Positions 1-64,000 of a stretch of DNA of 64,000 nt are shown in pieces. The stretch is from Diphasiastrum complanatum. Its lineage: Eukaryota > Streptophyta > Lycopodiopsida > Lycopodiales > Lycopodiaceae. The notes below the pieces were generated by a model. The model saw only the letters and a program-made list of their open reading frames with translations, did not search any database and was not told the origin of the DNA. A program made the translations under genes and the position numbers. The DNA lies in the NCBI GenBank assembly GCA_029204225.1, contig CM055103.1:54967054-55031053 (forward strand), given 5' to 3'. Within the stretch, counting starts at the first letter, position 1; each line of letters starts with the position of its first letter.

Positions 1-1020
1 GATAGAATATTTTTGGAGCTCATTGGCAATCTCAAGCTAGTTCACTATGTACATTGAGTTTTTGTGATCCAAATGAAACCAAATCAATTTCTACTTGTTT
101 CTAAGGTTGAAGGCCATACTACAACCTGTATTACACATGTGAGGGCTCGTATTTCAATGTTGATCAATGCCTTTGATTGTTAATGCTTGTTGTTTGTCAA
201 ATTGCCAATCTAGATCAACTTTTTGATGACTAGTTTTCTGAGAGATTGTTAAGCAAGCATCCAATCACTCTTGTGGATCTTTTGTAGATCCATTTATGGT
301 CCTAGAGTATAGTACTTTCACACTTCATAAATCTTAATTTATTAATTCCAAATCTAGCTTATCAGAAGCATAAGATTTTCTTCATATATCTTAATTCTTT
401 TCACATGCAAATCATGAAGATCATAGAAACTTGACATGCAATCATGATGGATCTTAGAAACTTAACATGCAATAGTCTATCAAAGCAAGAAAACTAGTCC
501 TCCCTAAGATCCACAATCACACACAAAGGCAATGGAAGGGCAAGGTCATTAATGCATCACTCAAGAAACAAGAATGATCAAGGAGCTCAAGAATGCTTCA
601 AAACTCATGAAAGATATTCACATTTCAGCATGGAGTAGATACGTTTCCAAAAGCTTCCCTTCTACAAAGGGGGAGTCTCTTAAATAAGCATTTCCACATT
701 ACACAAATTACAAGTGGAATTATGCTCCACTAGATGTCACCATCAAAAGGCGGCTCACTCTACTTTTCTTAGAGGGGCCTACTTGCATTTATTACTTTGC
801 CTAGAAATACTATTTCTACATGGTCATTACATCTTTCGGGATTCACCATCAGGCTTACACAGTTCTTGCTTGTCATTCCTAACTAGCATTCCTTGGCTCT
901 CAAGCTCTCAGTCTTCGTTCATCTCCTCCTCTTAGAGACCTCCTCGGTCTAAGGTGAGAGGTGCTCTTGGGTTGCTCTTGGTCGAGTATCTTGAGGATTC
1001 GTCAGAATCAGCCAACAAAG
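1..1020. other. AT-rich non-coding stretch with old repeats
   Basis: No gene is supported here. Short open frames (for example 714-935) have no recognisable domain. Positions about 340-475 are an inverted relative of 59225-59415, and 1040-1245 resembles 24590-24770, so much of this stretch is probably decayed retrotransposon. Confidence 0.5.
340..475 (-). repeat. Inverted relative of the 59.2-kb minisatellite block
   Basis: The reverse complement of this stretch matches 59225-59415. It shares the AAATCTAGCTTATCAGAAGC block followed by about two copies of a 31-bp unit containing TTGCATGTCAAGTTTCTA. The copy at 59.2 kb has four units. This is direct sequence comparison. The parent element is unknown but is presumably a dispersed repeat. 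Confidence 0.7.
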
Positions 1021-1039
1021 TTTTGTGTTCAGATCCACA

Positions 1040-1245
1040 GATGTGAAATATAGTAGCCTACTAGACAGCAACATTCTTTTATGTTTTGGTTCATGTTTGA
1101 TCAAGATCTATTAGAATTTGCATCTCATTCTTAGTGCTGATTTTTCTACATTGGCAAGATTTGTGAATTATTGTCTTTCTAACCTAAGGTCATCTTATGG
1201 ATTTAGATCTTAATTGGTCTGAAATTCTTCACACTTGATGTCCTC
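1040..1245 (+). repeat. Dispersed repeat shared with 24590-24770
   Basis: Both stretches contain TCATGTTTGATCAAGATCTA, then CTACATTGGCAAGAT, then a diverged TTATGGATT..GATCTT block in the same order and orientation. At 24.6 kb the shared DNA starts just after the end of a copia LTR, so it may be retrotransposon leader DNA or a common insertion flank. Confidence 0.65.
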
Positions 1246-3600
1246 TTCCTTATGGTATACTCAGTTTCATATTTCGATGTATTGACTAAAAGTTATAGCT
1301 AATCATGATGGTGAATGACAATATAAGTAACCAATTTAGATTAAACGATGGGCAGGACAGGAAATACAAAATGTTGTCGGATAGTCTTCTCTCGCCATGT
1401 TATCTCTCTCTAAAGTCAAATGTGCTTAAAGGGCCCATTTTGAGCCCATATTTTCCCTAATGAGAAAATATGGGCTCAAAATGTCAAGGGAGTATCATGA
1501 AACATAGATGAAATTGAAAAACTGTTTGGAGAAATAACGTACTAAAGAAATGGATTGAAATGTTATAGAGTTATTTGAGTGACCTTACAAATAATAATGA
1601 TAAGATGAAAGTTGCATTTCAATCCATGTGAATCTCAGATTTGTGTCTAGTTGAAGATATGGACTTGCTAAATAAGAAGACAAAGAGTAATCAAAGAAGA
1701 TTCTTGCCAACAAAGAATATTTGTGAGCTTTCATCAAGAGGAGGTCACTGAAAAAGAAGAATCAGTGCATTCAAGTAAGTGTTAACATTACTATTTGTCC
1801 TTAATGTTGTTTGAATTTTTTTTCTTTCATAAAATCTTGAGTTATGTCATATATCTATGTAAACTTCCTAGGAGGACTTTTAGCATTGTGCTAAAATGAA
1901 TAAAGTGTTTGCACAAATTGTGTGTTGTCTTGCGAAGCAATGAGAATCAAACACGTAGAAAGGCACATTGGTTTTGGATAAGAATTGGCCATCTAATTTC
2001 TTCCAAATATTTGTTATCAATGCCTCTTTGGTAATGGCCCAAGTCCATTTGATTCAGTTCCTTATAATAGGTGCCTTTGGATTAGAGTGTCTTTATTTAA
2101 GATTCATTTTTTAAGTCCATATGTTTGATAGTAAATAGAACTTATATAGTTGTCTTTCGATAATTCATATTCGAATGTCTGCTTCCTTAAATATTTCTTC
2201 ATTATATGGCTTTTACATTCAATATGCATCTTCGACAGGTAGGTTCAAATGCATTGTTATTTGCAAATAGGTTATTACAATTACTTACACCTAAATACGA
2301 GGGTCAAGTGAACCATTCTACATGAGGTCTATTATATTTTGAGTTGAGCGAACAAAGTGCATGTTGACCATGTTCTAATTTTGCTTTGTTTGTCTTTTTT
2401 CAACTACGGTCCATCCTCTATTATTGAGGCTTTGAGTTTGTACCCTTTTAGCTAGCGTTCATGTGTTTAGCCCAAATCGCTATTAACTCTCGGAAGTACC
2501 AACCTTTATTCTAAGGGTCCATCCTCGATCGAATGAAGCTGAAGCATGAAGCTTGGGCATTGAATTTGTAGCCTATTTTCTGCCAACATCAACTCGGGTC
2601 ATCATCAACTTGGAGCATCTTCTAGTTTACATTTTTATGATAAACAGTATATGGCAAATTATGCCAATTTATTGGTCCCTAAAATGGCGCCAAAAAGTTC
2701 GCATATGTCATAGCATGCTGAACTCAAAAAGAGTGAGAAATGTAGTATGAAGGGTTAGCGTTCCCACAAAGAGCAGCACCGAGAGATAATTTGCCATTGT
2801 TGATGGTAAAATTTGTGAGAAATTGGCAAAAATCTAGCTTGGTATTTTTTATGATAGAAGTTTGTAAGTGAATCTCACATGTGTGGAGGATGTTCCCACA
2901 CGTGGAGAATTGTAAAGTAAATCAAAATGTTTGATATAGGGGTCTCATAGAATTTCATAGTCAAGCATTTAGGTGTAGGATGTTGATAGGGTCAAATTTG
3001 GCATAGATGGCAAATTATCCATTTCCAATTGTAATGCCACTATTGAGCCAAAATAGAGTAGGAGGCCAAACTTGTTCCAATTAGAGTGTAGACAAGTGTA
3101 ATGCTTTTGTTTGATGAAGTTTAAGAGGTCCAATAGGTTTTAGAGGTGGAACCATGTGTGGTCCAATAGGAATTTGAGGTGTGCTTGAATATAGTCCAAT
3201 AGAATTTAGAGGTGCATGGATCAATGGTCCAATAGGATTAAGAGGTGGCAAATTGTGATCCAACCATAGTTAAGCATAGTGGTATCTCATGAATCTACTA
3301 GTATCATTGTACTCCTCATTTTGGATCTAATTGATTTTGAGATTGAGTGGATTTTGAGTGTCATTGAATTTCTAGCTTTCTCTCTCTACCCGAGAGCTCA
3401 TGATGGTTTTTTCTCTCTCTACCTGAGGAGAGCAGCTTGTTTTTACTTAGAATACTTTTGGAACACTTCCCACACGTGTTAGTGAGAGTTGGAAGTGATT
3501 GAATGCATGTAGTAGTGTGTTTTTGCCATAGAATCAAAGATAGATCTTGAATCTCAATCTAGTCTTGATCTTGGTGCATCTACACACCTTAGGAGATCAC
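1246..3600. other. Non-coding DNA with no recognisable gene
   Basis: About 2.3 kb of AT-rich DNA with frequent stops in all frames. The only structure recognised is the perfect hairpin at 1436-1483. The last part, just before 3641, is probably LTR sequence because a primer-binding site follows directly. Confidence 0.5.
1436..1483. repeat. Perfect 20-bp hairpin with 8-nt loop
   Basis: The arm CATTTTGAGCCCATATTTTC at 1436-1455 is exactly complementary to 1464-1483. Eight bases (CCTAATGA) separate the arms. Such perfection suggests a recent palindromic insertion or a tiny fold-back element. No coding context is visible. Confidence 0.9.
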
Positions 3601-3641
3601 AAGTACATGTAGTGCACAATCCACACGTGTGAAATTCAACA

Positions 3642-3654
3642 TGGTATCAGAGCC
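3642..3654 (+). promoter_or_regulatory. Retrotransposon primer-binding site (initiator Met tRNA)
   Basis: TGGTATCAGAGCC lies directly after ...GAAATTCAACA, a typical LTR end. This is the canonical plant primer-binding site for initiator-Met tRNA in Ty1-copia elements. The LTR therefore ends at 3641. Its start could not be placed. The internal region after the site (3655-4327) has no recognisable gag and stops where the inverted-repeat transposon begins. Confidence 0.8.
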
Positions 3655-4327
3655 TACCTAAGGTTACCATGCATTTCGATCCATTTAAGTGAAAACTATT
3701 CATCAATCTTGAGCTAGAAATTGTCAAGGCCCATTTTCCTAGCTATCTTGTGCAATTTTGGATCAAAAGAGATCAATAGGGCATATATTGGGTCTGACCT
3801 GGTACTATACGGAATCAGGTGCTCAGACACGTGTGAGGAACATCCAATTTTGATTTGGAAGTTCTCTTTCATGTTTGATCCAAAAATCTTGCTAGATAGC
3901 TTGTTTTGAAGCTATTTTTGTCTAGTTTCTGATGCAATCAGTTTCATTCCATTTGGTTGAGGCAATCAAAAGTTATAAGCTTTTGAAAAGGGTTAGGTAG
4001 GGCACCTAGGCCTGGGTGGACACATTTGGTTTGGCCAAGAGATTTCTTGTTTGATCCAAAATCATAGTTGAATGCTTACCAATCTCATCTATATGTGATC
4101 TAGGCACTGTTTTGAGATCTTAGCCATTTTGTTTCATGCAATATCATTGTATTTGAGTCAAATTTGGTTTCTTAGTGTATTTCACACGTTCTAAGAGTGT
4201 TAGATCCTAACTTTGCCCATACTCCATCATTTGATGTGAAGTAGATCTAGTTTTGGAGAGATTGAGATAGGTGACAAACATTTAATGTAATTAATACATG
4301 GATGAAATCTATAAATAGATCATCCAA

Positions 4328-4362
4328 GCATTAGAGGAGTTCTCAATATCAAAAAGACCCTT
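4328..4362 (+). repeat. Left terminal inverted repeat
   Basis: GCATTAGAGGAG followed later by AAAAAGACCCTT. It pairs with 10032-10066 in inverted orientation. The twelve outermost bases are identical, and there are seven mismatches in 35. A TATA-like TCTATAAATAG just outside (4309-4319) may belong to the LTR into which the element inserted. Confidence 0.8.
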
Positions 4363-4815
4363 TAAGAAATGCTAGGTAGGATATACAAAAATATCAAAAT
4401 AAAAAAAATAATATTGTTTATTTCTTGCCCCCACCACTCCCGAGACCTCCCCAACTCCCAAACAGTGTCTATATTCACAATTAAGAACTGTAAACAGTTT
4501 GCAGTATAGCTTGACTAAATTCAAAAATATTCCCTCCATTGGTTACGAAAAGGGCAATATTTTCACTAGAGCTAGAATATGACCGCCATCCCCAAATTCG
4601 AATTAGGAAAAATAGCAAAATGTTTACATATGCATTCCTTCCACGAGAATGGAAATATGGGTGCCATCTCTAATTATGAATGACATCATCACATTGGAAT
4701 GGAAAAGCGCCAACTACCTATTGGAATGAAAAAATGAGCGGCATTTCCAAATTTGAATCAAGCATACAAGCATGGAGATTGGATTGATTGTACAGAGTAT
4801 ATAATATAGTCAAAG

Positions 4816-7800
4816 ATGAGTATTATGTTTTGCTTCATAGAATCTGGTCATAGTACTTTGATGCAACTGATTACTCTATTGTTTTTTCTGATAATGACAT
4901 TGTATCATCTACATGTGGATATCCCTATTGATTTGGCACCTTTGCAGAGAAGAGGATGCAAAGGAATTCAAATATCTGTTGAGGATCGTTCTCATTACAG
5001 GGCAGAAGGAAAGAAAAACTTGGAATTGTGGATAGATGGAACATTATATCCACAAGATCCATGCACTTTTACACATTCCACATTCTCCTCAATAACTCAT
5101 TTAGTTACATGGATATGCAATGGGCATAGTGGATTACTAGGATATTGTGAAAGATTGCAGAACCATGGAAAATAACTTTATATGAATAAAGTTTTTAGAA
5201 GGTGAGTTAATTCGAATATCCTCTTACTGTCAGAATAGAGATTGTCATCTCCAAAAGACATTAGAAGAAAATCAATTTTACAATCTATTCGTATTGAAAA
5301 CTTACAATTACGGATGTGGAATTGGCAAAGAAGAAGATTGAAAGTAAGAAACGAAAGCGACAAAGTTTCAAGGATATTCAAATGCTTTTAAAAGGAGTTT
5401 ATCGAAATAGAAGGATCTGTGTATTCAAGTAAGCATATTCTGATTGTTGTAGGTTTTTCAATGACATTTGGATTTGATTTTAGCTATGGTGATATTCTGT
5501 TAACTATCTGTTTTTTTTGCAGATCTGAATTAGTAGCCCCACGGAATATTAAAGACAATGCTTTACTAGGAATGCCATTGGGCACAATATTGACAGGCGT
5601 ATCATGATGCACAATAGGAGTTCAAATGTAAAGTGTAAAATAACAAAGTCTTTGATGGTGGACATTCAAAAAAATTTAGATAAGACTATAGTTCAAGGTG
5701 CTTGTGATTTTGCAAGTATTAGCAGGGAAGCATATGCAACAATATTTAAACTAATTAGAGAAGCTTTTAAACAAGTTCAAACTAGATAAGTCCGAATCCC
5801 TAGGACATATCACTTGAAGAAAGAGAGAGATACATTAAACATAAGTATGCATAAGATCACTGGAACTCCATTTCATATTGAGGTGTATGAAACTAATGGA
5901 AGATCGATATTCTACAATCCATCAAACAACTTATTTGTTGATCTAAATCACTTGCTGAGATACATCGTCACATTCTATTATATAACCTTTGAAAAGGTGA
6001 ATGGCAAAATAATCATAGTACTTAAGTTAGATGAGTCAGAAATTGTGAAAGGGAAGAAGATGGAGAGGGTTAGTATAACTCTCATGAATGGTGCATTATC
6101 ACAAACAGAGGACCAAGAAGATTTTAGATTCAGTGTCCAGTCAGAAAATGATATATGGTGGTTGGCAGCGTTTCAAGTTACTAGCCTCATTATTACATTA
6201 CATTAAATAAATAGTATTAATTCTTTGTTAACTAAGTCTGATTAATTCTTTGGATAGGTGTTGAAGGAGGATCATGATATAGTATCATGGATATTCTCAA
6301 GGACATCTTATCCTAGGATCATCAAGGACCATATGGATGGAGGACTTCTCAATGTTCCAGGAGTTGGAGACTTCAATGTAGAATGGCACTTGGCAGGTGA
6401 TTTGAAAACATTGAAATGTATATATAATGTCTCTCACGGTGCTACATCAAAACACCCTTGTTTGTACTGCATGAAAATGACAAAAGATTTAACTAGGAGC
6501 ACATGAATCACTAAAGAATATGCAGATCAAAACTGGAAGCTTGTACTGCTGCCTATCCCCTTGAAAAATGTGCATGTTTGCACTCTTCATGCAGAAGTTA
6601 AATTAATAGAAAAGATCATTTATCTTCATATAGTTTTTGCTTGTAATACTAAGCCAACATTACTAGCAAATGAATCTATCTCTCGATTAGAAAATGTTTT
6701 ATCAAAAGCGGGACTTCATAACAGACATGTCAAAATTCAAAAAGATGAAAAGCTTTCAGAAAAGAATGGGAACATGCCCACTAATCCAAGCATAGGAGGA
6801 TCAAAAGCACGTCGTTTCCTATCAAATCATACTGGTAAGGCTTCTAATCTTCAACACTCAGTCTGGAAATATATTACTGCTGCCATTCAGGACTTCGAGC
6901 AAGATGGCAAAACCAGAGTACTAAAAGCTAATGTATGGAAGAAACTTGATAGTATGATTGTTATTTTAAGAAAAGATAAATACTCTGATATTGATAAGAA
7001 AGTTGTCCAAAGGACTTGTGTCGAGTTTGTTAATGCAGTATCAAAAGCATGGGGAGAAGATCACATCACTGTATAGATTCTTCAAGATGCTTTCAATTTT
7101 CCATGTATATTTAGATCCAAACATAAGACTAACATTATGGTTTTGACATATGCAGCACATTCTAAGTAACTACTATCCAATAAGTTGTTGGTGCTCAGTA
7201 ACTTTTTGCTTCAGGCCTTCAAGGAGAATAAGACATTGTCACAGTGTCTGACTAGTGGATTCACACCAGCAACAAAATACATGCTCATCCCTTATCATAC
7301 TAAGTAAGATATGTTAAATGCTTCTTGTTGTTTAATGCTTTATCATTGGCATTATCAATGGAAATAGTTCTTATAATTGTAGCTAATGGAATATCTATCT
7401 TATTTTGCAATGACCACTGGAGTTTAAACCTAATCTCTATTAAGAGATCTATAGATAATAATGTTAAAGCCAAGATGAACTCGGCTAGCAATACGCATAA
7501 GGATGTAGATATATATTTGCCATATTTAAGTAAATATATTCCAACAGATGTTCCCCATTCCGTGGACTGGCAGATCGTTAATTTGGAAGTAAATTCTGTC
7601 TTTCTTAACAATATTTTGAAATCAGTATCCTAATGTATTTGTTTCATTCTAATTCATTCTATTTCATTATTGATTTTTTGTGTGCTGAATTTTTTTGCAG
7701 TCACCCCAGCAAAATGATTCATTCAGCTGTGGGTGGTACACATTATATAATGCAAAGTTTTTTTTTGAGTGGTTGAACCTTCAGGAAGGTGTTGATATTT

Positions 7801-8044
7801 CAAAGGTTATTAATTCCGTTTATTTTAATTTTTGGAATCATGATTAGTTTTTTATTTTCTTGATGTTTTTAGCCACATACATGAATGTTCTATGTTGTAG
7901 TTTACACTTCCGGAGTACACATCAAGCCAGGTGTACAAATTTAGACAAGAATTTATCCTGAGCATATTGGCTAGGGCAAGGCTTCAGCCTCCTATTGTTG
8001 ATGATGGTGCAAAGGATGATGTAATTATACTACATAAAGATTAG
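4816..8044 (+). pseudogene. Transposase-like gene with C-terminal Ulp1-like peptidase
   Basis: A multi-exon gene. Probable introns with GT-AG ends are 5429-5522, 6177-6257, about 7166-7214, 7304-7382, 7625-7700 and 7806-7900. The middle part (5604-7073) is one frame broken only by in-frame stops at 5787, 6504 and 7074. It contains KLDESEI and EWHLAGDLKTLKC..GATSKHPCLYC, reminiscent of an uncharacterised RNase H-like transposase type with a conserved G-D-x-K and C-x-x-C block. That likeness is from memory and unverified. The C-terminal exons (7383-8044) form an unbroken frame with DHWSL, an NSAS block where the family has a YDS-type Asp, and PQQNDSFSCGWYTL. This is the His/Asp/Gln/Cys layout of Ulp1/SENP (C48) peptidases. 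There is a frameshift near 5604 and a phase mismatch at the 7303/7383 junction. The gene converges on the unknown gene at 8384-9669. Confidence 0.6.
7383..8044 (+). CDS. Ulp1/SENP-like cysteine peptidase module (three exons)
   Basis: Exons 7383-7624, 7701-7805 and 7901-8044 join in phase 0 at both introns and stay open to a TAG stop. This is the best-preserved part of the transposon gene. Catalytic features seen: His in NDHWSLNLIS, oxyanion Gln in SPQQND, and nucleophile Cys in FSCGWYTL. The catalytic Asp appears as Asn in NSAS if aligned to the usual DS motif. The short preceding exon 7215-7303 carries KYMLIPYH, matching the beta-strand that precedes HW in the family. Ulp1-like domains are known partners of several plant transposase families, but their role in transposition is not established. 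A diverged or inactive peptidase is possible. Confidence 0.6.
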
Positions 8045-8383
8045 AACAATACAAATAGCATAGAACAGAAATAGATTACACATGTATAGAATTCATAGAA
8101 AAATATACATTGATATATCAAATGCTGCTCCATTTTATGAATTTGGGAGCACAAAATATATGTACTGATGCCCAACTTGGGCTTTCATTTATTGAATGAA
8201 AGAGTCTATACACACATTTTTACTAAACTTTATTTGAAGCTATTGTTTTTCCGCAATGGTGATTGTTGTAAGTAGATCTTTGCAGCACGTTATCAGCTCC
8301 TGTCTTTTTCGCATTTGTGACATGACAAATATTGGTGAATGTTCAATTGCAAATGATGCCATTTTTAGCTATTTTGTTCTATT
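8045..8383. other. Spacer between convergent transposon genes
   Basis: AT-rich 340 bp holding the 3' ends of the two convergent genes. No further feature is seen. Confidence 0.5.
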
Positions 8384-9669
8384 TTAAAATGGCAATAAAC
8401 ACAAAATACTTATGAGTTTTCCGTTGATGATAAATCTGAAATATGTTTGTAGATTGGTTTGTAATAGCATGAGCTCTGTTCTGATAAAATCAAGCTTCCA
8501 ATGATCTTTCACCTCAACCACAGTCAAATATTTCTCATTGTAGATAATGCTTATCTCCATTCGGTTTGTGTGACCATTTAGTTCAAAGTCTTGATCTAGT
8601 GGTAGCCATGTACCTTCAATTTTTTTGTATCTCTGATAACTAAATGTGAGACTGAGCATTTGCTTTTCGATATGATAACGAAAGATCGTTGAAGACTTTT
8701 TAATCCTGCATTCTATGTCATTATTTTTTTTACTATCCCAGCCTTGATCCATGAGATCTGACAAAGTCTCATATGATAAATCCTTGCAAACAAATAAAGT
8801 TGGTGTCCTACGAACACTAGCACTCGAGAAAAAATCAACAAATATATGTATTGAGATAAACCAACTTAGGTGAACAATTTTTGAGCCAGTGCTTATCTTC
8901 ATAGCATTTCTAATATCAATGAGTAGCTTGCATCTCAAGGATTCAGAAACAATACTATCAGGAGTAGGCCACTCACTTTGAAAACTAGGCAATGAAATTG
9001 CTTTGAGCTTGCCAAAACCTCCATCTATATGTGGCGTATATAAAGATTCATAAAAATAATTTCCACAATATGCAAGTTCCTTTGGACTTCTTCCTCTGTA
9101 TTGCAGCTTTCCAACATCAGAGTGAATTACATCCAATATTCCTGCAAGTGATTGTGCTGGCTCCCATTCACTTATGCATGATGGATATAAATTTGAAAGA
9201 AAAAAACAAAGTTGAGGCATTTAAATCATAATTTGAAGAGCATAAATTAAAAAAATCACATATGATTGTTGTAGAGTGCATATGTTTTGATATACTTACA
9301 ATTATATTTTTGATGATCATGAGGATTGATATCATGTACTTTGATTTCTGAATGCATATATACATGTTGTACTGATATCGATGGACCTCTCGGGGTAGTC
9401 TTAAACTCCAAATTTTTTGCTTTCCAATAAGATTTGTATGTCATTTTTGCTCTTTTTTTTTGTCGAAAATTGCCCTTTGATGATGGATGCAGCAATACCC
9501 ATGAATTCTTCGTATATCTTGTTGGCTTCCAGTTATTAGCTTCATCTTTCTCATTGTAAAGAATCATAGACTCGACTGTAGATTTGGGTATCCTTGCCAT
9601 TGCTATTTTCAAAGCTTGGGCCCCAAAAATCTCTCTGATATGATACTTAATTTCAATTTTTTGTATCAC
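8384..9669 (-). CDS. Unrecognised protein, second gene of the TIR transposon
   Basis: Two minus-strand open stretches, 9256-9669 (138 codons) and 8384-9220 (279 codons), are separated by a probable intron. The first ends at KYNCK over a GTAAGT donor. The acceptor near 9180 is unsure. Together they would encode roughly 390 residues. No known domain was recognised. Visible features: a basic patch (SKGNFRQKKRAK) around residue 65, a conserved HVYMHSEI block, SEWEPAQSLAGILDVIHS, DLSYETLSDLMDQGW, and a C-terminal VVEVKDHWKLDFIRTE. A diverged second copy at 47515-48010 keeps the same order of motifs and the same donor position, so this is a real gene family. It could be an accessory transposition protein or captured host sequence. 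The function is unknown. Confidence 0.6.
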
Positions 9670-10031
9670 ATTTAATCTAATGTGAATGCCAACATAGTCA
9701 CAGTATTGTGTATACCATATTTTATGTAACTGTATATACTGTATTTATATAACTGTAACTAGTATAGTTAGCAAATTTCATTATACTAACCAGCATAGTC
9801 AAGTAAATTTAACTTGAGGTATTGACGTCGGGCAGATAAGCACGTGTCAGGCAAGAAAAAGAAACCAATGGGATAAGTCCATGCTGCTCGGACACAAATT
9901 TCAAAGTTTTCTATATTGTATTTTTATTTCTCAGTTCATATGAACTACGTTACGTAGATTTCAAATCTGTGCATTTTGATTGGGCCTGGTGACGGTCGAA
10001 ACTAAAGAAAAAAAATAAAAGTATCTTTACC

Positions 10032-10066
10032 AAGGGTCTTTTTTTATTTTGGAGCTCCTCTAATGC
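10032..10066 (-). repeat. Right terminal inverted repeat
   Basis: Inverted partner of 4328-4362, ending CTCCTCTAATGC. It lies about 360 bp upstream of the first long frame of the minus-strand gene, so it may also contain that gene's promoter side. Confidence 0.8.
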
Positions 10067-10501
10067 ACAGATTAGTGGTTGCTCCGTCCAGGAGACGTAT
10101 TATTTGAGCCTCCCAATTATGCCATCAATTTTTTGTTGTAATTGCTATTTGTATTGTGCTTTACTGTAATATAGCAGCAGCACATTTTTTATCTGTGTAC
10201 AACATAGATGAATGCTTGTTGTGATTGAATGCACTTTCATTGATGTTTGATCGTGCTTGTATACTCACTCTGATCAGAACACGGACGTGTACAACTCCTC
10301 AGTTCTGATCAGACGAAGGCTATCTTTGATGCTTGAGGAACTCGCGATATCATACTGCTTCCATTTATTTCAGAACTATACTTTACATTGAATCTGATTT
10401 CAGTAGTACCACACACAAACCATCTCTAATCGCTTTGGTGGACTGTACTCTTGTTTTAGAGTATGAATTACTTTTAAAGTAGAATCACTATGCTACTGTA
10501 C
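10067..10501. other. Non-coding DNA between transposon and copia LTR
   Basis: Nothing coding is seen. The stretch leads into the copia LTR that begins near 10502. Confidence 0.4.
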
Positions 10502-10739
10502 TGTGGGTCCTATCAGTCGATAAGGATTAGTTGGCCTCGCCACGAGACAAGTCAGCGGGACATGCGTCCCGCCAACGACAACCTGGGTCATGCATGGGTT
10601 GCCTGAGTGAACAACTATATGTACATTGTAATTTCATTCTGAGAAATACAGTTGCTATATGAGCTTGGTGTGGAGAGTGTTTCTTGTCTGTGTTACTGTG
10701 TAGCATGATTTGTGTTCCTGTTTGAAGCAAATTCTAAGT
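10502..10739 (+). repeat. Copia LTR, family A (5' LTR)
   Basis: The LTR begins TGTGGGTCC and ends just before the primer-binding site at 10740. It is closely matched by the minus-strand copy at 57096-57304. Both share GTTGGCCTC.CCACGAG, CGACAACCTGGG and CATGCATGGGTTGCC, and both finish TGTTACTGTGT. The start is set by where the two copies begin to align. Confidence 0.75.
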
Positions 10740-10752
10740 TGATATCAGAGTC
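10740..10752 (+). promoter_or_regulatory. Primer-binding site of copia family A
   Basis: TGATATCAGAGTC is a two-mismatch form of the initiator-Met tRNA primer-binding site TGGTATCAGAGCC. The homologous site in the minus-strand copy (57083-57095) has the canonical sequence, so this copy has decayed. Confidence 0.75.
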
Positions 10753-11921
10753 GTACAAGGAGTGTACACAATACAGTGTCGCCGTTGAAGAGAGCTTCAA
10801 GAGAAGAGCAATCTTTTGAGAATTCAGGGTCTATGACGGGTTGTAGATGGAAAGTGAAGCAATGGTGCATGGTTTCTAGTTTATAGAGGCTTGCCAAGAT
10901 TAGCAGAGGGCTATTAGCCTGTGCATAGCATCAGACAGGAAAAAATTTGGTGGAAAATTGACAATTATGAAGCCAGTTGAAATTTGAAACCGGTTTGGGA
11001 TTATAGTTTTCTACACATAGCTGGTGATTTCTTCGCTATTTGTGCACCATTTTGGATGTCGTAAGGACAAGAAGGAAGCTAATTATATTTTCAACCAGCC
11101 ATGGAGAGATTCTAAGGTTTATGTCAGAGATTTGCATGCAGACAGATAACCTAGCAGATTTGCGTTAAAAGGTGAAAAAAGCCACTTTGTCAAGTTGAGC
11201 TCAAATCATCGTTTCTCCACGAAATTCCACGTTTGAACACTCTTTAGACTTGGAATCAGAAGGGCGACCCTGCTCAAATCACGCTCAAATCGATCCAAAA
11301 ATGAGTTTGATCAGACAAAGATCAACTTGGGAAGGCGTGGTCGTAGACAGGGATGAGGAGAGATATCGCACGCGGCCAGTCAGGTCAGACCAGTAGCGTC
11401 TTGAAGTGGACATCGATTGGAAGGGCTAGATTGAAAGAACCGTTGGATGAAGGTTAAATTGGGCCCTGAAGAATTGAAGTGCAAAGTGCATTTCAACTCA
11501 TTAGAAATTTTCAATTTGAAATTGGATTTGGATCCCTTCACAAGTGAAAGGTGAAGTTTCTTCACACTGAAGAAATAGTTCAAAAACACAAAAAGTCCCT
11601 ATTTTTGGGTCCTTTATCCGTTTTGACCCAAACGAAAGGCTATAACCTCCAAACGAAGGGCACCTAGACTGTACTCGCAAGTACGGTACCTCAAAACAAA
11701 GTGATTGCAGTGGAGAAAGTGTTCGAAGTGCATCAAAAGTGATTTCATCATTCCATTGGGCACGTAGTTGGGAGTTGGTGTCAAGGAGCATTTCGGAAGG
11801 TGACGTCGATTTGGCTTTCATTTTGGCAGAAAAGCGGCAAGTGGCCTGGTAAGGGAAAAAGTGCAAATCATCATTTTCGACTTTTACATCACAGTTGGCC
11901 TCGGCATACTGTTTGTAGCCT
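10753..11921 (+). other. Long untranslated leader of copia family A
   Basis: About 1.2 kb between primer-binding site and gag with no open frame on the plus strand. A large part (about 10865-11560) is homologous in the same orientation to 55540-56330. Long leaders of this kind are common in plant copia elements. The minus-strand frames here are shadows. Confidence 0.6.
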
Positions 11922-12731
11922 ATGGTTGAAGTTTCAAGCAGATTTGCAATGACAAACATGGGAGAGTCCATTTTGAATGAAAGTAGCAAATTGGATGGGA
12001 TTTCCAACTATGCGGTATGGAAGTTCAAAATGAAAAACATACTGATGAAAAAGGAGGTGTGGGATGTCATCACAGGTGATGAGAGAAGACCGCCAAATGA
12101 AGCAGACATCAAATTGTTCGACAAGAAGGTGAGGAAAGCTTTGACTTTCATTAACTTGTCAGTGAAGGATCACATCATTACCCACATTTGTGATTCTGTT
12201 ACATCTAAAAAGGCATGGGATGTGCTAAAGGAGCAGTTCGAGACGTCAAATCTGTCAAGAATCATGTTTCTAAAGTCAAAACTAAATAGTGCCTGCATGG
12301 AACAAGGAGAGCACATTCAGACATACATGACCAGAATCAAGACAATGAGAGATAAACTGCATTCTATTGGTGAGCGCATACATGATGTGGAGCTGGTACA
12401 CAATGCATTGTGTGGCATTGCAAAACCCTATCATATGTTTGTGAGTGGAATAGCATCAAGAGAAATATTGCCAATCTTTGACGAGCTCATAGGAATCTTG
12501 ATGCAGGAAGAGCAAAGACGAGAAATGGTGAAAGCTAGATGTCAAAATACTGACAATCAGGCACTTGCGACAGCCGAAAACAAGGCAAGGGCGAGGGCAA
12601 GAAGAAGTCTAAGAAGCAATTTTCCAAGACTCAGGAGGATGAGTGATTTTCCAGTAAGACCAAGAAGAAAGACAAGTGCTTCCATTGTGGTCAAAAGGGC
12701 CATTGAAAGAGTGAATGTCACAGATTCCTAG
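11922..12731 (+). CDS. Copia family A gag (UBN2-type)
   Basis: 269 codons from ATG 11922. The protein shows the copia Gag (UBN2/gag-polypeptide) pattern: LDGISNYAVWKFKMKNIL near residue 25, then VWDVITGDE, KKAWDVLKEQFE, and LKSKLNSACMEQGEHIQTYM. It forms the virus-like particle that packages element RNA. The frame stays open past residue 200, but the true zinc-knuckle continuation lies in another frame (from about 12640). The Arg-rich C-terminal tail (ARARARRSLRSNF onward) is therefore a frameshift product. Upstream are the LTR, primer-binding site and leader. Downstream are protease and integrase remnants in the normal copia order. Confidence 0.85.
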   Translation: MVEVSSRFAMTNMGESILNESSKLDGISNYAVWKFKMKNILMKKEVWDVITGDERRPPNEADIKLFDKKVRKALTFINLSVKDHIITHICDSVTSKKAWDVLKEQFETSNLSRIMFLKSKLNSACMEQGEHIQTYMTRIKTMRDKLHSIGERIHDVELVHNALCGIAKPYHMFVSGIASREILPIFDELIGILMQEEQRREMVKARCQNTDNQALATAENKARARARRSLRSNFPRLRRMSDFPVRPRRKTSASIVVKRAIERVNVTDS

Positions 12732-13190
12732 CGGAATCAGACAAGGGAAAACCAAAGCAAGCAGGTAACCTTGTCGATGAGGGTGAGATTCAAGACTCTA
12801 GTATCTTCATATCTGCATTGTCATCTAATCAAGATGATCTTGTGTGGTATATTGACTCGGGAGCCACAAGACACATGACAGGTAACAAGGATTGGTTCAG
12901 TAGCTTGAAAGTGTTGGATAATAGAACGTCCGTTTCACAATGGTGATGTGTGCAAGATCAAGGGGTTAGGCACTGTTTCAATCCAACTACCTGATGGCAA
13001 AAGTAGGATGATAAGGGAGGTACTTTATGTACCAGGTTTGAAGAAACATCTACTTTCTGTTGGTGTCATTACTGATCAAAAGTTGAAAGTAGAATTTGCC
13101 CATGATCGTTGCTTTGTGAAGGATGTGAACCAAAACTTCAAAGTCATTACAGATGGTATAAGGGAGACCACACTAAATTGTGCAGGTTGA
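12640..13190 (+). pseudogene. Copia family A zinc knuckle and protease, broken
   Basis: In frame 2 the knuckle CFHCGQKGH at 12677-12703 is interrupted by an in-frame TGA at 12704, followed by KSEC. The aspartic-protease motif WYIDSGATRHMTG follows at about 12845-12883 and keeps the DSG triad. Two stops then occur near 12920 and the frame changes. The segment 12948-13190 carries the protease C-terminal half (REVLYVPGLKKHLLSVG). The order matches copia Gag-Pol, but at least two frameshifts and several stops make it non-functional. Confidence 0.8.
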
Positions 13191-14074
13191 ATGCTACAAT
13201 CAAGGGGCAACATGGACTTGTCTCGCCCATTCCATCGCAAACTGAACTGTGGCATAAGAGGCTTGGTCATTTGAACTTAGGAAGCCTCCATTTGATGAGG
13301 AAATTGGAAATAGTAGCATGATTGCCTACAATAGAAGACCACTTGAAATCGATGTGAAAATCATGTGTGTATGGGAAGCAGCATCGAGAGAAGTTCAATA
13401 AAGGTGGTGTTGCAAGAGCAAAGAACATCCTGGATTTGATCCACACATATTTATGCAGGCCTATAAGGACCATGTCTTTAGGTAAAGCCTTCTATTTCAT
13501 GACCTTTATTGATGATATGTCATGTAAGATGTGGATTTACTTCTTGAAGAAGAAATCAGATGCATTTGACAATTTCAAGAGCTTCAAAGCATTGGTCGAA
13601 AATCAGACAGGTAGGAAGATCAAAGTTCTAAGATCAGATAGTGGAGGTGAATACAAGTCTAATGTTTTCAATGATCTTCAATATCTTTGTGATCAATGTG
13701 GGATCAAAAGACAATTTACTCAAGCTCATACTCTTGCTCTCAATGGTGTGGCTGAGCGCAAGAATCGTACGATTGTGGAAAGTGCTAGATTTATGCTAGC
13801 TGAGATGAAACTACCAAAAGATTTTTGGTCAGAAGCATGTAGTACGGCAGTCTATCTTCAAAATAGAAGTCCTACATTTGTCATACCAAAGATAACATCT
13901 AAGGAGGCATTCACGAAGAAGAAGCCAAAGGTGAACCACTTGCAAATCTTTGGATGTAAGACCTTTGTACACATTTTTAAGGAAGAGAGATGTGAACTTG
14001 ATGTGAAAGCTATCAAGTGTATATTCCTAGGATATGATGATCGTGTGAAGGGCTATAGATGTTTTGATTCCTAA
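13191..14074 (+). pseudogene. Copia family A integrase
   Basis: Frame 2, with stops at 13319 and near 13355, then open from 13367. It starts with the GAG-pre-integrase motif LWHKRLGHLNLGSL. It then has the catalytic core: D in TFIDD, D in RSDSGGEY, and E in NGVAERKNRT, so the DDE triad is intact. It continues to KCIFLGYDDRVKGYRCF and is cut at 14074. RT and RNase H are missing. An unrelated minus-strand Ty3 gag fragment follows immediately. Confidence 0.85.
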
Positions 14075-14089
14075 AAATTCTGTTCTCAA

Positions 14090-14460
14090 TCTCATGTGTG
14101 AATCCTTAGGTATGAACTCCTCTCGTAATGTGGTTTTGCATCCCATGTCTGGAATTGCATTCATGTCACCCAGTACCAATCTGTAGTGTAGCCTTCGAAA
14201 TATGCTAATGCCAAGTCCACTCTTTCTTCTTCAGGAGTGTTTATCAGACGGAAGTAATGGTCCATGTGAAACAACCAATCTTCCACAATTCAAATGTCAT
14301 GCTCTCCTTTGAAAGTAGGCGGTGCTTTTACTTTGGCAGTCTTCTTTGGGCCTTCTGTGTTTCGTGCTCATGGGTCCCTTGGTATGGGTGGAGGAGGCGC
14401 CCCTGCATTCCCTCTTATTGCCTCCAGCTCTTCAAACCTGGCTTCAAGCTATGTTAGCTC
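14090..14460 (-). pseudogene. Ty3-type gag fragment
   Basis: Reading the minus strand gives KAPPTFKGEHDI, then VEDWLFHMDHYFRLI, TPEEERVDLALAYFEGYT. This is the retrotransposon-gag pattern of plant Ty3 elements: a target description, a W..M..YF helix, and a hydrophobic A..FL/YFEG block. Stops occur within it. It abuts the truncated copia integrase at 14074 on one side and a perfect hairpin at 14486-14515 on the other. Confidence 0.75.
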
Positions 14461-14485
14461 GTCTCTCAGTTCTCTAGCAAGCATT

Positions 14486-14515
14486 AGGGCCCTTTTTGGA
14501 CTCAAAAAGGGCCCT
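14486..14515. repeat. Perfect 13-bp hairpin with 4-nt loop
   Basis: AGGGCCCTTTTTG, GACT, CAAAAAGGGCCCT. The arms are exactly complementary. It sits at the border of the Ty3 gag fragment. It may be a rearrangement junction. Confidence 0.9.
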
Positions 14516-14774
14516 CTTCACTAATTATAATTAGTGTTAATGACAACATGTGTACCAATAAAAGAGTGACAATTAAGATGGAACATGGCACATCCAATGG
14601 TGTAAATTAGATCCCCAATTCTAACTCATCCACTAATTCTCAACTAACTCTACTTCTCTAGCCCATAGTAATGATGATATAATGTGGTCTAAATTTAAAA
14701 TTCAAATGAAAATATGGCCTTTATTTTTTCAAGGCCTTCAAAAGACCATTTCTATAAGTGAGAATGAAAAAAAA

Positions 14775-15414
14775 GGGGGCCCAATATTGCATTGGGCCCC
14801 CAAATTGAAATAAAAAGTGAAAAAAAAAGGGGGAGGGGGGCATGGGGTACACCCCCTCCCCCTCTTTTACACTCACGCGGTACCCGCTTCCAATCTGAAA
14901 TCATGATCCACCCACTCTGGGCTGCTACACCATTTGGAAGCGCACCAGCCTGGAGAGCACCATGACCTGCCCTTCCACCCCTGCCTGCTATCATGAGCTT
15001 GAGGATGAAGGATTTTCATCGGGCACAGGGACGATGCACCCACTCGAGCTAGCATCCCAAAGTGCAACGAGACCCAGACGAACATTGCAAAACTTGGCAC
15101 TTCGGGACGCTGGCCCCGGGTGGGTGAGTCGTCCCTGTGCCTAATGAAATCCCTCCATCCTCGGGCTCCGGACAGCAGGCAAGGGTGGAAAGGGGGGTCG
15201 TGTCCTCTCCGGAATGGTGCGTCTCCAAATATTGCAGCATCCTGGAGTGGGTGGATCATGATGCACCAGGGCTGGGGAGCGGGTACCGCAAGGGTGTACA
15301 AGAGGAGGGGGAGGGTACAAGTGGGGGGATGGGGGGGGGATGTACCCCATGCCCCCCTCCCCTTTTTTTTTTTGAATTTTTATTTCAATTTGGGGGCCCA
15401 ATGCAATATTAGGC
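14775..15414. mobile_element. Fold-back element with ~300-bp inverted arms
   Basis: The sequence from 14775 inward matches the reverse complement of the sequence from 15414 inward over almost the whole element. Shared blocks in order: CCCAATATTGCATTGGG (right arm differs by one base), CAAATTGAAATAAAAA, GGGGGGCATGGGGTACA, GCGGTACCCGCT, CATGATCCACCCACTC, GGCACAGGGACGA. The centre is near 15075, around CGAGACCCAGACGAAC and its complement. Composition is GC-rich and unlike the AT-rich surroundings. The open frames inside are mirror images of each other and are not genes. It is probably a MITE or fold-back transposon; its RNA would form a long hairpin. Confidence 0.85.
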
Positions 15415-15477
15415 CATATCAATTGGTGGTAATAACGATCCAAAGTTTATTCAACGAGCAATGATGTTGTACTTTCT

Positions 15478-16150
15478 GTGAGTTGTTCAGATGCCAATTT
15501 ATGGCATCAAAGATTAGGACATCTAAACATGAGTTCAATCTTGTATATGAATCATAACAAAATGGTCGACATGGATATAAATGCTGTTACTACAGCTAAT
15601 CAATTTGTCCGTGAAAGTTGCTTACTAGGCAAGCAACCTAGAACCAAATTTCCAAGAGGACAGGCCAGAAGAGCCAAGTCCATTCTATCACTGATACACA
15701 CTGACTTATGTGGTCCTATGAGCATACCTTCCTTGGGTAAGGCTCTATTCTTTGTTACATTCATTGATGACTACTCCCGATTTACCAGAGTTATGTACAA
15801 TAAGAACAAGTGAGAAGCATTCAATTGGAATTCAAGCAATATGCTGAAAATTAGACTGGTCAGAAAATCAAGGCTCTACGGTCTGATTCAGGGGGAGAGT
15901 ACCTATCAAATGAGATGAAGGACTATATGTCGTCACGTGGCATGCACCATCAGTTTATTACAAGCTACACTCCTCAACAAAATGGAGTAGTTGAGTGAAA
16001 GAACCGCACATTATTGGAAGCTACACGATCCAATTACCTCAAACATTCTAGGCAAAAGCTATCTCTATGGCCTGCTATTTGTAGAACTACTTCAGCACTA
16101 AAGGAGTTGATTCCAAGACACCATTTGAAGCCTATTATGGATACAAACCA
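15478..16150 (+). pseudogene. Copia family B GAG-pre-integrase and integrase
   Basis: 15478-15813 encodes LWHQRLGHLNMSSI, then SLIHTDLCGPM and TFIDDYSRFTRVMY (first catalytic Asp). After a frame break at about 15813 the sequence continues with LRSDSGGEYLS (second Asp) and TPQQNGVVE, where the Glu is followed by a stop, then KNRTLLEATRS. It is decayed by stops and shifts. The remaining pol parts follow at 16154-19261 in the same direction. Confidence 0.85.
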
Positions 16151-16153
16151 AAC

Positions 16154-16640
16154 TTGAAACATCTACGTGTTTTCGGATATATCTGCTATGCACAAATGCC
16201 ATCTGATCCGAGGAAGAAACTAGACCCAATAAGTTGTAAGAACATCTTCATCGGCTACTCAATGTCACATAAAACATATCGCATCTATGATGTTGATTCA
16301 GGTCAGATCTCAGTCAGTCGTGATGTTGTCTTTCTTGAAGACAAGTATCATGATTTCAAGCAGAAGTAGCCAATGCAAGAGTATGCCACAGTAGCTCCAC
16401 CTACGATTGTTCAAATAAAGGAGTTTGTCCCAACATCTCCGCTTATCATCGATGGGCCTAGACCCACGACTGTTCAGCCACAAGATGCTACGATCTCAGT
16501 CATTCACCAAGGAGAATCATCCACTCAAGCACCTGCAGCTCGAAGATCTGCAAGACAATGATAGCAACCTGATCAGTTTGTCCCTCAGGCGTTCATCAGC
16601 CACGATGAACCTGCCACAGTTGCAGAAGGTCTGTTAATGC
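16154..16640 (+). pseudogene. Copia family B integrase C-terminal region
   Basis: The frame starts HLRVFGYICYAQMP and continues NIFIGYSMSHKTYRIYD and SVSRDVVFLED, the conserved integrase C-terminal segment before RT. A single stop at 16367 separates it from the linker at 16373-16561, which is Pro/Thr-rich as usual for this hinge. Confidence 0.8.
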
Positions 16641-17070
16641 CCAATGTAGACAATTGGAAGGCTGTCATGGATGCTAAGTATCAGTCTCTGATGAAGAACA
16701 AGACCTGAAGTCTTGTCAATCCTCCTACTGAAGTAGAACCAATTGACTCCAAGTGGATCTTTAAGCTGAAGCTTAAGCCAGATGGATCCGTATCCAAACG
16801 GAAAGCTAGACTAGTGGTTAAAGACTTTGAAAAAGTATATGGGATAGACTACACTGAGACCTTTAGTCCAGTGGTAAAGCATCAGTCTATTCGTACCTTA
16901 CTAGCTATAGTTGCTGCAGAAGATCTAGACATTCACTAGATGGACGTCCACAAGACATTCCTACATGGATTTATACAAGAAGAAATATTCATCTATCAAC
17001 TAGAAAGTTACATCCTTCAAGGCAAGGAACATATGGTATGTAAATTGCATAAGGCTTTAGAATATTCCTA
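16641..17070 (+). pseudogene. Copia family B reverse transcriptase, N-terminal part
   Basis: The segment shows W..AM..KYQSLMKN, then DSKWIFKLK, ETFSPVVKHQSIRTLLAI, and MDVHKTFLHGFIQEEIF, the RVT_2 N-terminal half, with stops at several places. It stops being recognisable near 17070, before the YVDD box. RNase H sequence resumes only at about 18660. Confidence 0.8.
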
Positions 17071-18660
17071 AATCCAATATTATCTTAGTAGAAAGATTTT
17101 GGAATGATTCTTACTTTTCGTGAGTTATGTTGGACATATACTCCAGTAAATGATTGAGTATAATTTTGGATTCCAGGGAATTATGATTGACAAATCATAT
17201 GAATCTAAATATTTATGGTTGACGAATCATAAATAGATACTTAATTATTGTCAGAGGATTATAAGGAATTGTAACGATTCTTAAGTGTGACGATTAAGTC
17301 TTGATCTATTAATCGAGTAAGAATTTAGATCAGTGTTTTGAATATCTTTACTCCAATATTATTGAAAACCTATGGATATCACAGACATTCTCACAAGATA
17401 AGTATTTTATTTGTGGAGAATTTAACTATTCTAGTGGATGTTATTCTACTACTGTATATGGTCTGCAGATGCTTAAGTACAGTTCTTTATTTCATTGGAT
17501 CTCGAGTTATCATAGGAGACAAACAAGTCTATTAAGATGAATGAATGTTGTTTTTTGGAATTTGGTGTTAGAAATAAAAGCATTTAGCTCAAAAGAGTAT
17601 CTGGGATACTCATAGTTGAGTTCTAATCATTCTATATCTTAATGATTCTAAGGATATTTGTACTTGAAAGCTTATGAATTATTTGTCAAAGTTTGCAGAT
17701 AATTTCATATTGTAATTATTATTTCTTTAACTTTAATCTCTTAAGTTAGGTTATTTCACCCAGTGTTTCATGTAAGTGTTTTACATGAAGGTGATGTCAC
17801 TAACTTGTGTTGAGTGTAACCCTGTGGAGGAAATATATCTCTTAATGTACTTTTCCAAACCAGAATTTGTACTCCAGAGCAGAGATTAACGGTTGGAAAT
17901 AGTTTTTCTCTTAGTACTTTTTTGATATGAAAGTCGGAATAAGGATAATAATTTTTTCGGTTAATACTGAAAGTTAAAGAAACTATAATGTTTTTCTGTT
18001 CTTTGGAGCTTCTAAGAATAGAAGCAGTTGCCCTCCAATACTCGAGATTATTGGTCATGCCGTGATTTAATTCCATGTCAAGGCCTGTTTGTGACTAATT
18101 ACCTTGAGAGGACCAGACTCTAATTGAGACATTTGGAGTGTCCTGGCATACTTATTAATGATTACCATAATCAATGCAGTGTAAGAGATATCATTCCCCA
18201 AACAGAGCATACCAGAGAAGAAATTTGTCATTATGATGAAAATAAGGATATATTAGTAAGATACAACAAAATGGTGGAATGAAAATGGACAGACTAGTTG
18301 TCAATGGACATTTAGAAGAGGCAGTCAATACCACCAAAGACAAGGACAAGTAATTAGTCAAATTTAGCATAATTCCAATTATGGTTCCAATACATTTGTT
18401 GTTCACCTACAATCTAAGTGGTATGATGATTGCTAGCCTGATTTTATTTGACAATGAACTACACAAACATTTTGATTTATGAATGAGAGTGTGAGCTACC
18501 ATCTTGATATGCTACTATAGAGAGAGTCCAACCACACTGTTATGTTGTTGTTCATAAGCTTTTCTGATAGAAAGATTGGAGAGGTGATTGTGAGACTACT
18601 ATGAAAGAGAAGTGTAGAATGACGGAGAGTGTGTATACTAAGTTTTGTTGAAATGCTGTT
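17071..18660. other. 1.6-kb AT-rich insertion or decayed DNA inside copia B
   Basis: No coding similarity seen. It separates the RT N-terminal half from the RNase H part of the same family, where about 1 kb of RT would be expected. It is either an insertion or decayed RT. Confidence 0.4.
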
Positions 18661-19261
18661 ATGTTGGAAGATTGAGTCAATTCATGCAAGATCCCAGTGA
18701 GGAGCATTGGAAACTATGAAAACTAGTTTTGAGGTACATCATTGGAACTCGAGATTTTGGCATATTCTATGAGGGATCATCACCTAGCCTTTTAGATTTT
18801 CAGATTTGGACTATGCTGGAGATATAATGGATAAAAACTCCATTAGTGATTATTGTATTTCCATAGATGATGGAGCTATATCATGGATGTCAAAGAAACA
18901 AGCCACTATCTCATTGTCATCTAGTGAGATCGAGTACAAAGCTCTTACACATTGCACAAAGGAGATGGTATGGATCAAGAGGATGATCAAGGATCTTCAC
19001 TTTCTGGATTTTTTAGAGAGCCCAATCATCTTTTGTGATTATCTATCAGCTTAAAGGTTGGCAACCAATCCTATCTTCCATGCTAGGAGTAAGCAGATTG
19101 AGGTGGCATATCATTTTGTGATGGAGCAAGTCATGGCAAAGGAGGTGGAGCTCCAACATGTGTCTTCAAGGGAATGTGTAGCTGATATCTTCACGAACGC
19201 ATTGGGAAAGGACTTTTCTATGAAGCATAGGACATCATTTGGAGTGTTATCAAAATGCTAA
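18661..19261 (+). pseudogene. Copia family B RNase H
   Basis: A remnant of RLSQFMQDPSEEHWK near 18665, then 18806-19054 with SWMSKKQATISLSSSEIEYKAL. After one stop, 19058-19261 gives NPIFHARSKQIEVAYHFV and ADIFTNALGKD. These are standard Ty1-copia RNase H motifs. The polypurine run GAAGAGAGAG and a 3' LTR follow at 19280. Confidence 0.85.
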
Positions 19262-19279
19262 AACTAGTTGAAGAGAGAG

Positions 19280-19600
19280 TGTGAAAGATTCAACTAGTTT
19301 AGTCATATTTGCTACATTTGTTTATTTGGCAATTGAGGTCAATTTCATATTAGACTTAGAGTTGACTTTTCAAAGTTATTTCATCTTAAAATGCATTTGA
19401 ATAAACACTTTTGGAATGTGTGGGGAATCTGGAAGTCATGTTTGACTGGATTCAGATTTGAATGTAGGGTACATTGAATCTAGTCCGAAAAATAGTAGGA
19501 TTTACATTTTGGAGGGAAACCACGTGGCAATTTAGGTCTAGGACCTGCTACAAAAGGATATAACTCATGGTAAGAGAAATAATTTACATTTGTGCTCATT
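19280..19600 (+). repeat. Copia LTR, family B (3' LTR, partial)
   Basis: Starts TGTGAAAGATTCAACTAG right after a polypurine run. It aligns through about 300 bp with the LTR at 23981, including the block around TACATTGAATCT. The TATA region reads CTACAAAAGGATATAAC, a decayed form of TTATAAAAGGATGTAAC at 24249. Similarity to the other copy is lost after about 19575. Confidence 0.75.
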
Positions 19601-19830
19601 TCATATTGCTAAATCTGAATAATTTCAGGCACCTTTTAATGGGTTGCCAAATCAATATTAGAATGGCCATAAGGCATACTTATATACAGCCAATACAAGA
19701 ACATGTTGTTAGCCAAAGTGGTGTGCAATACTGTCATGCAATTTTCAAACATGAGGTTTCAAACCCATTAGCATTTACACAAAGACTACAACCTCTATCA
19801 GATTCTATTAAACATAAGCCAAGAGATGGA

Positions 19831-19918
19831 TAATATAGACTATGCAGTAAAATAAAATCATTATTGTAAAGATCGCCAACGTAGATCCTTAAGATCCTAT
19901 TGCAAATGGCAAAGGGAG
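19831..19918 (+). repeat. Direct repeat, first copy
   Basis: About 88 bp with TAAAATCATTATTGTAAAGAT and GTAGATCCTTAAGATCCT. It recurs in the same orientation at 20599-20686 with a few changes. The 680 bp between holds no gene. Confidence 0.8.
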
Positions 19919-20598
19919 TTTTTCTACTCTTTTTTATTCAATTTTTGTCCAATTTTTCTGTTCTCTATAATTCAATTTGAGTAAGTACAATTGTAGAGCA
20001 TTGAAAGGGCTTTCTAGCCATATAACTTCTTTTAAGCTATGTTCAGTATTGAGCAAGTTATAAATTTTTGAAGTTGGCAACAAAATTCTGTACGTCATGC
20101 AGCTCATAATGAGATAGTTCCAAGAGAAAAGAGAAATAGTGAACAAGAAATAACGAAAGCTCCAGATCATCTATACATGCAGCCAAACATGAATTTGATG
20201 GTGGAGGCACGACTTTAAGTGATCTTTATTAATGTTTATAGAGAAGGGCAAACTACCCATTCCATAGGGAGACATTACATAGAGAGAGATGAGTGGTAGA
20301 ACACTCATGTGAAGTTTGGGGACCCTCTCACTTTAAGTAGTTATTTAGTCATGTGTGACTGCGCACATTATTGTTATTAACACTTCCACTTAATGGAGCA
20401 TTCACAACATCATATGAAATGATCTTATTTATTTTAGAACTACTATTATTTTGACAATGTTGTCACTACTCCCACTTCATGTGCCAGCTTCAGCTTTTGA
20501 TTTGATCTTGTGTTCTCCTCGGTCTATGCTTTTGAATCTCAAACACCTTCATATGGGCTATGTCAGGAGATGTCTCTTTGATCACCTACACATGGACT

Positions 20599-20686
20599 AT
20601 ATAGACTATGCAGCAACATAAAATCATTATTGTAAAGATTGTCAATGTAGATCCTTAAGATCCTGTTGCAAATGGCAAAAGGAGGG
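20599..20686 (+). repeat. Direct repeat, second copy
   Basis: Partner of 19831-19918. The pair could be termini of a very short non-autonomous LTR element or a segmental duplication. No primer-binding site was recognised just inside. Confidence 0.8.
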
Positions 20687-20859
20687 CTATGGAGCCAAAC
20701 CACCCAACCAAAAAGAAAATGAAGATCAGACCTCAATTAGCTTAACCGTCGAGCCATGGTGATTGAATACAAAAGAAGAGAAGTTTCTAACAATTGAATA
20801 CCGGAATTTGAAAGCGGAGTAGGTAAAGCTTGTATAGGTAGGGAGCTTGTGGACTGACC

Positions 20860-22100
20860 TCATAATAGGAAAATCATTGACACCAAGTGGATTTGGAAAG
20901 TCAAGTACAAATCTGATGGCACTCTTGAGAAGTACAAACCCAGGCTAGTTGTTGAAGGATTTTCACAAGTTGAAGGTTTTGATTTTCAGGAAAGCTAGAA
21001 TAACTACTATTCGTACTATTGTTGCTTTAGCTACTAGGGGATGGAAGATTATTCAGATGGATGTGAAATCAACATATCTGAATGGATACCTTGAAAGAGT
21101 TTGGTATAAACAAATAGATGATTTCTTTTTTTCAAATAAGTTTTCTAGATGTGCTTCTAATGCAAACTTATATTTCTATAAGGAGGATGGCATGCACGTA
21201 GTTATTGTCCTTTATGTGGATGATTTAATAATCACTGGTGACCATGAAGAGATGAATCAGAAAACTAAGGCAATGTTAAGTTCTGAACTTGAGATGACAG
21301 ATTTGGGACTTATGCACTACTATTTGGAAATTGAAGTCTACCAGAAAGTAGGAAGTGTGTTTGTTTCTCAACATAAGTATGCTCAAGAAATTCTGAAATC
21401 TTATGGTATGGATGATTGTGTACCAGTGGCTATTCCTGTGGAAGTGAATCTTAAACTATCTAGTGAAGATTCTTCACCACTTGTTGATGCTACGAAATAC
21501 AAAAAACTTGTGGGGATGTTGATTTATATAACTACCACAAGATTTGACATTTATTTTGTTGTGGGTGTCTTAAGCAGATTTTCTAACATGTCTCATGAAA
21601 ATCATTGGAAGCAAGGCATGAGAGTTCTTAGATATCTGAAGGGTACTTTGAACTATGGTATTACTTATGGTCATGGAGAAATCTTGTCAAGATATTGTGC
21701 TTCTGATTGGGCTGGAGATTATTATACACGAAGGCCAGTTACTAGATATTGTTTCTCACTTGGTTCTGGAATTATTTCTTGGAATAGTAAGAAGCAAGCA
21801 ACCGTTGCATTATCTTCTACCGAAGTAGAATACAAGGCAGCTTGTGTTGCAACTTGCGAGGCAGTTTGGATGCGGAGGATTTTAGTAGACCTGGGTGTAC
21901 CTATTCATGATGCTACAGTTCTAAATTGTGATAGTCAAAGTTGCATGGCTATAGCTGAGAACCTCGTGTCTCATGCTCGGACAAAACACATTGAAATTCA
22001 TTATCACTATATTCGGGAGTTGATCGAGGATGGAGTCACATAGTTGGAATATTGTCAAACAAATGAGAATGTTGTTGATACCTTCGGGTGAATATTGAGG
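20860..22100 (+). pseudogene. Copia family C reverse transcriptase and RNase H
   Basis: RT begins with DTKWIWKVKYKSDGT near 20880, then shifts frame at about 20975. 20949-22043 is one long open frame (364 codons). It contains GWKIIQMDVKSTYLNGYLER, the catalytic box LYVDDLIITG, YLKGTLNYGI, and the RNase H motifs SWNSKKQATVALSSTEVEYKA and HARTKHIEIHYHYIRE. Between YLER and WYKQIDDFF about 40 residues expected in the family, including the LYGLKQ block, are missing without loss of frame. It ends in a polypurine run before the LTR at 22107. Confidence 0.85.
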
Positions 22101-22106
22101 GGGGTG

Positions 22107-22470
22107 TTAGACATAACTAAATAATACACCTCTTAGTTTAGTAGTCACTAGTTAACCATGATCTTAAATAGGTAAGGCCCCCGTTATGAGGAGAAGCCAT
22201 TATTGAGCACGATTGTTAGTATGGTGTCTACTGTGAGACCATGATGGTTAGGAGATGGCTAGATTACAGTTTCTATATAGCAAGAAGTCCTGGAGAGTTC
22301 GGTGGCCAAAGCCCCTCTAAACCCCAGCCCCAATGGTAAGGCCACTTCATGATTTGGCCTTCCCACTCCCTGAGCAAATACACACTTTTTGATGTTTTGC
22401 ATCCCCTTCGTCCTTTGGCTCTTCGCTCTCTCAGATGGTGGTCGCTACTGTATAACTACCACATTGTGAG
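22107..22470 (+). repeat. Copia family C 3' LTR (end uncertain)
   Basis: TGTTAGACATAACTAAATAA follows directly on the polypurine tract ATTGAGGGGGG, about 60 bp after the end of RNase H. The LTR end was not identified. The downstream 22471-23400 contains no recognised gene; the 96-codon frame at 22638-22928 has no known domain. Confidence 0.65.
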
Positions 22471-22810
22471 ACATCCATGAGTAGTTGGAGCATTTTGTTA
22501 TTGTGTAGAATGGACTACCTAAAGGATTGTTCAAAAGCAACTACCTCTATCGAACTAATATGTGGAGGCCCACTTGTCATTGTTGAAGGGCATTAAGAAT
22601 TTCATCGAAATCCATTGAAGAGCTATTATGTAAATGCATGGATCAAAAGAAGGCAACTCTTCATGTGATAACTAAATGCAAACTATTTAATGTTGAAGAC
22701 CAAGACTTGATGAGTACTCATTGGGCAATTTCAAGGCTGACATTTATATTCAAGTTAGAAGGGCCATTATCAAATATGTCATTGAAGGATCTCTTTGGCC
22801 ACTATTACAG

Positions 22811-22854
22811 ATCTATGAAGGGTACAAAAGAGATCTATGAAGGGTACAAACACA
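22811..22854 (+). repeat. 22-bp tandem duplication
   Basis: AGATCTATGAAGGGTACAAA occurs twice in direct succession, 22 bp apart, inside an otherwise unremarkable frame. Confidence 0.8.
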
Positions 22855-23078
22855 GCTCCGATGGGCATTATTCTTTATGCATGACTGACATGCTATTGAA
22901 GAATAGGTTAACGCATTACTTCCAGTGACAGGCTAGAATTACTAATTCAAATAACACGTGCTCTTTCTTGAAGTCAAAACAACTAATATTAGTTATCTTT
23001 ATCGAACACTTCTCTCCATCGAACCTATATGTATCATACTAATCCGTTCAAAATGTAGATTAGCGCTTCATATTTCAT

Positions 23079-23079
<1 letters not shown>

Positions 23080-23127
<48 letters not shown>
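23080..23127 (+). repeat. Compound (CATA)n(CA)n microsatellite
   Basis: A run of CATA units continues into about 17 CA repeats and ends ACATATATC. Confidence 0.9.
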
Positions 23128-23128
<1 letters not shown>

Positions 23129-23400
23129 CAAACTACCAATGTAGTTTTTCTTCTCTCTCTTTGATATGAAGAATAGCGTGCTTCTCATCCATCAGTGCAA
23201 ACCCCACGATGCCTCTCAATGTGTTCCAAGAAAAGAAAGTAGATATTGCGATGTTTTAGTCGGACTATTGGCTCTTCTTTCTCTCTATTGGGCTGTTGAC
23301 GATGTTCTTTCTTATTGAAGATTTGAAGATCATCCATGAAGGAAACCATCCTATTGAGAATCAAAATTCTCTGATGTTGCAATGTTGAAATGCATATCTT

Positions 23401-23985
23401 ATGTTTGAGCTATCTCAAGTGGATGAGTGCAAATTGTCAATATACGATAAAACTAGCTACATTGGTGAGCATCATTTTGGTGCTGGATTTGTACTAGCAT
23501 TCTTGGTTGCTCTTGTTGATGGAAATAAAGCTATTGGAGGTTCATTATATTACTCATTCATGATCAAGTCATCAAGATATGATGGTATCTTGAGGCAAGA
23601 TGGAGATGGAGGCTCATTCATGGAGTTTCATGGTGGTTACATGACAACAAAGGACAAAGAGAGAGGAGACATGCAAGCAAATGTTGATCACTCACATTTA
23701 TTGTTTGCTTGCTGTATTTTTCTAGAGAGTTCAAAGTTAATAGCATGGAGTAATCACCTCATTTACATTCTATGGGATTCTTCATTTCATATTGAAGTGA
23801 TATGTCAAAATTTTGTGAGGTTGCAAGTCATTGCAAAGGAGGTGGAGCTTCAACATGTGTCCTCAAGGGAATGTGTAGTCAATATCTTCACCAAAGCATT
23901 GGGAAAGGACTTGTTCATGAATCATAGGATTTCACTTGAAGTGTTATCAAAGTCCATGCTAAAACTAGTTGAAGAGGGAGTGTGA
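23401..23985 (+). pseudogene. Chimeric ORF ending in copia family B RNase H tail
   Basis: A 194-codon open frame. Its last 55 residues (VIAKEVELQHVSSRECVVNI, FTKALGKDLF) equal the C-terminus of the copia family B RNase H seen at 19137-19250. The first 140 residues match no family I recognise and include a Gly-rich GAGFVLAFLVALVDGNKAI. The frame therefore joins unrelated DNA to a retrotransposon tail, probably by deletion. The family B LTR starts at 23981, overlapping the stop. Confidence 0.6.
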
Positions 23986-24246
23986 GAAATTCAACTAGTT
24001 TAATCATATTTGCTACATTTGTTTATATGGCATTTGAGGCCAATTTCAAATTAGACTTAGAGTTTGACTTTTCAAAGTTATATTAGTCTAAATGCATTTG
24101 AGTAAGCACTTTTGAAAAGTGTGGGAAAGATTAGAATTGAGTTTGAGTAGAATCAAATTTGAATGTTGGGTACATTGAATCTCGTCCTAAAAATAGTAGG
24201 GTTTTCATATTGGAGGGAAACCAAGTGGCAATTTAGTTTTGGACCT

Positions 24247-24258
24247 GTTATAAAAGGA
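24247..24258 (+). promoter_or_regulatory. TATA box of copia family B LTR
   Basis: TTATAAAAGGATG lies 34 bp before the start of the (CT)n array. Transcription from it would begin in or near the pyrimidine array. The equivalent site at 19550 is mutated to CTACAAAAGG. Confidence 0.6.
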
Positions 24259-24279
24259 TGTAACTCATGGATAGAGAGG

Positions 24280-24448
<169 letters not shown>

Positions 24449-24949
24449 CATGCTTATACATGATTCTCTTGCGTTCTACTATCCATTGTTGCACCATACT
24501 TGTGATATCTTGCAATTCTATGTGTAGAATGATCAATATTTGTTATTTTTAGGTTCACATGTGTGAAATACAATAGGATACTGTTTCTGTATGGATAGTA
24601 ACTTCTATTTATTCTTTTATTCATGTTTGATCAAGATCTATTAGACTTTGCATCTTATTCTTAGTGTAGATGCTAATTTTTCTACATTGGCAAGATTGGT
24701 GATATGTTGTTCTTCTAACCCAAGATTATTTTATGGATTAGGATCTTTATGGATCTAAAATCTTTCACATGTAATGGGAAGTGGAAGAGTGTTGCTCTGC
24801 ATTTTGAATTTGCTGACAATATTTGTGATGCAGTCTAATTTTTTCAGAAGGTTAAGGATATACGATGGGTGTAGAATCTTCACTCGGGGGAATGTTGGGC
24901 TACTAGATGTTGCTGGGTGCAATGGTAGGATCTTGATGTTGGGTTTGTG

Positions 24950-26160
24950 CCTAAGTCAAGGCCCAAGCTGGCTTTCAACTGGCAAGATTTCTACTTGCAC
25001 GAAGCATATAGGAGCAACTAGTTTAGATATGGATGGACAATCCTTCAGATGGTGTTTGATGCTGCAATTTTCACAAGCTGGTGGAAAGTGAAGTTTGTCT
25101 GGGCATCGAATACTAGGATGTTTACCTGCACAAATAAAGCATCTGCGTTTTGCTGGAAGTTGATGCATTGCAAACACAGCTTGGTTAGGATCATAGTTTT
25201 GGGCATTGGGTTGAGCATTAGGATCATACGAATAATAGACGACTGTCTAAGTGGAGTACCTGGTTGAGTAGTGTCTTCCACATAATAAGTTGCTGGATTG
25301 ATGGAATTGGGATCAATATAATGCACAACTTTTTTGGAGTGGGTTGATTAACGCCGAACTGTTGACGTGGTGCATACTGATTGGGTGCAGTTGGTCATGG
25401 TTGATAGACTCCTAGTCGCGGCACGGGTTACCAGATAATGGTGTTTCAGTTGGGGACATTCATTGGCAGTGTGATATTCTAAAAATCAGCAGTAAGTTTA
25501 TCCATATTGGTTTGTTGAGCTATTTGCTAAGTTTCCATTTGATGTAGAAGTTTTGAGGATTGAGCGGTATTTTCGAACTTCTGATGATTAAGACATTTAG
25601 AATTTTTTGATTTTTTTTTTCTGTTATCAAAGTCCTCATCGGACCCCTCGCCTTCTTCGCAGATGACATTAGTCATTACATTCTTAAGCTCCTCATAAAG
25701 GTCAATTGGTTTAAGTTCTCGATGGATATTTTAGGAAGTCCAACCAGGAATAGTTTGATGGCCATTCGTTCGGTGATATTTTTGTCAATACATTCTACCT
25801 TGAGGCGTTTAAAACGCTCAATGTAACTTCAAATAGACTCTTTGCGATGCATCTTAATATGTGTGTTTTGGGTGAATGGGCTCTGAGTCAGTTTAGAGGG
25901 TTTGAAACCCTTGATGAGAGCATCTTTGAGGGTAGTCCAAGAAGCGAGATCAGGAGCTTCAAGGTTGAGATACCACTCTTTGGCAGTTCTATAGAGCACC
26001 ATAGAAAATCTGAGCTTTTTAGTTTTAGGGGTGTCTCCTTAGAAGCGGCATGCATTATCAAAGTTATGAAGAAATCTAGCTGGGTCAGATTTTCCATCGT
26101 ACTTTGGTGCATCGATGCGTGGAATTCTGCGTTCTAGGCATGGAGATATAAGAAATTTGG
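24950..26160 (-). pseudogene. Ty3-type gag with two zinc knuckles
   Basis: On the minus strand, 26140-25700 reads IPRIDAPKYDGKSDPARFL, then AKEWYLNLEAPDLASW, TLKDALIKGFKPS, YIERFKRLKVE and MAIKLFLVGLPK. This is the typical Ty3/gypsy retrotransposon-gag domain, with a few stops. Further on, the frame at 24956-25177 has two zinc knuckles, CFICAGKHPSIRC and CENCSIKHHLKDC. The middle is decayed. The element is truncated beyond 24950. The domain is related in pattern to the better preserved gag at 45120-45704. Confidence 0.8.
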
Positions 26161-26560
26161 AGGATTCAACACAATCTCGTGATGTGATGCATAATGAGGA
26201 ATAACAGTACAGATGATCAATACAGTACTATACTTGGCCAAAAAAAAAGGTCAAAATGATAGTTTTCTTGTAGAATAGAAAATTTGGACAAGAGCTGGAC
26301 TTTTCTGGTGTAACAGAATTCGTAGACAGGACTAGATGACAAGATGATGAATCAGAATGCAGTACTTGCAAATTCTGATAGGGACTTTATACTGTGAAAA
26401 TACTGAAGTTTCTTATATTTTTTGGAATTTTTTCAAAGGATGGAATTTGTGGAGGGTGTATAAGAATGTTTCAGACTATGGACGATTTCATAGTTTTTTT
26501 GGAATGAAAGTTTTGCTGATAGATAAGAGAAATAGTGAAAATATGCTTTTCTATCAGTCT
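26161..26560. other. Spacer between Ty3 gag and CACTA remnants
   Basis: About 400 bp of AT-rich DNA. The 69-codon frame 26357-26566 has no recognisable domain. Confidence 0.4.
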
Positions 26561-28800
26561 ATTTGAATTTCCAATCAATAAATACTAAATAAAAAAATGC
26601 ACTAAGTACATGTAAATTCCTGACAATGATTGATAGTTTGTATATGGTCTCACAAATATCTTTTGACAAGCACCCATGAATTGACAATGGAAAGATGAAT
26701 TGAATCATCTTTAGCCAATCATGAGATTTGAGACCTTGCAACTTTCCATCCACTCTGAATGATGACTGTAGAGAATGGGCAAAACCAGTTGGTGTTCTAA
26801 TGTCATGAATAATGGAGCGCACATGGTTAAGCTCCTCCTTAGTGAATGTCCAAGATGGTACTTTTGGAGCATGATCTTCACCATCCTTTATCCAATACTC
26901 CTTTTTGGTGTTTGATTCTTTTAGATCGTGCCTTGCAGCAATGGCATCTTTTTCACCAATCAAGTGTTTCCAAATAGACTCACCCACATTTCTAAATATG
27001 TGCAGGGGATTAAGTAGGTGACTTATCAAAAGGTTATTCCAATATTCCAAACGATGAAATATAGATAATCTTTTCATACCATCGATTGGCTTTGCTTGAG
27101 ATTCCTCCCATAGTTTTCACCAATCTTTCACGAACATCCTCTTTGGAGGCATCTCTCTCTCAACTCTTCCTCCAAAACCTCTTCTATGAGTGTCTCTGAA
27201 TGGATGGCCTTCATGCAAGTATTTACAATGATTATCATAAACCACTTTTTTGAAATGTAAGAGTATCTTCCCACAAGATTTGGCCCACACCAAAAACAAG
27301 CATTTTTTCCAGCCGTTTGAAAGCCTGCCCAACAAATGGATCACTATTAAAAAAAGTATATGTCAAAGAATAATTATAGCCATTGTAGTATATCATGTAC
27401 ATGTCAAGTATTACTAGTTGTATGTAACTATAAACAAACTCCTATGTACACAAGACAGACATTGTTTGAATGATTACATGAGCATTCACCTAATCCTGGA
27501 TAGTCCTGCATTGTCCACATTACAATGGCATGTAGTGTAAACTCTCTCTCATGTAAGGGGCGCGAAATGTCATATGCTTTTATCCCCTTCCACAAATCTT
27601 CCAACTCGTCAATAAGCAGCTCAAGTTACACATCCATGTTCTTAACCTTGCGTTGGTCAGGAATTAAAAGTGCCAACATAATGTGTCTCTTTTTTGTACT
27701 CAACCAAGGAGGAATATTATAATTTACCAAGCAAACATGCCAAATGGACCACGTAGTTGCTCGTACATCAAAAGGGTTCACACCATCTGTTGCAAGACCA
27801 AATCTCACATTTCTTGACTCATTGGCAAAGCTTGGATACTCTTTGTTGATGTGTTTCCATGCAAGGGAATATGAAGGTACCCTCATCATCCCATCCGTAG
27901 AGGTATGGTGTGCATGCCAATCCATAAGTTGTGCAAGAGGTTTACAATGAAATAAATGTTGCAATTGTGGAATTACTGGAAAATGTCGTAAAACTTTGCA
28001 CGAAATGGTTGTCCCTTGCAAATCATCTCTATATCGAGGAGTATCACAAATGGGACATTTCTCGAGTGATTTGTACCTTTCTCAATATAAAATACAATCT
28101 TTTGGACATGCATGATATTGCTTGTAGTCCATCTCGATGTTAGAAAACATCTTTCATGCCTCATCTCTTGTCTCAAGCATGACATTCCCTTCTGGGAGAA
28201 TTTTGTTTTTCGATAGTCTGTACATGACAAAAGAAGTCATTGTAAAAAAATTATCACTCGATGTCCAAATTGTAAATTTTGTTTCAAAGCAAAAATAACA
28301 AGTAGATGAAAAAAAATTTACTCAAATGATTATGAGAGGCTTTGGTCACTCCATCTATATTTGGCTTGAAGATTTAATAGAAGTAGAGAAGTCACCAAAC
28401 GAGATGTCTTTGCTCCAGGATACAATGCGGTCTTTGATTCTTCTCGCAATTTCTTTTCTTCTTTAGACAAAAGTGCCACCTCATCTTGTTCATTGTGTCT
28501 AGCTGCACTTTTGTTCTTGTACATATCATCCAACATGTCTCCTATGACATCAAATTCATCATTCATTGGAAGCTCATTTTCATTGTTGGAACTTGTTTGC
28601 GATGAAGTAGATTTAGATGAGCTCGATTCAGATGCATTAGTCTCTTGATTAATGCGCTTATCAATTTCCATCATCTCTTTTAAGCCTTGACGTAGACGAC
28701 GAGGTAATTGCTTTATATGAGGACCGTTGTATTGCATTCGTCGTCTACGTCGACCATTACGAGGATTATTGTCTCCAACACTAAATGAGGATGAAGAATC
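26559..28800 (-). pseudogene. CACTA (En/Spm) TNP2-type transposase core
   Basis: From high to low coordinates: a Ser-rich spacer and LYPGAKTSRLVTSLLLLNL..WSDQS (28330-28737), typical of the start of Transposase_21. Then HACPKDCILY, KCPICDTPRYRDD, VLRHFPVIPQLQHLF, WHAHHTSTDGMMRVP, VRFGLATDGVNPFD, NIPPWLSTKKRHIMLALLIP and VFTLHAIVMWTMQDYPG (28130-27480), the TNP2 core. GWKKCLFLVWAKSCG follows near 27320. The DUF4218-like segment is 26559-27077 (WTFTKEELNHVRSIIHDIRT). Several stops, shifts and introns occur, and the gene breaks off near 26560. It is the transposase of a CACTA element; the N-terminal domain is at 31213-31430. Confidence 0.85.
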
Positions 28801-28943
28801 CTATATTTCAAAATAACAAGTAGGTTGAAACAATGCTTGATAAACATTTCCTCCCAATACTTGATAGATCTTAATGTTGCATATGAATATAAATTACTTC
28901 TTTGTTTAAAAAGCATGAACATACCAATGTATCTATTAGACAA
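28713..28943 (-). pseudogene. Second, decayed copy of the SET-domain tail
   Basis: The minus strand here reads RSIKYWEEMFIKHCFN, matching RSIRFGEELFIKYSFN encoded at 29227-29276. The DNA is also similar: GTTGAAAC.AT.CTTGAT.AAC with CTTGATAGATCT appears in both. It lies about 400 bp further along the same strand, so the end of the SET-like exon was duplicated. Confidence 0.65.
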
Positions 28944-29197
28944 ATTTGTCTTTTCAACTTGTTAACATTCAATGAACTCAAAGAATTGCACGCTTCTACA
29001 TATTTACATATTTATGAATTTCACATTCATTAGCTTTCACTTATTATCTTATGTAAACATCTAGGCAATTGACGAATAATGTTTGACAAATAATGCTCCT
29101 AACATTTGACATATTTAATGACACAAACCAAATACAATCAAGATGCATGGATTATACATCTCTACATATCAACAAAATTTAAATCTTTACATTTGAC

Positions 29198-30211
29198 TTA
29201 TTGTCTTTTGCAAACATTTGGGTAGAGGACGGTTGAAACTATACTTGATGAACAACTCCTCTCCAAACCTGATAGATCTAGTGCCATTACATAAGTGCCC
29301 TTTACATTCCTAGTAAAATATTCTTCTTTTCCATTGGTGCGTTCTTCAAAATCACAATTCGTCAATAGAGGGTGGCCAATGGAACTATTTATATATGCAA
29401 CAATGTTTCCACGCACATCTGGACGTCCATCAATGTATGTACGATTTGCCCTTGAGATGTTGCCTCCTTGCATGCGTTGCTCCTCTAAAGAACAAGCATT
29501 TGAATTCAAGCCATATACTTGCATCCTCCATTGGTGATGACACAAAGCATGCCAATCACCCCAATTGTATTGAGGTCCTGCATATGGCATCAATGTCACA
29601 ACACTATTTAAAGGGACCTCTACACTACTCAATGCAAAAAGGCCCAAACCAGCCTCAGGAAAGTGTTCACTAGGCATGATCATGTACATTCGACCCCAAT
29701 ACGTAAATGGTGTTCCATTTAATGGTAATGGTGATTGGAGTGGCCAACACAAATATCTACTTCTAGTGAAATTTTTTACTAATGGTTGCAAGCTAGGTGG
29801 AAGAGGAAGGTCAGACAAAGGACCTAGAATGTCCTTTGACACATCAACAGTGCATAGTAATTTGCAATTATCTTTGAAACTAGTCATAATACACCCAAGA
29901 CGTGTTCTCTTTTTTAAAGGAGTGGTCAAGTTTGTGGAATCCACGTGGAGTATCGTGGAGGACTCATGTGCAACATCTAGGATAGGTGTGGTTGGGTGGT
30001 AAGAATGTTCTAGAGATTTGGAGACATGGATTGAATCACAAGGCATTGATGAACTAATGATATCATGCAGGGGGTCATCATCAACAAGAGCATCATCTAG
30101 GGCCAATGATAATCCAAAATCAATATTCATGTGATTTATCCTATCAATAATATTCTCGATCTCTCTTGTAACTCTTTTTCTTGAAACCAACTTATGTCCC
30201 TTCTTCTGCAA
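29198..30211 (-). pseudogene. SET-domain-like exon inside the CACTA transposase gene
   Basis: 337 open codons, entered from a clear 3' splice site (TTTTGCAG at about 30207). SET-like features: AGLGLFAL (residues 187-194), a PYAG segment (209-212), YIDGRPDVRGNI (259-270), AYINSS (272-277) corresponding to the RFINHS motif, and TNC (284-286). The last SET strand, FGEELFIKYSF, is present at 29235-29267 but one base out of frame, with the break near 29275. SET domains are mostly protein-lysine methyltransferases. Here the residues usually binding the methyl donor look altered (INSS for NHS). It lies between the N-terminal domain and the TNP2 core of the CACTA gene, same strand. It could be a captured host fragment or a resident ORF of this element type. 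Confidence 0.6.
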
Positions 30212-30230
30212 AAGTTGAAAATGTTAGATG

Positions 30231-30404
<174 letters not shown>

Positions 30405-30735
30405 CATGAAATATAAATTAATATATAACACAAACCGTAAACCAGTAGCATGAAACACACACACAAATACACACAAACACACGCATGCACATACACACAC
30501 CCACCCTAAACACACATGAAGAGAAAAACAGAGTGAACATTATAGAGTGCTAATCAAAACTCCCGAACCACACGATTATATCCTACTCCAGAATGTCACC
30601 ACATGCTCCCTCCCTGCGGCGTTTGGGCATTTTTTGTGGAACTCATCTTCCAACAAAAAACATTTGAACCACGCCTTCAACGGAAGAAAACAAGGGCTAC
30701 ACACCTTCCTAAAATTGGGAGTGTTGGTTACCTTT

Positions 30736-30898
<163 letters not shown>

Positions 30899-30937
30899 AC
30901 GTGGCTGAGTCTATTATGGGTGATTGAATATGGAAAT

Positions 30938-31116
30938 CAAGATTAACTACATCTAATCAGTCTATTTGGATTTTGTCTTTTAAAAGCAAAAGAGAGATTA
31001 ACTTCATCTAATTATTCTATTTGGATTTTTCCTTTTAGAAGCAAGTGAGAGATTAACTTCATCTAAATATTCTATTTGGATTTTTCCTCTTAGAAGCAAG
31101 TGAGAGATTAACTTCA
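30938..31116 (+). repeat. 55-bp tandem repeat, about 3.3 copies
   Basis: Units start at about 30938, 30993, 31048 and 31103 (partial). The core is GAGATTAACTTCATCTAA, then TCTATTTGGATTTT and TTAGAAGCAAGTG. It lies in an intron-like part of the CACTA gene, next to the two CT arrays. Confidence 0.85.
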
Positions 31117-31212
31117 AAGTATCGTGGCACTCATCCTATCGCTCAATATTTATTGGCCAAACTATACTCGAAGTGTCATAAGGGTCAAAGATTAAAGCAT
31201 TTCCGAAAAACA

Positions 31213-31985
31213 CTATAAAGAGTTTACATCTAGTACTCTTGGATTCTCTGAGTGCACTCCATTGGCCCAAATATGATCGTTGACAATTCTCCTTGTCCGA
31301 ATCCTAACGCCTTTGCATTGTGTGCATGTACATGGTATCCTCTCATCATATTCCAATAATCCACTTGCAAATTGCACAAATTCTTTCAGTGTCATTCAAG
31401 TGAAAATTGACAAATTCTAACATGTGACAAATTGGAACATGTGACAAAAACTGACAAAATAGTGTTTTTACATTTAGTGCATTTGCAATCTTCATTTGTG
31501 ATGGAGTGGTGTCTTGGCTTTCCAAAGAGCAATATACTATATCACAATCCTCAACCGAATCGGAGTAGATCATTATTACAAATAAGAAAATAATGACATA
31601 AATCAATATACATACATGTGATGGATCAATAGGCGGCCTACGTCGGCTGATAGAAGAGCTTGAAGATGAACTAGTCAATAGTTGTTCATTGTACTTTAGT
31701 CTTGCTTGTTCCTTTTTTCTGTGATAGAGCTCAATTCTTTTTTCTTCCTCTAAATCACGTGGAGGTACGATAATTTCCCTAGAATTCATAATTCTAATCA
31801 AATGTCATTGTAAGAATAATAAGAAAAATTATAAACTCATATTCAAATAACAAATAAAGTGCAATTGATGTCAATATCAATAGCAATATATACATGTTGC
31901 AATCATGAGACGAATCGCTATCTGATGACGATGACATCGTCGATGACATATACACACTGTAGCCAGCTACTCTATACCACATCAT
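31213..31985 (-). pseudogene. CACTA transposase-associated N-terminal domain and leader
   Basis: 31213-31395 encodes EFVQFASGLLEYDERIPCTC, TQCKG, then IVNDHIWANGV. This is the transposase-associated domain pattern: F..FA....., IpCPC..C, and a late V..HL..nG motif. The upstream frame 31346-31801 has a basic/acidic run (PPRDLEEEKRIELYHRKKEQ) and Ser-rich stretch and may hold further exons. The domain normally forms the N-terminus of TNP2-type transposases. Here the core lies 3 kb downstream, with the SET-like exon and satellites between. Confidence 0.7.
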
Positions 31986-31989
31986 AAGT

Positions 31990-33100
31990 AATCATTATAA
32001 GACCGTATGTACTGAACAAATATAATAAAGACATGCCAACATCTAATCCATGTATATTCTACTTATGCTTAATGTAAATCTAATATTCTAGTAACATTGC
32101 TATCAAGAAAATTGCTTGGGTGGGGCAACACATGACGAGCAATCAAAATGAGATTCGTACTGACAAATGTTAGACATCAGTAGATAGTGCGCGCAGGCCT
32201 GTCTCAACTAATTTAAAGACCACATAGCAGTCAATGTTCGAAGCTCTCAGTTTGAACTCTTGTCCAAGATGAGTGATGATCTCACTCGATCTTTCTTTCA
32301 AGATGGAATGATCAAAATCAAACAATCAGTCATATACTCAATTGATTCATTTCCCACTCAATCACTCATTTGATTAATTAATACTTGGCTCGAGTTAGTT
32401 AAGGATAAATATCTTTGGATTGGCCTAGTGTGTCATGGTATCTCATGACGAGCAATATGCATTTGCCCTTTCTATCTATGGTTGCTTTGTATGCAAGAAA
32501 TCATATACTCGATAGCACACCATTGATCAACATTTTTATTACACTGCTAAATGATATTTCAACTAATTACTATGATTTCATATAAGGTTATATAGGTCAC
32601 ACACCAACAATTAAAAAAATTTATCATATAGGTCACATATCACTAAGGTTCTCAATATAGCATAAATGCTTTTGATCATGAATCTAAATGACCCCATGCA
32701 ACCATTTAAGAGGCCACATGACAAAAGCAAATTTTTTCTATTTGACCATATAATTATGTCATCAAATTATATCAGATCTATGACACCTAGATTATTAATG
32801 AACTAATGTCTTATGACATCACCAATTTGACATAATATTATGTCATAAAGTCTTAAAAACTTGTCAAATTACTTGTTTAATAATAATATGTACTATTTCT
32901 TATCTCATGATTTTGTCTTGTATGTCAAATCTCAAAAAAAATAAAATTTATAACAATATAAAGCTAGTCTTAACAACTAAATACTACCATAATGATCTTT
33001 GAATTGATTTTTTTATATTCCATCATATTAAAAAATATATTTTATGTAAAATCCTACAATAAAATATTCTCATAAAATTTAGAAAAGATTATGAGAAATT
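31990..33100. other. AT-rich non-coding spacer
   Basis: 1.1 kb, strongly AT-rich, with stops in all frames. No gene, repeat array or RNA gene recognised. Confidence 0.5.
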
Positions 33101-33109
33101 TGAATGACA

Positions 33110-33215
33110 TTTGAAGCATGCAAGCCCATGTGGGGGACCCTCTCACGTGCCAAGAGAGGGAAAAAAAACCACGTGGAACATCCACGCGTGGATAATCCAT
33201 GCAAAACTTGAATGC
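33110..33215. repeat. Left cluster of CCACGCGTGGATAATCCA-type motifs
   Basis: Contains CCACGTGG, CCACGCGTGG and GGATAATCCATGCAAAA within about 40 bp, the same words that fill 35500-36030. An imperfect inverted CCCTCTCACGTGCCAAGAGAGGG sits beside it. It lies about 350 bp upstream of the gene at 33551 and, with the right cluster, brackets that gene. Confidence 0.65.
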
Positions 33216-33289
33216 CAATAAAATAGCATTTCTGTGAGCATTCTTGCACCTCTTCTTTTGCTTTCAAGTTTTATAGGTTTTCTAATCTA

Positions 33290-33545
33290 GTGTTAGTGCT
33301 CTTGCTTGCTATTGCTCTTCTAAGCTCTATAGATCTTGTTTGCTTGCTTGCTTGCTTTTGGTTGCTCTTCATTGCTAGTGATCTTGCTCTTGCTATTGCT
33401 TGCTCTATTGATCTTGCTTGGTATTGATCTTGCTTACTATTATTCTATTGCTTTCTTGTCATTGCTTACTCTTCTAATCTAAAAGTCTTCAAGACTCTTT
33501 CACTCCCATTCTCCAGTACTTTCTAACTTTTAAAGTTTTTCTTTG
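33290..33545 (+). promoter_or_regulatory. Pyrimidine-rich low-complexity leader
   Basis: Repeats of CTTGCTTG, TTGCTCTTGC and ATTGATCTTGC fill the 250 bp before ATG 33551. This looks like a transcribed CT-rich leader. No clear TATA box was fixed. Confidence 0.4.
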
Positions 33546-33550
33546 ATACA

Positions 33551-34684
33551 ATGTCTTCAAGTGGTAGGTCAAGTGGAAGGTCAAGTGGGAGACCATCTAG
33601 GAGAAGAGCTCGTGAGGAGCTCGAAGAATATAATCAAGAGTGGTTTGAGAATCTATCTCCTCACCAAAGAGAAAGAATCAAAAATCTTGTGTTATCTTCT
33701 TCGGGTGAATCATCCGAGAGAAGAGCTTCCGAAGATACCCCTTCCCAAGAATCGTGTAGTGTGTATTATGATCTTAATCCACGTGGTGGAGTTAAAAAAA
33801 ATACGCGTGGCAATGTAGTTCATGCCTGTTTGCAAAATTTAGTTGCTTTATATTTTGGTAAAGATTACATGATTGATTGGTCCTCCCAATTGCTTGAAGA
33901 CAAAAATAAAATAATAGAGACTTTATATTTTGAATTCCCTCAATTTAATGCTTTTAGTAGGACTTGGGCCTTGAATACAATGTGCCTTTGGATTCAAAAC
34001 AAAAGGCAATTGAAGATAAGAGCCGTGAGGAATCCCAAGATTCCCACGAAACCTGGATGGTGTTCTAAAAGGGATTGGAGGAAGGTGAAAGGGGAATTGT
34101 TGCAAACAATCCCCAAAAGTATGAACAAAAATGTAGGGCCGCCATCGAGAAGCTCTTGAAACATGGCCATAGTCACTTGGGATTGGGAGGAAGGGGCAAT
34201 CTAGAGGCCCAATTTGTAAGTGCAATATTTTTTAGTATGATTTTATTTTTGTAGTGAGATTGTTTAATGTTTTTTTATTGCTAAACTATATTTTATTGTT
34301 AAACTATGTTTTTTTGTTGAATGTAGCTTAGTGATTTTGGAAGACACATGACCGCCGCAGAGTACAAACAAGGCTACGATCATGGATATGTCGGCCTTAA
34401 GGCTTTTATGGAATCCCATGGATTGTTTCCAATCGTAAACTCTTAACCTTTATTGTTTTGTGATTGTTTACTTTGTGGTTTACAAGTAATTTTAATCTCA
34501 ATTCAATTAAATCTTTGATTCTATTTTGTAGAGAGGCTCTACAACTTCAAGTGTTCATGATGTGGAAGAAAATGTGGAAAATGTGGAAGAGAACGTGAAT
34601 GAGAGCGAAGGGGAGTTTGAAGATGTGGACACTAACGTACACTTACAAGATGGATGCGAGGAGGGAGGAAGTGATGATGAGTAG
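33551..34684 (+). CDS. Ptta/En-Spm-like transposon protein, three exons
   Basis: Start ATG 33551 after a pyrimidine-rich leader. Exons are 33551-34215, 34327-34434 and 34532-34684, with clean GTAAGT/TGTAG and GTAAAC/TGTAG introns, phase 0 at both. N-terminus is Ser/Gly/Arg-rich (SSGRSSGRSSGRPSRRRARE). The middle (residues about 70-180) has GGVKKNTRGNVVHACLQ, YMIDWSS, IIETLYFEFPQF, RTWALNTMCLWIQNKRQ and KRDWRKVKG. That order resembles the plant Ptta/En-Spm family, where W..vp...K..iw..v...F is followed by a basic WK..R segment. The C-terminus is acidic (VEENVENVEENVNESEGEFE). One frameshift between 34069 and 34158 separates the front frame from the splice-compatible frame. Flanking palindromic motif arrays suggest a TNPA-like DNA-binding role. 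Confidence 0.6.
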
Positions 34685-35440
34685 AGATTTTTAAATTAAA
34701 TGTAAGGCCTTGTAGAAGGCAATGTAAGAAGAGAGAATTTATTCTCTCATCAATGTACCTTTTTTTTAACTCAATCAATATAATGTTTTGGCATCACATC
34801 ATTCTTGCAAAAGTTTTGAATGCATATATTTTTAATTTATGAATGCAAATGTATAGTCTACTGAATGCACATCTATTGATTGCAAATGTATCTATTGATG
34901 TATTCAATGCAATGTATAGTCTATTTAATGCACATCTATGCAATGCAAATGTATCTATCTATTGATGAATTCAATGCAATGTATCTATTTTAGCACATAA
35001 TTTGCATGCTAGAATGCACAATAGAAAGTAATGTAAAGCACAATGGAAAGTAATGGAAACCACAATATAATGCATCAATAGATAACACATTAAGTTATCA
35101 ACTAAATATCAAATGAATGAATGAAAATAAATGTGAATATACCTTTACTATTGTATCTCCATTGTTTTGCAATCTTTGTTTTTCCTTTTGCATGCAATTG
35201 ATCTTTGAATCCTTTGCAATGAAAGCTCTTTTTTCATTTTTCATATCCAAACCTACATCACAAACAAAAAAAGATCTTAAAACTTATGATCACAAAACAT
35301 ATACTATTAACATCCATCAATGAACTAAAAATCCTAAACACTATCAATCTTCACACTCACATTCATCGTCATCTCATTCTCACTCCCATCTCTACTCTCT
35401 TTTTTTCTCTCTCACACAACACAAAAAAAGGAAGTCACCT
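34685..35440. other. 3' flank of the Ptta-like gene, AT-rich with short repeats
   Basis: Contains several repeats of AATGCAAATGTATCTA and ATGCACATCTAT between 34830 and 34985. No coding signal seen. Confidence 0.5.
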
Positions 35441-35499
35441 CTAGTTTAGGAGCGAACCACATTTTGGTTCACGCCAAATGTTATTTTTTTGTCAAAAAA

Positions 35500-36030
35500 A
35501 TTTGCGTGGATTATCCACGCGTGGATAATCCACGCAAAATCCATAAACTTATCTGCGTGGATACCACGTGGATATAAAAACAAATTTATCCACGCGGTAT
35601 CCACGGCCTCAACTCTCTGGATTTTGCGTGGATAAAGCAAATTTCGCGTGGATTATCCACGCGGTATCCATGCAGTATCCACGCGCAAGCCGACCCTTTT
35701 TAATTTAAATTTTACTATGGCGTGGATAATCAACGCGTGGATTATCCATGCAAAATTAGAATTTCTATTTTCGGCTCAAGGTGTCGAAGGTTTGCCCGGT
35801 TGCCGATAGTCGGACTTGGAGTGGATAATTCACACATTTTGAATTTCACGACATCCGGCCGATCTACTGCCATAAATGACATTTGCGTGGAACATCCATG
35901 CGTGGATAATCCACGTGCCCGTATCCACGCATATATCCATGCCTATCCACGGCTATATCCATGCAAATTTTTTTTTGCCCGCGCGTCTTCCTTTGTATTG
36001 TGCATGGATATTTGCGTGGATATTTGCTAC
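35500..36030. repeat. Dense array of GCGTGGATAATCCACGC-type palindromic motifs
   Basis: About 20 occurrences of CGTGGAT or its complement ATCCACG in 530 bp, many arranged as GCGTGGATTATCCACGC or GCGTGGATAATCCACGC, with weaker CATGGATA versions. Examples are at 35514, 35554, 35626, 35646, 35720, 35735, 35885 and 36013. CACTA elements carry such short subterminal motifs in both orientations as binding sites for their TNPA-type protein. The array lies about 800 bp downstream of the Ptta/En-Spm-like gene. The Leu-rich frame over 35722-36177 is not a gene. Confidence 0.8.
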
Positions 36031-36199
36031 ATGTGTTCTTGTGGATGCTGCAAGCTCTTGATCCAGAAACTGCATTGTTTATGCCCGTTCGGTTGTCGTC
36101 GAGGAAGGGCTTTGTTGTTGTGCTTGCTGCTGTTGCGGCTGCTCTTCTTGCTGCTGCTGCTCCTCCTATATAGCTGATGTGTGGGCCATTTCCTCCTCA

Positions 36200-37551
36200 G
36201 CTTCATGCTAAGTGGCTGGATCATCCCGAGTCACTATTGGGCTGCGACTCCTACTCCTGCTTCTGCTCCCCCGTCTTTCTCTCTCTCATCAAGGGTGGCT
36301 AGTGCATCTCAATGGAGCAATGCAGTCACTCTGGGATCTCTAGCCATTTGTTTCATCCCTGCATTGGTTAGCCTTTGAACACGTATCAGAAAACTCGAAA
36401 GCTAAAAAATAGACCCTCTGACACTCGAGGGATGAAGTGGAGAAATGAGGACCCAAGCACCCTTATGTAGTGAAGGGTTCTATTTTTAATAAGTGTCCCT
36501 ATAAAGGTTTTGGCCTCTTTTCTGTTGGATTTTTTTTCTCTACTCTTCTAAATCCCATTTTGAATCTGCCTCCATTCATGGTGGATATTTACTCCCGTTG
36601 TCACGCAGTCTGCATATTTACATGCAAATTCTCACAGGCGAAGAAAAGATGATTCACTTCAGTGACGTCACCTCTTTATGCTCATGCAGCTGCACTAAGG
36701 TTGACGTCACCCCTTTCACGCCCATGCAGCTGCACTAATTGACTGAACAATGACAGCAGCCACCCACGATCTCTTACAGACAACACATCTACTCTGTACT
36801 TTCTTCATCTGCACACCTATAACATTTTGTATATATATTGGATACCAATTGAGTATTCACTGACAACAAAGAGGAAGAGCATGAGACGATTAGCTCATGT
36901 GTGTATGTTATCATCAAAAGCTCATCAGAGAGATATAGAAAAAGTAGATGCTTAATGCATTGATTCTTTATTGTCAATATTAAGATTTTCATTCCTTTTT
37001 ACACATTGAAATAAGTTTCGTAGAGCACACGATTTTGCCCGCCATTGTCTTGTGCTCTACTGCATCTTTGACATGTATATCTAATGTACTTAATCTGATT
37101 ATAGTTCTTTCTTCTACATTCAGATCTGTGTCAATGTTGCTATGCTTATTCATTCTATCTTATTTTTCTAGTTGCTCATTTTGGTAATCTGTTTTAGCGT
37201 GACTAATACTTAGTCTTGTCTTTTGCGAATCATTCGCAACTGATTATCAGTTGAGCCTGGTCAATTTGTCTTGTTGTTCGCGATAGATTATTCTTCTAAT
37301 GTTCAATTATATTTTGGCTACGTAATCAAGAACGACTGTGATTTCCATCACCACCATTCTGTTCGTTTTGGTAGACGTAGTCATGCTTAGGGAGAGAGTC
37401 GTTTAGCTTGTTCCATTGCGCACAAACATTTTCTGTTCGAGTTCGTTTCTCGTTCGTGTTTTGTTTCTCATTCGTGTTCGTCTTTCTTTCCGTTAAAGCT
37501 AATTTTTCGATTCACACACACGACACCCTCATTCATCCCTCTCTCCCAACG
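36200..37551 (+). repeat. Probable copia family D LTR (start not placed)
   Basis: The primer-binding site at 37552 fixes the LTR end at about 37551. A TATA-like GTATATATATTGG at 36830 suggests the promoter. No second copy in the window defines the left end, so the interval is approximate. No gene is present. Confidence 0.4.
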
Positions 37552-37564
37552 TCGTATCAGAGCC
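37552..37564 (+). promoter_or_regulatory. Primer-binding site of copia family D
   Basis: TCGTATCAGAGCC is one base from the initiator-Met tRNA site TGGTATCAGAGCC. It lies 144 bp before the gag start. Confidence 0.75.
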
Positions 37565-37707
37565 ATTTTGATAGCTTGATAAGCTTTCACAATACAAGAT
37601 TCTACTAGTCGATAGAGTAATCGTTTTCTTGTTCTATATTTCCAGCATCAGATTTTCACACTTAAGTCACTGATAGTTTCTCGTATCACTTAGACTATTT
37701 CTTCCAC

Positions 37708-38440
37708 ATGGATTCCCAAGGGAAAGCCAGTCCAATCATGGACAAGCTTGATGGAGCAAATTACCATCTGTGGAAATTTAAGATGAAAACTATACTAATG
37801 GCTAAAGAATTGTACGACATTGTTACAAGTGCAGAAGGAAAACCTGAAGCAGACGACGCAACAATTGCCAGATGGAAGCTGAAGGATGGAAAAGCTTTCA
37901 CGCTGATCATCCTCAACATCACGGATACCCAGGTCGGCCATGTTTTCTACTCCTCAAGATGACGAATGGTGATTCTCTCTAGAATCACATTAATCAATTC
38001 AAGAACCTGCTAAGGCAAATGGCCGCTGTCAGATCTGTCATAGACGATCAAGACGCAGTGATGCCAAGCTCATACGACAGCTGGGTGATGATCATCACGA
38101 CTCATCCAAAACTGACTCTTTCAAGAGTCATTACTACGTTGTTGCAGGAAGACACGCGAAGTAACGAAGCCTCAAGTTTCTCAGCTGACTCTCACGCCTT
38201 GTACACCAACAAGAGCATGACAAAGTAGTAGAAGAAGAAAGGCCCGAAGCAGTCGAAGCCAGACCAGAAACCAACTCAGCACAGAGAACAGTCGAATCCG
38301 CAGACAAAGAAGAAGTTGTTCTACAGATACTACAAGCAAAACAACCACGAAATCCAAGACTGCCGAATACTTCAAGCGAAGAACAACAACAAAGGGCAAT
38401 CGAATCAGGTGGCAAATGCAACTGCCGAAAAAATCAGAAT
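37708..38440 (+). pseudogene. Copia family D gag
   Basis: ATG 37708 opens a UBN2-type Gag: MDKLDGANYHLWKFKMKTIL, then KELYDIVTSAEGKPE and KDGKAFTLIILNITDTQ. The frame stops at 37962, and the later Gag helices continue in other frames. A relic zinc knuckle is near 38320 (FYRYYKQNNHEIQDCRILQ), with both first Cys positions replaced by Tyr. The region after 38440 loses similarity, so protease and pol are absent here. Copia pol of similar character lies at 48126-49395. Confidence 0.8.
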
Positions 38441-38449
38441 ATGTGGAAA

Positions 38450-40458
38450 TTCATCATACATAATTATTGTTGTTTTTTAAAACCACTCTGCCATGAAATT
38501 TTACAAATGTGTGCATCTTTTCTATTGATAATGTCACTTATTCATGAATTTGACACCAATGACTATTCTCCATAAACATTACATAAGAAATATCACAATA
38601 CTAGCTCATGAAACAACAACCTCCTGATCCTCCTCTCCTGCTACCTCTCCACAATACAACAAATGAAGAGGAATGAAAGTAATACTCTCAATAAAAATTA
38701 ATGAGCTAAGCCCTATTTACATCAAGTATGGAAGGTGATTTTCCTCTCCAAAGCCTTATCTAATGTGGAAGTTACATCTCTAATCCTAGCCTTACATTGT
38801 CACCAATGGCCAAGATGAGACATTGATTAATGTAGCCAATAGAATATAATAATTTGTGTACCACTTTAAAGAGATAACTTGAGCCTAACATTTGCACAAT
38901 GTTATCTTTCTAGGTTGGCCTCACATATTGGCCTAATTTGACACATTATCCCATGTGCACATACTCCCATAATGTGAATAGTACCACATTGGCGTAAGTT
39001 AACATTTGCAATGTTGGCCTAAGTTGCCATTTGCAAATCTTTAACAATAACTCATTGGTGTAAGTTGCCATTTCAATAATATTTTACATTCTCCCTCAAT
39101 TCAGCTTGGCTAATCTAACATCATACATGCTTACCACATTCAAGATAAGACTTCTTTGATGAAAATCAACTTCCAAGTGTCATGAATAGCTTTTTCTCTA
39201 AACACACAATCCTTTGCATGCTTGAAAAGGTACTTGATCCTGAAGCTTTATCCTCCTTGATGTAGCTCCTCTTTATTTAGGCCTCTTTTCTCCCTTTTGA
39301 TCAAAAATCTTTAGGCCTCTTTTCTCCCTTTTGATCACAAAGACCATCTATGCCAAAATAACTAGTGCAGAAATGTTTACTACGTTTTGCATTACTTCTC
39401 TAATCTTGTCATCAACAAAACTAAGATTAGATCCTATGAGGACAATTAATGCTTTTTTGTGGAAATAAGTGTCCTTTGAGGATGATTCACTTGCTTTAAT
39501 GCAAAGCTCACAATGTGCCTCTATAAATGTGTTTTACAAAGGAGTCTTTTGACTCATGAAATAAGATAATGATAAGATTTAGAAGAAGATGTATGCATAG
39601 CCCTAGTAACTTTTCAAGACAATTATGCAAAGCTTTGAATGAATCCATGAAAAACTTGATTAACCTCAAATAGAATTTGATACAACCTATTTGTGCCTAT
39701 TAGACTTATCTAAACTCAAAAAAGAGAGGTGACACCAGCTCTAGAAAATTAAGATCAAACTACGTGCTCAATATTAAACTACAACTCACAAATGCTAGAA
39801 TCTTGATCAACAAATCAGCCTCTCCAAATACGCCTTCGTTCCTTCGGGATCCAGATATTTGTGATCAGTCAATTTAGAATATGTATCACGTAGCTCATAA
39901 CTATGGAATGATGAAGATGTCTAATGGCATAAATGCACGACAACTGTTAGGCCCCTCTTAGAATTGTTGGGCTTTCTTTAGGACTTTTGAGAGTCAGTAT
40001 TGAAAATATGGAATTTGTCATGTGACTTCTAATGCAAAATACACGGTGTTAGACACAATATTGATGACCTGCATCCATATCATCTCATCTCCAATCCTGA
40101 TATTTGCATTTGCATATCCCTCCATGCATGGGTCTGAAAGTGGGCATTGCCTTACATCTGATAGAATTGGGAGCATTTGCCATTTAGGTCACAGGTGGAT
40201 TTTTGCAGGTATGAAGACACCAAACTGTTCAAAGATGCTGTGGTTAAATCCAATCCGGTTGCAGATGGATCCTAAGGGCTAAATCGATGGCCTTTGGGTA
40301 GGAAGTTGTTGAAGACATCTTACCAACTCACTGTGGTTAGCATCACCTAGCAAGGGTGCTGAGCCCACTAACTTGATCCACCACCAGGAGCTGGTCTGCG
40401 AAACCAGAGACTCTGGGTCCGCCGTATGGGGACCATACTACCCAGTGGTAGTCACCAA
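38450..40458. other. Non-coding DNA with short duplications
   Basis: Two kilobases with no supported gene. A 27-bp block around GGCCTCTTTTCTCCCTTTTG occurs twice at 39277 and 39311. The words TTGGCCTAAGTTGCC and TTGCCATTT recur at 38990-39090. The frame at 40022-40282 has no known domain. Confidence 0.45.
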
Positions 40459-40939
40459 TGTTAGCCGATATTTCCGCACAGAAAATCGGGCTAATATTGA
40501 GGTTTAAGTTTGCAATAATTGAAAAAACCGGCATGTAAAACCCGGTTATTAGAGAAAAATTGACACAAATTTGCCTTAGAACTGGGTCCCAGCCCGTCCT
40601 AAAGTGGCTAGACACAGTTTAAAAGTAAGAAACTGACTTTCAAAAAAATCGTCAAAAATATTTTGTGGTCAAGTTTTGTAAGACCGAGCCAAAAGTGTCG
40701 GTCCACCTAGAATTGAGTCCCAGCCCGTCCTAAATGAGGCTAGAGCAAATTTTGCGGCCTTAGAAATGGCCGGTAAATATTTTATGGCTTTTCAAAAAAA
40801 AAATGGCCAGTTGTAAAAAGTAGCCGGTATGACCGTGCTAAAATCTCACCATGTATCGAGTCCATTTTTTCTAATATATGATCACTCAGTGTATTTTTCA
40901 GGGAAACCGTGTTGTCGTGGGAGCCCTAGTCATGAATGC
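40459..40939 (+). repeat. LTR, family E, plus-strand copy (truncated)
   Basis: Starts TGTTAGCCGATATTTCCGCA and matches, as a reverse complement, 60082-60558 with few differences, including two CCCAGCCCG blocks and CCGTGTTGTCGTGGGAGCCC. Similarity ends at about 40939, where the 60-kb copy continues another 95 bp to its primer-binding site. This copy is therefore a truncated or solo LTR. Confidence 0.85.
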
Positions 40940-42480
40940 TGGAAAAGTCAACTTCAGTCAAAGAGCCATCAAAGAAAAATATTTATCGGACAAAACCCAA
41001 GTTGTGAATTATGGGCAATACTGAAAACTTGCAGAAACCCTAACGGGTAAAATTGGGCAAATTACGAGAAATGGGCAAAATACGCAAATCAGTCGGTAAT
41101 TCCGAGAAACCAAAAGCCAAGGGCCGTCGGGCCGTACCTGCTACAAAGGAAAGAAAAACCAAATGAAGGGCTAAAAGGAACAAAGGACCAAGAACCAAGG
41201 ACCAAGGAAATGGAGGGCACCTTAGGTGGAATAGGGGCTTGACAAAAGTCCTCAGCCACCTTTTGGATAATAAATGTAAACAAGACTTTAGGACCTAGAG
41301 GGCCTAAAAGATATTTTCTCTAGCTTTTGACTAAGAGGGCATCTTGGCTAGTTTTGGAAGGGGGCCTTAAATGACACCCTCAAGGAGGCCACTTGATGTA
41401 CTTGCCAATGGGTGTTGGACAAATGGACAAAAGGGCTTGAAGGGCATGAAAATTGGCAAAGCCTCATTTTGAATGGAGACACTTGGGATTTACTATAAAA
41501 GGAGGCCACTCTTTGTGTTAAGATATAGTTGATTGATAGTTGGGTGAGTTAGATGATGATGTGATAGTTTGATGTGATGTTGGTTGAGAGTTTTTTAGAG
41601 TTGAAAGCCTTTGGAAGATGGGTGCTTGCTTGAGAGATCTTTGTTGATGAGTAGGTTTGATTCCTTGTAAGTTTGGTTTGATGGATGGTTAAATGTGGTT
41701 TTGCCTTGTAGTATGCTTATGCATTGGTACAAGTATTGTCTTGCATAGTTGCTTATGGAGTGATGGATGTTTGGGGTTGAATGCTTGTTAGTGGATTGAG
41801 AGTAGACTCACTTGTAGTTGATAACAATGGATAGGTTGGGTGTTTGTGGTTTGGTTTTAGAGTTAGTGTTGAGAGTTAGTGTTGAGGGGGTGTGTGTAAG
41901 ATGTGTGTTGAGAGTAATGTGTTGAGACAATTGCTTTTGTTGAGAGTGATTTCATGGTGAGGGTTGGTTGGTTGGTTGTAGTCCATTGTCATACTAGTAG
42001 GTTTACATCTTGAATGAGTGTGATGGTTTGCTTGAGGGCTTGGTGTGAGTGATGGGTTGCTGATTTTTTTAGCCATTGCATCTTTCTGGCCTGTTTTTTT
42101 TTACAGACTTTCGGTTCAGTTTTCTCTCAACTGAACCGTTAACATTTTAATCGCACCGTTCATATTCCAGAAACTTTCATTTTCTTCATTTTCTCTTACT
42201 CGATTGGACATGCATAAAGTGGAGAAAACTGTGTCAACATGCCTGGCTCTGATTTTTGCTACAAGGTTCATGACTAGAGTTTCCATGCAACGGCTACCTA
42301 ATTGCACATTGAGGTGAGTTTTTGACTTGAACTTTCTTTCTAGTCACTTCCATTTCTTGAAGTTCTGTTTGTAAGCTCTTAACTTAAATTGGAATGGGAT
42401 GTGAGATTTGTAAGATAGGGTTTTACACTTTGAAGGAGGTTGTTATGAATCGTCTAAGGAAGTAAGCTTGTTGAGGGACT
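40940..42480. other. Non-coding DNA with LTR-like promoter features
   Basis: A TATA-like ACTATAAAAGGAGGCC occurs at about 41502 and is followed by 550 bp of G/T-rich low-complexity sequence (TTGATGTGATGTTGG and similar), resembling the R-U5 part of an LTR. No gene supported. Confidence 0.4.
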
Positions 42481-42756
42481 AATTACGTCAAGTTTTTCCG
42501 AGGTCCTATAAATTTAAGTGTTGCTGATGGCCCGACTGGTCATTTTTTGTTTTTCTGTCACTTGTGTAGAAGATGACGCTGTGTTTGAGTCCAACTAGAG
42601 TGACTTCAAGGAATCCAACACCTTCTTTTTGCTCTTTTTTGTCATTTTGGTGGGTTCATCCTTGTTGTCTTTCTTCGGGACTACTGTGACATTCGCCTCA
42701 TGGTTGCAAATATCACCATCTACTGTAGCTATCGCCTCTTGGGGTAGGTCACTCCA

Positions 42757-43364
42757 TCAGATCACCTGGTTGTAGTGTTGCTTCAACTGATTCTTCTTAT
42801 TCACAGGTGCCTTGGGTGGATCGATCCTTGAGACTTTCGCCATAGCAGACTTTTGTGGTGCTTGAGCTGGTACCTTCTTGGTGCCGTAACGATCTGGGTC
42901 CATGTGGTGTAGGACCTGTTCATCAGTCAGCTCAACCTCCTTATTATAAGTTAGAGCATGTTGTCGAGGGACTAGATTATCATCCACTGGGTTCTCAATA
43001 GGCTCCGCTGACAGCCATGCTACATTTATCATATTCACCCCAAATGTGATTGGTGTGTCCATAGTGTAACATTGGGTGAAGATGTACTCGATTCTGGATT
43101 TGATTCATATTGACATGCCTGACAGTCAATATTTTCTAATGCATCTGTCCATCTCATGACATCCATCTCTGAATGATAGTGACCTCCCTTGGCTGGCCTT
43201 GGGTGATCAATTGTATGATCTGTCGTGGATGATCCGTCACCAGCCTTGGGTGCAGTAGGCTTCACTGCCCATGTGGTTGGATCAACCTTTACAGCCTGTT
43301 CTCTGTTCTTGAAGGAGAGTTTCCCTGTACCCCAGTTGTGTACTCTTGCGCAGTCCTCAACCAT
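42757..43364 (-). pseudogene. Ty3-like element, region after protease
   Basis: Two overlapping minus-strand frames (43035-43364 and 42757-43062) follow the protease in the direction of transcription. They hold no catalytic motif I can name. The text is polar, with DGSSTTDHTIDHPRPAKGG and VELTDEQVLHHMDPDRYGT. In this element type a spacer between protease and reverse transcriptase is expected. No RT is seen before similarity ends near 42480. Confidence 0.5.
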
Positions 43365-43381
43365 GGTCTTCCCATCAAGAC

Positions 43382-43642
43382 TCAGTATGCAGATGGAGAT
43401 TCAGGTATATCCATGACTACAAAAGTAATCACAAACTGCATGTCTGCTATCTTGACGGGGATATCGGCAACTACACCTTTTGGTTTCACACAGGATTGAT
43501 CTGCTAGCTTGATGGCGAACCTTGCTGGCTTCAATCCTTGTAGACCCCATTTTTCATATAAAGTAGTGGCGATCAGATTGACACCCGATCCTCCATCTAC
43601 CACTGTCGCCTCGTCCTCGTATCTCTTGTGTTTGATTGACAA
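43382..43642 (-). pseudogene. Ty3-like aspartic protease domain
   Basis: The minus-strand frame reads ATVVDGGSGVNLIATTLYEK, with the catalytic D of the DGGSG motif near residue 17. It continues KLADQSCVKPKGVVADIPVK and FVITFVVMDIP, the second half of a retropepsin fold. The protease would cleave the Gag-Pol polyprotein. It lies downstream of the zinc knuckles at 44178-44576, in normal order. The frame is separated from gag by stops. Confidence 0.8.
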
Positions 43643-43767
43643 AGTGATGTTGTGTTCTTCACTTTCCCATGCTGCTCCAATGTGGAGGATGTTATTTGTT
43701 TCATCATAGTCCGCACAATATATGGGCTCAGGCGCTACTGGCTCCTCATCCGCTTTGGCCCATTCAG

Positions 43768-45119
43768 CTAGAAGGCTTTTCGCTTGTGGTGCAATCCGCA
43801 GTAGTTCCCCAAGTGGTAAACTAATATGGCTTGACAGTAAAGTGTGAGCCTTTCAGTGCAGGGTTCCTCGGGCTCCACCATGTGAAAAGGTGGTTCATGT
43901 TGGTGAAACCGATCATTTTGATCAGTGCGCAATGTTGAGCCCGTTTGCGGTTCCCATTCGACGCCGACTGGAGGGTCTTGGGATGGTCCTTGGTCTTTTT
44001 CCTCCGCTTGTGCTTTCTGTACCCAGTGTCTTATTTTCTGGTACTGTCTTCTCTCTTCCCTCACATTTGGATATGGAGCTGAAGTTGAGGGTTGGTCGTC
44101 AGTGACCGATGGTGGTGGTGAGGGAGCCACTTCCTCTTCTGTGCTCGCGTAACAGCTAACACAGGAGCGTGGAATTGTCAACCTTCCAATGGCATCCCTG
44201 CTGGAACTGCTGGTTGCTGTATGGCAATGAGGTTAAGAGGTGCACTGGTTCCATGTTTAAATGGACAATTCTTGTAACAGTGTCCATAACCACATTCTCG
44301 GCAGGAGGTTGTATATTGTCCCTTGTAGGGACATTCTGCTATTCTGTGTCCTTCGTCGCATGCGTAGCAATCGTAATTTCTGTCGCCTTGGTGCTGAGTT
44401 TGAGCTGCATAGGCCGAAACATATTCATTTATGGCAGGATCCATAAATGGTTCATCTGGTCCGTACCATTGCTGCTGCTCAGGTTGAGGTGGCATTTGCA
44501 TCTCTAGTTCTGTTGCTGTCAGGTTTACATGGGCCACTTGTTGATTGGCTAGCCCTGGTGGAGCAGGTAAGGCCATACGCTATGGTTGATTTGGTGCGCC
44601 GTACCTTGGTGCCGCGTTTGGTGCCCCTTGATGATAAGGATAGGAAGTCTGATAAGGACTTCTCTTATGTTGAACAATCCGGGGGTTAAATGGGCAAAAT
44701 GTCGTATCGTGCGATGCCGCATTGCACAAATGGCAGAATCTATGTGTCAGTCTTAGATTTTGCTTTAGGACTAGACACTCGTTCGTTGTATGGTTTTGTG
44801 TGCATACTGAACACCATACATTCTCTCGTCAATGATATTGTAGCTGGTTTGGTTCCGGTTGATGTGGAGTTACTGCTACAGTTCCTTGTAAGGCTTTCAG
44901 TTTTTGGTCAAACTGTGTCGTAAGTTGCTCTATCTGCTCTTTGTGTAATTTTGTCATTTGCTCCAGCAGCAATTCTGAGGATAGAGTGGATGCGTTTGAT
45001 GATGATGGTGCAATCGAGGGAGTAGGAGTGTGGGTGGAAGGATATTTGTTGTCAGATCCCTCATCCTCTTTCCTAATGGCATCTTTCATAGCTTCTTGTA
45101 GAGTAGTGTACTGCTCCCG
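43768..45119 (-). pseudogene. Ty3-like gag C-terminus with zinc knuckles
   Basis: Three minus-strand frames in order: 44829-45089 has a helical segment (LLLEQMTKLHKEQIEQLTTQ). 44178-44576 has two Cys/His knuckles, CYACDEGHRIAEC and CRECGYGHCYKNC, after a Pro/Gln-rich stretch. 43768-44181 is a charged linker (EERRQYQKIRHWVQKAQAEE). Together these form the nucleocapsid part following the gag domain at 45120-45704. The first frame is separated by a stop and a shift. Confidence 0.8.
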
Positions 45120-45704
45120 TCATTTCAGTTCTCTTCTGATGCTTTGTGGTAATCCAGATAGGAACCACATGATCACTGCATGATCGGGAGTCATGACTGC
45201 ACTGCACTCGAATCGCAGATGTTTTACCCGTTCAATATAGTCCCAGACCCTTTCTTGTTTTCCCATCTTGACTTTGCTTAGCAGGAGAAATGGGGCTTCC
45301 AGGAACTTTCTTGGTTTAAAGCACGTAATGAGAGCCGCTTTAACCGCTTCCCAGGTGGATTTCTCTTCCTTTGACAGGTTGAAAAACCAATCCTGAGCCA
45401 CTGCTATTAAGGACATAGGGAATAGCATCAGCTTCTCCGCAGGTGTCTGTTCGTCGTAGATTTCACAAGCTCGCTCGTAGATATGGAGGAATCGGATGGG
45501 ATCTGATGATCCGTCGTATTTTGGTATCTCCATCTGTGGTGCTCTCCGGACTGCTTGCAAGGGAGCGACATGTATGAGTTGGCCCATTGGATCCATTGGT
45601 GCTGGTTCCGGTTCTGCCTCTTGTTGCACAGCTGCTAATCTGGGAAGGTGTGGTGCCTGATTTGCTATCCTTTGTGCTATTGATTGTCTTGATCTCATAT
45701 TCAT
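45120..45704 (-). CDS. Ty3-like gag domain
   Basis: 194 codons from an ATG at 45704. It contains MEIPKYDGSSDPIRFLHIYE, AEKLMLFPMSLIAVAQDWFF, STWEAVKAALITCFKPRKF and MWFLSGLPQSIRRELK. This is the full retrotransposon-gag pattern of plant Ty3 elements. It is the structural particle protein. The start lies about 1.1 kb downstream of the primer-binding site at 46817, after a leader rich in a repeated motif. It ends at a stop directly before the nucleocapsid frames. Confidence 0.85.
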   Translation of the reverse strand: MNMRSRQSIAQRIANQAPHLPRLAAVQQEAEPEPAPMDPMGQLIHVAPLQAVRRAPQMEIPKYDGSSDPIRFLHIYERACEIYDEQTPAEKLMLFPMSLIAVAQDWFFNLSKEEKSTWEAVKAALITCFKPRKFLEAPFLLLSKVKMGKQERVWDYIERVKHLRFECSAVMTPDHAVIMWFLSGLPQSIRRELK

Positions 45705-45904
45705 CTGATGGTGGGTTCCAAAGTGATTGGATCTTGCTTATACAATAGAATGCAGTTTGGATCTTCAAGGATCTGATCGATCTGATTGGCTGGAAGTGAA
45801 TTTTAGGCCTTTTACGGTGGTTTTTCCTTGATAACTTTCTACTCCTTGCACTGATTGACCTGAGATTTTGACAGTAGCTAGATCTGATGCAGATCTTTCC
45901 ATTG

Positions 45905-46500
45905 ATCTGGTCTGCAAGAGTTATCTTGTGTGAGGGTTGGCTGTGCGAGAGTTATTTGTCTATTTTTGCAGGTAAAAAACTTGATATCTTTCAGATATCT
46001 AGGAAGTAACTCTCGCAAGGTTCACAGTAGCTGGATCTGGGTCAGATCTCACTATAGAATTCTTTGCGAGAGTTAACTCTCGCAAGAAGTGAAAATTTCA
46101 CTATCTGCGAGGGTTCAAAACCACTTTTTTTGGCTTGATCTTCACCAAATCTTCACACTAACTCTCGAGGCTTCATCACTGATGTAAATTGCCATTCTGA
46201 ATCGGTTGAGAGGGTTAGCAAGGGTTCTTACTAGAAGGATTTGCTAGATCTTCTCTGTTTAGTAGTTTTTTAGCACTTAAATCCAATTTTTTGCTCACTG
46301 GAATCAGTCTAACTCTCGCAAGCTCTTATGTGTCCTGGTCTCACTGAGATGGAACTTCAGAATCCTCTACGAGAGTTCTTGACCACTGGAATTGAAAATT
46401 TTGTTGTCTACGAGGGTTCACTGGTACTTTCCCATCTTTTTTCCACTGGGAACTCTCGGACATGCACTTAGACATCAAAGTAACTCTCGCAAGCTTCTCT
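45905..46500 (-). promoter_or_regulatory. Leader with clustered AACTCTCGCAAG motif
   Basis: About 11 copies or near-copies of TAACTCTCGCAAG or its complement occur in 600 bp (for example 46008, 46064, 46074, 46158, 46309, 46450, 46482). Positions 46064-46085 form a perfect 22-bp palindrome made of two half-sites TTGCGAGAGTT. A segment around GTGTCCTGGTCTCACTGA is duplicated at 46327 and 46500. The cluster sits between primer-binding site and gag of the Ty3-like element. Repeated protein-binding motifs in this position are known from the Drosophila gypsy insulator; here that role is only a hypothesis. Confidence 0.65.
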
Positions 46501-46816
46501 GTGTCCTGGTCTCACTGACATGGAACTTCAGAGGGCAAATGGTGGTGGAGGCCCACCCTTCATTTTGCTATTTTGTCAATTTTTAGAAACTTCTTTTTTT
46601 TTTTGACATGTTGAAAATATGGTAGGGTCCATCACACAGCCACTTGCAAGACATCACCCACTGTGATGTCACTTGGGTGAGGTCATTTTTTTTAAAGAAC
46701 TTTTTGATCCAATCTCCTTAATCTTCACTTTTACAAGGTCATAATTTTTCCTGTTAAACTGCTAAGGCCTGTTGGCCTCTCTGGTACTTGCCTTGCCGAT
46801 TTTTCTCTGTGACTAC

Positions 46817-46828
46817 GGTTCTGATACC
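46817..46828 (-). promoter_or_regulatory. Primer-binding site of the Ty3-like element
   Basis: The minus strand reads GGTATCAGAACC immediately after the end of the family E LTR. It is one base different from the usual initiator-Met site and fixes the element orientation. Confidence 0.75.
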
Positions 46829-46829
46829 G

Positions 46830-47510
46830 TAAATTGTAATTTCACCACATTTTCGAAACCCTCTGTGTCTACATTTTCGAACCTACTTTCCTGCATTTTC
46901 AAAACTTCCATTATGTCCACGTTTTTGGTCTCCACTTTTTCTATAATTTCTGATACCCACTTTGTCAACATTTTGAAACCCACTGAAGTTTATACTTTTC
47001 GATACCATTCTTCTTTTGGTAGTGCCTTTCACCGGTTTTCGATTCTGCAAGTTCTGACGTGGTTACAAGTGACTAATAGAGCAATCTTGATAAGAAATCG
47101 ACTGTTCCTGAAAAACAAAAAGATTTTTGGTATTAGTAACATATTTTTGGGTACATCAAAATTTTGCTCAGCATTGCCGACATTTTTACTATCGAAGGCC
47201 GTAAAACTTCTAGCTAACCACATTTAGGCGGGCTGGGACCTATTTCTACATGGACCGGCATTTTTCTTCGATCTTACAAAATTTGACCTATGACTAATAT
47301 TTTCGACGGTTCCTTAGACTATTTGCACAAATATATTATCTATTAATTAACGTATCTAGCCACTATAAGAGCGGGTTGGGACCTCTTTTGGTCCAACATT
47401 TTGCTTCAACTTTCGTCAAATCCACAGTGTTTTGGTGCCCATCAAATACCTAGTAGCTGCCTTTTGCTTCAAAATTAGCCCGATTTTTGCCGTAAAAAAT
47501 TCGGCTAACA
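46830..47510 (-). repeat. 5' LTR, family E, of the Ty3-like element
   Basis: On the minus strand it starts TGTTAGCCGAATTTTTTACG at 47510 and runs to the primer-binding site. It is a diverged relative of the LTRs at 40459 and 60558, sharing two GCGGG.TGGGACC blocks (seen on the plus strand) and GGACCGGCA.TTTT. It inserted within the second copy of the unknown transposon gene, whose similarity resumes at 47515. Confidence 0.75.
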
Positions 47511-47514
47511 AACA

Positions 47515-48010
47515 TTTATATTGTAAAGTACCTATATTAGAATGTATGACATCAATTATTCCTACAATAGATTGAACTGATTGCCATTCAACGGAAGTTG
47601 ATGGATACAAATATGCAAAACCATCAAAAATATTGTGAGAAAAATTTAATATAAAGAAAATGCTAATACTAATGGAATTTAATCTAAATATATACATACT
47701 AATCGTATACTTACAATTGCATTTTCTTCTATCATTTGGATTCAAATCTTGAATGTTGAGCTCTTTGTGAAGATAAACATGATGAACTAAAACTTCCGTG
47801 ATAGATTGACCGACAGTTGATACTTTGAAATCCATTATCCTACCTTTCCAAGAACTTCTATATATGTTATTTGATCTTTTTATTTTCTGGAAAGAGCCTT
47901 TTGAATAAGGATGCATCAAAATCCATTGATATTTACAATATATTCTTGGTATCCATTGATCTTCTTGTAAGATTTCTGACCATTTAAACAAATTGTTCAA
48001 AGTAATGAGC
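47515..48010 (-). pseudogene. Second copy of the unrecognised transposon gene
   Basis: Minus-strand sequence is parallel to 9065-9580. WILMHPYSKGSFQKIKRSNN corresponds to WVLLHPSSKGNFRQKKRAKM; LVHHVYLHKELNIQDLNPND to VQHVYMHSEIKVHDINPHD; VEWQSVQSIVGIIDVIHSN to SEWEPAQSLAGILDVIHSD. Both have the GTAAGTAT donor at the same codon. It is cut at 47515 by the family E LTR and near 48010 by copia integrase sequence. The family function is unknown. Conservation of an intron site and of protein motifs despite DNA divergence argues for past selection. Confidence 0.7.
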
Positions 48011-48029
48011 ATCCTGAAAACCAAAGGCC

Positions 48030-48125
48030 GACTACATGTTTTTGGACCTTCACATTTTTCCCCTTCCAAACACTCAAATATATTTGATTGACGGTTTTGA
48101 TCCTGTCTACACCTCATAAGGTGTC
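48030..48125 (-). pseudogene. Short copia integrase fragment
   Basis: The minus strand carries KTPYEV, a stop, then TGSKPSIKY, the motif found just before the integrase C-terminal domain. It adjoins, head to head, plus-strand copia sequence starting at about 48126, so this is a rearrangement junction. Confidence 0.6.
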
Positions 48126-48640
48126 TTGCCATCGCTTTCGCTCAGATCCCTGAAGATCTAGATGATAAGAGCAAGAAAACAATTTTCATCGGCTATTCCC
48201 TAGACCACAAGGCATACAAGCTCTACAATTTGGATACCGAGAAGGCATTCACCAGTAGACATGTCATTTTTGTGGAAGACCAGTTCATCGACCACAAAGG
48301 AAAAGCTGCTAATAAATCCGACCCAAGGATCGAGCAACCAAACAATTTTGATCCAAGGATTCAATTGCAGAATATCGACGTTGACTCAGAAAATGAGTCA
48401 GAACCTTAACGAGTCAACCCACATCAGAAGACCAAAATTCAACCCAGAAGGTCGAACAGGTCCAAACAGCCTCCATCTAGATTTATGGATGATCCGGCCT
48501 GCTGCTTTGTGCAGGAACCAAACATCTTCTCTGAGGCAATGTCTACTCCTAATGCTGACCAGTGGCCAGTAGTAGCGATGGACACCGAATTCAATTATTT
48601 GAGTGGAGAATCAAACATGGACACTCATTGAATATTCAAG
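48126..48640 (+). pseudogene. Copia integrase C-terminus and hinge
   Basis: Begins AFAQIPEDLDDKSKKTIFIG, YSLDHKAYKLYN and TSRHVIFVEDQF, the region that follows the integrase core. A stop is near 48408, followed by shifted frames with the Asp/Asn-rich hinge. It leads into RT at 48641. Confidence 0.8.
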
Positions 48641-49396
48641 GTGAAGTACGACGTTGAAGGAAGGCTAAATTGTTACAAGGCCAGGTTAGTCACCAAAGGC
48701 TTTTCCCAAATTCCAGATCTGGATGATTCAGAAACCTTTAGCACAGTTGTCAAACATGCTTCAATCCGCCTACTCCTCTCTTTTGCAGCCACAACAGATC
48801 TTGAAGTCCACCAGATGGATGTCCAGACCGCTTTCCTCAATGGAACCATCGAAGAGGAAATCTATATGACGCAGCCAGAGGGATACAAACTCAATGACAA
48901 GCAACAACACCTTGTATGCAAAATCCACAAGGTGCTCTACGGGTTGAAACAGTCACCCAGAGCCTGGTTCCAAAAGATCAATGCATTTCTGATAGAGAAT
49001 GGTTTTATTCCAAACTCGGCAGACTCGAATGTCTACTTCAAGTCTGTATCAGATTACTTCATCATCATCACTCTCTATGTAGATGATACACTCTTATTCA
49101 GTAACAATCTGAATCTGATGAAGGATACAAAATGCATGCTGGCCAAGGAATACAAGATGACTGACATGGGTCCAGCCCACTATTGTCTCAGAATCCAAAT
49201 CCAACGAGATCGACCCAGCAGACTGATCTTTATCAGTCAGCAACAATATCTCAACAACGTGCTGGAAAAGTATGGAATGGCCAACTGCAAACCAAGTCAC
49301 TTTCCACTCGACCCTGGACTATTTACCTTCGCAAATATTTCCTTTGATTTTTCTACCGATCATTGTCATAAATACCAAGGTTTGTTTCGATCATAA
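48641..49396 (+). CDS. Copia reverse transcriptase (truncated)
   Basis: 251 open codons. Motifs: YKARLVTKGFSQIPDLDDSE, HQMDVQTAFLNGTIEEEIYM, VCKIHKVLYGLKQSPRAWF and the catalytic LYVDDTLLFS, then LAKEYKMTDMGPAHYCL. This is a nearly complete RVT_2 domain that would copy element RNA into DNA. Similarity ends after LDPGLFTF near 49335. RNase H and LTR are absent. The preceding integrase tail is in the same direction. Confidence 0.85.
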   Translation: MKYDVEGRLNCYKARLVTKGFSQIPDLDDSETFSTVVKHASIRLLLSFAATTDLEVHQMDVQTAFLNGTIEEEIYMTQPEGYKLNDKQQHLVCKIHKVLYGLKQSPRAWFQKINAFLIENGFIPNSADSNVYFKSVSDYFIIITLYVDDTLLFSNNLNLMKDTKCMLAKEYKMTDMGPAHYCLRIQIQRDRPSRLIFISQQQYLNNVLEKYGMANCKPSHFPLDPGLFTFANISFDFSTDHCHKYQGLFRS

Positions 49397-49399
49397 TAA

Positions 49400-50840
49400 T
49401 GATGGTAGTTATTAATGGTCACGTTGATGTTTGTAACCTCAAGGGGCCAAATTTCAACCATCTCCCAAAAAGCGTAGCACAAAAGCGTTGGGAAATGGCC
49501 ATTATGTTGTAGTGCATGTGAGACCTAGCAAACACCATTCCCATGGCTCTCCATTATAAGAAGAATGAAGGAGCTTCAGATTTCTCACAATACAAATGAG
49601 CCAAAAGATCTATACCTTGAAAACAATATCCAATTATTGAAAATGCAAAAAATAAAACCTTGCTAGTCCCTAAATGGCTATTTAGCTTCACTTATCTAGT
49701 TTTGCAAACTACATATGGGTACTTTGTAGTACACATAAGACGAGGCCCATTTTTATCTTTGATGAGGATATAGAAATTGATAAAGACTTCATGTGGCACT
49801 ACCAAGCATGGACGTGTGGCATTACCACACAAACTTGCCAACTTTTGGTGTCAACCCATTTTTATTCGGTGGACTTGAAAAGTTTTTTTGGCATGAATGT
49901 GCATCGTGAAGAAAAGTGTCGAAATTTGCCTGTCCTAAGTTTTCATGGCAAAACACCACATTTCTCTTGTTGGTGTTCGAGAGTTTAAGAGGATCCACTT
50001 TCATGTCTTTTAAGCGTAATAGGTCCAAAGATACTTGATAGTTGAACCCGTATTGCATGCAAATTTTATTACCTGCAACATCCCTTTTCTTTAGGGCACT
50101 AGCTTCTTATTTCCTCTATCACAATTGAAAATGTTAACTTCGTTGTCAAGTTTTCTCATATGACCAGGTTTGTCTAGTTGAATCCCTAATTGGCTCACCT
50201 AAATAGATTAACAATTGAGGTTTTAAAGTCAATAGAACTTGACCATTTTGTGTCACGAACCCTAGAATTGGTCACTTGTTACCACTTAATCTTTCAGGCC
50301 TAAAACGGAAAAATCAATCATGTTGTCAATGAAGTTGGAGTGATTTTCACTTACCCATCAGTGTGAAAAAAATGCTGAAAATTTGACATTCTGACCACTT
50401 AGCCTTCTGATCATATATTAGAAAATCAACAATGTTGTCAAAGAATTTGGGAGATGACCTAGTGTGGAAACAAAATACTTAAAATTTGCCCTTGTCTAAC
50501 CAATCTTTCATGTTAAAACCAACGTCAGCTAATTTTTTGCTAACCAATCTCTAACTGGCTAACGAATTTCTAGTTATAGATAACAACAGCTATTCCCTGT
50601 CACGGAGCTCTTTAGCTGGAGTTTCTATGAGAAGGCTTAACCCAAAAATGATCACGCGTTTGAAATCTCATACACCAATCAATCCCACAGCTCAAAGTCT
50701 TGCAGTTCAAAACAAAGAGCAATTTTGAACCACCACAGTTCTAGAAACGGCTCAATCATTATGGTTGTCTGCTCCTGTATGCATTAGAATTTAGAAGTTA
50801 GAACTTCCAAAAATGTTTCTAGCAAATGATCTATGATATG
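49400..50840. other. Non-coding DNA between copia RT and DMP gene
   Basis: 1.4 kb without a supported gene. Short open frames at 49791-50058 on both strands are unconvincing. Confidence 0.45.
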
Positions 50841-51025
50841 CAGTCTTCTAAAAGTACACTGCAGGTCGGTCTTCGGGTATACAGCTGAACAAATCATCAT
50901 GCTGACTTTGTGCAGAGTAAAACAACTGCAGCAAGCTTGCTTTTTTGCTGAAGACCAGTGGAGCTAACTGATCGGGCAGATAATCAATGTTTATCCACCA
51001 GTTTGATTCAATACCGCAAGCAATC

Positions 51026-51715
51026 TCAAGCTGTTTCTTTTCCTCTCGTACCAATAGCATCGTCTTTCAAAAGAAGAGCTCTGGAAGTGCTTTTTGTGAG
51101 CTTCATCTCGGTAGATGCTGAGGGTGCAGCGTCTACGCCATCCATAGTAAGCACGTGAGGCTGGACATTTGCAATAGCAAAACCTACGCCGTGTCTCGCA
51201 GGAGGAGCAAATGCAAAATATAAACCAACAAGGAGCGCCACAAGGATTGGGACACTCTTTGAAACTGTGTTGGGAATCTTTGAGTAGAAGCAATCTGTCA
51301 CTGGAGATGTAAGAAGAGAGAGGGTGCAGAAGCAAATAACAGTGAGAAACGCATTCACAAAGTCCGAACCTTTGAGGAAGAATTGGGTTGTTCCTGTTGG
51401 GCCAGTATAGAAGGCACCTTGGGTGTAAGGCATATTGGCAGTCGTGAACTGAGGGTTGTATAGCCCTTTTGTTGTAACAATCCCGTAGTAGACATGCCCA
51501 CTTTGTGATGTGATGCTGTCCGTGAAGGAGAGAACATAGCAAATGATCGAAAATGTGAGCACCAGCAGTCCGGTCATTGTTTTCTCAATGGTGCCGCATA
51601 CGCCATTGTTGGTGAAGAGAGGCGCCAGCGTCTGGAACGTCAGAAAGGTTCCCGTTGGCAGCAGAGTCGATAGGTTGGTCAGAATTTCTGACGATGAAGT
51701 TGAAGTAGTGGACAT
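51026..51715 (-). CDS. DUF679/DMP-family membrane protein
   Basis: 229 residues from a genuine ATG at 51715, one exon as is usual for this family. The family signature is clear: LPTGTFLTFQTLAPLFTNNG (19-38), TIEKTMTGLLVLTFSIICY, SFTDSI, VYYGIVTTKGLYNPQF, FLKGSDFVNAFLTVICFCT (113-131), DCFYSKIP (141-148), VPILVALLVGLYFAFAPP and RHGVGFA. Four membrane segments lie at about 18-35, 45-64, 118-137 and 154-171, with both ends expected in the cytosol. DMP proteins sit in endomembranes and plasma membrane; named members act in membrane remodelling during senescence and, for DMP8/9, in sperm-egg fusion. Which role applies here cannot be told. It is the only intact host-type gene in the window and is surrounded by transposon debris. 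Confidence 0.93.
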   Translation of the reverse strand: MSTTSTSSSEILTNLSTLLPTGTFLTFQTLAPLFTNNGVCGTIEKTMTGLLVLTFSIICYVLSFTDSITSQSGHVYYGIVTTKGLYNPQFTTANMPYTQGAFYTGPTGTTQFFLKGSDFVNAFLTVICFCTLSLLTSPVTDCFYSKIPNTVSKSVPILVALLVGLYFAFAPPARHGVGFAIANVQPHVLTMDGVDAAPSASTEMKLTKSTSRALLLKDDAIGTRGKETA

Positions 51716-52840
51716 CTCAAATACTCTGAATAGGCCGAAAACTTAAAGGCAAATCGTCTTCTCAGTATAGCAGTGTGAACGAGATGCCATTTCCTTTCAG
51801 TTTGAGAAGATATTAGGATATCACTGCTTTTGCTCTGTAAAGTATAACTATATGCTATTAAAAACTGTTTGGATCAACTCCTTGGCTAAGACTTTGAGAA
51901 CTATCGTAAGGGAAGAACTAGAAATTGGAGTTCGGAAGTAGCTTTCCAGCTCCCTGATAAGCTAGAACTATGTGAGTAGTGATCATAGGATAGCCGTCAG
52001 AGACGAAATTCAAGGTCCCAGAGATGTTAAGAAAGAAGTAAATATAGGGATGCCTGACGCCAGTATCAAAACGACTGCTTCTGCATCTTGAAGCCCGGTC
52101 AAATTAGAGGATGCGTCTTGGCCTTTGGCATGGCGGAAGATCTGTTGAATCTTACTAATCAAGCGTTTGGATGTGATGGGTTGAAGGAAATGGTGACTCC
52201 TGAGCCTTGAAAATGAAAATTGCTAGAAGCCTTAGAATGGTTATCTTGCGTGCTTTCTTGAAAGACCACATATCTGAATTCCTAAGCTTCTGGGTCAAAT
52301 TCAAATCGATGGAAGTTGGAACACAATACATCATACCATGCATGTAGATGGCCCCACCAGAACTGCTACAAAAGTCTTCTCTGGAATCTTTCAAAATTGA
52401 TCCTGATTCCACACCATTATCCTTAGTTCTGAAAGCTAAAAATGTGCGACTATCATGCTGCTACTGCTCTCAACTCCTCCTAGAATCAATCCAGGTGTAC
52501 AAAAGCAAAGCTGAAGAAACATTAAAATTTTTGTAAAGGAACATACCATAGTGCACTGCCTCTCTCTTTCCTGCTCCGTACACAAATTCCTCTAAGCCAT
52601 CAGTAATCTTTAAGTCCTTAAGCTAGCCAGCAATGTCATGGCATCGAGTATGTGAATGGATCACAACTGTACAGTAAAGATAATGAAGCTCTTGCCCATA
52701 AGCACTCTACTCCAAGAGTCCAATATGCTTGGAAATTTGTAACTACATGCAAAGATCACGGCTACAATAAACAGTCAACCGCACATCCAAGCATGTACAG
52801 GTTTTAAAAAGTTATCTGTACTCTTCTTGTCAAATGTGAT
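51716..52840. other. Upstream side of the DMP gene
   Basis: Probable promoter region of the minus-strand DMP gene in its first few hundred bases (GCATATAGTTATAC at about 51845 is TATA-like on that strand). The minus-strand frame 52155-52412 (SILKDSREDFCSSSGGAIYM) resembles no family I can name and is left uncalled. Confidence 0.4.
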
Positions 52841-52849
52841 ATCACTTGA

Positions 52850-53250
52850 TGTAGTGCAAAGAGATCATGTCTAAGTGGATGATGAACTGAAGCTGCTATT
52901 GATTTACAGAATACTATATCCTCTACCCAAGCATGCAGCTGTAAGGAAAAATTTAACGTCAACCCATCAAGATGCTATCATGCTCAAGAAAAACAACCCA
53001 TCAATGAGGTGCTATCATGCTCACCAAACATTACCCATTAAGGTGCTATCATGCTTACTAATCTATTATGCACAGATTCAAAGTTAATGCAAAGAGATGA
53101 TGGCTAAGTGGCTGATGAAGTGAAGCAGCTAGTGATCCTTAGAAATTAGAATATTATAATCCATTACTGAAGCACGTTGCTAAGGTAAGAACTAATTAAT
53201 TATAGCTCAAACAACCCATCAAAGGTGCTATCATGCTTACCACTTTCTTA
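52850..53250 (+). repeat. Diverged ~235-bp tandem duplication
   Basis: Both units begin TGCAAAGAGAT.ATG.CTAAGTGG.TGATGAA.TGAAGC (52856, 53089), continue to an AGAATA.TATA-like stretch and end with AACCCATCAA..GTGCTATCATGCT. The last motif is present four times (52963, 53000, 53034, 53216). No coding signal seen. Confidence 0.7.
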
Positions 53251-53656
53251 TGCACATATTCAGCCAGACATTTTGCCTGGTGATGAATATTAATGCAAGG
53301 GATCATGGCCACAAAATCAAACAAAAGTAGGTGCATCTATAATTTTAGTAAAAGACCAAAACAACAGAGCAGGTAAAGGGCTGATACAGGTGTCAGAGAT
53401 CTCAAAAGGGAGATGTTTTAATTTTAACTACCATTTATTGTGGGTGGACTGGGGGGGGTGGGTAATGACTTTCTTGTCAAGAGAGGCAATGACTTTATCT
53501 TTAAAACGTAATGTTGTAAAACGTTGACGAAAAATGACGATAAGGCCTCGTGCGGATCTAAAAAATTGCAGTGAGTATAACTAAAAAAAGGTTTCACTCA
53601 ATGCTTAAACACCTTCAATCGACAAAAGGATATGATGATGCCACTTTTTGATGATC

Positions 53657-53660
<4 letters not shown>

Positions 53661-53719
<59 letters not shown>
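53661..53719 (+). repeat. (CT)n followed by (AT)n microsatellite
   Basis: About 20 CT repeats pass directly into about 10 TA repeats. A further (AT)n(AC)n run is at 54075-54100. Confidence 0.95.
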
Positions 53720-54110
53720 AGATCCCATGGAATCGGTCTCGTGGGATTTTTCGGAATAGAACGATTTTGTTATGAGAAAATACGTTTTTTTTGTTTTTTT
53801 GCAAAAATATCAAAAAAAACTTTTAAATTCCCAAGAAAAGTCAAAAAAGACCCAAATCCATTAATAAAAAGCCCCAAAACGGGTTTTTTGGTAATTTTTT
53901 TTATTTTTGTACTTTATATATTTTGCTATATTCAATATACATTTTAAATGCTTTTTTTTAGATTTTTTGGTAGATTTAAAAAAAAAACCATTCCATGGGA
54001 TTTTCCCACATAATAGAACAAAACGGGGATGGAACCCATTTGTACAGAACTTAACGGGTCCGTATTAGTTCTTATATATATATATATATACACACACACA
54101 TAAACGCACA
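53720..54110. other. Homopolymer-rich AT block between two SSRs
   Basis: Bounded by TATATA runs. The word CCCATGGAATCGGT near the left end and CCATTCCATGGGATTTTCCC near 53990 are partial inverted partners, so a decayed MITE is possible. No gene. Confidence 0.4.
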
Positions 54111-54563
54111 CATCTTTCAAATATCCAGCCTGGAATTGGAATCTTGACGTTTGACCTGCATGAACTTTTCACAATTAAAGGTGGTATTTGCTTTGTTCCT
54201 TTTATATGACTAGTATGTTTCAAGGTGCATTTCAATGTTAAAATGTAAGAACATTTGAGTCTTTTTGACTTTTATGTTTCAACTATACACTTCAATCTAA
54301 ATATGTAAGAAGATTTTAGTCTTTCTAGGTAGGAGAATTTTTAAGTTATTGACTTTTTTTTGTGACTTTTAGTTTTATTTCAAGACACGTTTCTAAATTT
54401 TTGCCTTCCTTTGAAAAGACAAATAGGCCTTTGAAATGCATTAAAAATTCTAGTTTCAATCATGCTCCACGATGGATGATTATGTGCCCTACCTACAATA
54501 ATTAATTACCAAAAAATGACAACAATAATTATAGTTGACACAAAAGGCACTTTGGGATAATCT

Positions 54564-55383
54564 GGGTTTTTGACATTCTGCGAGTAAATTTTTTGCGAGT
54601 TTTGCGAGTTTCTTCCATGACATGCTCCAACAAAATGGTAGCACATGGTGTGCTACTCTTTCTATGCCACTACATGATTTTTTAAGAACAAGAATGATGG
54701 TTTGATGCATGCTTAAAAAATGTGACTATCCATCAAATTCTAAATAGGTCCATCACAAAATACTTTGTTACTCTATAAATACAAGTTCACTTTTATTTTA
54801 AAAAAACTGTCCTTGAAATGTAAAAGTTAGCATGCCGGCGTGCTAGCCTGCAAATTTTTTATTTCAAAAACATGCAGTTTTTTTGAAGAACTTTTTGAAA
54901 AAATAGATTTCTTTTTAGAGCTGATTCGGCTAGCATGCCGGTGTGCTAGGCATGTAGATTATAAAATAGAAAAGCTATTTTGACACATTTGAGAACCAAA
55001 TTTTGAGTCAAAACATTATTTCGAAATATTTATTTAAACCTCCCAACATAGTAAGCCGATGTGCTGAGTAAAACAACTAAAAAAAAAATTTACAACCTTT
55101 AAAGATAGCACGCCGGCGTGCTATATGAAATGATTTTTTTTTTTTTGTGCAGCCAACCCAGATAGTTTCTGGCGTGCTGCTTAGCACGTCGGCGTGCTAT
55201 ATGGGTTGGCTGCAAAAAAAGAATTTAATTTGAAATTTGTTTTACTTAGTGGATCTTTAACTATGTACCAAACCACATTCTTAATAATAAATATTGAAGT
55301 AGTAGCATAAAAAGGGTGGCACACCATGTGCTATTTATTTGTTGAATGATGGCAGGAAAGAAACTCGCAAAATGCCAAGGCCC
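54564..55383. mobile_element. Mutator-type non-autonomous element, 820 bp
   Basis: Flanked by an exact 9-bp direct repeat GGATAATCT (54555-54563 and 55384-55392), the duplication length of Mutator-like elements. Terminal inverted repeats start GGG.TTG.CATT.TGCGAGT: left GGGTTTTTGACATTCTGCGA, right (reversed) GGGCCTTGGCATTTTGCGAG. Similarity extends inward to GTAGCACATGGTGTGCTA and its counterpart at 55315. Inside are five copies of a near-palindrome GCATGCCGGCGTGCTA or variants (54829, 54940, 55050, 55108, 55178). No transposase is encoded, so it would be moved in trans. Confidence 0.85.
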
Positions 55384-55539
55384 GGATAATCTGTTACATT
55401 GTACACAACGTTCTTGTTCTATTTTTATATTTGGCGCAATAGGAATATGCTATCACGACAATTCTATTATAGATAACATGGTTTTTTAGGTGGGTTTGAT
55501 TTGAAAGATGTTTTTTTCTTAATCTTTTTAAATTGCAAT

Positions 55540-56340
55540 ATAGTTTCTAGTTTATAGAGGCTTGCCAAGCTCAGCAGAGGGATTATTAGCCTGTCCATAG
55601 CATCAGACAGGAATAAATTTTGTGAAAAATTGACAATTTTGAAGCCAGTTGAAAATTGAAACCAGGTTTGGGGTTACGGTTTGCTACACATAACTGGTGA
55701 TTTCTTCGTTGTTTGTGCACCGTTTTGGATGCTATAAGGACAAGAAGGAAGCTAATTATATTGTCAACCAGCCATGGAGAGATTATGAGGTTTATGTCAG
55801 AGATTTGTTTGCAGACAATTAACCTAGCAGATTTGCGGTAAAAGGTGAAAAAAGACACTTTGTCAAGTTGAGCTAAAATCATCGTTTCTCCACCGAATTT
55901 CATAATTGAACACTCTGGAGACTTAGAATCAGTAGGACGACCTTGTTCTAGGCCTCAGATCACGCTCAATTTGATCTAAAACAGGGTTTGATCAAGCTGA
56001 AAATGGGCAGGGTAGGCGCGACCGTAGACAGAGAGAGAGAGCATGGCTCGCGCCCCTCTAATCAAGCTGAAGTCGTAGTGTCTCGAGAGAGCTGGGCCTC
56101 CAAGAAAAGAGTTCGACGCACAGGTAGACTGGTGACCACAGGATAAGCTCTTGTGTAGATCGACGGTGGTGATCTGATCATTGGATCTCCTTAAATCTAC
56201 TTCAATTTCAATGGAAGGGGCCTGAAGTGCAATTCACATTGCAACTTCATTTAAAATTTTCAAAGTGAAAGTTGAGTTGGGTCCCAAGTTCATGAAAGGT
56301 GATGGCGATGTGCAAGTTGCCACCTTGGAGGGGACCCCAT
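55540..56340 (+). repeat. Copia family A leader fragment
   Basis: Homologous in the same orientation to about 10870-11560. Shared blocks include GTTTCTAGTTTATAGAGGCT, CATAGCATCAGACAGGA, CCAGCCATGGAGAGATT and CATCGTTTCTCCAC. It represents the untranslated leader only; no gag follows. Confidence 0.8.
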
Positions 56341-56589
56341 TACCAACATTGGTAAATGGTAGTCGTTTAAGGCATTACTACCACTTCCCAACTGCTACAT
56401 AAATTCTCTCTATCTTTCTTATTTTGGGTTTTTTGTTTTGCTTTCAGAGAGTAAAATGTACAGTGGCAAGTTGTATTCTTTTCTTTCCCTGAACTAAGAA
56501 GAGTGATTTTAGGCAAAGAGAGAATAGTACAAGTGTTTGATTACTTTCAATGCCATTTGAGGCCTAGACTAAGGGAGCCCTAGCATTTA

Positions 56590-57082
56590 TGATTTCGTAG
56601 AGCTTCAATTGCCAAAAACCATGGAGAAACCATGAGATAAGCCCGACTTGAGAAAGAGGTTTTTTTAAAACTTTTTTTTAATTTTTTTTCACAAAAAAAC
56701 CAGTTGGTTCTCTGATAATTGGCAATTCTCTGACAGCCTATTTAGTGGCCTAGAACGGCTACCTTTATGTCCTTACGACATCCAAAACAGTGCACGGACA
56801 ATATAGTTATTGCCGATTTTATGAAAGACTTGTAACCCTCGCCCAATTTTTTTCACACAAACTAGCTGCAAAATTCTCAAAATTTGCCCGTTATTCACAT
56901 TGTCTGTTTCCATGCATAGGCTAAGGATCCTTGTACTGAGCTTATCAAGCTTTTGCATGCACGAAACAATGTACCGGTGTTTTACTTTTTACTTTCTACC
57001 TGCATAAATTCCAAACTCTCAAAAAAACGTTCTCCCAAAGCTCTCTTCAACAACTACTCTGTACTATGCACACTCCTTGTAT
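56590..57082 (-). repeat. Copia family A leader, inverted copy
   Basis: The minus strand follows the primer-binding site at 57083-57095 and shares TTTTGGATGTCGTAAGGACA with the leader near 11050. It meets the plus-strand leader fragment (55540-56340) head to head, so the locus contains an inverted pair. Confidence 0.65.
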
Positions 57083-57095
57083 GGCTCTGATACCA
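57083..57095 (-). promoter_or_regulatory. Primer-binding site, copia family A (minus copy)
   Basis: The minus strand reads TGGTATCAGAGCC, the canonical initiator-Met tRNA site, directly after the LTR end TTTTAACT. Confidence 0.85.
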
Positions 57096-57304
57096 AGTTA
57101 AAATTCGTTTGAAACAAGATCAGAGATTATGAAACACAGTAACATTCACTTAGAAAGCACTCCAAAACCCAAAATAGAGTGTACATATATCTTTCTTTTT
57201 GGCAACCCATGCATGGCCCAGGTTGTCGTCGACGGGACACGTGTCTCGTCGACTTGCCTCGTGGTGAGGCCAACTAGTCCTAATCCACTGGTAGGACCCA
57301 CACA
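57096..57304 (-). repeat. Copia LTR, family A (minus copy)
   Basis: Matches 10502-10739. Its start at about 57304 falls exactly where an integrase reading frame of another copia element is interrupted, after the motif TGSKPSVKN. The LTR element therefore appears to have inserted into that integrase gene. Confidence 0.8.
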
Positions 57305-58030
57305 GTAACCAGTGGTTCTCTAACTGGTTCTTCACTGAAGGTTTGGATCCTGTCCAAACTTCATAAGGTGTCCTACTTGAGAGGGCCTTAGTTGAAAGAC
57401 ATCTGTTTTGGATGTAAGTTGTAGTGGAGACAACTTCAGCCCATAAGCGCTTCGGCAATGATGCATGAGCCAGCATGCACGTGGCTAAATCGTCAGAGTA
57501 CGATTCTTCTTCTCGGCTAATCCATTTGATTGAGGCGAATAGGGAGTTATGAACTGCTGTTCAATGTCTTGGCTAAGGCAATACTCCTTGAATTTAGTAG
57601 AGATGTACTCTCCACCATTGTCGCATCTCAATGCTTTGAAATTCTTGCCAGTCTCCTTCTCCGCACGCTCCTTGAAGGCATTAAAGAGGTTGAATGCCTC
57701 TAGTTTCTCCTTGATAAAGTACACAATTGTTTGTTTAGAAGACTCATCAATAAAAGTAATAAAATACTTTGCATCCTTTATTAAAGAAGGATTCTACATT
57801 GGGCCACCTATGTCTGAATGTACAATGTCTAATAGATTCCTAGCTACATGCTGGTGACTTGATCTAAATGGCTTCCTGGCCTGTTTTCTAGACTATACAA
57901 TCTCGACAGACAAGTAGTTTGACTTTACCATCTAGATAGTTGAGATCAAGCACAATGGACTCTGATTGAGAAGCATAATTCAAATGAGCAAGTCTATAAT
58001 GTCAAAGCAAACTTTTATTGATTTGAACAA
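57305..58030 (-). pseudogene. Copia GAG-pre-integrase and integrase
   Basis: From 58020 down: HYRLAHLNYAS (GAG-pre-integrase), then NLLDIVHSDIGGPM, FITFIDESSKQTIVYFIKEK (first Asp), ALRCDNGGEYISTKF (second Asp), YSPQSNGLAEKKNRTL (catalytic Glu). A frame break follows near 57480, then MLAHASLPKRLWAEVV and TPYEVWTGSKPSVKN. All three catalytic residues are readable. The sequence ends at 57305 at the start of the family A LTR. Confidence 0.85.
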
Positions 58031-59224
58031 AAGTACTAAGAGCCTGATTAGAGGCAAAATAATAATGAATTAATTTATACAAGTATCCATGCCTCTTTTC
58101 AAGTTCTAGGAGCTTGTTTGTCCAATCGATTACTTTACACTGATCTGATCCGAATTCTAGTTTATGTCATATATCTGTAATTATGCTAACAAAGAGTAGA
58201 TTTGTAGAAAGATTTGGTACATAAAGAACATTAGAAAGTGGCTTGGATCGATCATTTACAAAGTGCAATCTTACTTAAACACTTTTTTTAGCAATATTGG
58301 GAGAATTTCTTGAATTTGAAACAAATTAATTTTTCTCTCTATCCTCTCTAGTACATGCCTGTCTAATTTGTAGAGACAAATTGCCCCAGAGTAATAAAGA
58401 TTTTTCTAGCTTCCAACTCCATATAGACTTTGAGATTGCACTTGGGTGAATTCCCAAGTTGTGATAATGAAAAACAATATGTAAATAAAAGTCAAGATTA
58501 AACCTTGTACCACCTACCTCCCACCTACTTTGCCACATGCATTCTAGGTTATTTGACACCTAGAATGGGGTGCCCTCCTACACTCCTACTTCTCTATCCA
58601 ACTCGTCCTAATCTCTCTTCCAGACTTGTACACCTCGCCAATTCACCCTCTCTAACTAATACACCTTATTCATGCTCTCCTCTTCACCTATAGTCCAAAT
58701 GGAGTCTTCCCCACACCTCATGCACTTGAACTTGACACCTCACTCACTTTGGAATGACTCTCCACTCTCTATATAAGTGGAAATGCACCTCTCTACCAAG
58801 AGGATTCTATGATTTTGCATCCAAGCTCTTCCCTATTGTTTGTTCTTGTGTATAGGTGCTTTGGAGAAGAAGATGGAAGCATTGGCTCAAGGAGGCTATG
58901 CTATATTTTGGATTGGAGGATTTTGAAGCTCAAATCCTCTTGGCCTCTAACTCGGCCCACTACTTCTACCAAAAATCCAACAGCCAATTAAATATGAAAC
59001 AAAGCCCTTTCTTCTCCAAACTCGACCTTCTACAGGTTCTGAACTGTCCAAAATGATCTTATGACTTTGATTCAAGATTTACCCTACCAAACAACCCCAA
59101 AACTGGTGCAGTGTTATGATCTTCGAAAGTTTTGCATGCATGCATTTCTTTGATGAATGCACTTGCATGTAACTATAGTTTGTTTATTTGCCCTTGCATG
59201 TAACTGTAGCTTGCTAATTTTCAG
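58031..59224. other. Non-coding DNA, LTR-like with TATA box
   Basis: 58031-58320 may be further decayed copia protease. A good TATA box, CTCTATATAAGTGG, is at 58771 and is followed by a transcribed-looking tract, so an LTR is likely around 58500-59060. No gene called. Confidence 0.45.
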
Positions 59225-59357
59225 TTGCATATCAAGTATCTATGATCAATCATGATTGCATGTCAAGTATCTATAATCCATCATGATTGCATGTCAAGTT
59301 TCTATGATCAATCATGATTGCATGTCAAGTTTCTACGATCCTTCATGATTGCATGTC
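59225..59357 (+). repeat. 31-bp minisatellite, four copies
   Basis: Four successive units of TTGCAT.TCAAGT.TCTA followed by .GATC..TCATGA, plus a partial fifth. Each unit carries the palindrome-rich word TCATGATTGCATG. An inverted relative with about two units lies at 340-475. Confidence 0.9.
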
Positions 59358-59970
59358 GAAAGAATTAAGATTTATGAAAAGAATCCTATGCTTCTGATAA
59401 GCTAGATTTGAAATTAAGTCCATTGAAAGGAACTAAGTTCATGTTCCTATTTTGAGACCCTTTTTGGAATCCAATGTATATGTAATTGCCATAGGCCAAT
59501 TGGTTTTGCATAATGAAAAGAAATATCCTTCAGGGGGGGGTCCCCATCTTGACCACTCAGTGCTTCTACTGTATGTAAATGAATTTTATGTGATCCATTG
59601 TTTTTGAGTTTTAATTTTCAGGTCTAATTTCATTTCATTTGAGTTGGTTCAAGACTTGTTTTATGTGAATGATAAATCAATAAGTCCATTGGCCTTTAAG
59701 ATTTTAGGAGAGACCTTCCCTTCGAGTTCACAGCTTGTGTGCCCAAACTTAAGTTCGAGGAAATGAGCTTGTGCTCAAACATAAGTTCAAGCATAGGACT
59801 TTGTCAAGTTTGTGTGATTGAACTTAATTTTGAGCATAGGACCTCGTAAAAGAAAAGAATGAGACTCGAGATTGTCACAAAATCACTAAAACAGTTTTCT
59901 TAAAAAAAAATATTATTCTATCGACTTGATAGAATCAGGTTTTGTGGGAAGCTTATTGAGCTATGAAAAT

Positions 59971-59983
59971 AACTCTAATACCA
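59971..59983 (-). promoter_or_regulatory. Primer-binding site beside family E LTR
   Basis: The minus strand reads TGGTATTAGAGTT right after ...CCCGACA, a mutated initiator-Met tRNA site. It fixes the LTR end at 59984. The internal region that should follow (below 59970) has no recognisable coding sequence. Confidence 0.7.
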
Positions 59984-60558
59984 TGTCGGGGAAGGATATG
60001 GATGATCAAAATTTGATTTCCCTCGGTGTCATACACTGCACTAGATCATGCAGGCATGCACAAAACTTGATAGTGGCATTCAAGACTAGGGCTCCCACGA
60101 CAACACGGTTTCCCTGAAAAATACACTGAGTGATCATATATTAGAAAAAATGGACTCAGTACATGGTGAGATTTTAGCACAATCATACCGGCTATTTTTT
60201 ACAATTGGCCATTTTTTTTTTTTGAAAAGTCGTAAAATATTTACCGGCCATTTCTAAGGCCGCAAAATTTGCTCTAGCCTCATTTAGAGCGGGCTGGGAC
60301 CCAATTCTAGGTGGACCGGCACTTTTGGCTCGGTCTTACAAAACCTGACCACAAAATATTTTTGACGATTTTTTCGAAAGTCGGTTTCTTACTTTTAAAT
60401 TGTGTCTAGCCACTTGAGGGCGGGCTGGGACCCAGTTCTAAGGCAAATGTGTGCCAATTTTTCTCTAATAATCGGGTTTTACATGCCGGGTTTCTCAATT
60501 ATTGCAAACTTAAACTTCAATATTAGCTCGATTTTTTGTGCGGAAATATCGGCTAACA
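59984..60558 (-). repeat. LTR, family E, complete minus-strand copy
   Basis: 575 bp, from TGTTAGCCGATATTTCCGCA at 60558 to CGACA at 59984. It aligns in inverse orientation with 40459-40939. It sits inside a family B LTR, which is cut at GGATGTAAC next to 60559, showing nested insertion. Confidence 0.85.
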
Positions 60559-60562
60559 GTTA

Positions 60563-60835
60563 CATCCTTTTATAGAGTTTCCAAACCCTATTTGGCCACT
60601 TGGCTTTCCCTCCAAAATGTAAACCCTACTATTTTTGGGTCTAGATTCAATGTACCCAAAGTTCAAATTTGAATCTCTCTCAAACTCGACTACCAATTTT
60701 CCCACACTTTCAAAAAGTGTTTATTGAATGTATTTTAAACTAATATAACTTCAAAAAGTTTATTTCTAAGTCTAAAATGAGTTTTGGCCTCTTATTGACA
60801 ATAAAATATGACTAAACTAGTTGAAATCTCTCACA
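60563..60835 (-). repeat. Copia LTR, family B, minus-strand fragment
   Basis: The minus strand starts TGTGAGAGATTTCAACTAG at 60835 and matches 23981-24260 as far as GGATGTAAC, where the family E LTR begins. The rest of the LTR, including any CT array, is absent here. Confidence 0.8.
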
Positions 60836-61088
60836 GTACACATAAGGGCCCCAATTCCCTTATACTCACAATTAACTTACGGGTTGTTGGTCTACTTATC
60901 CCTAACGTGGACATGCTGGCCGAGACTAGCCATGGGCATGACATTCTTCCCCCCTTATTCAAGTTCTATCTTCAGAACTTAAAACTGGAAAAGTTCTTCC
61001 TTAAGCTACGTTTATTCTGGTAAAGGCCACCACAAAGGCTTCTGATTTATCTCAGACATTTGTAGAATGTATATTTAGACTTTACGGA

Positions 61089-61290
61089 TTACCAAGTGAT
61101 ATATAAATACAATCCATCAACTAGATTATTGCAATGCATACTAGAAAGTGATCTTGTATTCACGTGTCCAAATCGACTATGCCACAGAATAGCATTATCA
61201 TTTACATTTTCATGAGGAGACTTCGATGGAAGAAGTCGGACACTTCGGTTGATTATTGAAGTTGTCAAAGAAGTCAAAGACTTTGAAGAC
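61089..61290 (-). pseudogene. Copia GAG-pre-integrase fragment
   Basis: The frame reads AILWHSRFGHVNTRSLSSMH, the LWH.R.GH.N motif of GAG-pre-integrase, preceded by RSVRLLPSKSPHENVN. It lacks the Cys pair and is cut on both sides. Upstream on the same strand is the 69-bp tandem duplication. Confidence 0.75.
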
Positions 61291-61356
61291 TTCGATGGAA
61301 GAAGTCAGACACTTCGGTTGATGACTGAAGTTGTCAAAGAAGTCGGAGACTTCGAA
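61219..61356 (-). repeat. 69-bp in-frame tandem duplication
   Basis: Units 61219-61287 and 61288-61356 start GACTTCGATGGAAGAAGTC and are nearly identical. The length is a multiple of three (23 codons), and GACTT.GA begins a third partial unit. GAAGTC and GACTTC words recur through 61520. Confidence 0.85.
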
Positions 61357-61795
61357 GACTTTGATGTCGAGTGACTTGATTATTGAAGAAGTCGAGGGTG
61401 ATCAAGCCTTCGATGTTCTTCATGATGCTTTGACATTCAAATGTAGAAGTAGACGGGAGTGGACACCCTTTGATGTAGATCAGCCGAAAAGTCGATGAAG
61501 TCGACTTTCATATAGTTTGGTTGATTTGATGAAGATTAGCCAAATAGGAAACCTTTGTGATTCTTGCAAGTACTAGATGAGCAGACATAGACCCAAAAAG
61601 AGGTTGCATCTAATCCTAGATCATTAATAAAAATGTGCAAGAAGAAACTTGAAATGGAAATAGTATCACCAAGGAAGAAATTGTGAGCTTAATTTCCAAC
61701 ACTTCATCCCTCCATGCCCTGTTGACAACCTTCCTGATCTTGAAACGGTGCACAAACATTGATACAACAAAGACTTTTTAATACCTGATTCAGAG

Positions 61796-62397
61796 CAGCC
61801 AGCACTCTTCATCGAGAAATATCCGGACATTATGACCAAAGGCGGCTATACATTACCCGAAAAGTTCGAGGTGCTCCTCAAGAAGAAACCGACCGATATC
61901 CTATCACTTCTGCATCCCCAACCAAAGTGGAGGAAGGTAGTATTCTTGCGCAACCCAAAGCTAATCAAAGAATACCTAACAACTCCTGTGGTTTTAAGGG
62001 CGGATCCATCTTACCATCTGATGTCCAGAAGAAGATCGTGGTCAACATTGAAGACTCCAAGAGTCGGGGCCTATAATTGGCCAGTAATAAAGTCAGAGAA
62101 GGATTGGAGCATGGCAATAGATTTCCAAAGGGTCCTCAACCACTGACTGGTGCAGCTAATTCTCCATATCCCATTATACTGGAATCCTACTATAACATGG
62201 AGACATTGCTGACCGCTGCCAAAGTGGATACTCAGTGGGATCTGTGCTTCGGAGAGTACTGCTTCAATTCAAACAAAGATTTCAAAATGTCGGCCATCGT
62301 GGACCAAATTCCCTTGTATTGGACCTGCCATCGCTTGTCTGCAACATCATTTGTTAATATAGCGAGTTTGGAAAGATGGTACACAACAGGTTTCTAG
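61796..62397 (+). pseudogene. Unrecognised gag-like ORF pair before a 3' LTR
   Basis: Frame 61796-62146 reads EQPALFIEKYPDIMTKGGYT, LPEKFEVLLKKKPTDILSLL, then PKWRKVVFLRNPKLIKEYL. At about 62070-62140 the reading moves to an overlapping frame to 62397 with LLTAAKVDTQWDLCFGEYCF, NSNKDFKMSAIVDQIPLYWT. No known domain was recognised. Placement about 540 bp before a polypurine tract and LTR suggests retrotransposon coding sequence, possibly the only ORF of a non-autonomous element. It may instead be a captured gene. A single frameshift would explain the two frames. Confidence 0.45.
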
Positions 62398-62925
62398 GAA
62401 TATGCACCTTGCGTTTGGCCCAATCCGCTCGCAATCCACGACGTGCAGCAATTGTGGTCCCGTTTCGTCCGCACGGTTGCTGAAACCCATTGAAAGGTCC
62501 GCAACGCCGAAGACGCTAAGGGCAAACAACTAGAGCAAGCTCCATGAAACAAGTCTCATCACCTTGTATTATTTTTTCAAAAAAAAAAAAGAGAAAAGAA
62601 AATAAGAAGTCCAGAAAAAGTATCAGTGGACTCACCTTATCTTTTTTGTTTTTCACAATATTTTCTTTTCTTTTTCTTATTTTCATATATTCTTTTCTCT
62701 ATTTATCTATTTTTTTCCCTTATCTATCTATACATACACTTTTTCTGTTTTCCCCCCTCTACAGCTCAATTTTGTTGCCAAAATTTTAATTCACAATTTT
62801 TGCTGAGTCTCCTCCCCCTCTTGTCTATACCCCTTTTTTGCCCTCTTTCGCAATGGTCTCATATCACCACGCATGCCAACACCAATAGATACGCAGGTGC
62901 CAAAGGACTGTCACCAAAATCGTAG
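62398..62925. other. Pyrimidine-rich 3' untranslated stretch
   Basis: A T/C-rich stretch at 62570-62850 with no gene. The Phe/Leu-rich frames over it are composition artefacts. Confidence 0.5.
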
Positions 62926-64000
62926 TGGGGGCATGTTAGAAGATTCTGTTGAAGATTCTTCTAACGGATTCCAGATGCCAAAAGTGCCTAACAAATATCA
63001 AGTGAACGAATCGAGCCGCCAAACTACACTATGGAGTGTCAACAATTAACCAAGAAGGAGCTCTAGAATCTAGACTTGCCAGGAATGCCAAAATCAAAAG
63101 GTCGACAAGCCAATGAGTATAACCAAAGCCCAAGCGCCTCCCCAACGTATCTTATGGTGACGGAAATAAAATCATGGTCGAGCCGACAAAAAGACTCAGA
63201 TCTAATTGTAAATATAATGTCAGACACCCTTAGAAGGTGCACTGTACTCGTAAGCCGATGGTGCGAGAAATAGAATTAGATCTCAAATCCAATGGGCCAA
63301 TAATAAGAAAGGATCCAAGTAGTTTAAAATGCATTTTGGCTTTTAACTTTCCAAGATAGTCAAGTTGTTATGGCACATGGTTTCTGGGTGAACCAAAAGC
63401 CCTAACCCTAGTTTTGTCTATGGGTAGGGATGTGACACCATTTTGTAATCACTTTCCATTGTGAAGAATAGAGATTGAGAGAGAGAAGCTAAGCTTCCTC
63501 CACCTTTTCTTACCTTGTGAAGCCCTTCTTTTTTGCACTTGTATGATTGATTGTGGATGTATGAATGCTTGAATGTTATTTTCTAATCATGCTATCACAT
63601 ATTGAATGATCATTAGCTCAAGCTTTCATCCTTCTAATCCACAAAATCACACAATAGTATAATAGGTGTTAGAAACATATTTGGAGTGATCAATAGAATC
63701 CATTAGGTAGATTTACTTCCATTGCTCCCCTCCCTTGAGAAGATAACCCTCAAGAGGAGAAGATCTAAAGCTCAAGAATCCTAGATTCACCAAGAAAGCC
63801 ACGATCCAAGAAGAGGACCTTCACACACCAAAACCCAAAAAGAGCCAAGAAGAATGTCAAGCAACTCACCTCTCATCTAAGTCATTCCCCTTTTAGATCC
63901 AAAGCCAAGATTGACACCTTGGTAGGCTTAGATTCCATCTAGATCTGTAGCTTAACCCCCTCCCAATTGGATCAAATTCCGTTATTATATCGATACTCAC
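62926..64000 (+). repeat. Polypurine tract and 3' LTR (runs off or ends undetermined)
   Basis: GTGGGGGCA is followed by TGTTAGAAGATTCTG at 62934, a standard LTR start. The first 30 bases form a short inverted repeat (TTAGAAG...CTTCTAA). The rest to the window end is non-coding, with an R-like GAAGAATAGAGATTGAGAGAGAG near 63470. The LTR end was not found. Confidence 0.6.

Follow-up and report, generated by a model that had tools for sequence, protein, structure and literature searches.

The locus at positions 4328–10066 of the window (the whole stretch of 64,000 nucleotides of Diphasiastrum complanatum DNA that was analysed) is probably, with a likelihood that we put at about 60%, a decayed and internally deleted member of a high-copy family of cut-and-paste DNA transposons, which would encode a RAG1-type transposase and an antisilencing protein made of a histone H3 domain and a Ulp1-like protease.

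The original prediction of a transposon bounded by matching 35-bp inverted ends was borne out. The left terminal inverted repeat (4328–4362, plus strand) is complementary at 28 of 35 positions to the right one (10032–10066, minus strand), a right end that recurs in locus L037. The ungapped score of this pairing, 21, was reached by none of 200 dinucleotide shuffles and by one of 180 real window pairs. Searching the species' own genome (1.745 Gb) with the ends, as had been proposed, recovered many copies (of 1226 candidates for the left end and 1580 for the right end, 40 each were scored), and 20 left-end loci were retrieved for comparison. The whole 5.7-kb element is present at 97.7–98.3% identity in three of these 20 (L009, L010, and L011), which share the flanks of the window copy and are thus duplicates of one insertion. 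In nine distinct other flanks (L014, equivalent to L019, and L015, L016, L017, L018, L021, L024, L025, and L027), the match starts at C4329 (CATTAGAGG), and L037 has both element ends within flanks that differ from those of the window copy. A G precedes C4329 in L013 (equivalent to L022) and L026, as in the window copy. The element thus most likely starts at C4329 and ends at G10065, with 5'-CA..TG-3' termini (CATTAG..CTAATG), exceptions being the left end of L011 (TATTAG) and the right end of L038 (CTAATA). The target-site duplication (TSD) that the same search was meant to recover did not appear beside the CATTAG/CTAATG termini in either of the two distinct insertions examined with both ends, the window copy and L037, both of them old.

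What had been read as a single continuous transposase-Ulp1 gene turned out to be two genes joined by a deletion of approximately 3.6 kb. The junction lies at 7166–7175: agreement with other copies stops at element base 2839 and picks up again at base 2848, and between these points the copies have extra sequence in common. This sequence, missing from the window copy, contains the rest of the transposase, a gene on the minus strand that we call X and whose product has no assigned identity, and the H3 domain. The gene order obtained from overlapping copies is transposase (plus), X (minus), H3-Ulp1 (plus), and a further gene, Y (minus). L026 contains the left end, a mostly deleted transposase, and then X and H3-Ulp1; L038 contains X and, about 5.9 kb on, a broken H3, followed by Ulp1, gene Y, and the right end. 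The undeleted element would be about 9.3 kb long, with ends 5'-CATTAGAGG..CCTCTAATG-3', a composite estimate because no retrieved copy contains every part. Of the predicted pair of convergent multi-exon genes, the convergence stands, though both genes are decayed; the two-gene layout results from the deletion, four genes being present in the longer copies combined. Transposase and minus-gene sequences are both kept in L018, L021, L025, and L037, which lie in other flanks, a check that had been proposed at the outset.

Gene Y comprises exon 1 (9292–9678, minus strand; WVLLHPSSKGNF..KYNCKY), followed by a GTAAGT donor, and exon 2 (8384–9205, minus strand), a 278-aa open frame conserved in copies and coding for a protein without assigned identity. 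The gene aligns with a gene Y fragment at 47515–48003 (minus strand), left by a diverged relative of the element (tblastn, 40% amino acid identity over 99 residues, E-value 2.6e-25, and 59%, E-value 1e-8), with dN 0.42 and dS 1.31. The gene Y of the window copy is decayed, and an AlphaFold model of exon 1 (pLDDT 42.8) was discarded. DUF679, CACTA, and copia content marks the source as a plant.

The transposase gene begins with an upstream exon bearing no recognized domain (4948–5201, plus strand, predicted boundaries, stop at 5173), kept in L014, L016, L018, L024, and others. It continues on the same strand with a basic block (KKKIESKKRKRQ; 5322–5429, predicted 5' boundary), also kept in copies and followed by a GT-AG intron, then with an exon containing the likely first catalytic Asp (KLDESE; 5523–6176) and another containing the likely second Asp (AGDLK) and a CxxC motif (HPCLYC; 6258–7073). 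In the decayed window copy the reading frame shifts near 5600 and is broken by stops at 5787 and 6504, and of the final exon it retains only the first codons (HIL..; 7156–7166), the remainder, with H(4)H and the catalytic Glu, being deleted. The continuation, HILRDH..SSQG(M/I)EKSH, was found in L014, L021, L024, L025, and L027, and was joined to the rest over an inferred intron.

By using profile searches, we obtained no Pfam match for any transposase piece tried, as expected for the little-described superfamily originally suggested; the motifs nevertheless group the protein with the known RAG1/Transib/CACTA (CMCT) clade. Against Pfam, PHROGs, NCBIfam, and PDB profiles, Ulp1 was the sole convincing match of the window's own pieces, weaker ones being taken as chance, and no relatives turned up among contigs of viruses and prokaryotes, nor among plasmids or phages (a single match at E-value 8). 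A match of the plus-strand gene at 52005 (26 residues, E-value 0.002) was likewise treated as chance. An AlphaFold model of the transposase core (pLDDT 32.5) was discarded. The two Asp and the CxxC occur in the RAG1 order, the first Cys lying 20 residues past the AGDLK Asp (19 in RAG1), and the C(2)C is followed by H(3-4)H and finally by E, the arrangement that marks CMCT or RAG1-like transposases. The second His and the Glu are separated by a 20-residue step in L014, L021, L024, L025, and L027. The HILRDH-x19-E end aligns ungapped with RAG1 residues 929–965 at 12 of 37 identical positions, with both zinc-binding His and E962 aligned; its score, 60, exceeds that of all 400 shuffles (mean 27, maximum 44), in a comparison made on prior suspicion of RAG1 and not blind. 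RAG1 was also the sole match at E ≤ 10 among 177,635 PDB sequences, at an E-value of 0.73 that is not significant alone. The D-D-CxxC spacing arises in 813 of 20,000 shuffles, in 127 when LH is added, and in none when the ARRFL block is added, for a pattern set post hoc. Over its whole length, the transposase does not align with RAG1 above shuffles. These motifs and the C-terminal block make membership in the CMCT group likely, an assignment that is provisional because TSDs could be examined in only two old insertions.

The D, D, CxxC, HxxxxH, E order is common to RAG1/RAGL, Transib, and the element, with an identical 20-residue second His-Glu step, and a multigenic layout with convergent genes, as in RAG1L-RAG2L (PMC7204232), is a further likeness. 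In contrast, the CACWATG/CACTW ends of Transib/RAGL (CACTW in RAGL) differ from CATTAGAGG, no 5-bp TSD of their kind flanks the window copy or L037, and RAG2, the RAGL partner, is replaced by H3-Ulp1, X, and Y. The CMCT clade is reported to include EnSpm/CACTA, Mirage, Chapaev, Transib, Plavaka, ESTA, and Lanisha, in which C(2)C and H(3-4)H separate the second D from E and the ends are 5'-CA..TG-3', all shared by our element, and to have a 2–5 bp TSD, which neither the window copy nor L037 displays (PMC12730594). We consider it rather unlikely, while giving it real weight, that the element is an ordinary member of Lanisha, a CACTA-like superfamily for which Repbase Reports 2020 may have covered the gene content. 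Its authors (Maumus, McDaniel and Carey) work on moss genomes. The listing of Lanisha among CMCT lineages favors this possibility (PMC12730594).

The second plus-strand gene is represented in the window copy by a 3' remnant (7175–8020) with Ulp1 exons at about 7176–7303, 7382–7591, 7701–7805, and 7901–8020. The Ulp1-like domain recognized originally is well supported (PF02902, E-value 5.8e-8; yeast Ulp1 1euv, E-value 0.0017), and its NDHW and SCGW motifs align with the active-site His and Cys of the yeast enzyme. The H3 domain, absent from the window copy, stands at the head of open frames in L039 and L040 (339 and 340 aa) that run without a break from the H3 tail through a linker into the start of Ulp1. 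It matches PF00125 (Histone) at E-values of 1.5e-25 (L039) and 2.4e-24 (L040), with further values of 3e-13 and 4e-6; the closest PDB sequences are CENP-A Cnp1 and H3, and identities to canonical H3 are 63/136 and 57/136. K9 is absent from the H3 tails aligned, which could thus not carry H3K9 methylation. The genome contains 5210 candidate H3 matches, of which the 150 scored are 81–100% identical, many of them with stops. A diverged second family retains both H3 (PF00125, E-value 4.4e-21; 40% identical between families) and Ulp1, although its isolated Ulp1-like exon had no Pfam match.

It is improbable that H3 is a passive passenger acquired by transduplication, as in the H3-carrying hAT of Dothideomycete fungi, an element of about 9.5 kb that, in the available part of its description, has a hAT transposase, an 8-bp TSD, and a captured H3 with no protease fusion mentioned (PMC6710886). 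Such capture, the decay of many copies, and the small third-position excess of between-family codon changes in the first part of H3 (42, 47, and 57) agree with this scenario. However, H3 is in frame with Ulp1, long ORFs persist, and two families that share only 40% identity over H3 have both retained the two domains, with codon changes in the C-terminal part that fall clearly more often on third positions (27, 12, and 38).

Several DNA transposons encode Ulp1 (CACTA-ULP, MULE-ULP/KIU-VANDAL, and Ginger1), with no histone fold mentioned in the parts of their descriptions available, whereas our element joins Ulp1 to H3 in a gene of its own; the main text of the CMCT description, as available, does not mention Ulp1 (PMC12730594). 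A divergent CACTA/EnSpm with captured ULP1, as known from grapevine and rice (PMC2528002), would account for termini of the CA..TG type and for the C(2)C, H(3-4)H arrangement, both common to the CMCT clade (PMC12730594). This origin appears quite improbable, as the window pieces had no Pfam match to Transposase_21 (tnp2) at E ≤ 10, a model with which the window's own CACTA element scores 3.8e-31, the ends are CATTA rather than CACTA, Ulp1 lies outside the transposase gene, and the window's CACTA ORF resembles it only weakly (a similarity reached by 79 and 33 of 500 shuffles). Maize MuDR has a convergent two-gene layout like that of the window copy (PMC3440606), but our element has no Pfam match to the MULE transposase domain in the window pieces, short inverted repeats, and other partner genes, and the 8–11 bp TSD of MULEs was not found in the window copy. 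Finally, an expanded host H3-Ulp1 family near transposon fragments would fit the very high gene number and is very improbable, given the same neighbors in L018, L026, and L038 and the 3' part within the window element and L009–L011.

For the transposon-borne fusion that we favor, the transposase would excise and insert the element via its inverted repeats, and the H3 part, deposited in nucleosomes or bound to H3 chaperones, would take the protease to chromatin; there, stripping SUMO from silencing or repair factors may let the element escape repression. The element is likely a CMCT/RAG1-clade transposon with a putative chromatin-targeted SUMO protease that would act against silencing. More tentatively, and with some doubt, it might represent a new RAG1/CMCT-type lineage making a K9-less H3 variant fused to a SUMO protease, a chromatin-docked deSUMOylase blocking silencing or steering insertion. 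No precedent for a CMCT/RAG1-clade transposon with such a fusion appeared among the literature matches listed.

Ulp1 domains occur in several transposon superfamilies, where their role is described as unsettled. The conserved histone-protease fusion points to chromatin as the likely site of SUMO protease action, which opens the role of transposon SUMO proteases to direct test, and hints at how a transposon could interfere with chromatin. If this is true, a selfish element would encode its own nucleosome component, and its transposase would add a plant-genome lineage to the clade from which RAG1 arose.

The element at 4328–10066 has genuine inverted ends, as the original prediction held, with 28 of 35 positions matching. 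Searches of the 1.745-Gb assembly that holds the window returned at least 40 matches to the left end (88–100%; 40 of 1226 candidates scored) and at least 40 to the right end (94–100%; 40 of 1580), both copy counts being lower bounds. Among the 20 left-end loci fetched (L009–L028), three (L009, L010, L011) contain the 5.7-kb element at 97.7–98.3% and, because their flanking DNA is that of the window copy, are duplicates of one insertion. The left flank of the window copy also occurs in L012 and L020, and nearly so in L023. On C21 of G000, copies flanked like the window copy (97–98%) were observed at ~0.77–1.29 Mb and at 7.6 Mb, which suggests that the window insertion lies in a segmental duplication or within a larger repeat that carries it. 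Where the flanks differ from those of the window copy, in nine distinct cases, the match starts at C4329, from which the element ends read 5'-CATTAGAGG..CCTCTAATG-3'. Both ends were found in other flanks in L037; no target-site duplication was detected at these ends in the window copy or in L037.

The plus strand of the window copy contains exon-like blocks (4948–8020) that are disrupted by a frameshift and by several stops and that end in a Ulp1 (Peptidase_C48) domain (E-value 5.8e-8); besides Ulp1, window pieces gave no convincing match in Pfam, PHROGs, NCBIfam, or PDB. Other copies (L014/L019, L015, L021, L024, L025, L026, and L027) match the window to element base 2839 and resume at 2848, with long shared sequence between or beyond. 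Coordinate arithmetic on L025 and L026 puts the piece missing from the window copy at ~3.6 kb, and thus the undeleted element at ~9.3 kb. Because the window copy is internally deleted, the single "transposase/Ulp1 gene" originally proposed is in fact two genes fused by the deletion. In longer copies the two are separated by the minus-strand frames of a gene that we call X (2964–1478 in L026). These frames have no convincing match in Pfam, and parts of them are conserved in L014, L015, L019, L021, L024, L025, L027, and L038. L028, one of the loci retrieved with the left end, holds a 38% relative of gene X at 1800–2089, which hints at a further diverged family. The second minus-strand gene, Y, has two exons with putative boundaries (9678–9292 and 9205–8384), and a diverged copy (40% amino acid identity) lies at 48003–47515 on the minus strand. 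Since the two copies differ at 46 first, 38 second, and 64 third positions over 130 aligned codons (dN 0.42, dS 1.31), gene Y has, judging from these comparisons, evolved under some constraint.

The extra segment of L026 encodes an H3 histone fold, split over two overlapping frames that match PF00125 with E-values of 3e-13 and 4e-6 and whose closest PDB chains are CENP-A Cnp1 and H3. Elsewhere in the genome, L039 and L040 each hold one unbroken frame (339 and 340 amino acids; Pfam Histone E-values 1.5e-25 and 2.4e-24) comprising, in order, an H3 tail (MDRRKQTRRDFF), the fold, a linker, and ..CLTSGFTxATKYLLIPYHTK, which is the start of the Ulp1 part, up to the exon end that corresponds to about window 7303. 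In L039 the Ulp1 exons come next, with a stop in the His exon. Of 5210 candidates in a genome search with H3, 150 were scored; these are 81–100% identical, all 150 spanning at least residues 3–98 of the 99-amino-acid query; many are stop-free and many have one or more stops. The H3-Ulp1 gene is linked to the left end in L026, in which most of the transposase is deleted, and L038 connects gene X with a disrupted H3, Ulp1, gene Y, and the element's right end, all of which follow after a stretch of ~5.9 kb.

A second, diverged family is represented by an element nested in L018, itself a first-family copy (1185–2551, plus strand, and 3232–3451, minus strand, of L018). Its H3 (MARAKQTSRT..) covers nearly the whole Histone profile (E-value 4.4e-21) in a 209-amino-acid open frame. 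Beyond it the frame continues, interrupted by two stops, into a linker, after which come Ulp1-like exons (35% amino acid identity), of which the 67-amino-acid exon on its own had no match in Pfam; a gene Y fragment is convergent. Because H3 is only 40% identical between the two families over its first 99 residues, the association of H3 with Ulp1 is, on sequence grounds, old. Counted by codon position, changes between the families (42, 47, and 57 in the first part of H3; 27, 12, and 38 in the second) indicate clear constraint for the second part only. In an alignment with canonical H3, D or T stands in place of K9 in both families, and K4 is present in the second family and absent in L026; by eye, K4 is also present in L039 and L040.

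As for the transposase, an exon ending in ..HITHY(M/L) is followed by a likely GT-AG intron and then by HILRDHTTFFANTYGSLSVWSSQGMEKSH, which varies slightly among copies (L014, L021, L024, L025, and L027) and has a stop in L024. The joined reading of L027 aligns gap-free with RAG1 929–965 (12/37 identical; score 60 versus a mean of 27 and a maximum of 44 for shuffles, none of 400 reaching it), placing both zinc His residues and the catalytic E962 in register. In PDB, RAG1 was the sole match to the L027 C-terminal stretch at E ≤ 10 (E-value 0.73, alone not significant). KLDESE, AGDLK, and HPCLYC occur upstream in the same order as in RAG1, and the second Asp is 20 residues from the first Cys, versus 19 in RAG1; whole-length alignment with RAG1 did not score above shuffles. 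The motifs and CA..TG ends match features of the CMCT clade, which includes CACTA and Transib, as described in PMC12730594. The element differs from CACTA in lacking a match to Transposase_21, whereas the positive control, the window's own decayed CACTA/EnSpm tnp2 gene (26559–28800, minus strand), matches it at 3.8e-31 on 27626–28081. Adjoining this gene is a 341-amino-acid open frame (29198–30223, minus strand) whose end resembles a SET domain by eye (YIDGRPDVRGNIVAYINSS) and which had no Pfam match at E ≤ 0.1.

The nearest precedents found are the Ulp1 domains of Ginger1, MULE/KIU-VANDAL, and CACTA elements, the convergent genes of MuDR and of RAGL, and H3 capture by fungal hAT; no histone-Ulp1 transposon appeared among the matches listed from the open-licence literature. 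Lanisha is described in Repbase Reports. A RAG1-type transposase would move the element by cut and paste. In the simplest reading, the H3 part would direct the SUMO protease to chromatin, and an H3 devoid of K9 could not be methylated at that position. The protease might strip SUMO from factors that act in silencing or repair close to the element, whose repression could be relieved in this way.
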